Shown here one piece after another: positions 1 to 64,000 of a stretch of DNA of 64,000 nt. The notes under the pieces are model-generated. The model was not told where the DNA came from, did no database searches, and saw only the letters and a program-made list of their open reading frames with translations. The position numbers and the translations under genes were made by a program. Position 1 is the first letter of the stretch. Every line of letters starts with the position of its first letter. The stretch comes from a gamma proteobacterium symbiont of Ctena orbiculata (GTDB taxonomy: Bacteria; Pseudomonadota; Gammaproteobacteria; Chromatiales; Chromatiaceae), in assembly GCA_003058495.1 (NCBI GenBank), contig QBVC01000017.1, positions 1-64,000 on the forward strand. Direction: 5' to 3'.

Positions 1-2424
1 CCAGAATCCCGCCAGGTCATCGGTGATCTGCATCGGCCGCTGCGCCGGCGAGAGCAGATGCAGCATCACCGGCACCCTGCCGTTGCAGATCCTTGGCGTA
101 TCCGCCAGGCCGAACATCTCCTGTAGCCTGACCGCCAGGACCGGTGCCGCCTCCTGGGAGTAGCGGAGCGGGATTCTTGAACCGCTGGGCACCTGCAGAT
201 GGCTCGGCGCCTCGCGCTCCAGGCGCTGCTTTTGCCGCCAATCGAGCATGCCGTGAAGTATGCCGGTCAGATCGATTCGCTGCAGTTGGTCCCTGCTGCC
301 GATCCCCGCAAGCCAGGGGGCCAGCCAGTCATCGAGGTGAGCCGAGAGCCATGCGTCGGCCAGGTCGGGCCAATTCGAATCGTCGAGTTGACTGCCCAGC
401 CAGCATGCCCTCATCTGCCAGTTGCGGAGCTGTTTGTTCCAAGGCAGCGCGGCCAGTCCCATCCCCGCGACTCCCTGCAGCATGGCGCCGGCAACCGCGT
501 CCGGATCGGGAGCTGCGGTCGGACGATGAGTCAATACAACGGCCCCGATACGCTCCTCCTCATAGGCCTTGACCCGCTGCTCCCGCTTGTCCCACTCGAC
601 CCTGGATTCATTCGCGATCTCGATGTCGGGGAGATGGCGAATCTCCGTTTCGGTGATCGCGGCGGCAAGTCGCGCCCGACCCTGGGTCTCGCCGGCATCC
701 AACTGTGCGATGACCAGAAACGCCTGGGCTGCCAGGGGATCCCAATCCTCCAGCAGCGCGGCCCGTCCGTTGGCAAGTCGAAAGCGACCCTGTCCGGTGC
801 GCTGGGCAAGGCGATCGGGATAGGCGAGCGCTAGCAGCTGCGCCGCCGACAACCCATCCTGGCGGGGAGCGGCAGCGAGACGCTCGATGCGCCGAGACCA
901 ATCCCGGCTGATCCTGTCGACCCTTCTGCAGGCGTCCCTGTCGATCCCCTGCAGACTGCTCTCCGGCGATCCGTCACGCCAGGACGCCAGCAGTCGCATG
1001 CGATACTCAAGGTCCACTCCCGGGTGGTTATCATGCCGGCGTTTTATGATGTCCCTTTCACTCAACAGGGCCGCCAGGTCACAGGCGGACTGCCGCTGCC
1101 TTCGGTTCACATTGATCAGGATATGGGCCAGCCGCGGATGGGCGGGGAGAGCGACCATCTCTCGACCCATCTTTGTCACCCGGTGGCGACGGTCCATCGC
1201 ACCGAGCATCTGCAACAGATCGCAGGCCTGGTCGTAGGCGGCTCGAGGCGGCGGATCGAGCCAACGCAGCGACTCGGGCTCAGCCACGCCCCAGGCGGCC
1301 AACTCCAGGGCCAACGGCGCCAGATCGGCCTGCAGGATCTCAGCCTGGTGGAACTCCGGCAACTGCTCCTGATAGTGGGGCGACCATAGGCGGTAGCAGC
1401 TTCCCGGGCCGATGCGCCCCGCCCTTCCGGCACGCTGAGCGGCGGCGGCCCTGGATACCGCTAGCGTCTCCAGCCGGGTCAGCCCGATTGCGGGCAGGAA
1501 GCGCGGTAGACGCGACCAACCGCTATCGACCACGGTGGTGATCCCTTCAATGGTGAGGCTGGTCTCCGCGATGGAGGTGGTAAGGACCACTCTGCGCCTG
1601 CCTCTCCTGTCGGGGAGCAGCGCCAGGTCCTGTTCGGCCTTCGGCAGGTCGCCATAGAGCGGCGTTATCAACGGCGGCTGATCACTATCGGCGTGTTTTG
1701 CGGCGAGCAGTCTCGCTACCCGGCGGATCTCGGCCACGCCCGGCAGGAAGACGAGTAGATCACCCTGCTCCTGGTGCCAGGCCTTGGTGACAGCCGTGGC
1801 GACCTGCTCGGCAATGGCCCGCTTATCCGGTTTCAGGCCGAGATAGTGTTGGGCCACGGGGAATGTCCTGCCTGCGGCGGCGACCACCGGGGCATCCTCC
1901 ATCAATGCCGCGACTCGCTCGGTGTCGAGGGTGGCCGACATCACCAGCAATCGCAGATCCTCGCGCAGCCCCTGTTGCGCGTCGAGCGCCAACGCCAGGG
2001 CTAGGTCGCTCTGCAGGTTGCGCTCGTGGAATTCGTCGAAGATGAGCAGACCCACCCCCTCGAGCTGGGGGTCCTGTTGCAGACGACGGGTCAGGATGCC
2101 TTCCGTCACCACCTCGATACGGGTTTTCGGCGAGACCTTCCGTTCCAGGCGTATGGAGTAACCCACCTGTTCACCCACCGCCTCGCCCAGCAGCTGGGCC
2201 ATGCGCGACGCCGCCGTGCGGGCCGCAAGGCGGCGGGGTTCGAGCAGCAGCAGGCGTCTACCCCGCATCCAGGGAGCCTCGAGCAGATGGAGGGGAACCA
2301 GGGTCGTCTTGCCCGAGCCGGGTGGCGCACTCAACAGGGCCCTGCCGGAGGAGGCCAGTGCCTCGACCAGTTCAGGCATGATCCGGTTGACCGGCAGTTC
2401 GGTTACCGAGGAGACCATTCCCAT
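1..2424 (-). CDS. hrpB: ATP-dependent RNA helicase HrpB (3' end cut by window edge)
   Basis: DEAH-type superfamily 2 helicase of the HrpB family. The frame is open without a stop from the ATG at 2424 to base 1, giving 808 residues, so only the last few residues appear to be missing. Seen: Walker A PPGSGKTT about 30 residues in, motif II DEFHER, motif III SAT, then a helicase C domain with QRAGRAGR, and the long HrpB-specific C-terminal region. A second in-frame ATG lies at 2418. Neither ATG has a clear Shine-Dalgarno, so the start is uncertain. It follows the SMC-like ATPase gene on the same strand after 61 bp that hold a perfect palindrome. HrpB proteins are known as putative RNA helicases of unclear substrate; family assignment is firm, cellular role is not. 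Confidence 0.93.
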   Translation of the reverse strand, partial: MGMVSSVTELPVNRIMPELVEALASSGRALLSAPPGSGKTTLVPLHLLEAPWMRGRRLLLLEPRRLAARTAASRMAQLLGEAVGEQVGYSIRLERKVSPKTRIEVVTEGILTRRLQQDPQLEGVGLLIFDEFHERNLQSDLALALALDAQQGLREDLRLLVMSATLDTERVAALMEDAPVVAAAGRTFPVAQHYLGLKPDKRAIAEQVATAVTKAWHQEQGDLLVFLPGVAEIRRVARLLAAKHADSDQPPLITPLYGDLPKAEQDLALLPDRRGRRRVVLTTSIAETSLTIEGITTVVDSGWSRLPRFLPAIGLTRLETLAVSRAAAAQRAGRAGRIGPGSCYRLWSPHYQEQLPEFHQAEILQADLAPLALELAAWGVAEPESLRWLDPPPRAAYDQACDLLQMLGAMDRRHRVTKMGREMVALPAHPRLAHILINVNRRQRQSACDLAALLSERDIIKRRHDNHPGVDLEYRMRLLASWRDGSPESSLQGIDRDACRRVDRISRDWSRRIERLAAAPRQDGLSAAQLLALAYPDRLAQRTGQGRFRLANGRAALLEDWDPLAAQAFLVIAQLDAGETQGRARLAAAITETEIRHLPDIEIANESRVEWDKREQRVKAYEEERIGAVVLTHRPTAAPDPDAVAGAMLQGVAGMGLAALPWNKQLRNWQMRACWLGSQLDDSNWPDLADAWLSAHLDDWLAPWLAGIGSRDQLQRIDLTGILHGMLDWRQKQRLEREAPSHLQVPSGSRIPLRYSQEAAPVLAVRLQEMFGLADTPRICNGRVPVMLHLLSPAQRPMQITDDLAGFW

Positions 2425-2433
2425 CAGGCGGTC

Positions 2434-2457
2434 AGGGTGCGGCGGGCCGCACCCTAC
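2434..2457. repeat. REP-like palindrome (GTAGGGTGCGG family)
   Basis: Perfect inverted repeat AGGGTGCGGC-GG-GCCGCACCCT followed by AC, in the 61-bp gap between the SMC-like ATPase and hrpB. The same GGGTGCGG/CCGCACCC core recurs at 9604, 28107 and, degenerate, at 28653, and a GGGTGGGG variant occurs at 27903, so it belongs to a dispersed repeat family. It could form a hairpin in the hrpB leader. Confidence 0.75.
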
Positions 2458-2485
2458 GAACTAAGGAAATGCGACAGAAGACTCA

Positions 2486-4411
2486 CTATGACTGCTGCAT
2501 CGAAATGGCGTTGCTCTCCCGGTCACAGCGCACATGCATATCGAATTTCAGGTCGGCCGCAAATTCCTGGGCGACGATCCAGATCTGATTCAACTCCTCG
2601 CTCAGGGTCGGCAGGACCGTGAGCGAGCTACGCGTGCGCTTCTGATCGAAAAAGGCGAAGGGCTCATCGAGGAAGAGGAACTGGCTCCCCTGAATCGCCC
2701 GGTTGACCAGTTCCTGGGAGAGCGCCAGGCGCACCGCCAGCATGATCTGCCGCTGGGTACCGCTGGAAATCTCGTCAAGATCCATGAAGTCCCGCTTCTC
2801 GCTGGAGAAGGCGCGTACGCTCAGGTCATCATCGATCTGCAGATGCTCGTAGCGGTTCTCGGTAAACAGGGGCAGGGTTTTACTGACCAGGCCACGCAGC
2901 TTGTGGTTGAATTTGTGGGAGACCTCCCGGGTCGTGCCCTGGATCAACTGATCCGCCACGGCGCAGATCTCCATATGGCGCTGTTTATCGTCGATCTTCT
3001 GCTGCAGATCGGCCTTGACCAGATGCAGTTTTTCAACCTTGTCCAGGCGTTCCTGCTCCTGCGCAATCACTTGATCGAGCTGACCCAGGCGACGCCGGTC
3101 CGCCTCCACGCCCCGGCGCAGCTGGTTCTCCTCCTGGGCCACGCCCTCCCTGACCTCGGCGATGGAGAGCTGCCAATCGCTGACGCGCTGGCTAAAGCGC
3201 TCCCGCGCGCCTCGATCGACAATCGTCGGCTCCGCTTCGCTCTCTGCCGTCTCCCCCGCTTCGCTCTCCTCGATAGCGGCGGTATCTTCGTCGAGCTTGG
3301 CGGACCCGGTCTCCTCCTCGAGTTCGTTACGGATGACGATGGTGGAGAGACCGTCGAGATCGTTCAGCGCCTTGACCAGGCCGGCTGCCGCCTCATCCTG
3401 GGATTTGGCGCTGCCCTTTTTCGAGGCGCGGCGGATCCAGAAAATGAGGAAAAGCAGCGCAAATCCGCCGGCGCCGTAGAGCAGCCAGGGGATCATGGAG
3501 GCATCCCACGCGGAGAGCGTGCCGCTCAGCATCTCGCCCAGGCGCTCCGCAAAGGGATGCTCGGGCAGCCTCGCCAGCAGATACCAGGCTCCAGCCGTAA
3601 GCAACGCCAACAGGAGAAAGAGAAAGCCGATAAAGCCTGCGCGACCGGCGGCAGCGAGATCCTGCTCGCGTCTCGGCAGGGCATCCTGGTAGGTAATGGA
3701 TGCATTCTCCAGCTGTTCGACAAGGTCCATCGAGTCTTCCATATGGCGACTCACTTCGTTGTATTCGCCCTGCAGCGATGGCATCAGACTATGATCTATA
3801 GCGACCTCGTCGATCTGATCCTGTACGCTGATCAGTTCAGACTTGCGCTGCTCAACCTCGTTGAGGGTCTCCCCCTTGTCCGTTTGGCACGCCTGGTCGA
3901 CATACTCCAGGGTCACCAGTCCGGCCATCGTCTTCACCGCGAAACTGTGGGGATGGGGTGTCGTTATCTCGCGCTGTGCCAGATAGAAAGACTCCACGAA
4001 CTCCTCGAATTCATAGCCGATCAACTCATAGACCTTATCCGCCACCTGTTCCACGCCCCGTGCAATCGGTTCATCATCAGTGCCGGACCCAGCCAGGGAG
4101 AGCCTGGCGCTGTGGTTGCCGGCATCATCGAGAAAGCGGTCGAGACGATAGCGTTTACCGTCCCGCGGGGTGAATTCAAGCTGTGCCGAACAGTGGGTCT
4201 CGCCCCAGCGAATCACCTTGGAGAGGTCATCCAGGTCCAGTGAGAAGGTTCTGCCGAAGAGCGCGAAGGAGACGGTCTCTCCAATCGTGCTCTTGCCGGA
4301 TTCATTGGGTCCGGATATCGCGAGCAGGCCCTGTTGCGGTATCTCCTCCAGGTTCAGCTCGGCATACTTCAGGACATTGTTTGCCTTGATGGAGTTTATG
4401 ATCATGACCAT
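2486..4411 (-). CDS. SMC/SbcC-like AAA ATPase with two internal transmembrane helices
   Basis: 641-aa RecF/SbcC/SMC-type ATPase, probably membrane anchored. Seen: Walker A GPNESGKST at residues 34-42, Q-loop YLAQRE at 143-148, a coiled-coil stretch from about 175-255, two hydrophobic segments at about 257-280 and 306-326, an acidic linker, a second coiled coil at about 400-480, an ABC-type signature SSGTQRQ at about 549 and Walker B LFLDEP at about 579. The two ATPase halves are thus separated by a coiled coil that enters and leaves the membrane, a layout that recalls Bacillus YhaN-like proteins rather than soluble SbcC. No metallophosphoesterase (SbcD/YhaO) partner is adjacent. Its start overlaps the end of a 65-aa gene. 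A second ATG 6 bases downstream (4405) is possible. DNA metabolism is inferred; the substrate is unknown. Confidence 0.8.
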   Translation of the reverse strand: MVMIINSIKANNVLKYAELNLEEIPQQGLLAISGPNESGKSTIGETVSFALFGRTFSLDLDDLSKVIRWGETHCSAQLEFTPRDGKRYRLDRFLDDAGNHSARLSLAGSGTDDEPIARGVEQVADKVYELIGYEFEEFVESFYLAQREITTPHPHSFAVKTMAGLVTLEYVDQACQTDKGETLNEVEQRKSELISVQDQIDEVAIDHSLMPSLQGEYNEVSRHMEDSMDLVEQLENASITYQDALPRREQDLAAAGRAGFIGFLFLLLALLTAGAWYLLARLPEHPFAERLGEMLSGTLSAWDASMIPWLLYGAGGFALLFLIFWIRRASKKGSAKSQDEAAAGLVKALNDLDGLSTIVIRNELEEETGSAKLDEDTAAIEESEAGETAESEAEPTIVDRGARERFSQRVSDWQLSIAEVREGVAQEENQLRRGVEADRRRLGQLDQVIAQEQERLDKVEKLHLVKADLQQKIDDKQRHMEICAVADQLIQGTTREVSHKFNHKLRGLVSKTLPLFTENRYEHLQIDDDLSVRAFSSEKRDFMDLDEISSGTQRQIMLAVRLALSQELVNRAIQGSQFLFLDEPFAFFDQKRTRSSLTVLPTLSEELNQIWIVAQEFAADLKFDMHVRCDRESNAISMQQS

Positions 4412-4599
4412 CCCTCATCCGCGAGCACGTCAAGCTTGTTGATTACCATCTGCACGGCTTGATCGAATGTCTCCTCGTCAAACGCCTCCCCGGAATTGAG
4501 CCGACGCTCCTTCTCCGCGGCGCAGTAATCGAGAAACTCCTGGGCGGATGCCCCCAGAGAGAGATTCTCCTGGTGTGTGGTCTGATCAGACGAAGACAT
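4402..4599 (-). CDS. 65-aa protein of unknown function, partner of the SMC-like ATPase
   Basis: Small acidic, soluble, probably helical protein. I do not recognise the family. The ATG at 4599 is chosen because it is preceded by AAAAGGGGAG, a good ribosome binding site; an upstream extension of the frame to 4734 has no such site. The stop overlaps the start region of the ATPase gene by 10 bases, which indicates translational coupling and a shared function. It contains one Cys and many Glu/Asp residues and ends in DEGWS. Upstream is a 517-bp AT-rich region that should carry the promoter of this operon. Confidence 0.7.
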   Translation of the reverse strand: MSSSDQTTHQENLSLGASAQEFLDYCAAEKERRLNSGEAFDEETFDQAVQMVINKLDVLADEGWS

Positions 4600-5116
4600 A
4601 CAAACTCCCCTTTTATTCGTGTTGTACCTGTAGCGCCGGTTTCCGATTCCGATGTTGTTGCCAACCCGCGTCTGTACCGCCCGATAGAAGGTCGCGCTAC
4701 CCCTGGCCGGATAAAGAACGGGATCGTCGGCCAAGTATAGGGAGTTCTGTGCGGCAGGTCATCATCGAAAGGCACCCGGCGAGTACCCGAGCACTCCCAT
4801 TTACCTGTCGAGAATCAACCTGTTAGCCAGTATCACCAAGCGAACCCAAGCGATCCCTCCCTTTTCCAGGCCTAATCATAGCAAGATCCTGATGTACTGT
4901 TTTTTAACGAGGAGAGCCTTGAGCCGACTCTCTGTTCAGGGCTGTCGAAATTTCTTACGAAATCAACGATTTTACGGCCTATCCAATTGACACTTAAGCG
5001 TATCCTGTTGTTTTAGCAAACTTTATAATAATTTGGCATTTAATTTGATTATAAAAAATTACATTGTATAAATATATGTACAAAGATAAAGGCAGATATT
5101 AGGCGGGTGGATTGAC
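4600..5116. other. AT-rich intergenic region between divergent genes
   Basis: 517 bp with no convincing gene. The stretch from about 4980 to 5095 is strikingly AT-rich compared with its surroundings. It holds promoter-like hexamers (TTGACA at 4987, TATAAT at 5024), but these are 31 bases apart and do not form one promoter. It must contain the divergent promoters for the minus-strand ATPase operon and the plus-strand gene at 5117. Confidence 0.5.
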
Positions 5117-5437
5117 GTGGATAGACGTATCGGCATCAGCGCCATACCCTCTGATCCCAAGAGCTATTTGAATGAGCAGCAGCTGCTGGGTCTGATACAC
5201 CTGAGGGAGTACGGCTGGACAACCTTCTGTGTCAGGCGTGCCTCCGGGGACAGGGAGAACACGATCACCATTCTCAGAAACAGACATAACAGAATGCTGG
5301 GCATCCTCAGCGAAGACGGCACCCTCCGACTTGCGCAAAATCTCAAGGTCCGCGACAGCAGAAGCGAAGAGGCCTCGGACATCGACAACATCGTGGATTC
5401 GATCAACCAGCAGGTAAACAACCCTCCACAGAAATAG
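5117..5437 (+). CDS. hypothetical protein, 106 aa
   Basis: Unrecognised small soluble protein with a GTG start at 5117; GGCGGGTGG about 6 bases upstream may act as the ribosome binding site. No signal peptide or membrane helix. The middle (residues about 25-80) alternates hydrophobic and charged residues as in a small beta-rich domain, and the C-terminal third is acidic then Asn/Gln-rich. It stands alone downstream of the AT-rich region. It is kept as a gene because its codon choice looks like that of its neighbours and the opposite-strand alternative is poorer. Function unknown. Confidence 0.55.
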   Translation: MDRRIGISAIPSDPKSYLNEQQLLGLIHLREYGWTTFCVRRASGDRENTITILRNRHNRMLGILSEDGTLRLAQNLKVRDSRSEEASDIDNIVDSINQQVNNPPQK

Positions 5438-5459
5438 CCCGATCCCTTGCCCGTCCCCC

Positions 5460-5477
5460 TTGTTACATCTTGTTACA
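5460..5477. promoter_or_regulatory. 10-bp-period direct repeat, possible protein binding site
   Basis: TTGTTACATCTTGTTACA: two copies of TTGTTACA with a 10-base period, one helical turn, followed by AAGGCGTTACC. It lies in the gap between the 106-aa gene and the TetR gene. One-turn spacing is typical of sites bound by dimers or by adjacent monomers. No regulator can be assigned. Confidence 0.3.
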
Positions 5478-5648
5478 AGGCGTTACCGATCAGAGAGGAT
5501 TAACCCCTCGCCAAGCATCAGACTTCATCTCAATTCAGCCAAGCAGCCGGAGACGCGCCCCGATCCCTAGCGGCTCTCCTGTGTCATCCGGCGGCGGTCG
5601 CATCCACGGCCAGGGAAAGGGCGGTTGCCGGCTGTGGAGAGATGATAT

Positions 5649-5677
5649 TTGACAACATGGATATCAAGATACATACT
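5649..5677 (+). promoter_or_regulatory. sigma70-type promoter of the TetR/RND operon
   Basis: TTGACA at 5649-5654, a 17-bp spacer and CATACT at 5672-5677: a perfect -35 and a good -10 at ideal spacing. The -10 overlaps an 18-bp palindrome. This placement argues that translation of the repressor begins at the ATG at 5711 and not at the in-frame codon at 5642, which lies upstream of the promoter. Confidence 0.7.
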
Positions 5678-5688
5678 GGTCGGTATGT
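5671..5688. promoter_or_regulatory. predicted TetR-family operator
   Basis: ACATACTGGTCGGTATGT: perfect 6-bp outer arms ACATAC/GTATGT with a partly symmetric core. It covers the -10 box, and the repressor start codon lies 22 bases further on. Palindromes of this size and type at the promoter are the usual operators of autoregulating TetR-family repressors. Binding by the adjacent TetR protein is inferred. Confidence 0.7.
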
Positions 5689-5710
5689 TGTGAACGGGAT
5701 TCCCATCGTT

Positions 5711-6307
5711 ATGCACAGTGATGCCGATGCCACTCGACGCTCCCTGCTGGAGGCCGCCTATGAAGAGATCCACCGCTTCGGCTTCCAGGCCGCCAGCCTG
5801 AACGCCATCCTGGATCGAACCGGTGTCACCAAAGGCGCCCTCTACCACCATTTCGGCAGCAAGCTGCAGCTCGGCTATGCGGTGCTGGACGAGCATATCG
5901 CCGAGGAGTTGGAGAGGCTCTGGTTCGAACCCTTGCGTCAGCCCGGCCACCCCATCGATGTCCTGATGGAGACGATCACCCGGATGGGGGAGCACTATCA
6001 ATGCGAGGAGATCACCCTCGGCTGCCCGCTGAACAACCTGGCCCAGGAGATGTCCGCCATCGACGACGGCTTTCGCGAACGCATCGATAACCTCTACAAA
6101 CGCTGGCTGTTGAGCATTGAAACGCTACTGATTCGCGGCCAGCAGGAGGGTAGCGTAGCCGTCTCTATCGATCCGGCGGATACCTCCTATTTCATTCTCG
6201 CCTCTCTCGAGGGTTGTATGAGCATGGCGAAGAACGCCCAGAGCAACCAGGAACTCATGCGCTGCGGAAAGGGACTGATGAGTTATCTGAGCAGTCTTCG
6301 CACCTAG
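5711..6307 (+). CDS. TetR/AcrR-family transcriptional repressor
   Basis: 198-aa TetR-type regulator. Seen: N-terminal helix-turn-helix in which residues about 10-50 match the family, with the recognition-helix segment TKGALYHHFGSK; the C-terminal half is an all-helical ligand-binding region resembling TetR_C groups that bind hydrophobic ligands. The ATG at 5711 is chosen because the longer frame would start upstream of a consensus-like promoter. It is the first gene of an apparent operon with an RND exporter, a LolA-like protein and a barrel protein. It probably represses itself and the exporter through the palindrome at 5671-5688 until a ligand binds. The ligand is unknown. Confidence 0.93.
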   Translation: MHSDADATRRSLLEAAYEEIHRFGFQAASLNAILDRTGVTKGALYHHFGSKLQLGYAVLDEHIAEELERLWFEPLRQPGHPIDVLMETITRMGEHYQCEEITLGCPLNNLAQEMSAIDDGFRERIDNLYKRWLLSIETLLIRGQQEGSVAVSIDPADTSYFILASLEGCMSMAKNAQSNQELMRCGKGLMSYLSSLRT

Positions 6308-6349
6308 CTAACCCTTGTACCCAAACAATCCCAAACAAGGACAACGGAG

Positions 6350-6400
6350 ATGAACACACGATTCATTGGAAACAAAAAACTGGGACAGAACCATGAGTGA
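6350..6400 (+). other. possible 16-codon leader ORF ahead of the RND exporter
   Basis: An ATG at 6350, preceded by GGACAACGGAG, opens a 16-codon frame ending at TGA 6398-6400, just past the exporter ATG at 6393. The better Shine-Dalgarno belongs to the short frame, so it could couple ribosomes to the exporter start. Purely a sequence observation. Confidence 0.25.
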
Positions 6401-8675
6401 ATCCTTTTTTCGTTTCGTGCTGAACAACAGATTGCTGGTGATATTCCTCGCCGTTGCCGTCTCCCTGTTGATGGGTAGTGGCGTACGGCATCTGGCCTTC
6501 AGCAACGACTACCGCATGTTCTTCAGCGAGGAGAACCCCCAGCTGAAGGCCTTCGAACAGCTGCAGAACACCTATACCAAGACAGACAATGTGCTGTTCG
6601 TCGTCGCCCCCAGGGACGGCAAGGTCTTCACCCGCGAGACCCTGAGCGCGGTGGCGGAGCTGACCAAGGAGTCTTGGCAGATCCCCTACTCCCTGCGTGT
6701 CGACTCCATCACCAACTTTCAGCACACCTATGCCGAAGGGGATGACCTGATTGTCGAGGATCTGGTCCTCGACCCCCAGGCATTGAGTGACGAAGCGCTG
6801 GTGGAGAGACAGCGCATCGCCACCGGCGATCCGCTTTTGGTCAACCGCCTGATTTCACCCTCTGCCCATACCACCGGCGTCAATGTGACGGTACAGCTGC
6901 CGGGCAAGAAACTGACCGAGGTGCCGGAAGTGGCTGAGAAGGCCAGGGCGATGGCGAAGAGCATCGAGCAGGCCTACCCCAACATCGATGTCCATCTCAC
7001 CGGCATGGTGATGATGAACAACGCCTTCCCAGCCGCCTCCCAGGATGACATGACAAGACTCTATCCCATCATGTTCGCCGCGGTGATTCTGGTTTTGGTG
7101 GTGATGCTGCGCTCCATTCCGGGGACAATCTCCACCGTGATCATCATCATCCTGATGATCATCGCCACCATGGGCCTGACCGGCTGGTTCGGCATCAAGA
7201 TGTCGCCGCCCACCACCACGGTGCCGATCGTCATCATGACCCTGGCGATCGCCGACTGTGTCCACATCCTGGTCAATTTTCTTCACTTCATGCGCGACGG
7301 GGAGAGCAAGTACCAGGCGATGATGGAGAGCCTGCGCATCAATCTGCAGCCCATCTTCCTCACCACCCTGACCACCGCCATCGGCTTTCTCAGTCTCAAC
7401 TTCAGCGAGGCGCCCCCCTTCCGCGACCTGGGAAACATGGCCGCGATGGGTGTGGTATTGGCCTTCTTTCTCTCTGTAACCTTCCTCCCCGCGATGATGA
7501 TGCTGCTGCCGGTAAAGGCCCTCAGTGGCGATACCCTGGGCAGCATCGCCATGGTGCGTTTCGCCGAATTCGTGGTGCGCTATAAAAAACAGCTGTTGTG
7601 GGGCATGGGTGTTGTAGTGCTGCTGCTGATTTCACAGATACCCAATAACCGCCTCGATGACCAGTTCGTGAAATATTTCGATGAAACCATCAGCTTCCGC
7701 CAGGCAACCGACTTCACCACCGATAACCTGACCGGGATCTACCTCATCGAATACTCCCTGGAGAGCGGCGAGACCGGCGGCATCAGCGATCCCCAGTTTC
7801 TCGAAAGGGTGGAGGAGTTCGCCCAATGGTACAGGCAGCAGCCCCATGTCCTGCATGTCAACTCCATCACCGACATCATGAAGCGCCTCAACCGCAATAT
7901 GCACGAGGATAGGGACGACTGGTACAGGCTGCCGGATCAAAGGGACCTCTCTGCCCAATACCTGCTGCTGTATGAGTTTTCACTCCCCTTCGGACTCGAT
8001 CTCAACAATCAGATCAATGTCAAGAAGTCGGCGACGCGATTCACCGTCACCATGGAGAGCATCTCCACCACCCAGCTGCTGCAGACCGAAGAGAGCGCCC
8101 AGGCCTGGCTGCAGGAGAATGCACCGGGAATGCGCATCAACGGCGCGAGCCCCACCATCATGTTCGCCCATATCGGCAGCCGCAACATCGTCGCCATGCT
8201 GAAAGGCACATCCCTGGCATTGGTGATGATCTCGGTGATCCTGATCTTCGCCCTGCGCTCGCTGCGGGTCGGCGGACTCAGCCTGGTCCCCAACCTGGTA
8301 CCCATGGGGATGGCGTTCGGCCTCTGGGGCGTCTTCGTCGGCGAGGTGGGCCTTGCCCTCTCCGTGGTCGCCGGCATGACCCTGGGTATCGTGGTCGACG
8401 ACACGGTGCACTTTCTCAGCAAGTATCTGCGCGCGCGCAGGGAGAAGGACATGGGACGCGAGGACGCGGTCCGCTATGCCTTCTCCACCGTGGGCACGGC
8501 GCTGTGGGTCACCTCGCTGGTGTTGATGGTCGGTTTCGGCATCCTCGCCTTCTCCCATTTCCAGCTCAATGCCGGCATGGGTCTGTTGACTGCAATCACT
8601 CTCGGCCTGGCGCTGGTAGCCGATTTCCTGTTCCTGCCCCCGCTGTTGATCTATTTCGGAGGAAAAAAATCATGA
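6393..8675 (+). CDS. RND/MMPL-family transporter
   Basis: 760-aa inner-membrane exporter of the RND superfamily in the MMPL/SSD-like branch. Seen: one N-terminal helix (about 15-35), a large periplasmic domain to about 205, a block of five hydrophobic helices (about 215-390), a second periplasmic domain and a final five-helix block from about 595. Each membrane block has an acidic residue in a helix (LAIADCVHIL, VVDDTVHFLSKYL), as expected for proton relay. The ATG at 6393 is preferred over a TTG at 6366. The stop overlaps the next gene by 4 bases. Together with the LolA-like and barrel genes it may move a hydrophobic compound or lipid across the envelope; no adaptor (MFP) gene is present. 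Substrate unknown. Confidence 0.92.
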   Translation: MSESFFRFVLNNRLLVIFLAVAVSLLMGSGVRHLAFSNDYRMFFSEENPQLKAFEQLQNTYTKTDNVLFVVAPRDGKVFTRETLSAVAELTKESWQIPYSLRVDSITNFQHTYAEGDDLIVEDLVLDPQALSDEALVERQRIATGDPLLVNRLISPSAHTTGVNVTVQLPGKKLTEVPEVAEKARAMAKSIEQAYPNIDVHLTGMVMMNNAFPAASQDDMTRLYPIMFAAVILVLVVMLRSIPGTISTVIIIILMIIATMGLTGWFGIKMSPPTTTVPIVIMTLAIADCVHILVNFLHFMRDGESKYQAMMESLRINLQPIFLTTLTTAIGFLSLNFSEAPPFRDLGNMAAMGVVLAFFLSVTFLPAMMMLLPVKALSGDTLGSIAMVRFAEFVVRYKKQLLWGMGVVVLLLISQIPNNRLDDQFVKYFDETISFRQATDFTTDNLTGIYLIEYSLESGETGGISDPQFLERVEEFAQWYRQQPHVLHVNSITDIMKRLNRNMHEDRDDWYRLPDQRDLSAQYLLLYEFSLPFGLDLNNQINVKKSATRFTVTMESISTTQLLQTEESAQAWLQENAPGMRINGASPTIMFAHIGSRNIVAMLKGTSLALVMISVILIFALRSLRVGGLSLVPNLVPMGMAFGLWGVFVGEVGLALSVVAGMTLGIVVDDTVHFLSKYLRARREKDMGREDAVRYAFSTVGTALWVTSLVLMVGFGILAFSHFQLNAGMGLLTAITLGLALVADFLFLPPLLIYFGGKKS

Positions 8676-9451
8676 ATCCCATTCTTGTTCCCCTGCTGTT
8701 GCTGCTGACACCGACGCTGGCAATTGCCATGAGCGCGGAAGAGCGTGGCCTGGAGATCGCCAAGGAGATCGAGGCCCGGGACACCGGCTTTCACGACTTC
8801 AAGGCCAGCATGACCATGCTGTTGCGCAACAAGCACGGCGAAGAGAGCCTGCGCGACATGCGCAACCAGACCCTGGAAGTGGAGAACGACGGCGACAAGA
8901 CCCTGGTCGTCTTCGACGAGCCCCGGGATGTCAAGGGCACCGCCCTGCTCAGCTTCTCCCACAAGGTGGGCGACGACGACCAGTGGCTCTACCTCCCGGC
9001 GCTGAAGCGGGTCAAGCGCATCGCATCGCGCAACAAGTCCGGACCCTTCATGGGCAGCGAGTTCGCCTACGAGGATATCTCATCCCAGGAGGTCGAGAAG
9101 TACAGCTACAAGTTCATTGAAGAGAGTGAGTACCAAGGCACGCCCTGCTTCCTCATCGAACGCTATCCCGTGGATCCCAACTCCGGCTACACCCGGCAGC
9201 AGGTCTGGGTCGACAAGGAGCGCTACATAGCGCTCAAGATCGATTATTACGATCGTAAGAATTCCCCGCTGAAGACCCTGGTGTTTCGCGGTTACCAACA
9301 ATATCTGGATCAGTATTGGCGCGCCGACGAGATGTTCATGGAGAATCACCAGACGGGTAAGAGCACATTGCTGACATGGAAGGAATACGAGTTTCGCGCC
9401 GGCCTGAACGACGGAGATTTCAACAAGAACAGTCTGAAACGTGCAAGATAG
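8672..9451 (+). CDS. outer membrane lipoprotein-sorting protein (LolA-like fold)
   Basis: 259-aa exported protein. The start ATG overlaps the exporter stop (ATGA) and has a strong GGAGG site 10 bases upstream. Residues 1-19 form a signal peptide ending in AIAMS. The rest matches the LolA-like family that accompanies MMPL exporters: a half-barrel suited to binding acyl chains, with the conserved stretch WLYLPALKRVKRI and a GSEFAYED motif. It is a likely periplasmic carrier working with the exporter and the downstream barrel. Family assignment is good; the cargo is inferred to be lipidic. Confidence 0.88.
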   Translation: MNPILVPLLLLLTPTLAIAMSAEERGLEIAKEIEARDTGFHDFKASMTMLLRNKHGEESLRDMRNQTLEVENDGDKTLVVFDEPRDVKGTALLSFSHKVGDDDQWLYLPALKRVKRIASRNKSGPFMGSEFAYEDISSQEVEKYSYKFIEESEYQGTPCFLIERYPVDPNSGYTRQQVWVDKERYIALKIDYYDRKNSPLKTLVFRGYQQYLDQYWRADEMFMENHQTGKSTLLTWKEYEFRAGLNDGDFNKNSLKRAR

Positions 9452-9477
9452 ATAATCGATATCGGTGTACATGTTGA

Positions 9478-9583
9478 GGCGATTGACATCTCTCTTTCTC
9501 CGCCGCCCCAACGGCACGTCCTTGTGCCGATGGGGCTACCGCGGCATCCCTGCCGCTGCTGCGAAAGAGAGATGTCAATCGCC
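9478..9583. repeat. complex inverted-repeat element inside an operon
   Basis: Perfect 20-bp arms GGCGATTGACATCTCTCTTT (9478-9497) and its complement (9564-9583) enclose a second hairpin with 13-bp arms (9505-9517 and 9524-9536, one mismatch) and a GC-rich GCCGC/GCGGC region. It is noncoding and lies between the LolA-like and barrel genes. It looks like a MITE- or REP-type insertion that could act as an RNA structure moderating expression of the barrel gene. Confidence 0.75.
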
Positions 9584-9603
9584 GGGCCCAAATCATATGG
9601 AGC

Positions 9604-9629
9604 GTAGGGTGCGGCAAACCGCACCCCAC
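9604..9629. repeat. REP-like palindrome (GTAGGGTGCGG family)
   Basis: GTAGGGTGCGG-CAAA-CCGCACCCCAC, 11-bp arms with one mismatch, 20 bases downstream of the larger inverted repeat and upstream of the barrel gene. Same family as the repeats at 2434 and 28107. Confidence 0.75.
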
Positions 9630-9683
9630 ACAAGTCACCGTTTGGGTGGTCACGGCAATGTATTCAATTTCGGAGTTGATATC

Positions 9684-10862
9684 GTGAAAAGGTTGTGGTG
9701 GGTATTGCTGTTGCTGCCCGGTCTGTTGTCGGCGGGCGAATGGAGCGGTTTTATCGAGCTGCAGGGCCGCCACTTCCCCCAACAGGCGTTGGACGGGGAT
9801 CAATCCGATCAACTGCTGTCGATCGCCATCCAGCCCGAATACTACCAGCGCTGGGACAACGGCAGACAGAGCCTGCTGTTCATCCCGTTCATGCGCTGGG
9901 ACGGCGAAGACGATGAACGCACCCACGGCGATATCCGCGAGCTTGTCTGGACCTATGCCGGTGACGGCTGGGAGACCAAGGCCGGTATCGGCAAGGTCTT
10001 CTGGGGGGTCACGGAGGCCCTGCACCTGGTGGATGTGATCAACCAGACCGACCTGATCGAAAATCCGGACGGCGAACAGAAACTGGGCCAGCCGATGCTG
10101 AAGCTCTCCCTGGAGAGGGATTGGGGTATCATCGATCTCTATGCCTTGCCCGGTTTCCGCGAGCGCACCTATCCCGGCGAGGAGGGTCGCTTGAGAACCC
10201 ATCCACGGGTCGATACTGATCAGGTTGAATACCAGTCTGACAGGGAGGAGAGACACATCGATCTGGCGCTGCGCTGGTCCCACTTCATCGGCGACTGGGA
10301 CATCGGCCTGGCCCACTTCGACGGCACCAGCCGTGATCCGCTGCTGCTGCCTGCTGTCAGCGACAGCGGCGAGGTCCTGCTCACGCCATTCTACCAGCAG
10401 ATGCGTCAAACCAGCCTCGACCTGCAGGCCACCAAGGGGGATTGGCTGTGGAAGCTGGAGGCGATCCATCGCAGCAGCGACAGCGACAGCTACAACGCGG
10501 CCACGGGGGGATTCGAATATACCCTGGTGGGTATAGCGGAGAGTGACATGGACCTGGGCCTGCTGGTTGAATATCTCTATGACGACAGACAGGACGACGC
10601 CACCACGCCGTTCGAGAACGATCTCTTCATCGGCATGCGCCTGACCGCCAACGATGTCGACGGCAGCGAACTCCTGGCCGGTGTGATCAAGGATCTCGAC
10701 GACGACGGCTGGATGTTCAATCTGGAAGCGAGCCGGCGCATCGGCAATCTGTGGAAGACCAGTCTGCAGACCCGTCTATGGTCCGACATCCCCGAACAGG
10801 ATCCGCTGTTTGTATTTCATCGCGACGATTACCTCGAGTTTACTGTTACGCGGTTCTTTTGA
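9684..10862 (+). CDS. predicted outer-membrane beta-barrel protein of the exporter operon
   Basis: 392-aa protein. The GTG at 9684 with GGAG eight bases upstream gives a clean signal peptide (KRLWWVLLLLPGLLSAGEWS); a longer frame would read through the repeats. The mature part consists of alternating aromatic and polar strands with Asp/Glu-rich turns and ends FTVTRFF, a terminal aromatic typical of barrel assembly signals. It resembles the putative alginate-export or DUF1302-like porins found beside MMPL exporters and LolA-like proteins, but I cannot name the family with certainty. It is probably the outer-membrane component of the export system, separated from its partners by two palindromic repeats. 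Confidence 0.8.
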   Translation: MKRLWWVLLLLPGLLSAGEWSGFIELQGRHFPQQALDGDQSDQLLSIAIQPEYYQRWDNGRQSLLFIPFMRWDGEDDERTHGDIRELVWTYAGDGWETKAGIGKVFWGVTEALHLVDVINQTDLIENPDGEQKLGQPMLKLSLERDWGIIDLYALPGFRERTYPGEEGRLRTHPRVDTDQVEYQSDREERHIDLALRWSHFIGDWDIGLAHFDGTSRDPLLLPAVSDSGEVLLTPFYQQMRQTSLDLQATKGDWLWKLEAIHRSSDSDSYNAATGGFEYTLVGIAESDMDLGLLVEYLYDDRQDDATTPFENDLFIGMRLTANDVDGSELLAGVIKDLDDDGWMFNLEASRRIGNLWKTSLQTRLWSDIPEQDPLFVFHRDDYLEFTVTRFF

Positions 10863-10907
10863 GCCGTCTGTACGGGTCTTCCCACCTGCAACCAGATGGA
10901 AAAAAGG

Positions 10908-11900
10908 CTAAACCGGCTTCCCGCACTGAATACAGAACTTGTGTCCGGGCATGAGTTCATTACCGCAGTGGATGCAGAAACTCATCCTTTTCTGCGCTGA
11001 TCCGGGCTCGTTTGGCGAAAACGACTTGTTCATCTCCTGGATCAGCAAATCGACGCCGTTATGAAAAAAAGGCTCTTCAGGTATTGGAATTGCATTTCGG
11101 TATGCCAGGGGCTTGAGGCTGCCGGGCAGTTGATCCTCCTCCGGCATGACCCCCTTTTTCACCAATACCGGTATCACCGGTATCTCCTTTTTCAATGCGG
11201 TCTCCAGCTCAACCCGCAAATGGTCGTTGGCGAGGTCGAGCCGGCGCTCTCCCCTGCTGTTTTTGGCTTCCAGCCACTTGTCGCCGATTATCGCCACCAG
11301 CATGCCGCAGCGTTCGATGGTCTGATTGATGTGTTCGCGGAAATCCACGCCGCCCGGTATCGAGTCGACATCCCTGAACACTGCCTCTTTGCCAAATTCA
11401 TTGTTGAGCCTGTCGCATATCCTGCCGGTGATCTCTCGGCTATCCCCCCGCCGGTAAGAGATGAATATAGTACGGGACCTGCCTGGATCCCGCGGCATTC
11501 GGGAGGGTTCGGGCGCCGGATTCACGCTGCGGGATCGCAGTTGATGCGCGGAATTGCCGACCGGTTGCACATAGAGATACTGCTTGGGTTTGATTAACGA
11601 GTTCAAGGATTTTTCTATGCCCTTCAGGGTAAAGGCCTCCTTGTAGGTCTCAGGCGACCGGTCGCCACACTCCAGGTCCAGGGTCTGGTCCGGTTTCAGG
11701 TCGATCCGCAGGGGTTCGCTTTTGTAGAGATCGATTTTGATCCCGATATCATGGCAACCGCAGGGCACTTTGAACTGCTTTGTCTCTCCCGACTTGATCT
11801 TGCCCACCACACTGTCGTCGATAGTGATGGCGAATTGCCGGATCTGATAGGAGCTGGTCTTCTTCCTTTTCAGGGTGATGAAAGCGGCTGGCTTGTTCAT
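10908..11900 (-). CDS. TIR-domain protein with C-terminal zinc ribbon
   Basis: 330-aa soluble protein of three parts. Residues 5-80: a small beta domain with a VGKIKSGE..F.VPCG.H.I.IKID pattern seen at the N terminus of many uncharacterised bacterial proteins. Residues 143-280: a TIR domain beginning IFISYRR, with FRDVDSIPGG (BB-loop region) and LRVELETAL, where E231 lines up with the catalytic Glu of NADase TIR domains. Residues 309-326: a zinc ribbon with C309/C312 and C323/C326. An alternative GTG start at 11936 would overlap the upstream gene; the ATG at 11900 after AAGGG is preferred. It pairs with a zinc-ribbon membrane protein. NAD cleavage is inferred, not shown. Confidence 0.85.
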   Translation of the reverse strand: MNKPAAFITLKRKKTSSYQIRQFAITIDDSVVGKIKSGETKQFKVPCGCHDIGIKIDLYKSEPLRIDLKPDQTLDLECGDRSPETYKEAFTLKGIEKSLNSLIKPKQYLYVQPVGNSAHQLRSRSVNPAPEPSRMPRDPGRSRTIFISYRRGDSREITGRICDRLNNEFGKEAVFRDVDSIPGGVDFREHINQTIERCGMLVAIIGDKWLEAKNSRGERRLDLANDHLRVELETALKKEIPVIPVLVKKGVMPEEDQLPGSLKPLAYRNAIPIPEEPFFHNGVDLLIQEMNKSFSPNEPGSAQKRMSFCIHCGNELMPGHKFCIQCGKPV

Positions 11901-11922
11901 GGCAGAGCCCTTGGCGGCTTGT

Positions 11923-12252
11923 TCAGAAGTCGCCACTGATTATCATATAGAAAACAATAATCCCTATGCTGGCGTAGAGCCACAGCTTACCCACATCCTT
12001 TTTCTCTTCGGACTCGCCCTGCGCCATATAGATGATGCCCATGATCAGGCCGATAAAAGGGATAATCAATGATCCGCCCAGGATCCCGTACTTCAATCCA
12101 TCGGATACGGATTTAGGCTCACTGGCGATTTCAACGACGCTTTGTTGATGGTTAACCGTCGAACCACCAGTCGGCGCAGAGAGCTGATGTCTGCAGTTAC
12201 CACAGAATCTCGCACTATCGGGATTTTCAGTTCCACACTCCGGGCAAAACAT
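11923..12252 (-). CDS. zinc-ribbon membrane protein
   Basis: 109-aa protein with an N-terminal zinc ribbon (C3, C6, C17, C20 in MFCPECG...FCGNC), a polar linker and two hydrophobic helices at about 54-77 and 90-106. A good GGAG lies 8 bases before the ATG. It sits 22 bases upstream of the TIR gene ATG (and overlaps its alternative GTG start), so the two are co-transcribed. The shared zinc-ribbon design suggests that this protein tethers or senses for the TIR effector at the membrane. Many bacterial zinc-ribbon membrane proteins have no known role, so the pairing is the main clue. Confidence 0.8.
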   Translation of the reverse strand: MFCPECGTENPDSARFCGNCRHQLSAPTGGSTVNHQQSVVEIASEPKSVSDGLKYGILGGSLIIPFIGLIMGIIYMAQGESEEKKDVGKLWLYASIGIIVFYMIISGDF

Positions 12253-12532
12253 GGCCGTTTCTCCTATTACAGTCTCTATTGTTATTCGCTTAGATAGATC
12301 ATCACTACCCAGGTCGCAGCATACCGATATTCATCTCCAACACTTTCCGGCAACATCACCCGATATGACAATTGTAGACCAATGCCAGTCTATTTCAGCA
12401 TTCATGGACGGAATATGATAGTTAAAAATTACCACTGTGCATTGGGTATTTTTTACGTCTGAGTATGCAATTCCACACTCCAGCGGCATATCCCCGATTG
12501 GCCTTACAGAGCGCTTCTTCCCGTTGATTCAT

Positions 12533-14989
12533 TCAGACGTGAGACTGTATTTTCGAGCTGTCCTGCAGCATTTGAGTAAACGCATCGGCAGTGATCGCCC
12601 GACTGAACAGAAACCCCTGGGCATACTCACACTGCATATTTCGCAGTTGATTGAGTTGACTCTCGGTTTCCACGCCTTCCGCCACCACCTCGAGCCCTAT
12701 CCCGTGCGCCATCAGTATGGAAGCATTGACCAGTTCGTGATCCGCCTGGTCGACGGTTAGATCATTGATGAAGCTCCGATCGACCTTCAGTAGATCGAAC
12801 GGGTATTTGCGCAAATAGCTCAGTGAAGAGTAACCGGTGCCGAAATCATCCATTCCAAGACCGATCCCGGTTTCGCGCAATCGCGCCAGCGCATGTTCGA
12901 TATCATGCTGCCCACTCATCAACACACCCTCGGTAATCTCCAGGACCAGGGCTTCAGCCTTCAATCCGCTGCTTTCCAGGAGGTCCGCTATGTAATCGAC
13001 CATTGCACTGTCACGGAGCTGTCTTGGCGACAGGTTGACGGCTATTTTGAAATCGTAATCGAGCATTTCCCGCCATCTCATGGCATTGTAAACAGCCTGG
13101 TACATGACATATCTCCCGACGCCGAGGATCACCCCCGTCTGTTCCGCGATCGGGATAAACTCATCCGGCGCTATCGTCCCCAGGGCGGGATTGTTCCAGC
13201 GCAACAGGGCCTCCGCGGCAACTATCCGATTGCTTTTCAATTCCACCACCGGTTGGTAGACAACCGAGAACTCATGCCTTTCCAGGGCGCCGTGCAGCTG
13301 CTCCTCGACCTCCAGGCTGCGTGAAATATTGAGGTTCATCTCGCTGGTAAAAAAGTTAAAGGTGTTTCTGCCCTGCTCCTTGGAGTGATACATAGCGGTA
13401 TCCGCATTACGCAGCAGTTCCGTCGGCGTGCTGCCATCGCTTGGATAGACGGCAATGCCGATGCTTGTGGTCACCACCAATTCACGCTGTTCCAGTTTGA
13501 AAGGGTGACGAAACTGCGCGATGAGGCCGGTCGCTACCGTCTTGGCATCGGTCAGCTCCGCCAGGTTGCGAAGCAGCACGATAAATTCGTCACCGCCAAG
13601 GCGGCAGACACTGTCACCGTCCCGCACCGCCGATTGCAGGCGGCCGGCGGCCTGTACCAGCAGGCGGTCGCCGGTTTCGTGTCCCAGGGTGTCGTTGACC
13701 CGCTTGAAACCGTCCAGGTCGAGGAAAAGTATCGCAACCTTGGATACATCTCTCGCTGCCTCCCTGAGCAGTTGAGCCAGACGATCCATGGCAAGGAAGC
13801 GGTTCGGCAGACCGGTCAGGCCGTCGTAGTGCGCCTGTTTGAGGATATGGGCTTCCTGGCGCTTCTTTTCGGAGATATCGACATGAGTTCCGACGATACG
13901 TATCGGATTTCCTTCCGCGTCGCGAACCAGAAAGGCGCGGGAGAGGATATCCACCCAATGACCGTCCTTGTGGTGCATCTTGAATTCGATGTGATAGTTA
14001 TTGCGATCTCCGTTGATGTAATCGTTAATCATCTCCCAGGCGCGCTCGCGACCCTTGTCATCGACCATATCTTCCCAGGTGGAAAAGATATTGGGCAATT
14101 CGTGGTCTTTGTAGCCAAGCATGCTCTTCCAACGTGGCGAGTAGTAGATCTCGTTGTTCTGGAGGTTCCAATCGTATAGTCCATCATTGGCGCCGCGCAT
14201 TGCCAGTTCGAAGCGCTCCTCGCTTTTGCGCAGGGCGGACTCGGCAAGTTCGCGTTCGGCGATCTCCCTGCTCAGCTCACTGTTTTTGTCCTGCAGTTCG
14301 AGGGTGCGCTTATCGATCACGGTTTCGCGGTTCTTGACCTCTTCACCGAGATCACCGATCAGTTGGCTGTTCTCCACCTGCAGCCTGATGTTATCCATCA
14401 GGTTGCGGTTGATGTTGCGGGTAAACAGTGTGGTCATGATCAGATAGACCAGGGTTGCAAAGGCCAGTGCGTTGTGTCCCGCATCGCCGAAAGAAAACAG
14501 GGTTCCGATAAGCGTCAGCAGCTGCGGATAGACATAGACCACGAATGCCGGTATGTATACCGAGAGGATGACCACGGCGGAGGCGACGATGCCGAAAAGC
14601 AGCATACACAAGCCGATCGCGACGGTAAGGTTGTTGGCGAGATAGATATAGGGAACGATCAAACTCCATGAGATGCCTACCAGCAGACAGGCGATCAGAT
14701 AGCTTCGCTGCCATTGCGCAACACTCCATTTTTGTGGATTTCGCTTGCGCAGCAGCCATAACGCGAGCCGGATGGTGGCCGTTGTAAACAGGGCAAGAAC
14801 CCATACTTCGAGGATTCCCGAATCGATATGGGACTTCAATAGGAAGTAGAAGAGTAGCGCGACGGCGTAGACAGTGGCATTGGATATCGGAGCCTGCAGA
14901 TAGAGTAACCGGGTCTGCTCCTCGGCGATCAATCCTTTCACACCCTCCTGCTGTGTTCGATCATTATTCGACATGGACGGTGCAGTCAT
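12533..14989 (-). CDS. membrane-bound PAS-GGDEF-EAL cyclic-di-GMP enzyme
   Basis: 818-aa signalling protein. Seen: six or seven hydrophobic helices in residues 35-195 (a MASE-like sensor), a coiled coil at about 200-250, a PAS domain with PAC at about 255-380 (RFELAMRGANDGLYDWN...GTHVDIS), a GGDEF domain with intact GGDEF (about 470) and an EAL domain with EALLRW and DDFGTGYSSLSYL. All catalytic signatures are present, so both diguanylate cyclase and phosphodiesterase activity are possible. It is transcribed alone; its 3' end faces the promoter region of the TIR module, 280 bp away. The signal sensed is unknown. Confidence 0.95.
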   Translation of the reverse strand: MTAPSMSNNDRTQQEGVKGLIAEEQTRLLYLQAPISNATVYAVALLFYFLLKSHIDSGILEVWVLALFTTATIRLALWLLRKRNPQKWSVAQWQRSYLIACLLVGISWSLIVPYIYLANNLTVAIGLCMLLFGIVASAVVILSVYIPAFVVYVYPQLLTLIGTLFSFGDAGHNALAFATLVYLIMTTLFTRNINRNLMDNIRLQVENSQLIGDLGEEVKNRETVIDKRTLELQDKNSELSREIAERELAESALRKSEERFELAMRGANDGLYDWNLQNNEIYYSPRWKSMLGYKDHELPNIFSTWEDMVDDKGRERAWEMINDYINGDRNNYHIEFKMHHKDGHWVDILSRAFLVRDAEGNPIRIVGTHVDISEKKRQEAHILKQAHYDGLTGLPNRFLAMDRLAQLLREAARDVSKVAILFLDLDGFKRVNDTLGHETGDRLLVQAAGRLQSAVRDGDSVCRLGGDEFIVLLRNLAELTDAKTVATGLIAQFRHPFKLEQRELVVTTSIGIAVYPSDGSTPTELLRNADTAMYHSKEQGRNTFNFFTSEMNLNISRSLEVEEQLHGALERHEFSVVYQPVVELKSNRIVAAEALLRWNNPALGTIAPDEFIPIAEQTGVILGVGRYVMYQAVYNAMRWREMLDYDFKIAVNLSPRQLRDSAMVDYIADLLESSGLKAEALVLEITEGVLMSGQHDIEHALARLRETGIGLGMDDFGTGYSSLSYLRKYPFDLLKVDRSFINDLTVDQADHELVNASILMAHGIGLEVVAEGVETESQLNQLRNMQCEYAQGFLFSRAITADAFTQMLQDSSKIQSHV

Positions 14990-15642
14990 TCTTTCAACCG
15001 ATATCTGTTATTTGTTGCTGATGTCAGATCTTGCGTCGACTGTACAGGCCGAACACCTTTTCCCCGAGTGAGTGCATTCCCTTCATCGATCACCGCGGAA
15101 TAGCGCGGCGAGGTGACTATATCGTCCACCCTGCAAACAATATCGTGTCATATGAGCGAAGGGGGAAACAGCAAACATTCTAAGGTAAATATAGTTGACT
15201 CCCGATAATTCCCCGTAAAAGACAATGGCCATTCAGGAATCCGCTTCTTAATGAGTATAGCAGCGCAGTAGGTCGCTAATGTTTTCTGCGATGCACATCT
15301 CACTTACGCGTAAATACGATATTAATTCCCTGCCCTAGCCAATCCTGCTGGCCAGTCGCCGCATCGAGGGAGAGTCCGAAGGAGTGGAACGCCGAATCCC
15401 AGGGTTCTTGAGGCCTGATTCCCTCGAGCGAACGATTCGATGAATTAATTGCCTGGAGAGATCGGCTTGGGCGCCGATTAGTTTGAAAACGATAGCGGGG
15501 CGTTGGCCAAGCCCCGATGGGATGGCAAACGGAAACTCCTTCAACGGGCAGTCGATGCCATAGTTGCCGAACACCACTTCCGCACTCCCTGCGTCAATCG
15601 GGGCAACTCTGTCAGACAGCGCGCACTTCGGACCGGGGAAGG
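14990..15642. other. long intergenic region with possible gene remnant
   Basis: 653 bp with no confident gene. The part near 15150-15310 is AT-richer and probably carries the promoter of the minus-strand GGDEF-EAL gene. On the minus strand, 15335-15577 reads as an 80-aa frame. An overlapping frame encodes a protein-like segment (GIRPQEPWDSAFHSFGL) ending at a stop near 15306. The two frames together look like a decayed, frameshifted gene, but I recognise no family. Confidence 0.35.
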
Positions 15643-16176
15643 CTATGTCGCCAACACCAATTCGACAATTTCGCCCAACGCCTCCCTGATCTCGTCGATG
15701 GAGGGCGGCTCCGCCCGCGACAAATCGTCAAAGGCGCCGCGACAGGTCACGCGCATCACATCGGGCTGCTTCTCGGAGCTTAACCAGAGATGGTAGCCAT
15801 GGGTGACGATGGGCGAACTGGGATCGAACTCCGCCGCGATGAACCTTGGCCGATGGTCGGGGTTGCGCACCACCTCGGTGGTCAACCGCTGGACTCTTTT
15901 TATCACGAAGGTATCAGGCTCGATCTGCTGCACCTCATCGCTCAACCTGCCCACCTCGAAGTTGCAGTTGGCCCGGTAGCGATCGAAGTCGCCGAGGGAC
16001 ATTTGCCTGCCCCGCTGGAGGAAGGTACGTGTAGTGCCGGGCTCGATTGCCACCCGTTCAACCAAAACGAGTTTACTGCCGATCGGCGGCAGGTTGTAGG
16101 GGTAGGCAAGATTGTCACTCACCATGTAGGATTGACTGCATGCCGAGAGCAGCAGCATTAGCATTATCCACCGCAT
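15643..16176 (-). CDS. putative lipoprotein, 177 aa
   Basis: Exported protein with a lipobox: the ATG at 16176 gives MRWIMLMLLLSACSQ, so C13 is the predicted lipidation site. An upstream extension to 16209 would place a charged segment before the signal peptide. The mature part is mixed alpha/beta with a repeated Glu/Arg content and no domain I recognise. It lies 69 bp downstream of the RNase II-like gene on the same strand and may be co-transcribed. It is likely anchored to the outer membrane, since the residue after Cys is Ser. Function unknown. Confidence 0.8.
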   Translation of the reverse strand: MRWIMLMLLLSACSQSYMVSDNLAYPYNLPPIGSKLVLVERVAIEPGTTRTFLQRGRQMSLGDFDRYRANCNFEVGRLSDEVQQIEPDTFVIKRVQRLTTEVVRNPDHRPRFIAAEFDPSSPIVTHGYHLWLSSEKQPDVMRVTCRGAFDDLSRAEPPSIDEIREALGEIVELVLAT

Positions 16177-16245
16177 AGCTATCCACCTCACTGGATCCGA
16201 AAGACTCATCCTTCTTGCTGTCCGTTGATAGAGGCTGGCGCGGTA

Positions 16246-18060
16246 TCAGACAACCCGGAAATAGCAACTGAGATCGGGGATGTCGATCTCCCGGGGCTTG
16301 AGCCTGATGCGATCGTTCAATCCCGCCTCGCCGCGGATCCGCACCTTGGCCTCCATGGCGATGGAAGGCAGCAGCACGGTGGCCCGTTCTCCCTCCTTGG
16401 CCACGATCACCGCCTCGCCCTGCCAGCCGGGGTTGTCGCGCAGATAGATCAGACGCCAGTGATCATTTGACACCCTTTCGGTCTTGCGGTTCGCCGTACT
16501 GCCCAACTCAGATTGGGCGATGCGCGCTGACAGGGCGTGGATATCGAGTACCTGATCACCCTTGAGATGGGCGCGCAGCTGCTGGTGGGCGAGGAGATCG
16601 GAGTAGCGCCTTAGCGGGCTGGTGGCGCGGGTATAGCGGGCCAAACCCAAGCCGGCGTGGGGTTCCGCCTGGGTCTTGATCTGGGTAGGCTTGAAGAAGC
16701 GCCGGTAGGCATACATGCCGGCCATGTCCTGCGGTTGATCCCGCTGATCCGGCGGCGCCTGGGTGGCGAAGGGGATCGCAATCCCATGGGTTTGGCTATA
16801 GTCGGCGATCCCCTCACCCGCCATCAGCATCAGATCGGTAATCATCTCCCGGCTCCGCAACCGGGGAAGGGGCTCGATTGTCACCGCTTCATCCCTCACC
16901 TTGATCTTCACCTCCGGCAGCTGAATCGATGCCGCGCCTGCCCCCTCGCGCCGCCGCCGGTAGTGCTGACTCCTTGCCATCAGGCTGGCGAAGGGCTCTT
17001 CCTGGAGACGTCGATCCGCGGCAGCATAGCTGATGCGCTCGACCCTGACCCAGCTGGGATGCACCTCCACCTCCTCCACCTCCCCCTCCGGGGTGAGCGA
17101 GAAACCGATCGACAAGGCGGGAGATCGCTCCTGCAGACCCAGGCCGAGCTGCTCGGTCACCGAGGGCGGCAGCATCGGGATCACCCGCTCGGGCAGATAG
17201 AGGTTGGCGCCCCGGGCCCGGGCCTCCAGGTCCATCTCGCTGTCTGGTGGGACCAGGGCGGCGACATCGGCCACGTGGATCCAGATCCGCTCCCCGTCGA
17301 GGCTGACTGCATCGTCCGGATCCTGGTTGTCTTCGTCGTCGATGGCATAGGCGGGAAGCCGGGTGAGGTCGAGACGCTCCTCCTCCGGCAGGGGGGGGAG
17401 CGCCTGTCCGGGGACGGTCTCGTCAATGCCCATGCGGCGCGGATAGGGATTCTCGTTGCCTCGCCAATAACCGGTCTTGAGCAGCAGGCGGTGGGCGTTG
17501 ACCGGGGTTTCCGGGATCTCCAGGGCCTGCAGGATGCGGCTCCTTTCCCGCTTCTCCAGGGCCAGCGCCTCGACCTCGCCCAGGATCTTGCGATCCCCCT
17601 CGATGATCGAGCCCGTCTGCAGGCGCTGCATGAAGCCATCCCAGGCCTCCGCCTCGGCGGCCCTCTTCGAACGCGCCGCGATCTCCGTCTTCACCTGTTC
17701 AGGGCTGCGGGGGCGGATCGACGCCGGTTCGCCCTCGAAATAGATCCCCTCCGCCACCAGCTGCCAGCTCGCCCAGGCCATGGCGGGGGTATAGTCGCCG
17801 AATATCAGCTCGCTCAGCTCCTTGATATCGGTCTCGGCGCCCTCCAGCAGCTCCCAGTTCTCCTCCACCTCGCCGCGCTGGGGGGTCAGCTGTTTCAGAT
17901 CGGCGAGGGGACCGGGGTGGAGCAGGAGCACATCCTTCTCCCTGACCCGCTTGCTCTTGCCCCCTTCCAGCTCGATGGTGATCTTGTCGGTCACCTCGAC
18001 GACCCGGGCCGGCCGTATCTTGTAGAGCACCAGGGCGCCTGTCGTGAATCTAGTCATCAA
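16246..18060 (-). CDS. RNase II-family exoribonuclease
   Basis: 604-aa 3'-5' exoribonuclease of the RNB family. Seen: an N-terminal beta-rich region, a central helical region and an RNB domain starting at about residue 235 with DDEDNQDPDDAVS, which holds the metal-binding aspartates, then WIHVADVAALV, and further on SPLRRYSDLLAHQQL. The C-terminal S1-like part is short. The length is slightly below E. coli RNase II (644). The layout fits the shorter RNB proteins common in gammaproteobacteria rather than RNase R. It is divergently transcribed from ygfZ across a short gap (18061-18168). Confidence 0.92.
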   Translation of the reverse strand: MMTRFTTGALVLYKIRPARVVEVTDKITIELEGGKSKRVREKDVLLLHPGPLADLKQLTPQRGEVEENWELLEGAETDIKELSELIFGDYTPAMAWASWQLVAEGIYFEGEPASIRPRSPEQVKTEIAARSKRAAEAEAWDGFMQRLQTGSIIEGDRKILGEVEALALEKRERSRILQALEIPETPVNAHRLLLKTGYWRGNENPYPRRMGIDETVPGQALPPLPEEERLDLTRLPAYAIDDEDNQDPDDAVSLDGERIWIHVADVAALVPPDSEMDLEARARGANLYLPERVIPMLPPSVTEQLGLGLQERSPALSIGFSLTPEGEVEEVEVHPSWVRVERISYAAADRRLQEEPFASLMARSQHYRRRREGAGAASIQLPEVKIKVRDEAVTIEPLPRLRSREMITDLMLMAGEGIADYSQTHGIAIPFATQAPPDQRDQPQDMAGMYAYRRFFKPTQIKTQAEPHAGLGLARYTRATSPLRRYSDLLAHQQLRAHLKGDQVLDIHALSARIAQSELGSTANRKTERVSNDHWRLIYLRDNPGWQGEAVIVAKEGERATVLLPSIAMEAKVRIRGEAGLNDRIRLKPREIDIPDLSCYFRVV

Positions 18061-18168
18061 AGCTACCGAAAAATGTTCAATTCCTGATTTACACAGGGAG
18101 TTTCGTCACCTGCGGGATCGGGTATGATACGCACTGTTGTGAGACAAACCCAGGAGACAGTTCCTGAG

Positions 18169-19167
18169 ATGAATAGCGAATGGTCCGATTTTCTTGCCTC
18201 CCGAAGCGCCCCGCCCAGTAACGGCGCGGAGATCAGCTGCGCCCTGAACGACCTCTCCCACTACGGACTGATCCGGGTTGACGGCGAGGACGCCGAACAG
18301 TTTTTACAAGGCCAGATGACCAACGACATGGGCCAGGTTACCGAGGAGCACAGCAATCTGGCGGGCTGGTGCAACGCCAAGGGCCGCATGATAGCCAGCT
18401 TTCGCTGTTTTCGCCAAGGCACGAGCTTCTACCTGCAGACCCTGGCGGAAGCCATTCCGAAGCTAATGCCCCGGCTCTCCATGTATATCCTTCGATCCAA
18501 GGTGGAGATCGGCGACGCCAGCGACGACCTGGTGCGCATCGGGATCAGCGGCAACTGCGCCGAAGCCCTGCTGCAGCCCTTTTTCGAAGAGCTGCCCGAA
18601 CAGGCCAATGGCGTACAGCAGCAGGATGGGATGATCCTGATACGCCTGCCCGGCCCCACCCCCCGCTTCGAGGTCATCGGACCGACCCCGCAGCTGCAGG
18701 AGCTCTGGCAGACCGCCGAGGGGCAGGCCCAGCATGCGGGCAGGGAGCTCTGGTCGCTGTACGAGATTCACGCGGGCGTACCAACCCTCTATCCTCAAAC
18801 CAGTGAGTCCTTTGTCCCGCAGATGGCGAACATGCAGCTGATCGACGGTGTCAGTTTCACCAAGGGATGCTATACCGGCCAGGAGGTGGTGGCCCGCATG
18901 CAGTACCTGGGCAAGCTGAAACGCCGCATGTACCTGGCCCATGTTGAAAGCGCCGCCCCGCCAAAACCGGGGGATGAACTGTTTGCCGAGGGCAGCACCT
19001 CGGGGCAGGGCGCCGGCAAGGTGGTGGATGCGCAGGCCAGTGGCGAAGGGTATGACCTGCTGGCGGTCATAGAGATAACCAGCGCCGAGGAGAACAGGGT
19101 GAGGCTGGGCGAAGAGGGCCCCTTGCTGGAGATTCTCAACCTCCCCTACAGTTACGCTGAAGCGTGA
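18169..19167 (+). CDS. ygfZ: folate-binding protein YgfZ (iron-sulfur cluster assembly/repair)
   Basis: 332-aa GcvT-like protein. Seen: the diagnostic KGCYTGQE motif, with the functional Cys, at about residue 240, preceded by a tetrahydrofolate-binding GcvT fold starting LSHYGLIRVDGEDAEQFLQGQ. YgfZ proteins help maintain certain Fe-S enzymes such as MiaB. The ATG at 18169 matches the usual N terminus; an upstream ATG at 18124 overlaps a promoter-like TATGAT and is less likely. The gene is divergent to the RNase II gene and followed after 84 bp by an HDOD gene. Confidence 0.93.
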   Translation: MNSEWSDFLASRSAPPSNGAEISCALNDLSHYGLIRVDGEDAEQFLQGQMTNDMGQVTEEHSNLAGWCNAKGRMIASFRCFRQGTSFYLQTLAEAIPKLMPRLSMYILRSKVEIGDASDDLVRIGISGNCAEALLQPFFEELPEQANGVQQQDGMILIRLPGPTPRFEVIGPTPQLQELWQTAEGQAQHAGRELWSLYEIHAGVPTLYPQTSESFVPQMANMQLIDGVSFTKGCYTGQEVVARMQYLGKLKRRMYLAHVESAAPPKPGDELFAEGSTSGQGAGKVVDAQASGEGYDLLAVIEITSAEENRVRLGEEGPLLEILNLPYSYAEA

Positions 19168-19251
19168 AGAGATCAGGGTGAGAGCGGTTAAGTTAGTTCA
19201 GGATTGACCGCTAAACTGGCATCACAACGAAAAAAGGAAGCCCAGGGGAAA

Positions 19252-20091
19252 ATGATCGACGAAACCCAGTTTCTGCAGAAGCTAAACGACGCTATCGACC
19301 ACAACCAAATCACCCTTCCCACACTCCCCGAGGTCGCCTTGAAGGTGCGGGACGCGGTGGAGAGAGAGCAGAGTTCCGCCAACCATATAGCCGAAATCAT
19401 CGCCTCCGACGCAGCCCTCTCGACACGCCTGCTGCAGGTCGCCAACAGCCCTCTCTATCGCGGACGGGTTGCCATCGACAATCTGCAGATGGCGGTCGCA
19501 AGACTGGGCGTGCGCCTGGTGCGCAGCCTGGTCGTCAGTCTCATCATGCGCCAGATCTTCCAGGCCACCAATGACATCCTCGACAACAAGTTCAGGCAGA
19601 TCTGGGAGGAGAGCGTACAGATCGCCGCCATGTCCCGCGTTCTCGCCGCCAATATGGACCATCTGGACAAGGAGCAGGCGATGTTGGCGGGGCTGATCCA
19701 CAATATCGGCGCTCTGCCTGTGCTCGCCATGGCGGAGAGTCACGACGAGCTGCTCGAGGATGCCCGGGAACTTGACCGGGTTATCGAGGCCATAGCTCCC
19801 CAGGTGGGTCAGCGCATTCTCGAGATGTGGGATTTTCCCCCATCCCTGAGCCGGGTGGCGGCCAACTTTCTCAATCTCGAGTATACCCACGATGGCGAGG
19901 CCGACTATGTGGATATAGTTCAGGTGGCAAGGCTCGAGGCACAGATGAATGATGACAGCGACTTCGATACATCGATCCTGCCGCGGATCCCGGCCTTCGT
20001 GAAGGTAGGCCTGGAACCCGAGGTCAATATCATCGAGATCGAGGGCGTCGCCGACGATATCCAGAATATCGAGGTCATGTTCCTGTCGTGA
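19252..20091 (+). CDS. HDOD-domain signalling protein
   Basis: 279-aa protein made almost entirely of one HDOD domain (residues about 15-215): PTLPEVALKV at the start, SDAALSTRLLQVANSPLY, then an HD-like helix set in which the phosphohydrolase HD is degenerate (AGLIHNIGALPV). The ATG at 19252 after AGGGGA is preferred to a TTG at 19204. HDOD proteins usually act as regulators linked to c-di-GMP or stress pathways and lack enzymatic activity. It is followed at 25 bp by an ABC transporter operon and could be co-transcribed with it. Confidence 0.92.
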   Translation: MIDETQFLQKLNDAIDHNQITLPTLPEVALKVRDAVEREQSSANHIAEIIASDAALSTRLLQVANSPLYRGRVAIDNLQMAVARLGVRLVRSLVVSLIMRQIFQATNDILDNKFRQIWEESVQIAAMSRVLAANMDHLDKEQAMLAGLIHNIGALPVLAMAESHDELLEDARELDRVIEAIAPQVGQRILEMWDFPPSLSRVAANFLNLEYTHDGEADYVDIVQVARLEAQMNDDSDFDTSILPRIPAFVKVGLEPEVNIIEIEGVADDIQNIEVMFLS

Positions 20092-20115
20092 CATCCCATC
20101 CCCTTCGCAACCGTC

Positions 20116-20994
20116 ATGATTGAGGCGATAAAGCTCTGTAAATACTACGAGGGCGTGAAAGCGGTGGACGGGGTCAGCTTTTCGATCCCACGCGGCGTCT
20201 GCTTCGGTCTGCTCGGTCCCAACGGCGCCGGCAAGACAACCACCGTGGAGATGCTGGAGGGGATCAAGACCCCAACCTCGGGAGAGATACGCTACAAGGG
20301 CGAGGCGCTGGGCAAGCGCTTCCGCAACGAGGCGGGGATCATGTTCCAGCACACCGCGCTGCAGGAGTATATCCGCGTCGACGAGGCGTTGAAGATGTTT
20401 CAGCAGCTCTATACCAATACCAGGCCCATCGAAGAGCTGGTGGAGATCTGTGCCCTGGAGGAGTTTCTCTCCCGGGATACGCGCAAACTCTCCGGTGGCC
20501 AGAAGCAGCGACTGCTGTTGGCGATAGCCCTGATCAACGATCCCGAGGTGGTGTTTCTCGACGAGCCCACCACCGGTCTCGATCCCCAATCGAGGCGCAA
20601 CCTGTGGCACCAGGTGCGCCGCATCAAGGCGGAGAACAAGACCCTGGTGCTGACCACCCACTACATGGAGGAGGCGTTCGAGCTCTGCGACGAAATCATC
20701 ATCATGGATCACGGTACCATCATCGCCCAGGGCAACCCGAAGGCGCTGTTGACCGACCATTTCGACAAATCGGTGATCACCCTGCCCCTCTCCGTCCTGC
20801 CCGACGACTTCCAGGCGGACGGCGCCTCCACCCTCCATCCCCAGGACGGCCACATGGAGATCCTCTCGGTGGACGTGGATGCCACCATACGCCACCTGGC
20901 GGAGCGGCAGATCTCTCTGCAGCAGCTGCAGGTGCGTTCGCCGACCCTGGAAGACCTCTTCCTGGAACTGACCGGACACCACCTGCGCACCTAG
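20116..20994 (+). CDS. ABC-2 type transporter ATP-binding protein
   Basis: 292-aa ATPase of the NatA/CcmA drug- and polysaccharide-export class. Seen: Walker A GPNGAGKTTT at about residue 37, Q-loop MFQHTALQEY, signature LSGGQKQR, Walker B VVFLDEPTTGLDP and the H-loop in TTHYMEEA. The C-terminal 70 residues are a regulatory extension. The partner permease follows, but a 294-bp palindromic element separates the two genes; the TAG stop here is 1 base from the element end. Confidence 0.95.
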   Translation: MIEAIKLCKYYEGVKAVDGVSFSIPRGVCFGLLGPNGAGKTTTVEMLEGIKTPTSGEIRYKGEALGKRFRNEAGIMFQHTALQEYIRVDEALKMFQQLYTNTRPIEELVEICALEEFLSRDTRKLSGGQKQRLLLAIALINDPEVVFLDEPTTGLDPQSRRNLWHQVRRIKAENKTLVLTTHYMEEAFELCDEIIIMDHGTIIAQGNPKALLTDHFDKSVITLPLSVLPDDFQADGASTLHPQDGHMEILSVDVDATIRHLAERQISLQQLQVRSPTLEDLFLELTGHHLRT

Positions 20995-20995
20995 G

Positions 20996-21289
20996 AGGGC
21001 CTGTTAACACGAATCCAATTGGCCCTGTTGTGCCTGAAAAAGCGCCAATCAAGGCGCGAGGAGAGAGGTTTGGTGATTCCAAATGAACGACGAGCAACGC
21101 CGAGTGGCGCTTTTTCAGGCGCACCCCAAGGGCACTTCCTTCGGGGCGCAACCCGAAGGGCTGGGGCTATTTTTCCGTCCAGCGGCGTTATCATTCGCTC
21201 ATGTAGCATAACTACACAACGCTCATTCTGCCTTGCTGGACGAAAAAATAGTCCCAGCAGGGCCGATTGGATTCGTGTTAACAGGCCCT
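20996..21289 (+). mobile_element. MITE-like palindromic element, copy 1 (inside ABC operon)
   Basis: 294-bp noncoding element with terminal inverted repeats: left end AGGGCCTGTTAACACGAATC... (20996-21026) and its complement at 21259-21289, about 31 bp with one mismatch. The internal part contains GCGCGAGGAGAGAGGTTTGG (from 21054) and CGTTATCATTCGCTCAT, both shared with copy 2. An extra segment of about 80 bp here (about 21100-21180) carries its own GC-rich hairpins. No transposase. No clear target duplication. It ends 4 bases before the permease ATG and begins 1 base after the ATPase stop. Confidence 0.85.
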
Positions 21290-21293
21290 TTTT

Positions 21294-22292
21294 ATGTCAT
21301 TTCGTCGCTTTCTAGCAGCCCTGCAAGCACGCAACCTGGAGTTTCTGCGCGACCGCACCGCCCTGGGCTGGAACCTGATCATGCCGGTGTTGATCGTCAT
21401 GGGATTCGCCTTCGCCTTCACCACGGGACAGGAGGAGCTCTACAAGGTCGGTCTCCACGGGGATTCCGAGCAGCATCACGACCTGGAGGCGTTTCTCGCC
21501 ACACGCTACGTGGACTATATCCAGGTGGACGACCTCGACAGGATGATCGATAAGGTGGACAGGCACCAGATCGATCTGCTGCTGGATCTCGAGGAGCGGC
21601 GCTACTGGGTCAACAGCACCTCCCCCAAGGGCTATCTGCTGGAACAGTTGCTGCTGCCCTACGGGCTGCAGCGGGAGGCGCTGAGCGGCTCGGAGATACG
21701 CTATGTGGATTGGGTGGTCCCCGGCGTCCTGGGCATGAATATCATGTTCAGCGCCCTGTTCGGTGTTGGCTATGTTATTGTCAGATATCGCAAAAATGGT
21801 GTCCTGAAGCGGCTGCGCGCAACCCCGCTCAGCGCCTTTGAGTTCATTTCGGCGCAGATTGCATCTCGCCTGCTGATGATCGTGGCGGTGACCGTGCTGG
21901 TCTATGTCGGCACCGACCTGGTGGTCGATTTCCGCATGGTCGGCTCCTACTGGCTGCTCCTTCTGATCCTCATTGTCGGCGCCCTCAGCATGATCAGCGT
22001 CGGTCTGCTGGTGGCGGCCCGGATCACCAGTGAAGAGGCGGCAAACGGGCTGTTGAACCTGTTGAGCTGGCCGATGATGCTGCTCTCCGGGGTCTGGTTC
22101 TCGCTGGAGGGCTCGCACCCATTGGTGCAAAAGCTGTCACTGGCCCTGCCCCTGACCCACATGGTGGACGCCGCCCGGGTGGTGATGATCGAGGGGGCGG
22201 GATTCACCGAGGTGGCATCCCAGCTGTTGATCCTCACCCTCTTTACCTTATGCTTTGTCAGCATAGGCTCAAAGACCTTTCGCTGGGAGTAG
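21294..22292 (+). CDS. ABC-2 type transporter permease
   Basis: 332-aa membrane protein. Seen: one N-terminal helix (about 22-45), an extracytoplasmic region to about 140, then five helices between 145 and 330, matching the ABC-2 permease fold. It is the partner of the ATPase at 20116. The ATG at 21294 follows directly after the palindromic element (GGCCCTTTTT-ATG), so no Shine-Dalgarno is present. Translation may depend on coupling or on element structure. The export substrate is not evident; neighbours do not include a hydrophobic product pathway clearly tied to it. Confidence 0.93.
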   Translation: MSFRRFLAALQARNLEFLRDRTALGWNLIMPVLIVMGFAFAFTTGQEELYKVGLHGDSEQHHDLEAFLATRYVDYIQVDDLDRMIDKVDRHQIDLLLDLEERRYWVNSTSPKGYLLEQLLLPYGLQREALSGSEIRYVDWVVPGVLGMNIMFSALFGVGYVIVRYRKNGVLKRLRATPLSAFEFISAQIASRLLMIVAVTVLVYVGTDLVVDFRMVGSYWLLLLILIVGALSMISVGLLVAARITSEEAANGLLNLLSWPMMLLSGVWFSLEGSHPLVQKLSLALPLTHMVDAARVVMIEGAGFTEVASQLLILTLFTLCFVSIGSKTFRWE

Positions 22293-22297
22293 ACAGG

Positions 22298-22774
22298 ATG
22301 GAGCAACGGGACGAGGCGTTCATGACCGAGGCGCTGATGCTGGCCAAACGGGGCATTGAACTGGGTGACGGGGGCCCCTTCGGTGCCGTGCTGGTCCTCG
22401 ACGGCCGCATCATCGGACGCGGCTGGAACCAGGTGGTAAAATTGAACGATCCCACCGCTCACGCGGAGATTCTGGCGATTCGCGATGCATGCGCCCGGGC
22501 GAAGCGCTTTCACCTCCCGGGCAGTGTGCTCTATACCAGCTGCGAACCCTGTCCGATGTGCCTGAGCGCCGCCTATTGGACCCGTATCGAGCGCCTGGTC
22601 TATGCGGCCGGGGCCGATGACGCGGCAGCCATCGGCTTCAGCGACAGCGAGATTAAAGCGGAACTCGATAAACCCGCGAAAGACAGGGTCATCATTACCC
22701 GACAGCTTTTCCGGGAGAGGAGTCTCGCCCTGTTCACCCAGTGGCGGGAGAGTGACAAACGGATTGACTATTGA
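22298..22774 (+). CDS. nucleoside/guanine deaminase of the CDA superfamily
   Basis: 158-aa zinc deaminase. Seen: HAE (in TAHAEILAI) supplying the catalytic Glu and a zinc ligand, and PCPMC supplying the two zinc Cys ligands. The GGPFGAVLV start and the length match guanine deaminase (GuaD-like) or similar nucleoside deaminases better than TadA. ATG at 22298 after ACAGG, 5 bases behind the permease stop, so probably in the same transcript. The substrate is inferred from family likeness only. Confidence 0.88.
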   Translation: MEQRDEAFMTEALMLAKRGIELGDGGPFGAVLVLDGRIIGRGWNQVVKLNDPTAHAEILAIRDACARAKRFHLPGSVLYTSCEPCPMCLSAAYWTRIERLVYAAGADDAAAIGFSDSEIKAELDKPAKDRVIITRQLFRERSLALFTQWRESDKRIDY

Positions 22775-22855
22775 TATGGCCAAGCATTGCAGAGGAACCT
22801 GATAAGCCGGGATAATGATCGACTCCAAGGGTTTAAACCACAACAACAGATATTT

Positions 22856-24796
22856 ATGTGCGGTATAGCAGGCATCTTGAATCTCAAGGACGGCGTTCCC
22901 CCCTCCCGAAACGAACTCGAGGGTATGATACACGCCGTCCACCATCGCGGCCCTGACGGCTATGGCTACTACCTTTCCGAGCGGGTGGGACTGGCCCATG
23001 CCCGGCTCAGCATCATCGACCTGGCGGGGGGGGATCAGCCGATCCACAATGAGGACAAGTCGGTGCAGGTGGTCTTCAACGGCGAGATATTCAACTATGT
23101 GGAACTCACCGCGCAGCTCAAGCGGCAGGGACATCGCTTCTATACCCACTCCGATACCGAGGTCATCGTCCACCTCTATGAGGAGTACGGTGAGGCATTC
23201 GTCGACCACCTCAACGGCCAGTTCGCCATCGCCCTCTGGGACAGCCGTGAAGGACGGCTGATTCTCGCCAGGGACCGCACCGGGATTCGCCCCCTCTACA
23301 CCATCAGAAACGGAAACAGGTTCTTCTTCTCCTCGGAGGTGAAGTCCCTCTTCGCCCACCCCGCGATTCCCCGCGAGATCAATCTGACCGCGCTCTCGGA
23401 GGTGTTCACCTTCTGGACCACCCTGCCGCCCCATTCCCTCTTCGAATCGGTGGAGATGATCCCCCCGGGCCATATCCTGGTGATCGAAAACGGCAGCATG
23501 AATCTCAGCCGGTATTGGGACTGGTCATACCCCAATGAGCAGATCGACAACCGCAAGCCGTTGGCGGATTGGCGCGAAGAGCTGAAGGCGTTGATGGTCG
23601 ATTCGGTGCGCCTGCAGCTGCGATCCGATGTCCCCGTCGGCGCCTATCTCAGCGGCGGCCTCGATTCCTCGGTGCTCACCTCGCTGATCAAGAACTTCAC
23701 CGATACCCCGCTGCGCACCTTCTCCATCGGCTTCGAGGACGAGGAGTTCGACGAGAGCGGCTTTCAACAGGACCTGGTCGACTATCTGGGCACCAACCAC
23801 ACCCATGTGCTGTGCAAGCGGTCCGACATCGGGGCCGCCTTTCCACGGGTGATCTCCCACACCGAGTCGGCGATCGTGAGAACCGCGCCAACCCCGCTGA
23901 TGCTGCTGTCCGGGGCGGTCCGGGAGGCCGGATACAAGGTGGTGCTGACCGGTGAAGGGGCGGACGAGGTGTTCGGTGGATACGATATCTTCAAGGAGGC
24001 CAAGGTAAGACGCTTCTGGAGCCATGCCCCGGATTCGGAGTGGCGGCCGCTGATTCTGCAGCGCCTCTACCCCTATTTGAAGCACTCCCCCACCACCAGC
24101 GGGGCCTTCTCGAAACGCTTCTTTCAGCAGGGCATGGAGCACCTGGACAAACCCTTCTTCGCCCATATCCCGCGCTGGGCCACAACCCAACGCATCCTCC
24201 AGTTCCTCTCCGATGAGGCGCGGGCGGCGATCGATCAAGCGGTTGATTTCGAAACCATCAATCGCATCCTGCCCGCCGATATCGAGGCGTGGAAGCCCCT
24301 CAATCGTGACCAGTACATCGAGGCCAACACCCTGCTCTCCGGTTACCTGCTCAGCTCCCAGGGGGACCGCGTGGCGATGGCCAACTCCATCGAAGGCAGG
24401 TATCCCTTCCTCGATCATCGGGTGATCGAATTCGCGGCCACCCTGCCCAGCCGCTACAAGATCATGGGCCTGAATGAGAAATATCTGCTCAAACAGACCA
24501 TGCAGGGACTGATCCCGGAAAGCATCAGAAAGCGCAGCAAACAACCCTACAGGGCGCCTGACAGCCAATCCTTTTTCAATGGTGAAAAGCCGCTGGACTA
24601 TGTCGCCTATCTGTTCAGCGAGGAGCGGATACGCAAGGCGGGTTACTACAATCCGAAGACAGTCGGCCTGCTGTTGAAAAAATGTGCCCGTGGCAAGGCC
24701 CTGGGTTTTGCCGATAACATGGCCTTCGTGGGCATCCTCTCCAGCATGCTGGTGGACGAACTGTTCATCGAGCAGGCGTCGATTGATTCCCATTAG
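22856..24796 (+). CDS. asparagine synthase-type glutamine amidotransferase
   Basis: 646-aa class II amidotransferase. The ATG at 22856 places Cys at position 2 (MCGIAGIL), which must be exposed as the N-terminal nucleophile for glutamine hydrolysis. The glutaminase domain covers about 1-200, and the synthetase domain from about 220 has the PP-loop YLSGGLDSSVL. The family includes AsnB and biosynthetic amidotransferases linked to exopolysaccharide or peptide clusters. The next genes are an ACP, an acyl-AMP ligase and a NAD synthase-like protein, which points to amidation of a carrier-bound acid rather than bulk asparagine synthesis. Confidence 0.92.
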   Translation: MCGIAGILNLKDGVPPSRNELEGMIHAVHHRGPDGYGYYLSERVGLAHARLSIIDLAGGDQPIHNEDKSVQVVFNGEIFNYVELTAQLKRQGHRFYTHSDTEVIVHLYEEYGEAFVDHLNGQFAIALWDSREGRLILARDRTGIRPLYTIRNGNRFFFSSEVKSLFAHPAIPREINLTALSEVFTFWTTLPPHSLFESVEMIPPGHILVIENGSMNLSRYWDWSYPNEQIDNRKPLADWREELKALMVDSVRLQLRSDVPVGAYLSGGLDSSVLTSLIKNFTDTPLRTFSIGFEDEEFDESGFQQDLVDYLGTNHTHVLCKRSDIGAAFPRVISHTESAIVRTAPTPLMLLSGAVREAGYKVVLTGEGADEVFGGYDIFKEAKVRRFWSHAPDSEWRPLILQRLYPYLKHSPTTSGAFSKRFFQQGMEHLDKPFFAHIPRWATTQRILQFLSDEARAAIDQAVDFETINRILPADIEAWKPLNRDQYIEANTLLSGYLLSSQGDRVAMANSIEGRYPFLDHRVIEFAATLPSRYKIMGLNEKYLLKQTMQGLIPESIRKRSKQPYRAPDSQSFFNGEKPLDYVAYLFSEERIRKAGYYNPKTVGLLLKKCARGKALGFADNMAFVGILSSMLVDELFIEQASIDSH

Positions 24797-24931
24797 GGGC
24801 AATTGGCCGTTGGATCCGCATATCGCCACTCGATCTCACTCGCTGATTGTGTCATTAGTAAGTGAAAAATTACCTGTTTCATTTAAACTTGCCGTTTTAG
24901 AATATTGATATACGCGCTAAACATGGTCATT

Positions 24932-24951
24932 GTTCAGTCGATATACTGAAC
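24932..24951. promoter_or_regulatory. palindrome overlapping a -10-like box upstream of the ACP gene
   Basis: GTTCAGTCGATATACTGAAC: 7-bp arms GTTCAGT/ACTGAAC around a 6-bp core. TATACT at 24942-24947 is a good -10 box, though no clear -35 lies at the right distance. The position 50 bp before the ACP start suits an operator at an internal promoter for the ACP/ligase/NadE genes. No regulator is identified nearby. Confidence 0.4.
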
Positions 24952-25001
24952 GGTGGGCGTTAGCCTCAATATCAATCTGGTAAAAACCTTTGGGAAACTT
25001 C

Positions 25002-25247
25002 ATGTCGACAGAAGCAACAATCAGAAACTACATCCTTGAGAACTACCTGTTCACAGATGACCAATCCGCGCTGAACAGCACCGACTCATTCCTGGACAAG
25101 GGCATATTGGATTCAACCGGTATCCTGGAAGTTATCTACTTCCTGGAAGATGAGTTCGGTATCAAGGTTGAAGACACGGAAATGGTGCCCGAAAACCTCG
25201 ATTCCGTTGACAATATCGTCTCTTTCATCGCCAAAAAAAGGCAGTGA
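25002..25247 (+). CDS. acyl carrier protein
   Basis: 81-aa acidic carrier protein. Seen: DKGILDSTGILEVIYFLEDEFGI, in which the Ser of DST at about residue 36 is the predicted 4'-phosphopantetheine site, followed by the usual helix III. The DST rather than DSL motif sets it apart from the fatty-acid AcpP and matches carriers in dedicated biosynthetic clusters. ATG at 25002. The acyl-AMP ligase starts 1 base after its stop, so the two are surely coupled: the ligase probably loads this carrier. Confidence 0.92.
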   Translation: MSTEATIRNYILENYLFTDDQSALNSTDSFLDKGILDSTGILEVIYFLEDEFGIKVEDTEMVPENLDSVDNIVSFIAKKRQ

Positions 25248-25248
25248 T

Positions 25249-26772
25249 GTGAAACCGGCTCCGGCCACCCTCGTCGACCGATTCAGGGAGAGCGCGGCAA
25301 GCCACGCGGACTCGCTGGCGATCGCCGACAGCGCAAACCGTGTCTCCTATCGGCAGTTGTCCGAACTCGTCGACAAGGTCTGCAGTTACCTGCTGTCATC
25401 GGGTCTGCAGAAGGGTGACCGGATCGCCATGGTTGTCGCCAATTCGGCTGAATATGCAGGGATCTTCTACGGAATCTGGGCCGCCGGCGGCGTCACCGTC
25501 GCCCTCAATACCCAGGCGAAGGCGAGGGATATCCTCAATTGGGTCGGGCACTCCGATGCCAGGTGGCTGTTCATCGATCGCGACCACCCGGAGCGCGAGG
25601 CCGTGGCAGAGGCCGGCTCGGGATTTACCCTGGTGGATGTTGGAGCAGGCGAAGCGGATGCGGTGAAGGATCACGGGGTTAGCTGGCAGACGCTGCTCGA
25701 ATGCGATGCCGCGGCGCCGAAGATCGAACTGCAGCGCTCCGACCTGGCTTCGATCATCTATACCTCGGGCACCACCGGTCATCCCAAGGGGGTCACCCTC
25801 AGCCACGGCAATCTCTGCGCCAATATCGAGTCGATCCTGGCCTACCTGGAGCTCAGCGCCGGGGACAGCATCCTCAATGTGCTGCCCTTCTACTACTCCT
25901 ACGGCAACTCCATTCTGCATACCCATTTGACCATCGGGGCTGCGTTGATCCTGGAAAACAGCCTGCTCTATCCCCATCGCGTCATGGCGAAGATGGCGGA
26001 AGAGGCGGTGAGCGGTTTCTCCGGCGTGCCGTCAACCTTTGCCCTGCTGCTGAGCAGGGTCAATCTGGAGGATTACGATCTCTCGAAGCTGCGCTACATC
26101 ACCCAGGCTGGCGGCGCCATGGCGCCGGCACTGGCGGACAGGCTGACGACCGCCCTGCCCCATACCGAACTCTTCATCATGTACGGCCAGACGGAGGCCA
26201 GTGCACGGCTGACCTATCTGCCGCCGAGCATGCTCGACGAGAAACGAGGCTCCATTGGAAAAGCCATAGCCAACACTACCATCGAGGTGCGGAACAAAGC
26301 GGGTGAAGTCGCACCCCCGGGAGAGACGGGTGAAATCTGCGCCCATGGCGATAACATCATGCAGGGATACTGGAAGGATAAGGAGAAGACAGACCAGGTG
26401 CTGAAGGATGGCTGGCTCTACACCGGCGATCTGGCGCATACCGACAGCGACGGTTATCTCTATATCGACGGCCGATCATCCGATATGATCAAGAGCGGCG
26501 CCAATCGCATCAGTCCAAAGGAGATCGAAGAGGTGATCCAGGAGATAGCGGATGTGCAGGAGGTCGCGGTCGTCGGCAGCCCAGACGAATTGCTGGGAGA
26601 GGTGATCAAGGCCTATGTGGTGCCGAAAAAGGGGAGCGATCTGAAACAGATGACCATTCAACACCACTGCAAACAAAACCTGGCGATCTATAAAATTCCT
26701 AAATCCATCGAGTTCATCGATGAGTTGCCAAAGACCGCCTCAGGCAAGATACAGAAATTCCTGCTGAAGTAG
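25249..26772 (+). CDS. acyl-AMP ligase (class I adenylate-forming enzyme)
   Basis: 507-aa AMP-binding enzyme. Seen: the A3 core YTSGTTGHPKG, the A5 region YGQTEAS, A7 YTGDLA, and the C-terminal Lys motif KTASGKIQK. Start GTG at 25249, one base after the ACP stop. It activates a carboxylic acid with ATP and likely transfers it to the neighbouring ACP. The length and the absence of a large insertion fit acyl-CoA synthetases or ACP-loading ligases. Substrate unknown; a short acid or amino acid is possible. Confidence 0.92.
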   Translation: MKPAPATLVDRFRESAASHADSLAIADSANRVSYRQLSELVDKVCSYLLSSGLQKGDRIAMVVANSAEYAGIFYGIWAAGGVTVALNTQAKARDILNWVGHSDARWLFIDRDHPEREAVAEAGSGFTLVDVGAGEADAVKDHGVSWQTLLECDAAAPKIELQRSDLASIIYTSGTTGHPKGVTLSHGNLCANIESILAYLELSAGDSILNVLPFYYSYGNSILHTHLTIGAALILENSLLYPHRVMAKMAEEAVSGFSGVPSTFALLLSRVNLEDYDLSKLRYITQAGGAMAPALADRLTTALPHTELFIMYGQTEASARLTYLPPSMLDEKRGSIGKAIANTTIEVRNKAGEVAPPGETGEICAHGDNIMQGYWKDKEKTDQVLKDGWLYTGDLAHTDSDGYLYIDGRSSDMIKSGANRISPKEIEEVIQEIADVQEVAVVGSPDELLGEVIKAYVVPKKGSDLKQMTIQHHCKQNLAIYKIPKSIEFIDELPKTASGKIQKFLLK

Positions 26773-26892
26773 CGGGCTTAGCCTTGGCGCTAGTCGATGG
26801 CGAAGCGGGATCGGAATGATTGATCGGTTTGACCCGTTTCGGGTACCAGAGTTGGAATGAAACCAGGCAGAATTAAAACCGGAGAATAACGA

Positions 26893-27888
26893 ATGCAAGC
26901 ATTAGCAGAACGGTACGAAGCTGAAATAATCAATTTCGACCGTGACAAAGAGGTCGATAGAATCTGTGAGACCATGCGCGAGGTGATGCGCACCAAACTG
27001 CGCCGGCGCGGCGTTGTGGTAGCGGTTTCAGGCGGTATCGACAGTTCGGTCTCGGCGGCCCTGGCGGTCAAGGCATTCGGTGCGAAAAAGGCCTTTTTCA
27101 TTCAACTGCCGGAGGTCGACTCGGCAGAGGACACCCAATCCCGCGGCCGCCAGCTGATCGAACACCTGGGGGTCGACCACACCACGCACAATATCGCCGC
27201 AACCCTCGACGCCATCGGTTGCTACCGGGCCAGGGACGAGGCGATCGTCAAGACCTTCCCCGAATACGGCGATGGCTGGAAGAACAAGATCGTCATCAAA
27301 GGGGGTCTCGACGGCCAGGTGAACCACTTCATGCTGGTGGTTCAGGATCCCCAGGGGCAGCAGCACGAGAAACGCCTCGATCTCCGGGAGTACCTGCAGA
27401 TCGTGGCCGCCACCAACTACAAGCAGCGGATTCGCAAGACCATCGAGTACTACCATGCGGACCGCTTGAACTATGCGGTTGTCGGCACCCCCAACAGGCT
27501 CGAATACGACCAGGGCTTTTTCGTCAAGAACGGTGACGGATCGGCGGATCTGAAACCGATCGCCCATCTCTACAAGACCCAGGTCTACGCCCTGGCCAGG
27601 CATCTCGGTCTCCCGGAGTCGATCTGCAACGCCACTCCCACCACCGACACCTACAGCCTCCCCCAGGGCCAGGATGAGTTCTACTTCGCGCTACCCTACC
27701 AGGAGATGGACAAGGCACTCTGGGCGCGCAATATCGGTGCGTCAGCGAGTGAATTGGCGGCGATGCTCGGTATCACCGAGGAACAGGCGAAGTTCGTCCT
27801 CCAGGACATCGACAACAAACGCAAGACCACCCATTACCTGCACGCGAAACCCTACCTGATCGAAGCCATGCCTGAGCTTGGGTTGTAA
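26893..27888 (+). CDS. NAD synthase-like ammonia-dependent amide ligase
   Basis: 331-aa NadE-family protein without a glutaminase domain. Seen: PP-loop VSGGIDSSVSAAL at about residue 45, VGTPNRLEY and PTTDTYSLPQGQDE near the C terminus, as in NAD synthases. It is longer than the 275-aa E. coli enzyme, with an insertion at about 135-170. GGAG precedes the ATG at 26893. It may be the cell's NAD synthase, but its place after amidotransferase, ACP and AMP-ligase genes also suits a specialised amidation step. I cannot decide between the two, so no gene symbol is given. Confidence 0.85.
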   Translation: MQALAERYEAEIINFDRDKEVDRICETMREVMRTKLRRRGVVVAVSGGIDSSVSAALAVKAFGAKKAFFIQLPEVDSAEDTQSRGRQLIEHLGVDHTTHNIAATLDAIGCYRARDEAIVKTFPEYGDGWKNKIVIKGGLDGQVNHFMLVVQDPQGQQHEKRLDLREYLQIVAATNYKQRIRKTIEYYHADRLNYAVVGTPNRLEYDQGFFVKNGDGSADLKPIAHLYKTQVYALARHLGLPESICNATPTTDTYSLPQGQDEFYFALPYQEMDKALWARNIGASASELAAMLGITEEQAKFVLQDIDNKRKTTHYLHAKPYLIEAMPELGL

Positions 27889-27902
27889 CTCTTAGCATCA
27901 AT

Positions 27903-27974
27903 GTAGGGTGGGGCCCAGCCCCACCGTTTCAATAATTACCAAGTATGATTCGGTGGGGCAGGGCCCCACCCTAC
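27903..27974. repeat. 72-bp double-hairpin inverted repeat
   Basis: Left arm 27903-27926 (GTAGGGTGGGGCCCAGCCCC + ACCG) and right arm 27951-27974 are complementary over 24 bp with one mismatch, around a 24-bp AT-rich loop. Each arm is itself palindromic (GGTGGGGC-CC-A-GCCCCACC), so either one long or two short hairpins can form. It starts 14 bases after the NadE-like stop and could end or stabilise that transcript. It shares its GTAGGGTG core with the REP-like repeats. Confidence 0.8.
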
Positions 27975-28106
27975 CCGTTGCCAAACGAAGGTGTCTTTAA
28001 TTAGCAATCAGTCGTAGTGATCATCGTGCATTTGCGCTTCATTCACTTTGTATTTGGTAGATCGCTTTAGAGGCATCGATACCATGTATGGGGTTGTTTA
28101 TGTATC

Positions 28107-28128
28107 GGTGCGGCAAGCCGCACCCTAC
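28107..28128. repeat. REP-like palindrome (GTAGGGTGCGG family)
   Basis: GGTGCGGC-AA-GCCGCACC followed by CTAC: perfect 8-bp arms. Same core as at 2434 and 9604. Confidence 0.75.
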
Positions 28129-28129
28129 G

Positions 28130-28182
28130 TTTTTTCGCGTGAAGCAGAGAACATTTGCGTTTATTCGCGTTCATTTGCGGAC
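28130..28182. repeat. T-rich degenerate repeat with ATTTGCG phrases
   Basis: A T-rich tract, then CATTTGCG, TTTATTCGCG and TTCATTTGCGG in close succession. The order looks like degenerate short repeats attached to the preceding palindrome. Noncoding. Confidence 0.4.
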
Positions 28183-28190
28183 TTTTTCTG

Positions 28191-28622
28191 CTACTTCTTA
28201 TTCACTTTTTTTTTCGGCAATTCATCATAGGACGGCAGCTCGGCAGGATCCTGGTACCACACCGCCCTGGAGGCGCAAAAGATATTCTGTATCGGCCTGA
28301 TCTGCGGATCACCGTCGAGGGTGCCCGCCGGCACCACCACCGTCCTGCCGCTCTGCGCCAGCCATGGCAGGGAGGAGCCGCACTTTTTGCAGAAGCAGGT
28401 GGCGAAGTGCCTGGCCTCCTGCAGCTCGTATCGTCCCACCGATTCCTCGCCCTTCAGCCACTCGAAATCGTTGGGAGCCACCAGCAGGTTGGCGGCAAAG
28501 GCACTGCCGCTGAACTTTCGGCATCGGGAACAGTTGCAATATTGAAAGATGCCCAGATTGCCTTTGACCACATAGCTGACTTCGCCGCATAGGCAACTGC
28601 CGGTAACGCTCTCATCTGACAT
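28191..28622 (-). CDS. GFA-family zinc protein (glutathione-dependent formaldehyde-activating type)
   Basis: 143-aa protein of the GFA/CENP-V fold. Seen: GSCLCGEVSY with the first Cys pair, CNCSRCRKFSGSAF with three Cys, and CFCKKCGSSL with the C-terminal Cys group: the structural and catalytic zinc ligands of the family. Members activate formaldehyde-glutathione adducts or have unknown small-molecule roles. The C-terminal LPKKKVNKK tail is Lys-rich and encoded next to the T-rich repeat, so it may be a recent extension. It is 22 bp downstream of a GNAT gene on the same strand. Confidence 0.88.
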   Translation of the reverse strand: MSDESVTGSCLCGEVSYVVKGNLGIFQYCNCSRCRKFSGSAFAANLLVAPNDFEWLKGEESVGRYELQEARHFATCFCKKCGSSLPWLAQSGRTVVVPAGTLDGDPQIRPIQNIFCASRAVWYQDPAELPSYDELPKKKVNKK

Positions 28623-28644
28623 TACATATCCTCATCGAGCTGAA

Positions 28645-29259
28645 TCAAAGATGTAGGGTGCGGCTCGTGGCACCTTCATGATTCTGGGGGTCCTTCAGAT
28701 TCCAATCGCTCCTGGTGATTGAATATAACACATGCTCGGAGAGGGGATGATCGGGTTCCAAGGCGGGATGATTGAAGTTGCGATGGCTATCGGACATGCC
28801 GAGACGTTGCATCACCGCTATGGACCGCATATTGGTGACTGTGGTGAAGGCCGCCACCCGGTCCAGCAGCAGCCTATCGAAGGCAAACCGCAACGCCCGC
28901 ATTCCCGCCTCCGTGGCATAGCCCTTGCCCCAATGCTCGAAGGCCAGGCGCCAGCCAATTTCCGTGCAGGGTGAGCATGGCAGCCGATGCTGCGGCTTAT
29001 TGAGACCGAGAATACCGATGAATTCGCCGCTGCTCTTCACCTCGAGGGCCCAAAACCCCCAACCTCTCGCAGCTATCAAATCGCGACATCGATCGGCCAG
29101 CTCGTCACTCTCGGCGCGTGACAGGAGATTGGGAAAATAGGCCATCACCCTGGGATCGGCGTTGATCTCTGCGAATACCCCATAGTCATCATCGCGCCAC
29201 TGGCGCAGCAGCAGCCGACCGCTCTCCAATACCGATGTCGGGGCAGGGTTTGAATTCAT
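28645..29259 (-). CDS. GNAT N-acetyltransferase (RimJ/RimL type)
   Basis: 204-aa acetyltransferase. The ATG at 29259 starts just before the conserved LESGRLLLRQWRDDDY; the frame extends upstream but without family likeness. Seen: GWRLAFEHWGKGYATEAG, the acetyl-CoA pyrophosphate-binding loop, and NMRSIAVMQRLGM near the end. Related proteins acetylate ribosomal protein N termini or small molecules. The last residues (ATSRTLHL) are encoded by a degenerate REP repeat, so the C terminus was probably altered by the insertion. Confidence 0.88.
   Translation of the reverse strand: MNSNPAPTSVLESGRLLLRQWRDDDYGVFAEINADPRVMAYFPNLLSRAESDELADRCRDLIAARGWGFWALEVKSSGEFIGILGLNKPQHRLPCSPCTEIGWRLAFEHWGKGYATEAGMRALRFAFDRLLLDRVAAFTTVTNMRSIAVMQRLGMSDSHRNFNHPALEPDHPLSEHVLYSITRSDWNLKDPQNHEGATSRTLHL
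28653..28674. repeat. degenerate REP-like repeat inside the 3' end of a gene
   Basis: GTAGGGTGCGGCTCGTGGCACC: the left half matches the GTAGGGTGCGG family and the right half is decayed (GGCACC). It supplies the final codons of the GNAT gene at 28645. Confidence 0.5.
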
Positions 29260-29308
29260 AGACCGGGTAGCCTGGCGGGCCTTGTCCGCCCATCCCGGCG
29301 CGGTGGCG

Positions 29309-30613
29309 CTATGTCCGCTCGAGATAGCGGCACAGCAGGGCGTTCTCCACCGCTCGCACCGGCAGCTCAACACGGACCCGGTAGCCGCCCCCCGGCGCTT
29401 CCTGCATGGCATTGCCGTTTTGGTCCTCCATCCGCTGCAGCACGAAACTGTGGTTTCCGCCGGGGGTCATCAGTTCGAGGCGGTCGCCGACGCGGATCTT
29501 GTTCTTCACATCCAGGTCGATGAGCCCCGTGGCGCCATCGACGCCGGTCACCTCGCCGACGAATTGCTGGCGCTCGGTCTGCGAGCTGCCGTAGCGGTAG
29601 TTCTGCAGCTCCTGGGATTCGTGACGCTGGTAGAAGCCGTCGGTATAGCCCCGGTTGGCCAGGCTCTCCAGGTCCGCCATCAGGGTGACCTGAAACGGGC
29701 GTCCGGCAACGGCATCGTCGATCGCCTGGCGGTAGACCTGGGTGGTGCGGGCCGTATAGTAGTGGGATTTGGTGCGGCCCTCGATCTTCAGGCAATCCAC
29801 CCCGATTTCGACCAATCTCGCCACATGCTCCACCGCGCGCAGGTCCTTGGAGTTCATGATGTAGGTGCCGTGCTCGTCCTCGAAGACGGGCATCGGCTCT
29901 CCTGGCCTGCCCCGCTCTTCGATCGCGTAGACCTGGTCGGCCTCGTTGTGGCGGGCAACCCCCGCGGGACCGGTGTTGGCCGCGGGCGGCTCCACCGCCT
30001 GCGACAGCTTGTAGTCCCAGCGGCAGCTGTTGGTGCAGGTGCCCTGATTGGCATCCCGGTGGTTGAAGTAACCCGAGAGCAGGCAGCGTCCCGAATAGGC
30101 GATACAGAGGGCGCCGTGGATGAATACCTCCAGCTCCATAGCCGGAACCGCCTGCCTGATCTCCTCCACCTCCTCCAGGGAGAGCTCCCGGGAGAGGATC
30201 ACCCGGCTCAGCCCCTGGCGCTGCCAGAAGCGTACCGCTTCGGCATTCACCGTGTTCGCCTGCACCGAGAGGTGGATCGGCATCGCCGGCCAGGCCTCCC
30301 TCACCATCAGGATCAATCCCGGATCGGACATGATCAGGGCATCCGGCCCCATGGCGACGATCGGCTCGAGATCCTTGATGAAGGTCTTCAGCTTGGCATT
30401 GTGGGGCATCACGTTGCAGGCGAGGTAGAAGCGGCGTCCAAGGACGTGGGCCTGGTCGATGCCGATCGCCAGATTCCGCTCCAGGAAGTCGTTGTTTCTC
30501 ACCCGCAGGCTATAGCGCGGCAGGCCGGCATAGACGGCGTCGGCGCCATAGGCGAAGGCATAACGGGCGTTCTTCAGGGTGCCCGCGGGCGAGAGGAGTT
30601 CCGGTCGTTTCAT
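29309..30613 (-). CDS. trhP: tRNA 5-hydroxyuridine synthase TrhP (peptidase U32 family, YegQ)
   Basis: 434-aa U32-family protein. Seen: N-terminal ELLSPAGTLKNARYAFAYGADAVYAG barrel start, LSVQANTVNAEAVRFW, and the Cys-rich segment GALCIAYSGRCLLSGYFNHRDANQGTCTNSCRW carrying Fe-S ligands, then a C-terminal beta domain (about 350-434). The length and NHRDANQG motif match YegQ/TrhP, which makes ho5U34 in tRNA from prephenate-linked chemistry, rather than UbiU/UbiV. It is followed on the complementary strand by a GNAT gene with a 49-bp gap. Confidence 0.92.
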   Translation of the reverse strand: MKRPELLSPAGTLKNARYAFAYGADAVYAGLPRYSLRVRNNDFLERNLAIGIDQAHVLGRRFYLACNVMPHNAKLKTFIKDLEPIVAMGPDALIMSDPGLILMVREAWPAMPIHLSVQANTVNAEAVRFWQRQGLSRVILSRELSLEEVEEIRQAVPAMELEVFIHGALCIAYSGRCLLSGYFNHRDANQGTCTNSCRWDYKLSQAVEPPAANTGPAGVARHNEADQVYAIEERGRPGEPMPVFEDEHGTYIMNSKDLRAVEHVARLVEIGVDCLKIEGRTKSHYYTARTTQVYRQAIDDAVAGRPFQVTLMADLESLANRGYTDGFYQRHESQELQNYRYGSSQTERQQFVGEVTGVDGATGLIDLDVKNKIRVGDRLELMTPGGNHSFVLQRMEDQNGNAMQEAPGGGYRVRVELPVRAVENALLCRYLERT

Positions 30614-30629
30614 ACCCTTGGATTCAAAT

Positions 30630-31745
30630 TCAGCGCAGGGTTACCTGCAGGGTCTCCGCAATGGTACCAAGAAGCATGCGCTCCCTCTCCACCTCCAGTT
30701 CCACCTGCTCCCCAACCTCCCTGTCCATCAGGGCGATGCGGATATCCGCGTAGTTCTTGATCGGCTGACCGTCGATGGCGATGAGCCGATCCTGCTTCTC
30801 CACCCCCGCCTCCTTGGCGCCGCTGTCCTTGACGAAGCCGGTAATACTGGGTGGTGAGTCGGTGGTATCGAGCAGAACGCCCAGTTTGCCCGCCGGCGGC
30901 AGGGAGTGCTTCTCGGCCAGGATCAGATAGTCCCCCATGTCCTGATTCAGATCGGAAGCGGCATCCACATTGAGGATGATCGCCTGGGAGGCGTCGACAC
31001 GGCGGGACAACCGCTTGGGTATGCCGTCGCCATACATGATGTGACCGACCCCCGCGAGGATGACCAGGCGGGAGTCGGGATTCTTTTCCATCCACTCCGC
31101 TGCGCGCTGTGCCATCCCCTCGTCCCACAGCAACTGCGCATCGAGAAAGTTCTCGAAGCTCCTCCCGTCCTTGTGGGGATGGGCATCGAAGATCGAGCGC
31201 AGCCGCTCGCGGTAGGCATCGTTATCCCGGTCGATCTCTGCGGGCAGGCGCAGCTTCAGCGCCTGCGGCAGGCTGTCGATGCCATTCCTCCCCACCTGTT
31301 GGGTGATTTCACTCTCCAGGTTGAGCGCAATCATGGGGATGCCCTGCTCCCTGGCATATTGGAAAATGGGCCGGTAGAGCCGATAATCGAAGCGCCAGCG
31401 ATTGAAATACTCCGACTCGCGGATCAGATCCGGTTCCTCGATTTCACCGGCGATATAGCGGTCGAGGACAGACTGGTAGGGCTGAAAAAAGAACTCCAGC
31501 CCGATTGCCAGGTCTGAGTGCTTGGCATGCAGCCCCTTGATGATCGCCAGCTGGTTGAGGTGGTGCTGATACCGATCATGGGTCTCGCCGATGAAGACCA
31601 CCTGGCGGTCCGAGACCTTCTCTATCAAGCCGGAGACATCGATCATCGCGGAGAGATCGATCACCGGGTCCGGTCCAGGCTCATGGGCATGGGCGGTCGA
31701 CACCATGCAGACCAATATGAAAAACAACGAAGGTAGATAGAGCAC
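30630..31745 (-). CDS. ChaN-family lipoprotein-like protein with C-terminal PDZ domain
   Basis: 371-aa exported protein. The GTG at 31745, with GGGAG six bases before it, gives a signal peptide (VLYLPSLFFILVCMVSTAHA); a much longer frame upstream runs through the divergent gene and is discarded. Seen: a ChaN-like domain (residues about 40-270) with FIGETHDRYQHH, and LVILAGVGHIMYGDGIP near its end, which contain the conserved His residues of heme/iron-binding ChaN. A PDZ domain follows at about 285-360 (TGFVKDSGAKEAGVEKQDRL). The fusion suggests a periplasmic binding or degradation role. Confidence 0.88.
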   Translation of the reverse strand: MLYLPSLFFILVCMVSTAHAHEPGPDPVIDLSAMIDVSGLIEKVSDRQVVFIGETHDRYQHHLNQLAIIKGLHAKHSDLAIGLEFFFQPYQSVLDRYIAGEIEEPDLIRESEYFNRWRFDYRLYRPIFQYAREQGIPMIALNLESEITQQVGRNGIDSLPQALKLRLPAEIDRDNDAYRERLRSIFDAHPHKDGRSFENFLDAQLLWDEGMAQRAAEWMEKNPDSRLVILAGVGHIMYGDGIPKRLSRRVDASQAIILNVDAASDLNQDMGDYLILAEKHSLPPAGKLGVLLDTTDSPPSITGFVKDSGAKEAGVEKQDRLIAIDGQPIKNYADIRIALMDREVGEQVELEVERERMLLGTIAETLQVTLR

Positions 31746-31772
31746 CAACTTCTCCCATATGATTGACTCGAT

Positions 31773-33959
31773 ATGCGCCTTATGACCAGAAAATCTCCAA
31801 TCTGTTACATCCTGCTGTGGCTGGCGCTGTTTTGCAAACCGCTCTTCGCCGCCCCGGCCCTGCACCATGCGCTGCAGGTCAGGCTGGATCCGGGCAGTCA
31901 GCAACTCTGGGTCAGGGACCGTGTCACCCTGGCCCCGTCCGGGGAGGGCGAGGCCTCGCGGCGTGCTGCCGGGAAGCAGACACGCCATCGCTTCCTGCTC
32001 CATCGCGGTCTCAGTCCACGCAGCCTTACCGCGGGAACCCGCCTGGATGAGATCGGAGCGATCGGCGGCAACAGCCCCTTGATCGAATACCGGATCAGCA
32101 TGCCTGAAGATCAACCCCATTTCACCCTCGAGTATGGCGGGAAGATCGCGCATCGGCTGACAACCCTGAAAGAGAGCCCCGGGCGCGTCAGTGAGCGCCT
32201 CGCCGGCACCATCTCCCAACAGGGTGTCTACCTCGACGCCACCACCGGCTGGTACCCCTACTTTCCCGACGCGCTCCTCAGCTTCGAACTGCGGGTCGAA
32301 CTCCCCCCATCCTGGCTGGCGGTCAGCCAGGGTGAGGGACCTGATATCCGCAATAACGGTGAGGGCAACATCGTCCAGTGGCACGAAAGCTCGCCCCAGG
32401 ACGATATCTATCTGGTAGCGGCCCCCTATCACCTCTATCGCCGATCCACCGCCGGCATCGAGGCGCAGGTGTTCCTCCGCCAGCGGGATGAGGCGACAGC
32501 GGAGCGCTATCTGCAGGCCACCGAACGCTATCTCAAGCTCTATCAAAGCCTGATCGGTCCCTATCCCTATGCCAAGTTCGCCCTGGTCGAGAACTTCTGG
32601 GAGAGCGGATACGGCATGCCTTCTTTCACCCTCCTGGGACCGCGGGTGCTGCGCCTGCCCTTCATCCTGCACACCTCCTATCCCCACGAGATTCTTCACA
32701 ACTGGTGGGGAAACAGCGTCTATATCGACTATCAGCGCGGCAACTGGTCGGAGGGTTTGACCAGTTACCTGGCCGACCATCTCCTCGCCGAACAGCGCGG
32801 CCGGGGCGCCAACCACCGGCGTACCGCACTCAAGCGTTACGCGGATTTCGTGCGCACCGATAACGACTTTCCGCTGACCCGGTTCAGGGCCCGCCACACC
32901 AGCGCCAGTTCGGCGGTCGGTTATGACAAGAGCCTGATGTTTTTCCACATGCTGCGCCGCCATCTCGGGGATCGGGACTTCATCGAAGGTCTGCAGATCT
33001 TCTACCGGGAGAACCGCTTCAAGACCGCAGGTTTCAGCGAGCTGCAGCGTGCCTTCGAGGAGGCTGGCGGCCACCCGCTCGGGGATATCTTCCGCCAATG
33101 GACAGAGAGAAGCGGCGCCCCCCGGCTGGCAATCGGCGACCTTGGCCTGAAACAGGGCGCCGAGGGTTACCGTATCCACGGTATCCTGGAACAGCGCCAA
33201 TCCTCCGCCCCCTTTATCCTGGAGGTGCCGATTCTCGTTCAGATGAGCAACGGCGAGACCATCCGGACCACCCTCAACGCCGATCAGCGGGAGACCCCGT
33301 TTGAGCTGGTGCTGCCAGCCGAGCCGCTGCGGCTTCAGATCGACCCCTGGTTCGATCTGTTCAGGGCGCTCGACCCCGCCGAAACCCCGGCCAGCCTGAG
33401 CCGTCTCTTTGGCAGCGAACGGGTACTGATCCTGCTCCCCTCCGAGGCGGATACGCGGCTCCTCCAGGCCTACCGGGCCCTGGCCGAGCAATGGAGCGAG
33501 GGTTACGATGCGGCGGAGATCGTTCTCGACAGTGAACTGGACGGCCTGCCAGGGGACCGACCCGTCTGGCTGCTCGGACGGGAGAACCGTTTTCGCCATG
33601 AGCTGCTGGGACTGGTCTCCGGTTTGCCCTTTTCCCTGGGCGAGGGGAAGATCGAAATCACCGACTCAAGCTATGACACCAAAGGGCATAGTTTCATCCT
33701 GAGCGAGCGAAATCCGGACAACGGCCAGACCCTGGCATGGATCGTCGGCAGCTCCGATGCGGCGCTGACAAGACTGGCAAGAAAACTGCCCCACTATGGG
33801 AAGTACAGCTATCTCGTATTCAAGGGCGATCAGGCCCGGATAGCGCTCAAGGGCGAATGGCCCGTGACCCGATCACCGTTGCAATTCAGCTTTTCCAAGG
33901 ATCGGATGGCAGTGGAGCCGAGCGAGCCCGGGCCGCTTATGTCACTGCCTGATCAGTGA
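31773..33959 (+). CDS. M1-like metallopeptidase, exported
   Basis: 728-aa predicted periplasmic protein. Signal peptide at 1-27 (LLWLALFCKPLFA). Seen: HEILHNWWGN (HExxH zinc site) with the second Glu in NWSEGLTSYLADH about 18 residues on, as in gluzincin aminopeptidases of family M1; a Tyr near 391 (AVGYDKSLMFF) may serve as the transition-state residue. The N-terminal beta domain resembles the M1 saddle; a C-terminal 250 residues are unassigned. The TIGR03790-family gene overlaps its stop. Only 27 bp separate its ATG from the divergent ChaN-PDZ start. Confidence 0.9.
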   Translation: MRLMTRKSPICYILLWLALFCKPLFAAPALHHALQVRLDPGSQQLWVRDRVTLAPSGEGEASRRAAGKQTRHRFLLHRGLSPRSLTAGTRLDEIGAIGGNSPLIEYRISMPEDQPHFTLEYGGKIAHRLTTLKESPGRVSERLAGTISQQGVYLDATTGWYPYFPDALLSFELRVELPPSWLAVSQGEGPDIRNNGEGNIVQWHESSPQDDIYLVAAPYHLYRRSTAGIEAQVFLRQRDEATAERYLQATERYLKLYQSLIGPYPYAKFALVENFWESGYGMPSFTLLGPRVLRLPFILHTSYPHEILHNWWGNSVYIDYQRGNWSEGLTSYLADHLLAEQRGRGANHRRTALKRYADFVRTDNDFPLTRFRARHTSASSAVGYDKSLMFFHMLRRHLGDRDFIEGLQIFYRENRFKTAGFSELQRAFEEAGGHPLGDIFRQWTERSGAPRLAIGDLGLKQGAEGYRIHGILEQRQSSAPFILEVPILVQMSNGETIRTTLNADQRETPFELVLPAEPLRLQIDPWFDLFRALDPAETPASLSRLFGSERVLILLPSEADTRLLQAYRALAEQWSEGYDAAEIVLDSELDGLPGDRPVWLLGRENRFRHELLGLVSGLPFSLGEGKIEITDSSYDTKGHSFILSERNPDNGQTLAWIVGSSDAALTRLARKLPHYGKYSYLVFKGDQARIALKGEWPVTRSPLQFSFSKDRMAVEPSEPGPLMSLPDQ

Positions 33960-35254
33960 TGGATCGGCGCAGTTTGACTTGTCTCAACCTGAAGTCGCGA
34001 TCCGGCCTGCTGCAGTACTGTCTGGTGTCATTGGCGATGGCGCAGCTTGTCCCGCCGGCACCGCTTCGGGCCGAGGTCGATCTCTCGCTGCCGAAATACC
34101 GGCTTGCGGCGGACGAACTCGCGGTCGTGGTCAACGACAGGGATCCGCTTAGCGTCAGGATCGGTGAGTATTACCTTCGGGCCCGTGGACTGCCGCAGGA
34201 AAACCTGCTGCATCTTGCCTTCGATCCCCAGCGCGGCTCTCTTACACCTGCTGTATTCCGTCCGCTCAGAGAAGAGCTGTTGCGCAATACCCCGCAACGG
34301 ATCCAGGCCTACGCCCTCACCTGGCGCAGCCCCTATCGGGTCGGCTGCATGTCCATGACTTCGGCGATTACCTTCGGTTTCGACAAGGCGTGGTGTTCAG
34401 CATATCGCTGTGCGACCACCAGGCACAGCCCCTACTATGACTACCCGGGGGCAAATCCCATTGAGGATCTGACCCTGCGCCCATCCATGCTGATCGCGGC
34501 GGAGAATTTTACCGATGCCAAGGATTTGATCGACAGGGGTCTGGCCGCCGACGCCAGCCTGCCCCGGGGCACCGCCTATCTGGTAAACACCCGTGATAAA
34601 CAGCGGGGTGTGCGCGCATTCGACTACCCCCGTATCAAACTGCTGATGGAGGGCTGGATCGATAGCGAGATCATCGACCAGGAGGCCTTGCGCAATCGCG
34701 ATGATGTGCTGTTCTACTTCACCGGTACAACCCGGGTACCCGGCCTGGAGACATTAGGCTTTCGGCCTGGCGCCATTGCGGATCACCTCACTTCGGCGGG
34801 GGGGCAATTATTGAAAAGCAGGCAGATGAGCGCCCTGGAGTGGCTGAAGGCGGGGGCCAGCGGCAGTTACGGCACCGTGGTCGAACCCTGCAATCATCTC
34901 GGCAAGTTTCCCAGCCCGGCGCTGGTAATGGAGCACTACGGCAGCGGCAGCACCCTCATCGAGGCCTACTGGAAAAGCGTCCAGCAGCCCGGCGAAGGCC
35001 TCTTCATCGGCGATCCCCTGGCTGCGCCCTTCGATCATGTGGAGATCACTCAAACGGATCAAGGGACAAAGCTACTAACCCGTAACCTAAAACCGGGACG
35101 CTATCAGTTAGCACAGGCACCAAGCCCGATCGGTCCATTCAAACCGGTCTCAAATCTGGTGATAGGTTACCATCAAACCGAATTCTCCCTACCAATGATG
35201 GCAGAGGGTTTCTATCGTCTGCGGCTACATGGGAAATACACAACAAGTCACTAA
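33959..35254 (+). CDS. TIGR03790-family protein, exported
   Basis: 431-aa protein of the TIGR03790 family, known only as a conserved hypothetical family. Seen: a cleavable or anchored N-terminal hydrophobic segment, ELAVVVNDRDPLSVRIGEYY with the conserved NDRD start, and SGSYGTVVEPCNHLGKFP near residue 300. The start codon (ATG 33959) overlaps the TGA of the peptidase, so the two are co-translated. The pair may process or bind a shared envelope substrate; this is inference from the overlap only. Confidence 0.87.
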   Translation: MDRRSLTCLNLKSRSGLLQYCLVSLAMAQLVPPAPLRAEVDLSLPKYRLAADELAVVVNDRDPLSVRIGEYYLRARGLPQENLLHLAFDPQRGSLTPAVFRPLREELLRNTPQRIQAYALTWRSPYRVGCMSMTSAITFGFDKAWCSAYRCATTRHSPYYDYPGANPIEDLTLRPSMLIAAENFTDAKDLIDRGLAADASLPRGTAYLVNTRDKQRGVRAFDYPRIKLLMEGWIDSEIIDQEALRNRDDVLFYFTGTTRVPGLETLGFRPGAIADHLTSAGGQLLKSRQMSALEWLKAGASGSYGTVVEPCNHLGKFPSPALVMEHYGSGSTLIEAYWKSVQQPGEGLFIGDPLAAPFDHVEITQTDQGTKLLTRNLKPGRYQLAQAPSPIGPFKPVSNLVIGYHQTEFSLPMMAEGFYRLRLHGKYTTSH

Positions 35255-35282
35255 TGAACACCAATCCCTTACTCTGATTCAA

Positions 35283-35585
35283 CTAAGCAACGTCGTATTG
35301 CAATCTGTGTAGATCGTCGGTATTAACAGCCTTACGGGCCTTCCATAAGTCATAATGGTCTTGCAAGGCCAGCCAGCTTTCAGCAGTTCGTCCCAAAACA
35401 GCCGATAAACGCACTGCCATTTCAGGCGATATGTCCGCTTTACCGTTCACCAGACGATTAAAAGTGCTCTTATCCACGCCGAGTTCTCTTGCCACACTTG
35501 CTATAGAAACACCATCAAATGGGTCTATGTAAGTTCGTAAAATCAGCTCACCCGGATGTGGTGGATTGTGTGGTCTAATCGTCAC
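35283..35585 (-). CDS. higA: HigA-type antitoxin
   Basis: 100-aa XRE-type antitoxin. Seen: HPGELILRTYIDPFDGVS, then a helix-turn-helix (ASVARELGVDKSTFNRLVNGKADIS) typical of HigA of the type II module. GTG start at 35585; its first base overlaps the last base of the higB stop, so toxin is translated first, as in the higBA order. The pair is probably autoregulated by HigA binding near the higB start. It stands next to a broken integrase gene and appears to be acquired DNA. Confidence 0.92.
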   Translation of the reverse strand: MTIRPHNPPHPGELILRTYIDPFDGVSIASVARELGVDKSTFNRLVNGKADISPEMAVRLSAVLGRTAESWLALQDHYDLWKARKAVNTDDLHRLQYDVA

Positions 35586-35863
35586 TAGTGGTAATCCTCA
35601 TAGTTCACAACGTAGGCGTCTCCATCCTTGAATCTGAAAACAATGCGCCAATTACGGTTAACATCAATGGCCCAGTGGCCAGCAAGCTTCCCGGTCAGTG
35701 GGTGGAGACGAAATCCAGGGATATCCATGTCCTCGATACAATTAGCAGTATGTAGAAACATCAATCTGTCCTTGATCTTGGTGGCATGAGCAGGCTGTAT
35801 GCCTGCTGTGCTACCCGTCGTAAAGAATTTCTCCAGTCCCTTATGCTTGAAGCTTTTTATCAT
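35585..35863 (-). CDS. higB: HigB-type toxin (RelE superfamily)
   Basis: 92-aa RelE-like ribosome-dependent mRNA endonuclease. Seen: FKHKGLEKFFTTGSTAGI at the start, GFRLHPLTGKLAGHWAIDVNRNWRIVFRF near the end, the family pattern; the conserved basic and aromatic residues needed for mRNA cleavage are present. AAGGA lies 8 bases before the ATG. Toxicity is inferred. It is located 9 bp downstream of the broken integrase. Confidence 0.93.
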   Translation of the reverse strand: MIKSFKHKGLEKFFTTGSTAGIQPAHATKIKDRLMFLHTANCIEDMDIPGFRLHPLTGKLAGHWAIDVNRNWRIVFRFKDGDAYVVNYEDYH

Positions 35864-35872
35864 TTATGATCC

Positions 35873-36289
35873 TTAGTCTAACAAAAAGATGCGCGATGCG
35901 CAACCCGCAACCCGCAACCCATTATTAACCTTCCCAGGCATCCTCATAGCAACCCCAAAACCATGTCTCAGCCCTTTGCCTGTGGCCTGTTTAGCATTGA
36001 TACCTGCCCGATCCATTACACGCTTGACTAACCTGTAGGCAGTCGGACGGCTCATTGACCAGAGCGGATCGTCAAGTTTCTTACCCTGTTTTTGAATCTT
36101 TCTGATGCCGAAGACAAAATCGAGATCCTTGACTATGTTTTTTGGAACAGGAACCGTTCGGTATTGTGGGTGTTTTGGCCGACCCTTGGAGTCCTCCTTG
36201 CGTTTTCTCAAGGATCTGAACACCAATACCTTCTCTTCCATCAGAACTCGCCCTGGTACAAGCTCTAGAGCTTTAGAAGGGCGAGATAA
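35873..36289 (-). pseudogene. truncated tyrosine recombinase (integrase) remnant
   Basis: The minus-strand frame from 36289 to 35873 encodes the middle of a phage-type integrase: RPSKALELVPGRV, HPQYRTVPVPKNIV, RPTAYRLVKRVM and GLRHGFGVAM, which includes the Arg-His of the catalytic domain. The N-terminal part and the C-terminal region with the WLGH motif and catalytic Tyr are absent. An in-frame stop sits at 36290-36292. The C-terminal end after GVAM has no family likeness and contains the tandem GCAACCC repeat. It marks an old integration event next to higBA. Confidence 0.85.
35900..35920. repeat. three tandem GCAACCC units
   Basis: GCAACCC repeated three times without gap at 35900-35920, inside the 3' end of the integrase remnant. 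Slippage here may have produced the divergent C terminus. Confidence 0.8.
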
Positions 36290-36328
36290 TTAGCATTAAC
36301 TTGCGGCCTGATATTTGTAATCAAATTA

Positions 36329-37285
36329 TCAAGCACTATGCGAATACACTGGGTAACCAGAAAGCCCACCTCCCAATAAACCCACACCCATCCCCTTCGC
36401 CGCCGCCCATAGCTTTGCCGTCTTCGACTGTTCGAACATCAGGATACGGAACAGGTCGTGCAGGCTCGCCAGAATGTCGTAGAAGACGAAACCGGGAAAG
36501 GTGAACAGATTCTCACGCCAGATCCGGGTGCGATTGCGATAGATGGTATAACGCCGGGATGCCGGGTGATTCCATGCCCAGAAGCGTCTTCCGAAGAATC
36601 GGTGTTCCGTCTGCGCGCCCAATTGATGATAGAGCACCGCGTCATCCACCGCGATGATCCGGTAACCCCTGCGCAATGCGCGGAGGCAGAAATCGACGTC
36701 GAGATAGTCGATGGTGAAGGACTCGCGGATGAGGCCGATTTCACGGAACAGCGACGCCCGGATCAGGCTCCCTGAGCTGATCGCCATATAGAGATGTGAG
36801 AGTGTGGAAGCCTTGGAGAAGTCGCGGATGGCGAAACGAGGCGTGTTGTAGCGACCCTCCGGTGCAGTCACGTAGCGCGCCTCCCTTTTGACACCCTGCT
36901 CGTCATAACGCGGCGCAAGAATGGCCACGTTCGCCTCCTGCCGATGCGCTGTCCGCACCAATGTCGACACCATATCGGGCGCCGCGCGACTGTCGTCATC
37001 CATCATCAACAACCACTCCGCACCCGAATCCAAGGCGGCGCGGATGCCGATATTCTGCGCCCTGCCGAGCCCCAGGTTTTGACCGTTTTGAATCAGGCTC
37101 ACCCGCTCACCTGCGGAACCTGCCAGCGCTGCCAACCACTCCCTGCGCTGCGGATCGCTGCTGTTATCGACAATGATCACCCGAGCGACCTGATTCAGAT
37201 AGCTTCCCAGGGCGGTCTCGAATCGGTTGTCCACATTGTAGGTGACCGTGACGGCTACGAGATTATTCGCGTTATCTACAGACAT
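36329..37285 (-). CDS. family 2 glycosyltransferase (rhamnosyltransferase-like)
   Basis: 318-aa GT-A enzyme. Seen: VAVTVTYNVDNRFETALGSY, IIVDNSSD with the nucleotide-sugar site, WLLMMDDDSR (DxD-type motif at about 110-114) and IDYLDVDFCLRA further on, as in dTDP-rhamnosyltransferases. A short hydrophobic segment lies near the C terminus. The ATG at 37285 is preferred over GTG at 37321. It is a lone glycosyltransferase, divergent to a ferredoxin-reductase-like gene, next to the integrase remnant; it may decorate cell-surface polysaccharide. The acceptor is unknown. Confidence 0.9.
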   Translation of the reverse strand: MSVDNANNLVAVTVTYNVDNRFETALGSYLNQVARVIIVDNSSDPQRREWLAALAGSAGERVSLIQNGQNLGLGRAQNIGIRAALDSGAEWLLMMDDDSRAAPDMVSTLVRTAHRQEANVAILAPRYDEQGVKREARYVTAPEGRYNTPRFAIRDFSKASTLSHLYMAISSGSLIRASLFREIGLIRESFTIDYLDVDFCLRALRRGYRIIAVDDAVLYHQLGAQTEHRFFGRRFWAWNHPASRRYTIYRNRTRIWRENLFTFPGFVFYDILASLHDLFRILMFEQSKTAKLWAAAKGMGVGLLGGGLSGYPVYSHSA

Positions 37286-37514
37286 GGGGCCATTCTCGCC
37301 GATCCGGCCCTTATTAGTCACATCTGGTTTCGATTCATCGTCAACATAACTTTCAAGCCCTGCATGGCGCTGAACGGGATCTGTGCCAGCATCCGCATCC
37401 TGATCATACGATTCCGGCTGGAGCGCCGTGGGATTTCACTTTATAATGCCTTGTTGTTGCACTGAACAAAAATCATAATTAATTGTAAATTAAAACAATT
37501 TATGGGTATTTAGC

Positions 37515-38381
37515 ATGTCTGATAGCGCTGATGAAATCCTTCTCGAGAGCAGTTGCCTGGCCAGGGTCAAATCGACTACCCGCATCACACCGGAGTCTAC
37601 GGACGAGGTGCGCCAGATCATCCTGCAGATCGATGAACCCGCTTTCCGCTACGCTGCCGGTCAATCCATCGGGGTCCTGGTGCCCGGCCCTCACCAGTTC
37701 GGCAACGCCTTTCACCACCGCCGCTACTCGATTGCCAACCCGGTAGCGAGCGGCGGCAGCCAGAGTATCGAACTGGAGCTGCTGGTCAGACGCTGCTTCT
37801 ACCTCGATGAGATCTCCGGTGAGCGCTACCCGGGTATCGCCTCCAACTACCTCTGCGACGCCAAGGTGGGGGACAAGATCAAGATCACCGGACCCTACCG
37901 CAGTCCCTTCAAGATCCCGGACGACCCATCGAGTAATCTCTTGATGATCGGCACAGGTACGGGCATCGCCCCGTTTCGCGCCTTCGTACGCCATATCTAT
38001 GACCAGCACGGCGGCTGGCAGGGCGATGTCCGGCTCTTCTACGGGGACAACGGGGGTATGAATCTGCTCTATATGAATGACCAACAGAAGGACCTGGGAC
38101 AATTCTACGACGACCAGACCTTCAAGGCCTTCAGCGTGCTCACGGATCGTCCGCTTCGCGGTGCCGAAGAGGGGCTCCAGGACAGCCTGAAAAGCCACGT
38201 CGATGAGTGCATGCGCCTGATCCGCGATGCCAATACCTACGTCTACCTGGCCGGGCAGGAGAAAAACGCCCTGGTGTTCGACCAGGTGATGGCGGAGGCA
38301 TTCGGCTCCGAGGAGGCCTGGAACGAGCGCAAGACCACCTTGATCGAGCGGGACCGCTGGGCGGAACTGCTCTATCACTGA
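37515..38381 (+). CDS. ferredoxin-NADP reductase-like flavoprotein
   Basis: 288-aa FAD/NAD(P)-binding oxidoreductase. Seen: RRYSIANP (FAD-binding RxYS motif) at about 72, a GPYRSPF segment, then MIGTGTGIAPFRAF (NAD(P)-binding Gly-rich motif) at about 150 and a C-terminal TYVYLAGQEK ... region, as in ferredoxin-NADP reductase and related BenC/HcpR-type reductases. No [2Fe-2S] domain is fused, so the partner must be a separate ferredoxin or other carrier. The 229-bp gap to the divergent glycosyltransferase is AT-rich and holds its promoter. Confidence 0.9.
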   Translation: MSDSADEILLESSCLARVKSTTRITPESTDEVRQIILQIDEPAFRYAAGQSIGVLVPGPHQFGNAFHHRRYSIANPVASGGSQSIELELLVRRCFYLDEISGERYPGIASNYLCDAKVGDKIKITGPYRSPFKIPDDPSSNLLMIGTGTGIAPFRAFVRHIYDQHGGWQGDVRLFYGDNGGMNLLYMNDQQKDLGQFYDDQTFKAFSVLTDRPLRGAEEGLQDSLKSHVDECMRLIRDANTYVYLAGQEKNALVFDQVMAEAFGSEEAWNERKTTLIERDRWAELLYH

Positions 38382-38414
38382 GCATACCCCAGAATACAGC
38401 GCATGGGATGCCGT

Positions 38415-38987
38415 CTACACGGAAGCGTCCTCTTTGGTCAGTTGAATATCGGCCACTAGCGTGGATGAGTCTTCCCTGCCGACAACTGCCCCAAGCTTTT
38501 TGCACAATCCAAGCATCCCTTTGTTGCTTGGCAGTATATAACCTCGCAGCACCGCTATCCGGTTTGCTTTTGCTGTCTCGACCAGCCGCTTGAGCAGTTC
38601 AAAGCCAATCCCTTGTCCCTGAAACCCATCAACCACCGTCACCGCGAACTCCGCGACCCCGGCTTCGTCTTTCAATCGTGTATAGCGGGCCAGGCCTATG
38701 CCTTTGTCTCCTTCAGGGGTGTGGATGGTCGCGCACCAGGCCACCCTGTCTGAGTTGTCGAAGTCTGTCAGATAATCGAGCTGGCTCTCGGAGAGCCTGA
38801 TAATCGGAGCGGCAAATCTGAGCCAGCGGGATTGGGCCGACATGCACTCAACCGCATTGGCTATCTGTTGCTTCATCTGTTGCTGATCTCCATGACCACC
38901 GCCCGCGACACATAGATGCATTTGATAGGGCGTGCCGTCTTTCATCCTTGGCTCATGCTGTAGGTTAGGGTCTCTCATTGAACTCAT
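38415..38987 (-). CDS. GNAT-family acetyltransferase
   Basis: 190-aa protein with an acetyl-CoA-binding motif VVDGFQGQGIGFELLKRLVE at about 130-150 and LGLCKKLGAVVG near the end, placing it in the GNAT family. The N-terminal ~60 residues are polar and not conserved. It is close to enzymes that act with protein acetyltransferase (Pat)-like domains but lacks the extra domain. Substrate unknown. The start has only a weak ribosome site, so a start at the Met 3 codons downstream is possible. Convergent with the FNR gene. Confidence 0.85.
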   Translation of the reverse strand: MSSMRDPNLQHEPRMKDGTPYQMHLCVAGGGHGDQQQMKQQIANAVECMSAQSRWLRFAAPIIRLSESQLDYLTDFDNSDRVAWCATIHTPEGDKGIGLARYTRLKDEAGVAEFAVTVVDGFQGQGIGFELLKRLVETAKANRIAVLRGYILPSNKGMLGLCKKLGAVVGREDSSTLVADIQLTKEDASV

Positions 38988-39100
38988 CCAGATCCATCAA
39001 TTGCCTGTTCGGACAATCATTAAATGCGCCTGCTGAGACACGTCTTTAGCTCAACTCCATCGACTGAGCCCAGCGTTGCCTACCAAGCGGCCGTGTGGTG

Positions 39101-39592
39101 TTACCCAGGTTCAGAATGAAAATTGAGCATTCCCCGTAAACTCTTTGCCATCAAGACGCCGGCCTCAACGCCCCTGTAATAGCGCTTGTCCCTATCCACC
39201 AGGCAATAATCCAAATGCTTATAGAACGCTATTGCATCTGCATTTCTCTCCCTGACCTGCACAAAAACATTGAACACACCGGCGTTCAAAGCGACTTTTT
39301 CCAGCCACTGCACGAGATCTGTGCCGACTTTCATACGCCGAAAGCCCGGCTTGACCGCAAGAAGATCCAGGTTGGCCTGGGTCTCCTGGTAGCTCATTAT
39401 GCCGAAGCCAACCAGCGCGGAATCGCTTCGTGCAACGACGACGTTCTTCGAACTGTTCCTGATCAGTCTTACTATTCTTTCAGGTCTATATTTCCAGCCT
39501 AGGCCGTACTCTATTTCATTTTTTGACAGGATCCCGATCTCAGCGGCATCGGCGAATTGGGCGAACTCAATTTTTATCCCATTCTTAATCAT
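39101..39592 (-). CDS. GNAT-family acetyltransferase
   Basis: 163-aa protein. Seen: VGFGIMSYQETQANLDLLAVKPGFRRMKVGTDLVQWLE, the beta4-alpha3 acetyl-CoA site, and FYKHLDYCLVDRDKRYYRGVEAGVLM, typical of RimI-like GNATs. The ATG at 39592 is chosen over a TTG at 39598. The gene is separated by 22 bp from a GST gene on the same strand and could follow it in a transcript. Codon use is somewhat AT-richer than its neighbours. Substrate unknown. Confidence 0.87.
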   Translation of the reverse strand: MIKNGIKIEFAQFADAAEIGILSKNEIEYGLGWKYRPERIVRLIRNSSKNVVVARSDSALVGFGIMSYQETQANLDLLAVKPGFRRMKVGTDLVQWLEKVALNAGVFNVFVQVRERNADAIAFYKHLDYCLVDRDKRYYRGVEAGVLMAKSLRGMLNFHSEPG

Positions 39593-39614
39593 AGCCAACT
39601 AGACATCTCACCAT

Positions 39615-40274
39615 TTAGGTTTGAATTTCATCCGCCTCGATGATTTCCGTTTCCTCTCCAGCCGCCTCAATCCACTCAATCATCCCCGCATGGCCCAATA
39701 CGCTTTGCACATATTTCGCTTCCACGCCCTGTAGAGGAATGCCGTAGCCGCTGAACCTTATCGCCACAGGGGCGAACATCGCATCGGCAATCGTGAAGTC
39801 GCCAAACAGCCACTCACCTTCCCTGCCATACTCTCGTCTGCACCTTCGCCAGAGTGCTTTTACCCGCTCTGTCTCCCGCTGCGCCTGGCGAGAAAGAGCA
39901 ATGTTTTTAAAACTCTTCCGGCAATTCATCGGCAGTTCGTTTCTCAGGTTAAAATAGCTGGAGTGCATTTCAACACTCACCGACCTCGCAACAGACCGCG
40001 CCTCTCGCTCCACGGGCCACCCCCCACCATCGAGATAGGCTTCCGATATATATTCAAGAATAGACAACGAGTCCCATACGACCAGATCGCCATCCTTAAG
40101 CACGGGTACTTTGTAATCCGAGTCGTACTCCGCCAACGCCTGTTCCGTGGTATCCACAAACAGCGATACTCTTTTTTCGATGAATTCCATGTTGTGGTGG
40201 CGTAAAAACAGCCACGGCCTCAGCGACCATGAGGAATAATTCTTGTTGCCTATGACAAGTGTAGGTTTTGACAT
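39615..40274 (-). CDS. glutathione S-transferase
   Basis: 219-aa cytosolic GST. Seen: the N-terminal thioredoxin-like part with LVIGNKNYSSWSLRPWLFLR (glutathione-binding Ser/Asn at NYSSWS), YKVPVLKDGDLVVWDSLSILEYI, and a C-terminal helical domain with FTIADAMFAPVAIR. It belongs to the class with an SxW motif common in proteobacteria. Base use is AT-richer than in the tol and ruv clusters. It probably conjugates or reduces electrophiles; the substrate cannot be told. Confidence 0.92.
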   Translation of the reverse strand: MSKPTLVIGNKNYSSWSLRPWLFLRHHNMEFIEKRVSLFVDTTEQALAEYDSDYKVPVLKDGDLVVWDSLSILEYISEAYLDGGGWPVEREARSVARSVSVEMHSSYFNLRNELPMNCRKSFKNIALSRQAQRETERVKALWRRCRREYGREGEWLFGDFTIADAMFAPVAIRFSGYGIPLQGVEAKYVQSVLGHAGMIEWIEAAGEETEIIEADEIQT

Positions 40275-40304
40275 CGAACAACTCCTTTTGTGCCTGAGAT
40301 TGAA

Positions 40305-40991
40305 TTAGGTTGGATTCGAGTAGCGGGTGGGATCGGCAATCCCGGCATCGGCGAACCCCTTCGCGCGCAGGCGGCAGGAGTCGCAGACACCGCAGGCCTC
40401 TCCCGCCTCGGTCGCCTGATAGCAGGAGACGGTAATACCGTAGTCGACCCCCAGGTTCGAACCCAGGCGGATTATTTCCGCCTTGGTCAGATCGATCAAC
40501 GGGGTATGTATTTGATAGTGGGCACCCTCCGCCGCCGCCCTGGTGGCGAGATTGGCAAGATTCCGGAAGGCCTCTATGAACCGGGGCCGGCAGTCGGGGT
40601 AGCCCGAGTAGTCGACCGCATTGACGCCGATGAAGATATCCTGGGCCTCGAGCACCTCGGCCCATCCCAGGGCAAGGGATAGAAACACGGTGTTCCTTGC
40701 CGGCACATAGGTGACGGGTATGCCGCTGACCATCTCTTCCGGCACCTTGATGGAACGGTCGGTCAGTGCGGAGCCGCCGATATCGTCGAGCCCGATATGC
40801 ACAACCTTGTGCGCCTCGGCCTGGAGCAGCGCGGCGACACGGTTTGCCGCGGCCAGCTCAGCGGCGTGGCGTTGACCGTAGGCCATGCTGAGGGCGTAAC
40901 AGCGGTAGCCCTGGCTGCGGGCGATCGCCAGCACCGTTGCCGAATCCAGCCCGCCTGAAAGCAGCACCACCGCGCGTCTAGCCATACTCAT
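40305..40991 (-). CDS. queC: 7-cyano-7-deazaguanine synthase QueC
   Basis: 228-aa enzyme of queuosine/preQ0 biosynthesis: converts CDG to preQ0 with ATP and ammonia. Seen: PP-loop [15 protein letters not shown] at residues 7-21, [14 protein letters not shown] and the zinc Cys cluster [21 protein letters not shown] near 185-205. The ATG at 40991 overlaps the queE stop (ATGA) with GGGA upstream. A queD or folE gene is not in the window. It closes the long minus-strand run that begins at yebC. Confidence 0.96.
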
Positions 40992-41629
40992 CTTCCCGCT
41001 TGATCGCCCCACAACAATTTGTGCAGCTGTAGCTGCAGCCGGGCCTCCAACCGGTCCTCGACCATCCAATCGGCAAGCGCTGCGGGATCGATCCGATCCT
41101 GGGCGGGGGAGAAGAGCACTTCGCACTTCCGCGCAAGGCGGAACCGCTCCATCTGTGCGCGGCTCCATTCGTAATCGGCCCTGTCGGTGATTACGAACTT
41201 GACCTGATCCGCTGTTCTCAGCGCGTCGAGATTCGCCATCCGGTTCCGCTCCATCTCCCCGGAACCCGGCGTTTTGAGGTCCATCACCCGGGTGACCCGC
41301 TCATCGACGCCCACTATGTCGAGGGCGCCGCTGGTCTCCAGGGATACCCGATATCCGGCATCGCAAAGGGCGCTGAGCAGTGGAAGACAGCCCTTTTGCG
41401 CCAGCGGCTCACCGCCGGTGACACAGACATACCCGGCCCGCAAGGCATCGACCTGCTGCAGGATCTGCTCCAGGGAGAGCAGCTCCCCGCCGCTGAAGGC
41501 GTACCGGGTATCGCAATAGTCACATCGCAAGGGACAGCCCGTGAGGCGAATAAAGACAGTGGGGAAACCTGCGCTCCTCCCCTCCCCCTGCAGGGAGAGG
41601 AAGATCTCGGTGACGCGAAGTTGAGACAT
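40988..41629 (-). CDS. queE: 7-carboxy-7-deazaguanine synthase QueE
   Basis: 213-aa radical SAM enzyme that ring-contracts 6-carboxytetrahydropterin to CDG. Seen: the Cys triad C32-x3-C36-x2-C39 (GCPLRCDYC) binding the [4Fe-4S] cluster, [17 protein letters not shown] at the start and VTGGEPLAQ at about residue 70. It is followed by queC with a 4-base overlap and preceded by cpoB after 32 bp, so the queuosine genes are likely part of the Tol-Pal transcript. Confidence 0.96.
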
Positions 41630-41661
41630 ATTTCATGGGCGGGGAGATGCCGGTTCTCCGC

Positions 41662-42498
41662 TTAATGCCCCTCTTTGGTGAGCCTCTGCAGGCGCTTCTG
41701 CGCCAGGCGCGATTCAGTCGTGGCGGGATAGTTGGTGACCAACTCGTTCAATATATTTCTGGCATCGGTCCAGTTCTTCTTTTCATAGTGTATATACCCG
41801 ATCTTCAACATCGCCCCCGGTATCTTCGGACTGGTGGGATACTTCTCCATTATCTTCAAGAACTCGCCAAGGGCGGTGTCGAAATCCCGATTGACGTAGC
41901 TTGCCTCCGCCAGCCAGTACTGGGCATTGTCCTCATACTCTCCGCCGGGATAGTCTCTGAGGAAATTGGAGAAGGCGGTGATCGACTCACCATAGCGCCC
42001 CTGCTTCAGCATATTGAAGGCGCTCTGGTAGGCATCCGCCTCTCTTTTCGGGTCGGGCGGTGTCACGGCCGCAACCGGAGGCACTGCCGGGGTTGCAGGA
42101 GGCGGCTCGGTGACGGTCGTCATCGGTGGCTGACCGGGTGCGGCCGAAGGCGGTGCCGGGGTCATCGGGGGCGCCAGGGTTGGGGTATTGGGGATCGGCG
42201 CGCTACCGGGCTGAAAGCGTGAAAGCCGCTGATCGATATCGAGGTAGAGATCGCGCTGGCGCCGGCCCATGGCATCCATGTTGTGCTTCTGCACCTCCAG
42301 ATCCCCGCGAAGCTGCTGCACCTCCTGCCGCAGCTGCTGCACCTGCAGCACCAGGTCGGCGAGACTCTGATTTTGCAGGATGCGTTCGATACGCTGCAGT
42401 CGCTGATCCATGGTCAAACCGTTGGCGGCAAATACCGGGGCTGCGGCACAAATTCCCAACAGGGTTCCGAGCAGGACTCTTTTGATGATCAGCCTCAT
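41662..42498 (-). CDS. cpoB: cell division coordinator CpoB (YbgF)
   Basis: 278-aa periplasmic protein coupling peptidoglycan synthesis with Tol function. Seen: signal peptide to about 25 (GTLLGICAAAPVFAA), a coiled-coil trimerisation segment at about 30-90 with repeated LxxQVxQLRQ, a Pro/Thr-rich linker at about 95-150, then three TPR-like repeats from about 153 (AYQSAFNMLKQGRYGESI..). The Pro-rich linker is longer than usual. It is the last tol gene, as in most gammaproteobacteria, and lies 14 bp after pal. Confidence 0.95.
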   Translation of the reverse strand: MRLIIKRVLLGTLLGICAAAPVFAANGLTMDQRLQRIERILQNQSLADLVLQVQQLRQEVQQLRGDLEVQKHNMDAMGRRQRDLYLDIDQRLSRFQPGSAPIPNTPTLAPPMTPAPPSAAPGQPPMTTVTEPPPATPAVPPVAAVTPPDPKREADAYQSAFNMLKQGRYGESITAFSNFLRDYPGGEYEDNAQYWLAEASYVNRDFDTALGEFLKIMEKYPTSPKIPGAMLKIGYIHYEKKNWTDARNILNELVTNYPATTESRLAQKRLQRLTKEGH

Positions 42499-42512
42499 CT
42501 CTCACTCCCCAA

Positions 42513-43046
42513 TCAGTAGATCAGTTCGACACGTCGGTTGAGTGCCCAGGACTCTTCGTTATGCTCGAAGGCGGCGGGCCTCTCCTCGCCGTAGCTCACC
42601 ACCACCAGCTGGTTGTCCGAAACCCCTTGCGCCAGCATCAGGCTGCGAACCGAATTGGCGCGGTTTTCCCCCAGGCCCAGGTTGTACTCCCGGGTGCCCT
42701 TCTCGTCAGCATGGCCCTCGAGGCGCACCACCGCCTGGGGATTGGCCGCCAGATAGTCGGCATGGGCCTGGATCACGTCGAGGTATTCGGCACGCACCGT
42801 GCTCTGGTCAAAATCGAAATAGATCACCCGGGTCGCCAGCAGGCTGTTGGGGTTCTCCAGGGGATCACCCTGCCACTCGCCACCCTGACTGGCGGCGGAG
42901 GTGGATGCACCCGCGGTGCTGCCATCCGCGCCGGTGGACTGTTCGCTGACCTCCGCGCCGGCCTGATCACCGGTCGGTGTCGACGAACAGCCGGCCAGCA
43001 GCAGCGTGAGTAAAACCGGAACCCAAAGGATTTGTACTTTTTTCAT
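42513..43046 (-). CDS. pal: peptidoglycan-associated lipoprotein Pal
   Basis: 177-aa outer-membrane lipoprotein binding peptidoglycan and TolB. The ATG at 43046 gives a signal peptide ending LLLAGCSS, with the Cys lipidation site at about residue 20. The C-terminal OmpA domain shows IYFDFDQSTVRAEY and EGHADEKGTREYNLGLGENRA, which bind the stem peptide. A Ser/Thr/Gly-rich linker separates them. It follows tolB after 27 bp. Assignment is firm. Confidence 0.96.
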   Translation of the reverse strand: MKKVQILWVPVLLTLLLAGCSSTPTGDQAGAEVSEQSTGADGSTAGASTSAASQGGEWQGDPLENPNSLLATRVIYFDFDQSTVRAEYLDVIQAHADYLAANPQAVVRLEGHADEKGTREYNLGLGENRANSVRSLMLAQGVSDNQLVVVSYGEERPAAFEHNEESWALNRRVELIY

Positions 43047-43073
43047 TGCATATCTCCTTGAACACAGGTGCAA

Positions 43074-44366
43074 TTATTTGTTGAAAGGTGACCAGACCGG
43101 TTCGCGTACATCACCCTCCTGCAGGGCGAGGCGCTGTCTTACACGGCCATCGACCGAGACCGCCGCCAAGACACCACGGTAACCCGACTTCGAGGCGTAA
43201 ATTACCATGCTGCCATTGGGCGCGAAACTGGGCGACTCATCCAGACTCCCCTGACTGAGCACCTGCATCACGCCGGACTCGAGATCCTGGACCGCGATGC
43301 GATACTTGCCCTCTTCCCGGGTGACCAGGGTCAGCAGTTTACCGTCGGGTGAAAAGGAGGCGCGGGCATTGTAGCTGTTTTGGTAGGTTACCCGTTGCGC
43401 CTTGCCGCCATGGGCGGAGACGCGGTAGATCTGGGGTCGACCACCGCGATCCGAGGTAAAGACGATGCTGCGTCCATCCGGCGACCAGGCCGGTTCCGTG
43501 TCGATGGCGTAGTGGCGGGTGATGGTCTTCAGTTTACGCGTGGTCAGATCGTAGACATAGATATCGGGATTGCCCCCCTTGGAGAGGGTCAGCGCCAGTT
43601 TGCGTCCATCCGGCGACCAGGCCGGTGCGCCGTTGATGCCCTTGAAGGAGGTCACCTTCTGACGGGTCCCCGTATAGACGCCCTGGACATAGATGGCGGA
43701 CTGTCCACCCTCGAACGAGACGTAGGCGATCCTCTGCCCGTCCGGCGACCAGGCGGGGGACATCAGGGGCTCGGTGGAGGTAACGATGGTCTCCGGGTTG
43801 TAGCCATCGGCATCGGCGATCTTCAGTTTGATGCTGCTCTCGCCCTCGGCCAGCTTGGTCGAGGTGATATAGGCCACCCGGGTGGCGAATGCGCCGGGCA
43901 CACCGAGCAGCTTTTCATAGATCAGATCGGCAATCCGGTGGGCGGTGTTGCGCAGATTGGGTGCGGTGGTGGGGATGCTGTAGCCGGTCAGCTGCTCACC
44001 CCGAAATACGTCGAGCAGCTGGAACTGGATCTGATAACCGCCGGCGCCATGGGCCTGCACCTGGCCGACGACCAGATTCTCTATACCCAGGGCCCGCCAA
44101 TCCTTGAATTCCACCAGATCCACCGAGGTGGGCCTGGCCAGCATGTCCTCCCGGGGCAGGCTCTTGAATCGGCCGCTGCGCTGCAGGTCCGCGCTGATCA
44201 CCTCGGCAATGTCCACCGGCGGCGCACCCTTGCCCTGCCAGCTGAACGGCACCACCGCGATGGGCAGCGCACCCTCCACGCCTTCGGTGATCTCGATGGT
44301 CAATTCGGCAAAGAGCGCCGGTTGCCAGGTGAAAAACAGTATCAGGGAAAATAGAAATCTTTTCAT
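43074..44366 (-). CDS. tolB: Tol-Pal system periplasmic protein TolB
   Basis: 430-aa protein with signal peptide (FLFSLILFFTWQPALFA), an N-terminal alpha/beta domain and a C-terminal six-bladed propeller with repeats of the type AWSPDGQRIAYVS, APAWSPDGRKLAL and SFSPDGKLLTL. It links Pal with TolA in the periplasm during division. Its start is 3 bases after the tolA stop, so the two are tightly linked. Confidence 0.97.
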   Translation of the reverse strand: MKRFLFSLILFFTWQPALFAELTIEITEGVEGALPIAVVPFSWQGKGAPPVDIAEVISADLQRSGRFKSLPREDMLARPTSVDLVEFKDWRALGIENLVVGQVQAHGAGGYQIQFQLLDVFRGEQLTGYSIPTTAPNLRNTAHRIADLIYEKLLGVPGAFATRVAYITSTKLAEGESSIKLKIADADGYNPETIVTSTEPLMSPAWSPDGQRIAYVSFEGGQSAIYVQGVYTGTRQKVTSFKGINGAPAWSPDGRKLALTLSKGGNPDIYVYDLTTRKLKTITRHYAIDTEPAWSPDGRSIVFTSDRGGRPQIYRVSAHGGKAQRVTYQNSYNARASFSPDGKLLTLVTREEGKYRIAVQDLESGVMQVLSQGSLDESPSFAPNGSMVIYASKSGYRGVLAAVSVDGRVRQRLALQEGDVREPVWSPFNK

Positions 44367-44369
44367 AAA

Positions 44370-45254
44370 CTAGCCACTCGGCTTAAAATTCAGTCTCAAG
44401 GTACGGAATGATTCGAACAGCGGACCGCTCGGCACCTGCAGTGGCGCAGCCTTATAGACGGCTGTCTCCACCGAGCGATCGAAGGCCGGGTTGCCGCTGC
44501 TTCTGATAATGCTGACGCCCCCTGGCACCACGTCCCCACCCGGTATCAGGCGTACCTGCACCACGCAGGAGAGCTCCTTACCCGCCGCCTGCCCCGGTTT
44601 CAACCAGTTCCGCTCGATCTGCTGTTTTATGACAGCCACGTAGCGATCGATCTCCCGGCTATTTTGCTCTGCCGCCAACTGCTCCTGCAAGGCCCGTTCG
44701 CGCTCGGCCTGGGCCGCGGCCTCCGCCTTGCGCCGCGCCTCGGCCTTGCGCTTGGCCTCCAGCTCGGCCTTTCGCTTGCGCTCGAGTTCCGCTTTGCGCT
44801 TCGCCTCCGCCTCTGCCTTGCGTTTCGCTTCCGCCTTGCGCTTCGCCTCCTGCTCGGCAAGCCGTTTCGCCTCCGCCTTCTTCTTCGCTTCCTGCTCTTT
44901 CTTCAACTGCGCCTGGCGCTTGCGTTCAACCTCCAGCTGCTTTTGCTCCGCCTTTTCCTTGGCGATACGCTTCTGTTCCAGCTGTTGCTGGCGCTTCTTC
45001 TCTTCCGCCTGTTTTCGCTGCAGCGCCTCTTCACGCTGCTTCTGCTTCTTGCGTTCCGCCGCCTTCTCCTTCTCCTTGGCCTGATCGAGCTGCTTGGCGT
45101 CGACGGTATGCGCCTGTACCACATTGGCCTTCGGCGATGCGGGTTTGCGCAGTTTCGACCAGTCAAAGCCGTAGATCAGAAAGACCACGATCAGGATATG
45201 CAGCAGGATGGCCAGGACCACCGAAACCGGATTTCTTTTGATAACCGATAACAC
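44370..45254 (-). CDS. tolA: Tol-Pal system protein TolA
   Basis: 294-aa inner-membrane protein. Seen: one N-terminal helix (about 11-30), a very long Lys/Ala/Glu-rich helical domain with KRKAEAEAKRKAE-type repeats from about 55 to 195, and a C-terminal globular domain with Cys (ELSCVVQVRLIPGG) that contacts TolB and Pal. GTG start at 45254. It lacks a clear Shine-Dalgarno because a palindromic element ends 4 bases upstream. Compared with E. coli TolA (421 aa) the helical domain is shorter. Confidence 0.95.
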   Translation of the reverse strand: MLSVIKRNPVSVVLAILLHILIVVFLIYGFDWSKLRKPASPKANVVQAHTVDAKQLDQAKEKEKAAERKKQKQREEALQRKQAEEKKRQQQLEQKRIAKEKAEQKQLEVERKRQAQLKKEQEAKKKAEAKRLAEQEAKRKAEAKRKAEAEAKRKAELERKRKAELEAKRKAEARRKAEAAAQAERERALQEQLAAEQNSREIDRYVAVIKQQIERNWLKPGQAAGKELSCVVQVRLIPGGDVVPGGVSIIRSSGNPAFDRSVETAVYKAAPLQVPSGPLFESFRTLRLNFKPSG

Positions 45255-45258
45255 AACT

Positions 45259-45472
45259 GGGGCCTGTCAACACCGATCCAAGGCCCTGCAGGGACCCTTT
45301 TTTTGTCCGGCAAGGCGGAATGAGCGATCGCCTGTCGCTCCAGATGAGCGAATGATAACGCAGCCGGGCGTTATTCGTCGTTCAATTGCAATCACCAAAC
45401 TTCTCTCCTCGCGCCTGCGTTGGCGCCTAGTTCTGGACATCAGGACCGAATGGATCACCAGTAACAGGCCCT
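45259..45472 (-). mobile_element. MITE-like palindromic element, copy 2 (inside tol operon)
   Basis: About 214 bp of noncoding DNA between tolR and tolA. On the minus strand it begins AGGGCCTGTTACTGGTGATC (from 45472) and ends GATCGGTGTTGACAGGCCC. Its interior shares GGCGCGAGGAGAGAAGTTTGG-like and CGTTATCATTCGCTCAT segments with copy 1 at 20996. The terminal inverted repeats are more diverged than in copy 1, and the extra 80-bp segment is missing. It starts at the tolR TAG stop and ends 4 bases before the tolA GTG. Confidence 0.8.
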
Positions 45473-45896
45473 ATGACTCCGGCGGCTCCGTGATCAGGCC
45501 GACACTGGGTGCACCGCCGGCCTGTAGAAGCACCATCGCCTCCACCACGCGCCCATAGGCGACACCCGTATCGCCACGCACCATAATCGGCGTCTTCGGC
45601 TTGTGCTTCAACACAGCCTGCACCCTTTTCACCAGGGTGTCGGGTTCAACGGGTTGATCCTTGTTCTGGCCGATATCGATATACATATCACCCCCACGAT
45701 CCACCGTCACCACCAGCGGCTCGTCCACCTCGTTCGGCAGCGGCTCCGCATCGGCCTGGGGCAGTTCCACCTTGACTCCCTGGGTCAGCAGCGGGGCGGT
45801 GATCATGAAGATCACCAACAACACCAGCATCACGTCGATATAGGGCACCACATTGATCTCGGACATGGGACGGCGGCGGTTCTTTTGACGACTCAT
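45471..45896 (-). CDS. tolR: Tol-Pal system protein TolR (ExbD family)
   Basis: 141-aa inner-membrane protein of the TolQR proton channel. Seen: one helix at about 18-38 (YIDVMLVLLVIFMITAPLL) with the essential Asp, then a periplasmic domain. The stop TAG is formed at the edge of the palindromic element (GAG-TCA-TAG-GGCC). It follows tolQ after 15 bp. Confidence 0.96.
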   Translation of the reverse strand: MSRQKNRRRPMSEINVVPYIDVMLVLLVIFMITAPLLTQGVKVELPQADAEPLPNEVDEPLVVTVDRGGDMYIDIGQNKDQPVEPDTLVKRVQAVLKHKPKTPIMVRGDTGVAYGRVVEAMVLLQAGGAPSVGLITEPPES

Positions 45897-45911
45897 CAGC
45901 GATATGCCGGT

Positions 45912-46586
45912 TCAGGCCACGGCCTGGCGTTGCAGGATGGTGGCAAACTCCTCGACAAAGTCGTCGTAGCGGTTGTTGAGTCGCTCGACATCGTGGGAGT
46001 AGCGGTTGTAGGCAATCACCGCGGGAATGGCGGCGAACAGGCCGATTGCCGTGGCGATCAGCGCCTCGGCGATGCCGGGCGCGACCAGGGCAATGGTTGC
46101 CTGCTTGACGTTTCCCAGGGCTGTGAAGGAGTTCATTATGCCCCAGACGGTACCGAACAGCCCCACGTAGGGGCTGGTGGAGCCGATCGTGGCCAGGGTC
46201 GAGAGGTGGTGCTCCAGGTGATCGACCTCCCGATTCAAGGAGACCCGCATGGAGCGCTGGGCGCCCTGCACCATCGCCATCGGATCCTTGTGTCCCTTGG
46301 TGCGCAGACGGGCGAATTCGCGAAATCCGGCACGGAATATCGCCGCCATGCCCGACTCCTCATCGGTCTCCCGTTCGATCTGACGATAGAGTTCCGCAAG
46401 ATCGCCACCGGACCAGAAACGGCCCTCGAACTCGTCGGCCGCCCGCCCGGCGCGTTTGAGAATGCGCATGCGGTCGAAGATCATGCTCCAGGAGCTGACG
46501 GATGCGAACACCAGGAGGGCAATCACGAACTGTACCACCGGACTGGCATTGAGTATCAGATGGGTAATGGTAAGGTCAGTCGACAT
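45912..46586 (-). CDS. tolQ: Tol-Pal system protein TolQ (MotA/ExbB family)
   Basis: 224-aa inner-membrane proton-channel protein. Seen: three hydrophobic helices, at about 15-38, 130-155 and 165-190, with conserved VAPGIAEALIATAIGLFAAIPAVIAYN, the channel-forming segment. Its start overlaps the ybgC stop by 11 bases. It drives TolA motion with TolR during outer-membrane invagination. Confidence 0.97.
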   Translation of the reverse strand: MSTDLTITHLILNASPVVQFVIALLVFASVSSWSMIFDRMRILKRAGRAADEFEGRFWSGGDLAELYRQIERETDEESGMAAIFRAGFREFARLRTKGHKDPMAMVQGAQRSMRVSLNREVDHLEHHLSTLATIGSTSPYVGLFGTVWGIMNSFTALGNVKQATIALVAPGIAEALIATAIGLFAAIPAVIAYNRYSHDVERLNNRYDDFVEEFATILQRQAVA

Positions 46587-46998
46587 CCGGTATCTCCGTC
46601 ATCAATCGCTTTGGAATGGGTGTGGGGCGCATCGTTTTCATGTCCACACAGGCAATCTTTATGGTCCCCCTGCACAGCAGTTGCGTGTCCGCCGTTCTGA
46701 TCACCTCCTGGTTGAAGGTGAGACTGGCGCGCCCTTTCTTCGCCAGCCTGGCGATGACTTCCAGGGCATCATTAAAACGAGCCGGATGATGGTAACCCAC
46801 TTCAACCTCCCGAACTGCGAAGATGATCCCGTCCCGCTGTAGCAGCTGATCCTGCTCAAATCCCAGGGAACGCAGCCATTCGGTGCGTGCCCGCTCCATG
46901 AATTTCAAGTAGTTGGCGTAGTAGACAACACCACCGGCATCGGTATCCTCGTAGTAGACCCTGACCGGCCAGACAAAAGAGTGCGACTCGTCGTTCAT
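46576..46998 (-). CDS. ybgC: acyl-CoA thioesterase YbgC
   Basis: 140-aa hotdog-fold thioesterase at the head of the tol operon. Seen: YYEDTDAGGVVYYANYLKFMERARTEWLR, with the catalytic Asp and Tyr-containing motif. GAGG lies before the ATG. In other gammaproteobacteria ybgC also precedes tolQ, and it hydrolyses short-chain acyl-CoA. A promoter candidate lies at 47034-47063. Confidence 0.96.
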   Translation of the reverse strand: MNDESHSFVWPVRVYYEDTDAGGVVYYANYLKFMERARTEWLRSLGFEQDQLLQRDGIIFAVREVEVGYHHPARFNDALEVIARLAKKGRASLTFNQEVIRTADTQLLCRGTIKIACVDMKTMRPTPIPKRLMTEIPDVD

Positions 46999-47033
46999 AC
47001 CTCTTTCCAGACCCGAATCACTTTTGCGCCAAC

Positions 47034-47063
47034 ATTATGATGTGCAGCTAAATAATTGACCAA
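47034..47063 (-). promoter_or_regulatory. candidate promoter of the ybgC-tol-pal operon
   Basis: On the minus strand: TTGGTC (47063-47058), 18 bp, CATAAT (47039-47034), about 36 bases before the ybgC ATG. Only three of the -35 bases match exactly, but the -10 is good and the region is AT-rich. Confidence 0.45.
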
Positions 47064-47166
47064 TAATACTTAGCTTCGTAATCCGATGGTAGTGAAATTA
47101 AGCAAACAGAGTGATAAATCCCAATCTATGAGTGTGTGATTCAAAAGGAGTTCCCATCCGGCTAAG

Positions 47167-47187
47167 ATAAAGCGGTTGACCGCGCTT
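47167..47187 (-). terminator. possible terminator hairpin after ruvB
   Basis: Directly after the ruvB stop the minus strand reads AAGCGCGGTCAACCGCTT, a stem of about 7 bp with one bulge, then TATCTT. The U-tract is weak, so it may be a poor terminator. It separates the ruv cluster from the tol operon. Confidence 0.3.
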
Positions 47188-47188
47188 G

Positions 47189-48232
47189 CTATTTGCGGAA
47201 CAGATCATCCTCGGTCGGTACATGCTCGCCGGGTTTCGGTGACAGGCCGAAGTGGAGATAGGCAGCCTGGGTCGCCACCCTGCCCCTGGGGGTGCGCATC
47301 AGAAACCCCTGCTGTATCAGATAGGGTTCGAGGACATCCTCGATGGTGCCCTTTTCCTCTCCGATCGCGGCGGCGAGATTGTCGACCCCCACCGGTCCGC
47401 CCTCGAATTTCTCGATCACCGCCAGCAGCAGGCGCCGGTCCATGGCGTCGAAACCGTTGCCATCGACCTTGAGCATGCTCAATGCCTTGTCCGCCACATC
47501 GGCGTCGATCCGCCCATCCTGTTTCACCTGGGCATAGTCGCGCACCCTTCGCAGCAGCCGGTTGGCGATTCTCGGCGTGCCCCGGGAGCGGCGGGCGATC
47601 TCTCCGGCCCCATCCCCATCCATGCCGATATCGAGTATCTCCGCCGAACGGGTGACGATCCGGGCCAGATCCCTGCTGCCGTAGAACTCGAGCCGCTGCA
47701 CGATACCGAATCTGTCCCGCAGGGGCGAGGTCAGCAGACCGGCGCGGGTGGTGGCCCCGACCAGGGTAAAGGGCGGCAGATCGAGCTTGATCGAGCGCGC
47801 GGCCGGCCCCTCGCCGATCATGATGTCGAGCTGAAAATCCTCCATCGCGGGGTAGAGCACCTCCTCCACCACCGGGCTCAGACGGTGGATCTCATCGACG
47901 AAGAGTACGTCGTGGGGCTCGAGATTGGTCAGCAGCGCCGCCAGATCCCCCGGTTTTTCCAGCACCGGGCCCGAGGTCTGCCTCAGGTTGACCTCCATCT
48001 CGTTGGCGATGATATGGGCCAGGGTGGTCTTGCCCAATCCCGGGGGGCCGAAGATCAGGACATGGTCCAGCGCCTCTCCCCGCGCCTTGGCGGCGGGGAT
48101 GAAGATCTCCATCTGTTCGCAGACCGCGGCCTGTCCCACATAGTCGCGCAGGTACCTGGGTCGGATGGCCCGGTCAAGGGCGACGTCCTCGCCGCTGGCC
48201 TCGCCGTTGATCAATCTGGGTTCGTTGCTCAC
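47189..48232 (-). CDS. ruvB: Holliday junction branch-migration helicase RuvB
   Basis: 347-aa AAA+ motor. Seen: Walker [10 protein letters not shown] at about residue 64, Walker [12 protein letters not shown], sensor 1 GATTRAG, arginine finger region and a C-terminal winged helix (RTPRGRVAT). It drives branch migration with RuvA. It follows ruvA after 27 bp. Assignment is firm. Confidence 0.97.
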
Positions 48233-48259
48233 TCGATCTATCTCTGCAGTTTGGCGCCG

Positions 48260-48868
48260 CTATCTCTGCACCGCGTTCTGCAGCGCAGCGCGAATCAGGG
48301 TCTCACTGTCCATCTCATCCTCCGCCACCGTCTTCACCATGCGGCTCGCCTCCTGGGGTTTATAGCCCAATGCCACCAGCGCAGCCACCGCATCGGATGT
48401 CGCACTCCCGTGGCCCGCCGCCTGGTCCCGCAGCAGTTGGCTCCCGGCCGGCGCCAGACCACCCAGCTTGGCCAGTCTGTCCCGCATCTCCACAATCAGG
48501 CGTTCCGCGGTCTTGCGCCCGATGCCCGGCAGCCGTACCAGGGAGGCCAGATCCTCGCTCTCCACACAGCGGCTGAACTCCTCGGCGCTCATCCCGGAGA
48601 GTATGGCCAAGGCCATCTTGGCGCCGATGCCGCTGACCTTGAGCAGACTGCGAAACAGGGCACGCTCGGATTCCGTGGCAAAGCCATAGAGGACATGGGC
48701 ATCCTCGCGTATCGCCAGATGGGTGAAGAGGGTTACCGGTTTTCCCCTGTCCGGGAGGGTAAAAAAGGTGGAGAGCGGCGCCTCCAGCTCATAGCCTACG
48801 CCATTGACGTCGATCAGCAGATTGGGGGCCTGCTTGTGGACCAGCTCCCCTTTGAGGCGGCCTATCAT
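48260..48868 (-). CDS. ruvA: Holliday junction binding protein RuvA
   Basis: 202-aa tetrameric DNA-binding protein. Seen: N-terminal OB fold (MIGRLKGELVHK), two helix-hairpin-helix motifs (KVSGIGAKMALAIL and RLPGIGRKTAERL), and a C-terminal RuvB-binding three-helix domain after a flexible linker. It follows ruvC after 55 bp. Confidence 0.97.
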   Translation of the reverse strand: MIGRLKGELVHKQAPNLLIDVNGVGYELEAPLSTFFTLPDRGKPVTLFTHLAIREDAHVLYGFATESERALFRSLLKVSGIGAKMALAILSGMSAEEFSRCVESEDLASLVRLPGIGRKTAERLIVEMRDRLAKLGGLAPAGSQLLRDQAAGHGSATSDAVAALVALGYKPQEASRMVKTVAEDEMDSETLIRAALQNAVQR

Positions 48869-48923
48869 CCTGGACTGTTTTCCGGTTGACGATTCAGACC
48901 GGGATTATGCCACGGTTGTCGCA

Positions 48924-49430
48924 CTAGGTGCCTCTCTTTCCCTGGCTGGCCTGACGTATCAGGGTGGTATGGGTATGGGCGTGGCTCAGGGCCACCGCCA
49001 GGGCATCCGCGGCATCCGCCTGGGGCCGCTCCCGCAAACCGAGGATCATCTTCACCATATGCTGAATCTGCGCCTTGTCCGCCCGGCCCGTGCCCACCAC
49101 CGCCTGCTTGATCCGGGTGGGGGTATACTCCACCACGCTCAAGCCACAGTGCTCCGCGGCGCAGATGGCCGCCCCCCTCGCCTGTCCCAGCTTGAGGGCG
49201 GAGGAGGGATTCTTGGCCACGAAAACCTCTTCGATGGCCATCACCTCCGGTTGATACTCCCGGATCAAGGCGCTGATGCCCTTAAAGATCTCACCCAGCC
49301 TGGGGGGGAGAGGCTTGGCATTCAATCTCAATACCCCGTGGGCCAGATGGAGCGAATGCATGCCATCCGAATCGATCAGACCGTAGCCGGTCTGGCGGGA
49401 GCCTGGATCGATACCGATAATACGCAACAT
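48924..49430 (-). CDS. ruvC: Holliday junction resolvase RuvC
   Basis: 168-aa endonuclease with the RNase H-like fold. Seen: IGIDPGSRQTGYG with catalytic Asp7, the Glu in MAIEEVFVAKNPSSALKLGQARG, and the acidic residues in KAQIQHMVKMILG...ADAADALAVAL. It is located 15 bp after yebC, a common gammaproteobacterial order. Confidence 0.97.
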   Translation of the reverse strand: MLRIIGIDPGSRQTGYGLIDSDGMHSLHLAHGVLRLNAKPLPPRLGEIFKGISALIREYQPEVMAIEEVFVAKNPSSALKLGQARGAAICAAEHCGLSVVEYTPTRIKQAVVGTGRADKAQIQHMVKMILGLRERPQADAADALAVALSHAHTHTTLIRQASQGKRGT

Positions 49431-49445
49431 TTAAATCAGAACGGC

Positions 49446-50192
49446 TCAGCCGATGGCGTCCAAGATCTCGTCGGAGATCTCGGCGTTGGTGTAGACGTTC
49501 TGCACGTCATCCAGATCCTCCAGCATATCGACCATGCGCAGCAGCTTGTCCGCATCGTCCTGATCGAGTACCGCACTGGTCGAGGCGTTGTAGGTCACCT
49601 CGTCGTTGTCGGGGGTGAGGCCGGCCGCTACCAGGGCATCCTTGACGGTGGCAAAACCCTCGGGGGTGGAGATGACATCGATGGAGCCGTCCTCGTTGTT
49701 TACCACGTCCTCGGCACCCGCCTCCAACGCCGCCTCCATCACCGCATCTTCATCCACGCCGGGGGAGAAACTGATCATCCCCTGCTTGCTGAAGAGGTAG
49801 GCCACGGAGCCGTCGGTACCCAGGTTGCCCCCCAGCTTGCTGAAGGCGTGGCGCACCTCGGAGGCGGTGCGATTGCGGTTATCGGTCATGCAGTCGACCA
49901 TCACCGCGGTTCCCCCGGGGCCGTACCCCTCATAGCGGATTTCATCGTAGTTGTCCCCCTCGGTACCCCCTGCGCCCCGTTTGATGGCGCGCTCGATGGT
50001 ATCCTTGGGCATATTCGCACCCAGTCCCTTGTCCACCGCAAGCCGCAGACGCGGGTTGGCATTGATATCCCCTCCCCCGATGCGGGCAGCCACGGTAATC
50101 TCCCGTATCAGCTTGGTCCAAATCTTGCCGCGCTTTTTATCATTGGCGGCTTTTTTATGCTTGATATTGGCCCACTTACTGTGTCCTGCCAT
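49446..50192 (-). CDS. yebC: YebC/PmpR-family protein (TACO1 family)
   Basis: 248-aa protein with [23 protein letters not shown] at the N terminus, typical of the family, and [13 protein letters not shown] in the middle. Members act as transcription regulators or help translate proline stretches. GAGAGGT precedes the ATG. It begins the yebC-ruvCAB transcript. Confidence 0.95.
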
Positions 50193-50460
50193 ACAAACCT
50201 CTCAAAAACTGGAAATCTAAACGAAACATTTTATCATCCAGCCGATGCCGCAGAAACCGAGGAATCCTGGAGGCTTAAGAATCACGCCGAATTGCCGACT
50301 TGTTGAGTACAAATCGCATGCATGATAACAGGGTCCGCCTCCACATTTACCACGATTGCCGCGACGATCGAACATGGCACCCAGGGAGCCGGCGGCCACG
50401 GGACAGTGCATGCAGGGGAACAGATCAGGCCGGAACAGACGTATCACGGGGCGACAGCCG

Positions 50461-51921
50461 ATGACCCAGACAGTCCAAAAGTGGACAGGTACACTCTCTT
50501 CTGAACCCTTGCCGGTGATGCAAAGGACACTGACCGGCGTCCGCGACCTGTTGCGGAAATCGAGTGTCAACCACAACAGACTCTCCGAGATCATCTCCCG
50601 GGACCCTGGATTCAGCCTCCACGTCCTGCAGCGACTCAGCGGCATGCCCAACCAGCCGAAAGAGCCGGTGACGAAGATCTCCCTGGCGGTACCCCTGCTG
50701 GGCATGGAGGTTATCGAGCAGGCAAGCCGTACCCTGCCCTCACTCGAGGAGAGGTTGAAAGGCCCGCCCAGACGGGGCCTGATCGGCTGCTACAGCAGGG
50801 CCGCCCACGCCGCCATCTATGCCCGCGAATTTGCCAAACTGAGGGGTTGGCAGGAGAGCGATGCGCTCTACACGGCAGCCCTGCTGCACGACCTCGGGGA
50901 GATGGCTCTCTGGTCGATGGCCGCGGATAAGATGCGGGCGGTGCATGAGAAGATCGCCAACGATACCGCCAGGGACAACGCATCCCGGGAGATCCTCGGT
51001 TTCACCCTCGAGGAACTCAGCGTCGAGTTGAGCCTGAACTGGCGGCTGCCGGACCTGATCGGGGAATCCCAAGGCGTTTCAGACAGTTACCAACCAAGGC
51101 CGCTGACCGTGATGCTGGCATCGACGCTGGCCAATGACAGCAGTCTGGGCTGGCGCCGCGCCAGGACCGATGCTGACATCGAACTATTGGCGGAGTTTCT
51201 CGAAATACCCCAGGATTCGGCCTCTGCCCATCTCCATCGCATTGCCGCGGAGGCGGCGCGGGAACTGCACGGGCTGCCGCTGCCACTGCCGGCCTACTAT
51301 CTGATCCCCTCGGAGCTGGCGCCGCCGAAATCCAAATCGGAGCAGGTCAGGCAGGCGGAGCCTGCAGCGGCGCCCAGGAACAGGGATGAGCCACCCCCTG
51401 CCGAGACGCAACGGCCGCCACCCAGGCCCGCCGCCGGAACCCCGGCAGCGACACCGGAGCAATCCCCGAAAAAACGGGTCAATCCGTTGCAGCAGCTGCT
51501 AAGCAGCGCGCTGCAGCAGATGCACGAGGAGCTCGGGTTGAGCAGGACCATGTTCGCCATGCTGAGTCCTGACAGATCCGCCCTCAAGGCACGATTCGTG
51601 GTGGAAGCGGAGCAACAGCTCTCCCTCAAGGGATTTGTATTGAATATGACAAAACCAAGCCTGTTCAAATCCTTACTCAATAAACCCCAGGCAATCTCAC
51701 TGAACAGGGTGAATGCGGAGAAGTATCTGCCGATGATTCCGCAATCCGCGCTGGAACAGATGAACAACAGCGGCTTCGTGACCATGTCGGTGTTTATTCA
51801 CGGCAAACCGGTAGGGCTGTTCTATGCCGACAACGGCATCAGCGGTCCAGGTGTCACACGCCAGCAATACGACAACTTCAAGGCGATCTGTCAGCAAACC
51901 ATCAAGGCGATCGGATCCTGA
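50461..51921 (+). CDS. HDOD protein with C-terminal GAF-like domain
   Basis: 486-aa cytosolic signalling protein. The N-terminal HDOD domain covers about 10-230: LLRKSSVNHNRLSEIISRDPGFSLHVLQRL, then ALYTAALLHDLGEMALW, with an intact HD pair. A Pro/Ala-rich linker at about 285-350 leads to a domain at about 355-480 that resembles a GAF-like fold (FAMLSPDRSALKARFVV ... GLFYADN). The ATG at 50461 is chosen; the frame extends upstream to 50356 without family likeness. The gene is alone on its strand. It may integrate a small-molecule signal; ligand unknown. Confidence 0.87.
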   Translation: MTQTVQKWTGTLSSEPLPVMQRTLTGVRDLLRKSSVNHNRLSEIISRDPGFSLHVLQRLSGMPNQPKEPVTKISLAVPLLGMEVIEQASRTLPSLEERLKGPPRRGLIGCYSRAAHAAIYAREFAKLRGWQESDALYTAALLHDLGEMALWSMAADKMRAVHEKIANDTARDNASREILGFTLEELSVELSLNWRLPDLIGESQGVSDSYQPRPLTVMLASTLANDSSLGWRRARTDADIELLAEFLEIPQDSASAHLHRIAAEAARELHGLPLPLPAYYLIPSELAPPKSKSEQVRQAEPAAAPRNRDEPPPAETQRPPPRPAAGTPAATPEQSPKKRVNPLQQLLSSALQQMHEELGLSRTMFAMLSPDRSALKARFVVEAEQQLSLKGFVLNMTKPSLFKSLLNKPQAISLNRVNAEKYLPMIPQSALEQMNNSGFVTMSVFIHGKPVGLFYADNGISGPGVTRQQYDNFKAICQQTIKAIGS

Positions 51922-51953
51922 CGGCTGCTGCAACTTGTTGTTTAGCCTTCCAT

Positions 51954-51965
51954 TAATTGCAATTA
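51954..51965. promoter_or_regulatory. perfect 12-bp AT-rich palindrome
   Basis: TAATTGCAATTA, a perfect palindrome between the HDOD gene and the radical SAM gene. It could be an operator or a chance event in an AT-rich patch. Confidence 0.25.
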
Positions 51966-52121
51966 TTTATGATCCGTCACCCCAGGCTGCACACCCTGAG
52001 CCCGGGCTTGCCGATGCGACCCCGGGCTGCCCCTTTTAATATCCTACCCCGATTGCCTTGACCAAAGTCATTGTTTCAGGCGATTCAATCGCTAGGATGA
52101 CACATCCTGTTTCCATGCCCA

Positions 52122-52730
52122 GTGAACAAAGTGCAACAACAGATAAGCTACCAGATAGGAGACAATCTCTATCTCAGTATCACCGATCGATGCACGCTGG
52201 AGTGCGCCTTCTGCCCGAAGACGTTTGGAGACATGAGGGTCAAAGGTTATGACCTTACTATCTATCATCGACCAACCGCGGAAGAGATTATCGACTCGAT
52301 TGATGATCCGGCCCGCTATGATGAAGTGGTCTTTTGCGGCTATGGCGAACCGACGCTGAGATTGAACCTGCTGCTTCAGGTAGCCAGATATATCAAACAG
52401 CAGGGCGGCCGGGTGCGCGTTAATACAGACGGACTCTGCAACCTGGTGCACAAGCATGACACACTGCCGGAACTGGGAACCTGCGTGGATGCCCTCTCGG
52501 TCTCGCTGAATGCGCAGAACAGGGAGATCTACGATCTCCACTGCAGACCCAATCTGCCCGGCTCCTATGAAGCGATGCTGGAATTTCTGCGTCGGGCGCC
52601 CGACCATATCGCCGAGGTGACGGCAACCGCTGTCGACGGTTTGGATGGGGTCGACATAGCGGCTTGCGAGGCGTTGGCAAAATCACTGAATGTGAAATTT
52701 CGCCGCCGTATCCTGAACGAGGTCGGTTAG
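52122..52730 (+). CDS. TatD-associated-type radical SAM protein
   Basis: 202-aa radical SAM protein. Seen: YQIGDNLYLSITDRCTLECAFCPK with the Cys triad CxxxCxxC (CTLECAFC), VVFCGYGEPTLRLN for the SAM Gly site and SVSLNAQNREIYDLHCRP. The N terminus and length match the group that is usually encoded beside TatD, but no tatD gene is adjacent. GTG start at 52122 has a weak ribosome site. It is followed after 12 bp by another radical SAM gene. Reaction unknown. Confidence 0.87.
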   Translation: MNKVQQQISYQIGDNLYLSITDRCTLECAFCPKTFGDMRVKGYDLTIYHRPTAEEIIDSIDDPARYDEVVFCGYGEPTLRLNLLLQVARYIKQQGGRVRVNTDGLCNLVHKHDTLPELGTCVDALSVSLNAQNREIYDLHCRPNLPGSYEAMLEFLRRAPDHIAEVTATAVDGLDGVDIAACEALAKSLNVKFRRRILNEVG

Positions 52731-52742
52731 TCGGTAATCACG

Positions 52743-53660
52743 ATGACGACCCTGTCAGAACAAGTTCCGACTTTCGGCCAGTACCTGCTGAAACGTTATG
52801 GCGAACGGGTGCACAAGATCGCCCTGGATGCCGCGTTCACCTGCCCCAACCGGGACGGCAGCAAAGGCAGCGGCGGCTGCACCTTCTGCAACAATGTCTC
52901 CTTCAGCCCCAACGGACGTCAACCCAGACCGATAAAGGAACAGCTGGCAGCGGGCAGGCGGGTGATCCGCAAACGTACCGGGGCAGCCAAGTATCTGGCC
53001 TATTTTCAGGCCTACACCAATACCTATGATGCGCTTGGACGACTGGCCGCGCTGTATGACGAGGCCTTGTCCGACGAGGATATCATTGGGCTCTCCGTCG
53101 GTACCCGTCCGGACTGTGTGGCGGACAGCGTGCTCGACCTGCTCGCAGGCTATCAGCAGCGAGGATACGAGATCTGGCTGGAACTCGGACTGCAATCGGC
53201 ATTCGATGAAACCCTCGCCGCGGTCAATCGTGGACACGGCTTTCGCGAGTATGCGCAGAGTGTCACTAGGGCCCGCCAGCGGGGCCTCAAGGTCTGTACC
53301 CACCTGATAGCCGGATTGCCGGGTGAGTCGGCCCGGCACAACAGCGAAACCCTGCACAGGGTGCTTGAACTGGGCACCGACGGGCTCAAGCTCCACCCCC
53401 TGCATGTGGTCAAGGGCACGCAACTGGCCAACAGCTGGCGTCGCGGCGATTACCATCCCCTCAGCCTCGAGGCCTATGTCGATATTGCCGCCGACATGGT
53501 GCAGCAGACCCCCTCGAGCGTGGTCTGGCACCGCCTCACCGGCACCGCATCGGAGTCAATTCTGCTGGCCCCCCTCTGGTGCGCGAAAAAATGGCGGGTA
53601 TTGAACGCCCTCACCAACGAACTGCAACGGCGACGCGCGCTCCGTCGGCAGGTTGCCTGA
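52743..53660 (+). CDS. yhcC: TIGR01212-family radical SAM protein (YhcC)
   Basis: 305-aa radical SAM protein. Seen: FGQYLLKRYGERVHKIALDAAFTCPNRDG, then the Cys triad within CPNRDG...GGCTFCNN, and KLHPLHVVKGTQLA near residue 220. It matches the YhcC family of unknown reaction (probably a tRNA or related modification). It is co-directional with ubiU and ubiV; ubiU starts 16 bases downstream. Confidence 0.92.
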   Translation: MTTLSEQVPTFGQYLLKRYGERVHKIALDAAFTCPNRDGSKGSGGCTFCNNVSFSPNGRQPRPIKEQLAAGRRVIRKRTGAAKYLAYFQAYTNTYDALGRLAALYDEALSDEDIIGLSVGTRPDCVADSVLDLLAGYQQRGYEIWLELGLQSAFDETLAAVNRGHGFREYAQSVTRARQRGLKVCTHLIAGLPGESARHNSETLHRVLELGTDGLKLHPLHVVKGTQLANSWRRGDYHPLSLEAYVDIAADMVQQTPSSVVWHRLTGTASESILLAPLWCAKKWRVLNALTNELQRRRALRRQVA

Positions 53661-53676
53661 ATGAGGATGCAAAGCG

Positions 53677-54672
53677 ATGGAACTGGTCTGTCCCGCAGGT
53701 AACCTGCCCTCCCTTAAGGCCGCGGTGGACAATGGTGCGGACGCGGTCTACTTCGGGCTGCGCAACGACACCAATGCGCGCCATTTTCCCGGATTGAACT
53801 TCAATGAAAAACGCGCCCGTGAAGGCATCGCTTATGCGAAAAGCCGAGGTAAGCGCATCTTCATGGCAATCAACACCTATCCGAGACCGGAGGGCTGGGA
53901 GCGCTGGACTCAGGCGGTGGACAGCGCCGCATCGCTTTCGGTCGACGCGCTGATCTGCGCCGACATCGGTGTCCTCGACTACGCCAGTCGCCACTGGCCC
54001 GATCTCAATCTCCATCTCTCGGTTCAGGCCTCGAGCACCAACTACGAGGCACTCGCCTTCTATCACGACGCCTTTGGAATCAAGCGCGCGGTGCTGCCGC
54101 GGGTGCTGTCGCTCAGCCAGGTCCGGCAAGTGGTGGAAAACAGCCCCGTGGATATCGAAGTCTTCGGTTTCGGCAGCCTCTGTGTCATGGTGGAGGGCCG
54201 CTGCATCCTCTCATCCTATGTCACCGGCGAATCCCCGAATACCCATGGCGCCTGTTCACCCGCCCAGTTTGTTGAGTACAGGGAGACATCCACCGGGCTG
54301 GAGTCGCGCCTGGGCGGTCTCTTGACCGATCGCTACGATCAGCATGAGACAGCCGGTTACCCGACAATCTGCAAAGGGCGCTTCGCGGTTGGTGAAAATA
54401 CCTTCTATGCCATAGAAGAACCCACCTCGCTGAATACCCTGGCCCTGCTTCCCGAGCTGTATCGCGCCGGTGTCAAGGCAATCAAAATCGAAGGCCGACA
54501 GCGTACGCCGGCCTATGTCGCACAGGTCACCAAGGTCTGGCGCGAGGCAATAGACAGCTGCCGCAAAGAACCCGAGGCCTTTGTCGCCAAGTCTGCATGG
54601 ATCGATTCCCTCGACCAGGTCTCGGAAGGAACCAGCACCACTTTAGGCCCCTACTATCGCCCTTGGCAATAA
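53677..54672 (+). CDS. ubiU: ubiquinone biosynthesis protein UbiU (O2-independent pathway)
   Basis: 331-aa U32-family protein. With UbiV it hydroxylates the ubiquinone ring without oxygen. Seen: MELVCPAGNLPSLKAAVDNGADAVYFG, and Cys at 169, 176, 193 and 232, the same four positions known as [4Fe-4S] ligands in E. coli UbiU. ubiV follows 2 bases after its stop. UbiT lies at 62603, on the other strand. Presence suggests ubiquinone synthesis under anoxia. Confidence 0.96.
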   Translation: MELVCPAGNLPSLKAAVDNGADAVYFGLRNDTNARHFPGLNFNEKRAREGIAYAKSRGKRIFMAINTYPRPEGWERWTQAVDSAASLSVDALICADIGVLDYASRHWPDLNLHLSVQASSTNYEALAFYHDAFGIKRAVLPRVLSLSQVRQVVENSPVDIEVFGFGSLCVMVEGRCILSSYVTGESPNTHGACSPAQFVEYRETSTGLESRLGGLLTDRYDQHETAGYPTICKGRFAVGENTFYAIEEPTSLNTLALLPELYRAGVKAIKIEGRQRTPAYVAQVTKVWREAIDSCRKEPEAFVAKSAWIDSLDQVSEGTSTTLGPYYRPWQ

Positions 54673-54674
54673 CG

Positions 54675-55580
54675 ATGACGATGAATCCTAAACTCTCCCT
54701 GGGTCCGGTACTCTTCTATTGGCCGAGGGACACCCTATTCGATTTTTATGCTCAGGCGGCGGAAATGCCTGTCGATATCATCTACCTCGGCGAGACTGTC
54801 TGTTCCAAAAGGCGCAGCCTGGGCAGCAAAGACTGGATCGAGCTTGCCGCCAGGTTGAGCAGGCAAAGCGACAAGGAGATCGTGCTCTCCACCCTTGCCC
54901 TGATAGAGGCGGAGTCGGAACTGAAAACGCTCAGAAGATTATGTGACAATGGACGCTTCATGATCGAGGCCAATGATATCGGGGCGGTGCGGATCCTGAG
55001 CAAAAAAGGTATACCGTTCGCGACTGGCCCCGGCATCAACATATACAACTCGGCCAGTCTCGACCTCCTGGCGTCGAAAGGTCTGAAGCGCTGGGTACTG
55101 CCGATCGAGCTGTCAAACCAGACCCTGCGCCAGATCCAGCTGCGCAGGCCGGAGGGAATCGAAACCGAGGTGTTCTGCTATGGCCGCATGCCATTGACCC
55201 TCTCCGCAAGATGCTTTACCGCCCGATCCCACAATCTGCCGAAGGATGACTGCCAATACAAGTGCATCGATTATCCCGACGGTCGTCTGCTCTCGACCCA
55301 GGAACAGCAACCCTTTCTTGCCCTAAACGGCATCCAGACCGTCTCTGCCAAGACCTGCAATCTGCTCCCGGAGCTACCGCTGCTCAAAGAACTGCAGGTG
55401 GATATATTGAGAATCAGCCCGCAGTCCACACATACTGGCAAGATCATTGACGCTTTCCATAAAGCCCTGTTGAACCAAGGAGCAAGCGATCTTGGTAAAT
55501 ATATGCCACTCGGCCCCTGTAACGGCTATTGGCACGGCGTCGACGGTCAAGCGGAATTAAATTCCTCCGGGAACCGTTAA
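54675..55580 (+). CDS. ubiV: ubiquinone biosynthesis protein UbiV (O2-independent pathway)
   Basis: 301-aa partner of UbiU. Seen: FYAQAAEMPVDIIYLGETVCSKRR, and Cys at about 43, 180, 193 and 197 which line up with the E. coli cluster ligands. The ATG at 54675 follows 2 bases after the ubiU stop; another Met two codons on is possible. The pair forms a heterodimer with two Fe-S clusters in the family. Confidence 0.95.
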   Translation: MTMNPKLSLGPVLFYWPRDTLFDFYAQAAEMPVDIIYLGETVCSKRRSLGSKDWIELAARLSRQSDKEIVLSTLALIEAESELKTLRRLCDNGRFMIEANDIGAVRILSKKGIPFATGPGINIYNSASLDLLASKGLKRWVLPIELSNQTLRQIQLRRPEGIETEVFCYGRMPLTLSARCFTARSHNLPKDDCQYKCIDYPDGRLLSTQEQQPFLALNGIQTVSAKTCNLLPELPLLKELQVDILRISPQSTHTGKIIDAFHKALLNQGASDLGKYMPLGPCNGYWHGVDGQAELNSSGNR

Positions 55581-55779
55581 CACTTCTCCATTCAGCCCCG
55601 GCAAAGTCGATCTTGCACGGGGCCATTTCTGCTGACTGCAGGACCGCCCCCCTATAACCCCACCCACGGCTGTGGTGTATGATATCCGTGAAGACTTGAG
55701 GATGGCCTCTGCACAAGCTGCACGCAGGAGCTGACAAGCCTCAACTGCAAGCAAACGTCATACGACAGCAGGTTAGCGC

Positions 55780-57978
55780 ATGTCTCACACTATATACCGC
55801 AGATTTCAGATTATACCGATTGGATTGTTTCTCGCCTTTCACTTCAGTCATGCCGTTGGCAATGATGACGTATTGGCAGTTACGGAAAGCTATTTTTATG
55901 ACGACCTGCCGGTCGTGCTTTCCGCCTCCAGGCTTGCTCAATCACAGTCCAACACTCCGACGGCAATGACGGTCATCGACAAGAAGATGATCAGGGCAAG
56001 CGCCGCATTGAACCTGCCGGATCTGCTGAGGTTGGTCCCCGGATTCACGGTTGGCTTTTTCGCCGGCACAAGCGCCACAGTCACCTACCATGGCCATGCG
56101 GATGAATATGCCAGGGATATGCAGGTTCTGATCGATGGAAGGTCGGTCTACGATCCGGTATTTGGAGGGATTCCATGGACGGAAATCTATCTCAGTCTGG
56201 ACGAAATCCTCCGCATTGAGGTCATCCGCGGCCCCAATGCCGCCGCCTACGGCTCCAACTCCTATGCGGGGGTTATAAACATAGTCACGGAGCATCCCGC
56301 CGATCTGACCGGCACTATGATCTCCGTTACCACCGGTTATGCAAAGACACGTTTTGTGGAAGCAGCTCATGCGGATAGAGTCGGCAGGCTCGACTACCGG
56401 CTCTCTACCAGTTACAAGGAGGGTGAAGGGTTTGACAACCGCGACGATTCATCGCGGACAAAATGGTTGAAACTGGACAGCGACTATAACATCGATCTCA
56501 ATAATTCGATTCGCACCACCTTGGGCGTGGCCTACGGCAACTATGACGAAGGGTTGCCCGGACTGCTGTCGCAGGAGCGGGAACTCGACAACCAGTACAA
56601 CTACCAATTCGTCGAGTGGAATCGCGTACTCTCCGAAAAAAGCAAAGTCAGCCTGCAGTTTTATCACAACTACTATTCGATCGACGACCTCAACCGCACC
56701 ATTTCCCTTTCCCAGCAGATCTCCATGCTGGATCAGTTGCAGGGTTTCGATGAATCCTTAAGAGCGGATATTTTCGCCGCCACACTCTCGGGAGGGGCAT
56801 ACGATTTCGAGGCCTTTTTAAATGCATTGAACCTGACCGATTCTCCCATGGTCTACTCCTGGCTCGGCATGAAGTCCCATCGCTACGACCTGGAGTTCGA
56901 ACACACCTTCGAGCCGTCAGACAATTTACGCATCGCCTGGGGAGTCGGGGCAAGGCACGATCGCGGAGAGAGCTTTTGGCTGCTGCAGGAAGACGATCCG
57001 ATCTCCAGAGACCTGTACAGGCTGTTTCTCAATGCCGAGTGGTATGCGACGCCTGATACAGTGATCAATCTGGGCGGCATGTTCGAAAAGTTTGAAGGCA
57101 AGGATCACGTCTTTTCGCCGAGACTGGGTATAAACCACCACCTGACACCGTCCAATACCGTAAGAATAAGCGGTTCCCGTGCCTATCGCATGCCAACCAT
57201 TTATGAAGACCACGCCCACGTCTCCCTCTATCTTGATTCGCAGGATGACGAGTTCAACACCTGGGTGATCAGCACCGAAGATCTCGAACCGGAACAGATC
57301 GAACGCATAGAGGTCGGTTATTTTGGACACTATACGGAGTATGGCGTCAACTTCGACCTTTGCCTCTTTCATGAAGAGTATTCCAACATCATTGATCAAT
57401 ACATACACTTTGACATTGCCGATCCAGACCGCGGCATTACAGATCCTTTAGCGTTGGTAGTATTGAGTCAACTGCAAGGATTCTACCAAAACGGCGCATT
57501 TACCTATACCAACTTCGGTGAGGTTGAAATCGATGGCATTGAGTTTGAAATCGACTTTCGCCCGACCAACAGAGATCTGATTTTCATCGGTTTGAGCTAC
57601 CTGGATATCAGCGGAAACGAACTCAAAAGAATCAAGGATGGTGTTATCAGCTTTCGTGAGAATGCCGAGGAAAAAATACCAAAACGAACGTTCAGTCTGA
57701 TTGCCAGCCATCGCTTTGACGACGGTTTCACCGCTAGCGGCGCTTACTACTTCACCGACGAGATGGAGTGGCCCGGCGAGGGTGATGCGGTGCCCAACTT
57801 CAGCAGGCTCGACTTGAAGCTGAATAAACACATCGAAACTTCAGGCAGCGAGATCGACATATCGCTGATTCTGCAGAATCTGCACAACGAAAACTTCGAT
57901 TTTTTTCAGAGCGAAGATCCTGATCCCTTCAATGTCTGGGAAAGACGCATCTACCTGCAGGCCAAGGCATCGTTCTAA
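55780..57978 (+). CDS. TonB-dependent outer-membrane receptor
   Basis: 732-aa receptor. Signal peptide to about 25; a plug domain from about 40 (DLPVVLSASRLAQSQSNTPTAMTVIDKKMI, VLIDGRSVYDPVFGG, RIEVIRGPNAAAYGSNSYAGVINIVT), then a 22-strand barrel ending in the aromatic AKASF. No clear TonB box is visible in the first 40 residues. The next gene starts 11 bases on, encoding a periplasmic binding protein, and then a hybrid kinase. This suggests a ligand-sensing unit as well as uptake. The ligand is unknown. Confidence 0.92.
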   Translation: MSHTIYRRFQIIPIGLFLAFHFSHAVGNDDVLAVTESYFYDDLPVVLSASRLAQSQSNTPTAMTVIDKKMIRASAALNLPDLLRLVPGFTVGFFAGTSATVTYHGHADEYARDMQVLIDGRSVYDPVFGGIPWTEIYLSLDEILRIEVIRGPNAAAYGSNSYAGVINIVTEHPADLTGTMISVTTGYAKTRFVEAAHADRVGRLDYRLSTSYKEGEGFDNRDDSSRTKWLKLDSDYNIDLNNSIRTTLGVAYGNYDEGLPGLLSQERELDNQYNYQFVEWNRVLSEKSKVSLQFYHNYYSIDDLNRTISLSQQISMLDQLQGFDESLRADIFAATLSGGAYDFEAFLNALNLTDSPMVYSWLGMKSHRYDLEFEHTFEPSDNLRIAWGVGARHDRGESFWLLQEDDPISRDLYRLFLNAEWYATPDTVINLGGMFEKFEGKDHVFSPRLGINHHLTPSNTVRISGSRAYRMPTIYEDHAHVSLYLDSQDDEFNTWVISTEDLEPEQIERIEVGYFGHYTEYGVNFDLCLFHEEYSNIIDQYIHFDIADPDRGITDPLALVVLSQLQGFYQNGAFTYTNFGEVEIDGIEFEIDFRPTNRDLIFIGLSYLDISGNELKRIKDGVISFRENAEEKIPKRTFSLIASHRFDDGFTASGAYYFTDEMEWPGEGDAVPNFSRLDLKLNKHIETSGSEIDISLILQNLHNENFDFFQSEDPDPFNVWERRIYLQAKASF

Positions 57979-57989
57979 ATTATCCAGAA

Positions 57990-59051
57990 ATGTCGTTACT
58001 AAAAGGTAACAATCCGGTTTGTTCACACCCGCAGAGCAGTACCCTATGCAACAGGCAGCCTCGCGGGCGTCCCCGTGCATTACCGGCGCGTGGATTTACC
58101 CCGGCAATTCTATCCTTGGTTCTGTTCCTCAGCACCCTGTTGTCAGCCGGTTCCGCCTGCGCCGGGGACAACAGCATCTTAATCCTTCTCAGTGGCAATG
58201 ATGATGTCTATCTCGACGTTGCTACGACAATCACCAATTCCACGATCAAGCTGTGCAGGAATCGAAGTCTGGCATGTCAGGATACTAACTTTGAAATCAG
58301 TCAGATCTCCTCTCTCGACAAGCCACTAGCCCAGAACTACAGGCTGATCGTGACCCTTGGCATAAAGGCGGCTGTTTATGCAAAAGAGAACCTCGCGGAT
58401 AACCTTACCCTCTCTGCACTAATACCGCAAAGCAGCAACATCCTTTCAGCTACACAGGCCAGTGACTCCGATCAATACTATTTCTATCTGGACCAGTCGC
58501 TTCACAGAAGCATGGCGCTGATAAGCGCGCTATCGGACAGATTCAAAAACATTGGCGTCATGATCAGTGATACGGATGACGCTTCGGCCAGACGGCTTGA
58601 GGCCTCAGCCTATAAGCTCGACCTGAATCTGCACCTCGAAAAGATCAATTCCGCCAAACACATCGGGACTTCGCTTAATCGTTTGCTACAAAGTGTAGAT
58701 ATACTGCTTGCGGTTCCGGACACCAAAATACACAATAAATCGACTGTCTCGAACATCCTGATATCTGCATACAGAAAGCGTATCCCTCTAATCGGGTTCT
58801 CTTCAGCCTATGTAAAAGCCGGCGCCTTGGCCGCAGTCTACACGTCTCCTGAAGATATCGCTTATCATGTGAGAGACAATATCGCAAAAATATATTCCGG
58901 AGAGAACATCGAAGGGAAGGAACAGACTGCTAAATACTTCACCGTTCTTTTTAATTCGGACGTTGCCAGATCTTTGGATTTCCCCATAAAATCGGAATCG
59001 GAATTGACGGAAAAAATGGTCAGGATATCAAAGGACGACGATCATGATTGA
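57990..59051 (+). CDS. periplasmic ABC substrate-binding-like protein
   Basis: 353-aa exported protein. A positively charged N-terminal stretch (about 1-35) precedes the signal-like helix ([23 protein letters not shown]), so the true start may lie further downstream at a non-ATG codon. The mature part has the two-lobe type I binding fold of ABC_sub_bind-like proteins: [55 protein letters not shown]. There is no ABC permease. It overlaps the kinase gene by 8 bases, so it likely hands a ligand signal to the kinase periplasmic domain. Confidence 0.85.
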
Positions 59052-61785
59052 ACTAAAATCCTTACGATTCCAGGCATTGATGATAGGCTTGCTGCCGGCT
59101 TTTATCCTTGCCTTCATCTTGACTGTATACCTGATCACCACTCAGCTTGACCGCTTGGACGAGTCCTTCGATGAAAGAGGGGTTTCAATAGCAAATCAAT
59201 CCGCCTCAATAAGCGTCTACGGGATATTCACCCGGGACAAATCCATCCTGGAGATGAGCCTGCGACCCGTCTTCCTGCAGCCGGATGTCTACAGCATCGA
59301 GGTCTACGATGCCTCCGGATCGCTCCTGACCCGTCTCGCGAAACAATATAATGAACGCTCAAGCAACCTTGCCCTGTTCTCCGCACCGGCTATCTATGTT
59401 GTTGAAGACATAGATATCATTGACTACCCCGACCAGGACGCCAACAGCCGCGAGTCCCTCAACCGAAGCATGGGCAAGGTGTCACTCACGCTCAGTAAAA
59501 CAAGGCTCATTGAAAACAGAAAAATAACCATCCGCAACTCGATCATCATGCTTGTGGTCGGCCTGATATGCACCGCGTTTTTTACATTGGCCTTGAGCCG
59601 GTCTGTAACCAGGCCCATCGACAGGCTGACGCAGGCGGTTTCCCGCATGCGCGACGGCGAACTGACCGCTCGCGTACCCGAGGTTTCCAAGGGTGAAATC
59701 CGCAGCCTCGAAGAGGGCTTCAACGCCATGACGAGTCAGATACTGCGATCGCATGAGACTATGCAGCATCAGATTGATCAGGCGACCTCGGAGCTGACCG
59801 AAACCATGGAGGCTTTGGAAATCCAGAACGTCGAACTCGACCTGGCCAAAAAGCGGGCCCTGTCCGCAAGCAAGGCGAAATCCGAGTTCCTCGCCAATAT
59901 GAGCCATGAGATTCGCACCCCGATGAACGGCGTATTGGGATTTACCAACCTGCTGCTCAAAACCGACCTATCGAGACAACAGCGTGACCTGGTCAACACG
60001 ATCTCCAAATCGGCGAGCAATCTGCTGGAGATTATTAATGAGATACTCGATTACTCAAAGTTGGAATACGGCAAGCTGGAACCTGAAACCGCACCTTTTC
60101 AGGTAGATGAGTGTTTTGAGGAACCCACGGTACTGCTCTCCCCATCGGCCCATGACAAAGGATTGGAGTTGATTCTGCTTGTCTATTCAGACGTTCCCAG
60201 CACCCTCATTGGAGATGAGACGCGCATTCGGCAGATCCTGGTCAATCTAATCAATAATGCGATCAAGTTCACCCATCAAGGCGATGTCATCATCCGTGTG
60301 ATGACTGACGAGGAAACCGAAACCAGATGCATTCTTAAATTCTCTGTAACCGATACTGGAATAGGTATTGACAAGAAAGCCCAGCAGACTCTGTTCGAAT
60401 CATTCCAACAGGCCGATTCATCCACCAGCCGGGTTTATGGAGGGACCGGTTTAGGCTTGAGTATCTGTAAAAAACTTGCGCAATCGATGAATGGAGATAT
60501 CGAGCTGATCAGCAATCCGGGCAAGGGCTCCAATTTCATCGTAACTATTCCATTGACCAAATCCTCGATGGAGCAGTCACCGACCTGCAGTCCGCAGATA
60601 AAAGGCAAACAGGTACTGATCGCAGACAATCACAAACTATCCTTTCTCGCAATCAAGCATACTTTGGAATCCTTCGGCATAATTACCATGACTACCGAGT
60701 TTCCAGTGCAACCTGACGCCAATTACGACTTGATCGTAATCGGATTCGAACACCAGGAGATAACCTCAGGATATGCGGAGAGCGAAATTCGCCGCTTGCG
60801 CGCAAGCTGCAACACTCCATTCCTGGTGCTCCTAAGCGCCTCGGAACGGGTTGTAATCGAAAAATTTCAGTCCATTAGCGAGGATTTCTATCTATCCAAG
60901 CCATTCAGCACCAGTAAACTTGCAGATACCCTGGAGAGAATAGTCTCCGGATCTCAAAAAAGCACAAAACCCACAGCCGAAAAATATGTCCATGCATCCA
61001 GCCAAGCACTCGACAATTACAACATACTCGTTGTCGACGACAACGATATCAACCTCAAACTCATAAGCACCCTGATGCGTAACAACGGCGCAAACGTCAC
61101 CGAAGCCAGTGACGGCATAAGCGCCATATCACAGACGTTGGTTAAGGATTTCGACCTGATTTTGATGGATATCCACATGCCAAAGATGAAAGGCACCAAA
61201 GCCGCGGAAGTGATTCGGCATAACGAGGCGGACAATAAACATACACCCATCATAGCCTTGACAGCTGATGTCGTTCCCGCCACGCGAAACCAGATAAAGG
61301 AGTCGGGGATGGATGGCTATCTGTTAAAGCCTATCGACGAACCGCAAATGTGGTCCGTTATAAGAAGCATCTTCACCCATCATGAACAGGCTGATCCCTT
61401 TCAGGAATTTCCTATTGAAAATGACGAGCAGATAGATCTCAACCAGCTGCTGGTGATAGATAACAAGAAATTACTTGATATAACCGGAGGCGACATAAAC
61501 CTGGCGAGCGAAATGTTTAGTCAGCTCTGCAGCGAACTGCCGCAGCAGCTTGAAGAGATAGATAAATACATACGCGACGAAAACTGGGAAGATCTTAAGG
61601 AAATCGCCCATAAGATGCGCGGATCAACTTCTTCATGCGGCGTGCCTGCACTTGACTATTCGGTGCAAAGACTTGAGAAGGCCTCAAAGTCAATGCAGAC
61701 GGAACAATTGTTAAAGGAATACATAGCAGTGGAAAACGAAGTCAAGCGGTTGCTGCAGGCCAGGGAAGCAAATAATGCCGTCTAA
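59044..61785 (+). CDS. hybrid sensor histidine kinase of the BarA/GacS type
   Basis: 913-aa membrane kinase. Seen: helix at about 12-32, a periplasmic sensor to about 165, helix at about 170-190, HAMP, coiled coil, HisKA with H288 ([10 protein letters not shown]), HATPase with N-box NLINNAIKF and G-boxes, a middle receiver-like domain at about 515-640 lacking the usual Asp, a true receiver with D709 (MDIHMP) and an HPt domain with H856 (AHKMRGS). This equals the phosphorelay of BarA (H302, D718, H861). The length is also the same. Context with a receptor and a binding protein differs from usual barA context. The partner regulator is not in the window. Confidence 0.93.
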
Positions 61786-62578
61786 AAGGCCGATAGGAAT
61801 ATTCGACTCGGGAATCGGCGGTCTCTCCGTATTGCACCATATTCGCAAGCTTCTTCCGGCGGAAAACTTGATCTATGTTTCCGATCGGGCGCACCTCCCT
61901 TACGGCAACAAGGCAGGCGAATTCATCCTCGACCGAAGTGAGCATATTGCCGGCTTTCTCGTACAACAGGATGTCAAGGCGATCGTCATCGCCTGCAATA
62001 CCGCTACCGCCGTTGCCGTCGCTCACTTGAGACAGCACTTTCCACTTCCCATCGTCGGCATGGAACCCGGGGTCAAGCCGGCAACACAAACAAGCCGCAA
62101 TGGCATGATCGGCGTATTGGCCACGGAGGGAACCCTGGTGAGTGGAAAATTCCGCAACCTTGTCGAGCAGCATTCGAACGGCGCTGACATTTTCTATTGT
62201 CCCTGCCATGGATGGGTTGAAACGATCGAGCTTAACAGCGCGTCCCATGACAAAACTTACCAAATGGTCGAACGGGAACTGATGCCGCTCCTGGAGAAGG
62301 GCGTCGATACCCTGGTATTGGGCTGTACACACTATCCTTTTATCAAAGCCACTATTCAGCAGGTGGCGGGATCCCTGATTACCATAATCGATACCGGCGA
62401 AGCGGTAGCCAACCAATTGCGGAGAAGACTGACTGAGGAGGATATTCTCTCGCCCGCTCCGCCACCTGGCCGAGAGGATTATTGGTGCAGCGCGTCACCG
62501 GAAAACACCCGGCAACTGATAGAGAAGATTCAAGGCCACCCCTGCATCGTCAAGCGACTGCCGCAACAAGATTGTTAG
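61775..62578 (+). CDS. murI: glutamate racemase
   Basis: 267-aa enzyme that makes D-glutamate for peptidoglycan. Seen: [17 protein letters not shown], the catalytic Cys in VIACNTATA, and the second Cys in [11 protein letters not shown]. The start overlaps the kinase stop by 11 bases, so it is translated from the same mRNA. Convergent with ubiT. Confidence 0.95.
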
Positions 62579-62602
62579 TGCGATTTTCTTGGCCAGGTAA
62601 TA

Positions 62603-63097
62603 CTAACTTCGGGCAGTCAGATTGGGCAGGCTCTCGTATACCCGCAATAAGCGATCGATATAGGGGCGTATATCCATCGGCAGCGGCAATTGATCGAGCT
62701 CGACGGCGGCCAGCATATTTTTCAGGTGCACACCCAGGCCGGTATCGCCGTCCATCACCAGGTGCCTTTGGAAAAACAGGGTATCCGGATCCTCCTTGCC
62801 GCTGATCAGTAACAGATAGTCATAGACGGTGCCGGTTATGCTGAGATCCGCCTTGCTGCCGCCGGCTTCCGATATCACGCCCGTTTTCAGCGTCAGATTG
62901 TAGGCGAGGCCGAGATCACTCACCTTGATGGAAACCACGCGCCCCTCGAGAAAATCCAGCTCTCCATCCTCGAGTTCGCGACGAAACATCCGGTTGAGGA
63001 TCGAGCCCAGAATTGTGCCGTGGGCTTTCCGTGGAATCAATCTCAATGGAAAGGCGAAAGGTTTCGGTATTACCGGACGTCGCGTAACTGCATGCAT
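62603..63097 (-). CDS. ubiT: ubiquinone biosynthesis accessory factor UbiT (SCP2 domain)
   Basis: 164-aa SCP2-type lipid-binding protein. Seen: FPLRLIPRKAHGTILGSILNRMF near the N terminus and DTLFFQRHLVMDGDTGLGVHLKNMLAAVELDQLP, the UbiT pattern (length 174 in E. coli). It is needed with UbiU and UbiV for anaerobic ubiquinone. GAGG lies before the ATG. Here it is 7 kb from ubiUV and on the other strand, convergent to murI. Confidence 0.93.
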   Translation of the reverse strand: MHAVTRRPVIPKPFAFPLRLIPRKAHGTILGSILNRMFRRELEDGELDFLEGRVVSIKVSDLGLAYNLTLKTGVISEAGGSKADLSITGTVYDYLLLISGKEDPDTLFFQRHLVMDGDTGLGVHLKNMLAAVELDQLPLPMDIRPYIDRLLRVYESLPNLTARS

Positions 63098-63230
63098 GGT
63101 TTTTTCGCCTCAAGATATAACTCTGCTGAACACCTGTCACAGGATGCCGGTAAGCTGAAACGCGCTATACCAGCGGCCTAAGACCAGGATATCATACCAA
63201 CACTGATTGAAATCTGCGAAAATCCCTTGT

Positions 63231-64000
63231 ATGAGCAACCATCGCCAATCGCCTTTCCTGCCCGGTAATCGAGACGCCTATGCGGCATGGCGGGACAAGA
63301 AACTCGATGGCTATCCGAAGCGGCTTGAGGATCTGATCGTCGAAATCCAGGATCCGCGCCGGCTCTCCGCAGCGGAGCACGACAAGATTCTCTCCCTCTG
63401 CCAAAAGACCAACATGGCGATCTGGGCGGGGCTCTCGGGGCACGATGCGGATAAGCGCATCATCGCCGAGCTCGGCCTGGCCTTCGGCCTCCGCCGCCTG
63501 GATCACAATATGTGTGCGGACGATGACGCCATCTCCTCGCTTACGGTTCAGTCCGATGCGCTTCGAAACGGCTATATCCCCTATTCCAACCGCCCCATCG
63601 CCTGGCATACGGATGGCTACTACAACCTCCCCGACCAGCAGATTCACGCTTTGCTGCTGCATTGCGTCAATCCCGCGGAGCAGGGAGGGGAGAACGACCT
63701 GCTCGATCACGAGATCCTGTTTATCCAGATCATGGAGCGAGACCCCGACTACGTACGCGCCTTGATGCATCCCCGGGCAATGACTATTCCCGCCAACATC
63801 GTCGAAGGCGAGGAACTCAGGCCCGCGCGCAGCGGTCCGGTTTTTGCCGTTTACCCCGATGGACACCTGCATATGCGCTATACCGACAGGAGCCGCAGTA
63901 TCGAGTGGTTGGACGACCCGCTGCTCAAACAGGCGGTTGAGTTCTTAAAGTCACTGCTGCACACCCCTTCGCCATGGCAGTTCCACGCAAAACTGGCGGC
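63231..64000 (+). CDS. TauD/TfdA-like 2-oxoglutarate dioxygenase (cut by window edge)
   Basis: The first 256 residues are present. Seen: IAWHTDGYY with the HxD iron motif at about residue 125, and QIHALLLHCVNPAEQGGENDLLDHE, typical of TauD-family non-heme iron enzymes. The second His and Arg expected downstream are probably outside the window or at its end. ATG at 63231. Members hydroxylate taurine-like compounds, gamma-butyrobetaine or other substrates. Divergent to ubiT with a 133-bp gap. Confidence 0.88.
   Translation, partial: MSNHRQSPFLPGNRDAYAAWRDKKLDGYPKRLEDLIVEIQDPRRLSAAEHDKILSLCQKTNMAIWAGLSGHDADKRIIAELGLAFGLRRLDHNMCADDDAISSLTVQSDALRNGYIPYSNRPIAWHTDGYYNLPDQQIHALLLHCVNPAEQGGENDLLDHEILFIQIMERDPDYVRALMHPRAMTIPANIVEGEELRPARSGPVFAVYPDGHLHMRYTDRSRSIEWLDDPLLKQAVEFLKSLLHTPSPWQFHAKLA

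Follow-up and report, generated by a model that had tools for sequence, protein, structure and literature searches.

A mobile element family with a Shine-Dalgarno-led open frame lies at the tolR-tolA junction of a Ctena orbiculata symbiont and is biased toward the sense orientation in tight operon junctions

The window analyzed here is a 64,000-nucleotide stretch of contig QBVC01000017.1 from a gamma proteobacterium symbiont of Ctena orbiculata, and it includes a tol operon in which the identities of TolQ, TolR, TolA, and TolB are supported by Pfam. On the reverse strand tolR (45471–45896) is followed by tolA (44370–45254, GTG start), and between them lies an element copy on the same strand (45259–45472, body about 45260–45471), delimited by similarity search of the genome and by comparison with empty sites. 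This copy is a decayed palindromic non-autonomous mobile element (MITE). The TA used for insertion belongs to the tolR stop codon, so that the first base of the element completes the TAG; read against empty sites, the left TA of the target duplication is at 45473–45472, and the right one has decayed to CA (45259–45258). At 214 nt the copy is shortened relative to the 267, 294, or 321 nt of 56 of 84 complete copies, lengths that differ by 27, and its predicted fold has an energy of −89.6 kcal/mol. Within the element a Shine-Dalgarno-like GAGGAG (45405–45410, reverse strand) stands 6 nt before a TTG, from which a predicted mini-ORF (45267–45398, reverse strand) of 43 codons runs to a TGA and ends 12 nt before the tolA GTG. 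An earlier sequence-only reading had stated that this GTG has no Shine-Dalgarno sequence directly before it, which is borne out. A CCGGAG was found in the tolR tail (45477–45482, reverse strand), with the insert lying between it and the GTG; by its position it is likely the ancestral tolA Shine-Dalgarno sequence, now severed, and tolA would thus lack its own site because the insert displaced it, leaving the CGGAG behind.

The undisturbed junction can be read in other members of the host genus, inferred to be Candidatus Thiodiazotropha. CGGAG is present in the tolR tail of all 22 genus genomes (as CCGGAG in 21 and TCGGAG in G018), where it likely serves as the tolA Shine-Dalgarno sequence, and at empty sites the likely tolA start overlaps the tolR stop or follows closely. 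Only three genomes are filled, namely the window's own (G000), G006, and G005, all at the same TA of the tolR stop. Shared place and sequence suggest that the G000 and G006 copies are one old insertion; the G005 copy is full and 92% identical to the second element of the window, at 20996. Because G015 and G019 resemble G005 at the tol locus yet are empty, two insertions are inferred, one in G000/G006 and one in G005, and the same TA was apparently struck twice independently. Repeated strikes on one TA would be unsurprising by themselves, since permissive sites number in the thousands and each genome contains many copies. The tol mini-ORF, which in G000 ends at the distance given above, ends 2 nt before tolA in G005 and overlaps its start as TAGTG in G006.

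The second element is a sister copy on the forward strand (20996–21289), located between genes for an ABC transporter ATPase (20116–20994) and an ABC-2 permease (21294–22292), both on the forward strand and with Pfam support. The claim that the two units belong to one family was confirmed by two matching blocks of 78 and 79% identity (E values of 7e-18 and 8e-17), and both are indeed sense-oriented with 4 bases from the element end to the next start codon. Their placement had also been called identical; the slot is similar, but the tol copy lies in the TA of the tolR stop itself and the ABC copy directly 3′ of a complete TAG, with a junction that reads TA in G006 and GA in G000. For the ABC copy the predicted fold is a long hairpin from which side arms branch (−176.7 kcal/mol). 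Its GAGGAG (21058–21063, forward strand) leads a predicted mini-ORF of 81 codons from a TTG at 21070 (21058–21315 including GAGGAG, forward strand), which ends within the permease gene, overlapping its start by 22 nt in G000 and ending 12 nt before it in G006. The gene is present at this junction in 21 genus genomes, with complete element copies in two (G000 and G006), the permease start shortly 3′ of the stop in eight, and other sequence in the 90 nt 3′ of the stop in 11. One of these 11 (G013, locus L269) has a solitary element end placed precisely at the stop codon of the ABC ATPase gene, possibly a further insertion or a remnant. A 27-bp unit (CCCGAAGGAAGTGCCCTTGGGG on one strand) is seen within longer copies (20996–21289; L033 and L035) and also occurs solitary elsewhere in the genome, as if it were a separate small repeat.

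The element has no transposase, is small, and is present in many copies, as is typical of a MITE. Of 84 complete copies, 70 have the form YTA|GGG...CCC|TAR, with YTA and TAR as the flanks; the target is CTAG, TTAG, CTAA, or TTAA (YTAR) at 163 of the 187 discovery sites of the survey described below and at 198 of all 226. TA is therefore duplicated and YTAR is the preferred target, and the identification as a MITE inserting at TA in YTAR with TA duplication is well supported. A target preference had been proposed from the two window copies; it holds for TA in YTAR but not for stop codons as such; TAG or TAA after a pyrimidine is itself YTAR. Stop codons accounted for 26 of 104 sites in an earlier subset of YTAR sites, compared with 14.3 expected from YTAR composition.

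The terminal repeat AGGGCCTGTTAACAC is common to IS5-family elements on Enterobacter cloacae and Polaromonas plasmids (CP071789.1 and NC_007949.1), where it is likewise flanked by YTA and TAR and where the transposase is frameshifted in both records. The first 15 nt of the element are identical in loci L514 and L515, and the other end is identical in L514 with one mismatch in L515. From these ends, mobilization by an IS5-family transposase appears most likely. IS5-like copies in G007 (L290/L291) have similar, not identical, ends; the DDE_Tnp_1_2 domain was detected in one of 40 genomes (G007) and is absent from G000, and an IS5 N-terminal query matched in three of 56 genomes, none of them G000. 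No end pair enclosing a transposase, as expected of an autonomous copy, was found in the genus loci examined. An IS630/Tc1 parent was considered and is not supported, with DDE_3 in seven of 40 genomes, G000 not among them, and no matching end pair in 10 loci, one of which has a lone end (L280). Rfam gave 0 matches in the window, and at E up to 1 the only hit in 20900–21400 was mir-1824, at 22.4 bits compared with a gathering score of 90.

In the window's own genome (4.53 Mb, 51 contigs) 13 stretches match the tol unit, the unit itself and half-copies counted, and 65 stretches similar to the fuller 20996 copy are found among the matches listed at E up to 10, many being short end matches. The element was matched at E up to 1e-5 in 31 of 93 genomes, a number that includes G000 and every one of the 22 genus genomes, and a scan of named genomes for the exact terminal repeat returned at least 120 stretches. 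Among the matches listed most are from Candidatus Thiodiazotropha or lucinid clam symbionts, with Sedimenticola, Thiohalobacter, and other gammaproteobacterial MAGs also represented; one named carrier is Thiohalobacter thiocyanaticus (L149). Two closed genomes have 178 and 111 end matches listed, compared with 0 for the reversed pattern. Four plasmid records match the element, including copies on Azotobacter and Halomonas plasmids; phages gave no match to the element, and the terminal repeat was not found in exact form in viral contigs.

Some individual loci have features of their own. Two element ends placed back to back form 20-bp palindromes at G000:C16:12175–12194, C5:77471–77490, and C34:63427–63446, which are possibly minimal remnants or terminators. 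In the sets L183/L071 and L317/L353/L461 the flanks are about 95–99.7% identical and the element sequences clearly different, which suggests gene conversion between copies or re-insertion. The tip of the second arm of L532:1438–1708 looks inverted compared with other elements, and the arms may be modular. Two element copies bracket one gene, presumably similar to an ApbE-type gene, in L188:3285–4892, possibly as a composite mobile unit. At G000:C22:23530–23559 (L030) a solo end repeat follows a partial second end just 5′ of a gene that, from its start, we take to resemble murA. Partial copies lie at the ends of contigs C1, C2, C15, C20, C35, and C102 of G020, and the element therefore probably breaks assemblies.

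To survey placement, the flanks of each copy were joined to recreate the empty site, giving 187 discovery and 39 held-out sites that are independent by flank (226 in total). Regions were chosen by hand among the matches listed, and entry was limited to copies with both ends within 6 mismatches and with at least 400 nt of flank. Under these limits the tol copies of G000 and G006, which are decayed, do not count among the 226 sites and were examined individually; the ABC copy of the window (L014) was added by hand. Genes were called with the dicodon version of a purpose-built caller, which agreed with the window ORFs compared; a first caller was dropped because it called shadow genes. The sites comprise 165 intergenic positions, 48 in stop codons, and 13 called inside genes. 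Orientation counts leave out the latter together with copies of unclear orientation. In tandem gene pairs the ratio of sense to antisense copies was 20:1 at gaps of 30 nt or less, 8:1 at 31–60 nt, 20:6 at 61–120 nt, 14:10 at 121–250 nt, and 18:18 over 250 nt. Taken together, tandem gaps of up to 60 nt contain 30 oriented copies, and 28 of these, the window's ABC copy among them, are in sense orientation (p = 9e-7; 27 of 29 without the window's own). The 60-nt cut was fixed when the sites were first tabulated, at which point a bias at stop codons (20:5) was already known. The held-out set is small (39 sites) and gave ratios of 3:1 at 60 nt or less, 8:0 at 61–120 nt, 1:3 at 121–250 nt, and 4:1 over 250 nt. 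The choice of target does not obviously set the orientation, since, viewed in the orientation of the element, the target bases show approximate symmetry. Of the new results, this excess of sense copies in tight junctions is the most secure. According to the sequence-only reading, the shared placement of the two window copies would be due to chance if most other copies lay at random positions and orientations; this is true in part, with 178 of 226 sites outside stop codons, and orientation is even beyond 250 nt and 28:2 in tight junctions. The two causes it had offered, a preference for stop codons or a selected role, are each supported to some degree. YTAR is preferred and stop codons are hit above expectation, but the majority of sites lie elsewhere. 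Placement is partly due to target preference.

The sense strand of the element contains GAGGAG, 6 nt, and a TTG, followed in the consensus by a 64-codon frame that is open to the right end and has the TAR of the duplicated target as its stop. GAGGAG varies by 1–5% per position among 160 genus copies, and the end repeat by itself offers only AGG as Shine-Dalgarno material. Over 7,991 codons in the genus the six frames contain 45 (SD-TTG frame), 120, 325, 477, 578, and 66 stops; the frame with 66 is an antisense one, and its low count may follow from the palindrome. The SD-TTG frame is intact at 25 of 28 tight sense sites compared with 103 of 167 others (p = 0.0045, elements of 235–358 nt), an excess also obtained in the discovery set (p = 0.006) and with stratification by divergence (p = 0.0014), and three of the 28 have an early TGA. 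Selection on frame intactness at tight junctions is nevertheless not relied on here, because the nearest relatives elsewhere are also 81–84% intact and the excess disappears once copies are matched to them (p = 0.33). No codon-position signature was detected in orthologous pairs or in the class set; thus no peptide function is indicated, and selection on the peptide is unsupported. The gene called next downstream starts no more than 10 nt from the element at 11 of the 28 tight sense sites, and no 4-nt Shine-Dalgarno core separates the two. A search for sigma-70 promoters found none within the two window elements and one forward-strand site in tolR.

The frame is also present outside the genus. 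A core pattern of 36 nt was found in 19 of 369 class genomes and 15 of 271 genera, the own genus included, with 0 matches to the reversed pattern. Conservation of the SD and TTG across genera is partly circular since the core pattern includes both; both are also carried by the copies on the Azotobacter and Halomonas plasmids, which were identified through similarity to the whole element. Of 32 loci read, six lack the left end and three the right end, and 23 have both, four of the latter being genus copies. In the 19 complete non-genus elements, to which some genomes contribute more than one, the frame closes precisely at the right junction in 12 (in one by TGA), ends 10–21 nt early in five, reads on in one, and has an early stop in one. 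Stops were summed over 14 of these (731 codons), omitting one that is truncated and four that closely resemble either genus copies or one another, and number 3 in the SD-TTG frame and 21, 16, 20, 20, and 9 in the other frames, the count of 9 again belonging to a stop-poor antisense frame. Pairwise identity in the variable region of class-set elements is mostly 50–80%. In a 13-element alignment, both partners have changed and yet still pair at 65 of 95 predicted pairs, and the paired columns contain 232 double compared with 31 single changes, with 63 G-U among 1,159 paired cells. The small number of G-U pairs suggests that the palindrome is kept at the DNA level, through repair or the requirements of transposition, and not as an RNA fold.

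Insertions into operons are usually expected to be polar. What has to be explained here is a mobile element with known empty sites, an orientation bias, and a frame that is found again in other genera. After insertion in a stop codon the upstream gene would end in a TAG composed of the target TA and the G of the element; ribosomes would start at the SD-TTG of the element and terminate at the original stop position beside the downstream start. Translation through the element would limit Rho-dependent polarity, and coupling would be maintained although the old Shine-Dalgarno sequence is displaced, with ribosomes delivered to the next start. The act of translation would matter, not the peptide. 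That sense copies are translated via the SD-TTG frame, and hence persist in tight operon junctions, is in our judgment an even call made from sequence. We are more tentative, and lean slightly against, on the broader proposal that the MITE family evolved to be translationally transparent, keeping operon expression by means of its own ribosome-binding site, a peptide-independent frame, a target-supplied stop, and a rebuilt stop-start junction. The embedded SD-TTG frame makes a role in translational coupling plausible.

The sense bias would also be accounted for if antisense copies were polar through a hairpin resembling an intrinsic terminator and sense copies were merely tolerated, with an incidental mini-ORF. 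The antisense strand carries GCGCC-TTGATT-GGCGC followed by TTTTT (predicted −9.2 kcal/mol), and in the 20996 region all three terminator-like sites of a standard scan are antisense, compared with 0.5 expected on both strands. A laxer scan, however, finds stem-plus-T-run sites on the sense strand as well (at −5.0 and −10.8 for the consensus and at −19.1 for the copy at 20996), and in the tol region the standard scan has no terminator site, the lax scan giving −4.9 and −8.9 on the antisense strand. Since polarity of this kind explains neither why the frame length is found again in different genera nor how downstream genes with displaced Shine-Dalgarno sequences are translated, we regard it as unlikely, though worth serious consideration. 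YTAR preference and stop-codon composition account for much of the placement, and frame intactness is largely common to related copies, so that target preference with purifying selection against in-gene insertions might suffice, with orientation and frame as by-products of subfamily history; the 28:2 ratio in tight junctions as opposed to 18:18 in wide ones, at flank-independent sites, speaks against this reading, which we consider improbable. By analogy with the split ribosome sites of some phage T4 genes, the folded long hairpin might instead bring an upstream Shine-Dalgarno sequence beside the downstream start. The three filled tol sites have CCGGAG just 5′ of the hairpin and the start just 3′ of it, and AGGAGG adjoins the stem base of the G000 ABC copy, but the G006 ABC copy has no Shine-Dalgarno sequence there, and as the outer stem forms either way a split site predicts no orientation bias; we consider it very improbable. 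Translation through the element is favored over these because of the SD-TTG, the recurrent frame, the target-supplied stop, and the displaced Shine-Dalgarno sites. If it is correct, the MITE would bring a ribosome start with it and take its stop from the target. It would then illustrate how such elements can survive within operons like tol, and selection would act on translation as such instead of on any peptide. The rule on orientation is a simple one that lends itself to testing in many genomes.

Searches of the open-licence literature found no paper on MITEs in Thiodiazotropha, none on MITEs together with translational coupling and stop codons or on IS5 together with operons and ribosome-binding sites, and a general search on operon polarity likewise gave none. 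IS5-family insertion sequences have similar ends and encode a transposase, unlike the present element. In the sulfur bacterium Thiomargarita, MITEs that look unrelated to it are described in the available part of PMC4853749. The excerpts of PMC3049150 describe the pneumococcal BOX and RUP repeats as thought to be IS-mobilized and as occurring in operons, and some BOX elements form transcribed ORFs or supply stop codons; in contrast to the present element, the BOX-encoded frames treated there lack good Shine-Dalgarno candidates, and no orientation rule for tight junctions is described there. Correia/NEMIS elements of Neisseria are MITEs with TA ends and RNA hairpins, and the open frames of the 107-bp form are found fused to genes (PMC2229807, in part); their hosts and sizes differ, and the same portion describes no cassette of Shine-Dalgarno sequence, start, and stop for them. 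YPAL elements with open frames are also described, and in the parts of PMC2229807, PMC3049150, and PMC4853749 consulted no Shine-Dalgarno-led frame ending at a duplicated target is described. There is also a likeness to ERIC, a small palindromic MITE with TA ends and an open frame that is co-transcribed with its neighbors and whose orientation is crucial for its effect on mRNA (PMC2229807, same excerpts). The present element is alike in being a small palindromic MITE with TA ends and an open frame, but it is not a member of ERIC, which is 127 bp long and has enterobacterial hosts, whereas the present copies are mostly 267–321 nt in other hosts. The present element has the ends of IS5-family elements, an SD-TTG frame ending at the duplicated target, and an orientation bias in tight junctions. 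The features that appear to be new are the sense-strand GAGGAG-TTG frame, with the duplicated target as its stop, and the orientation bias in tight junctions.
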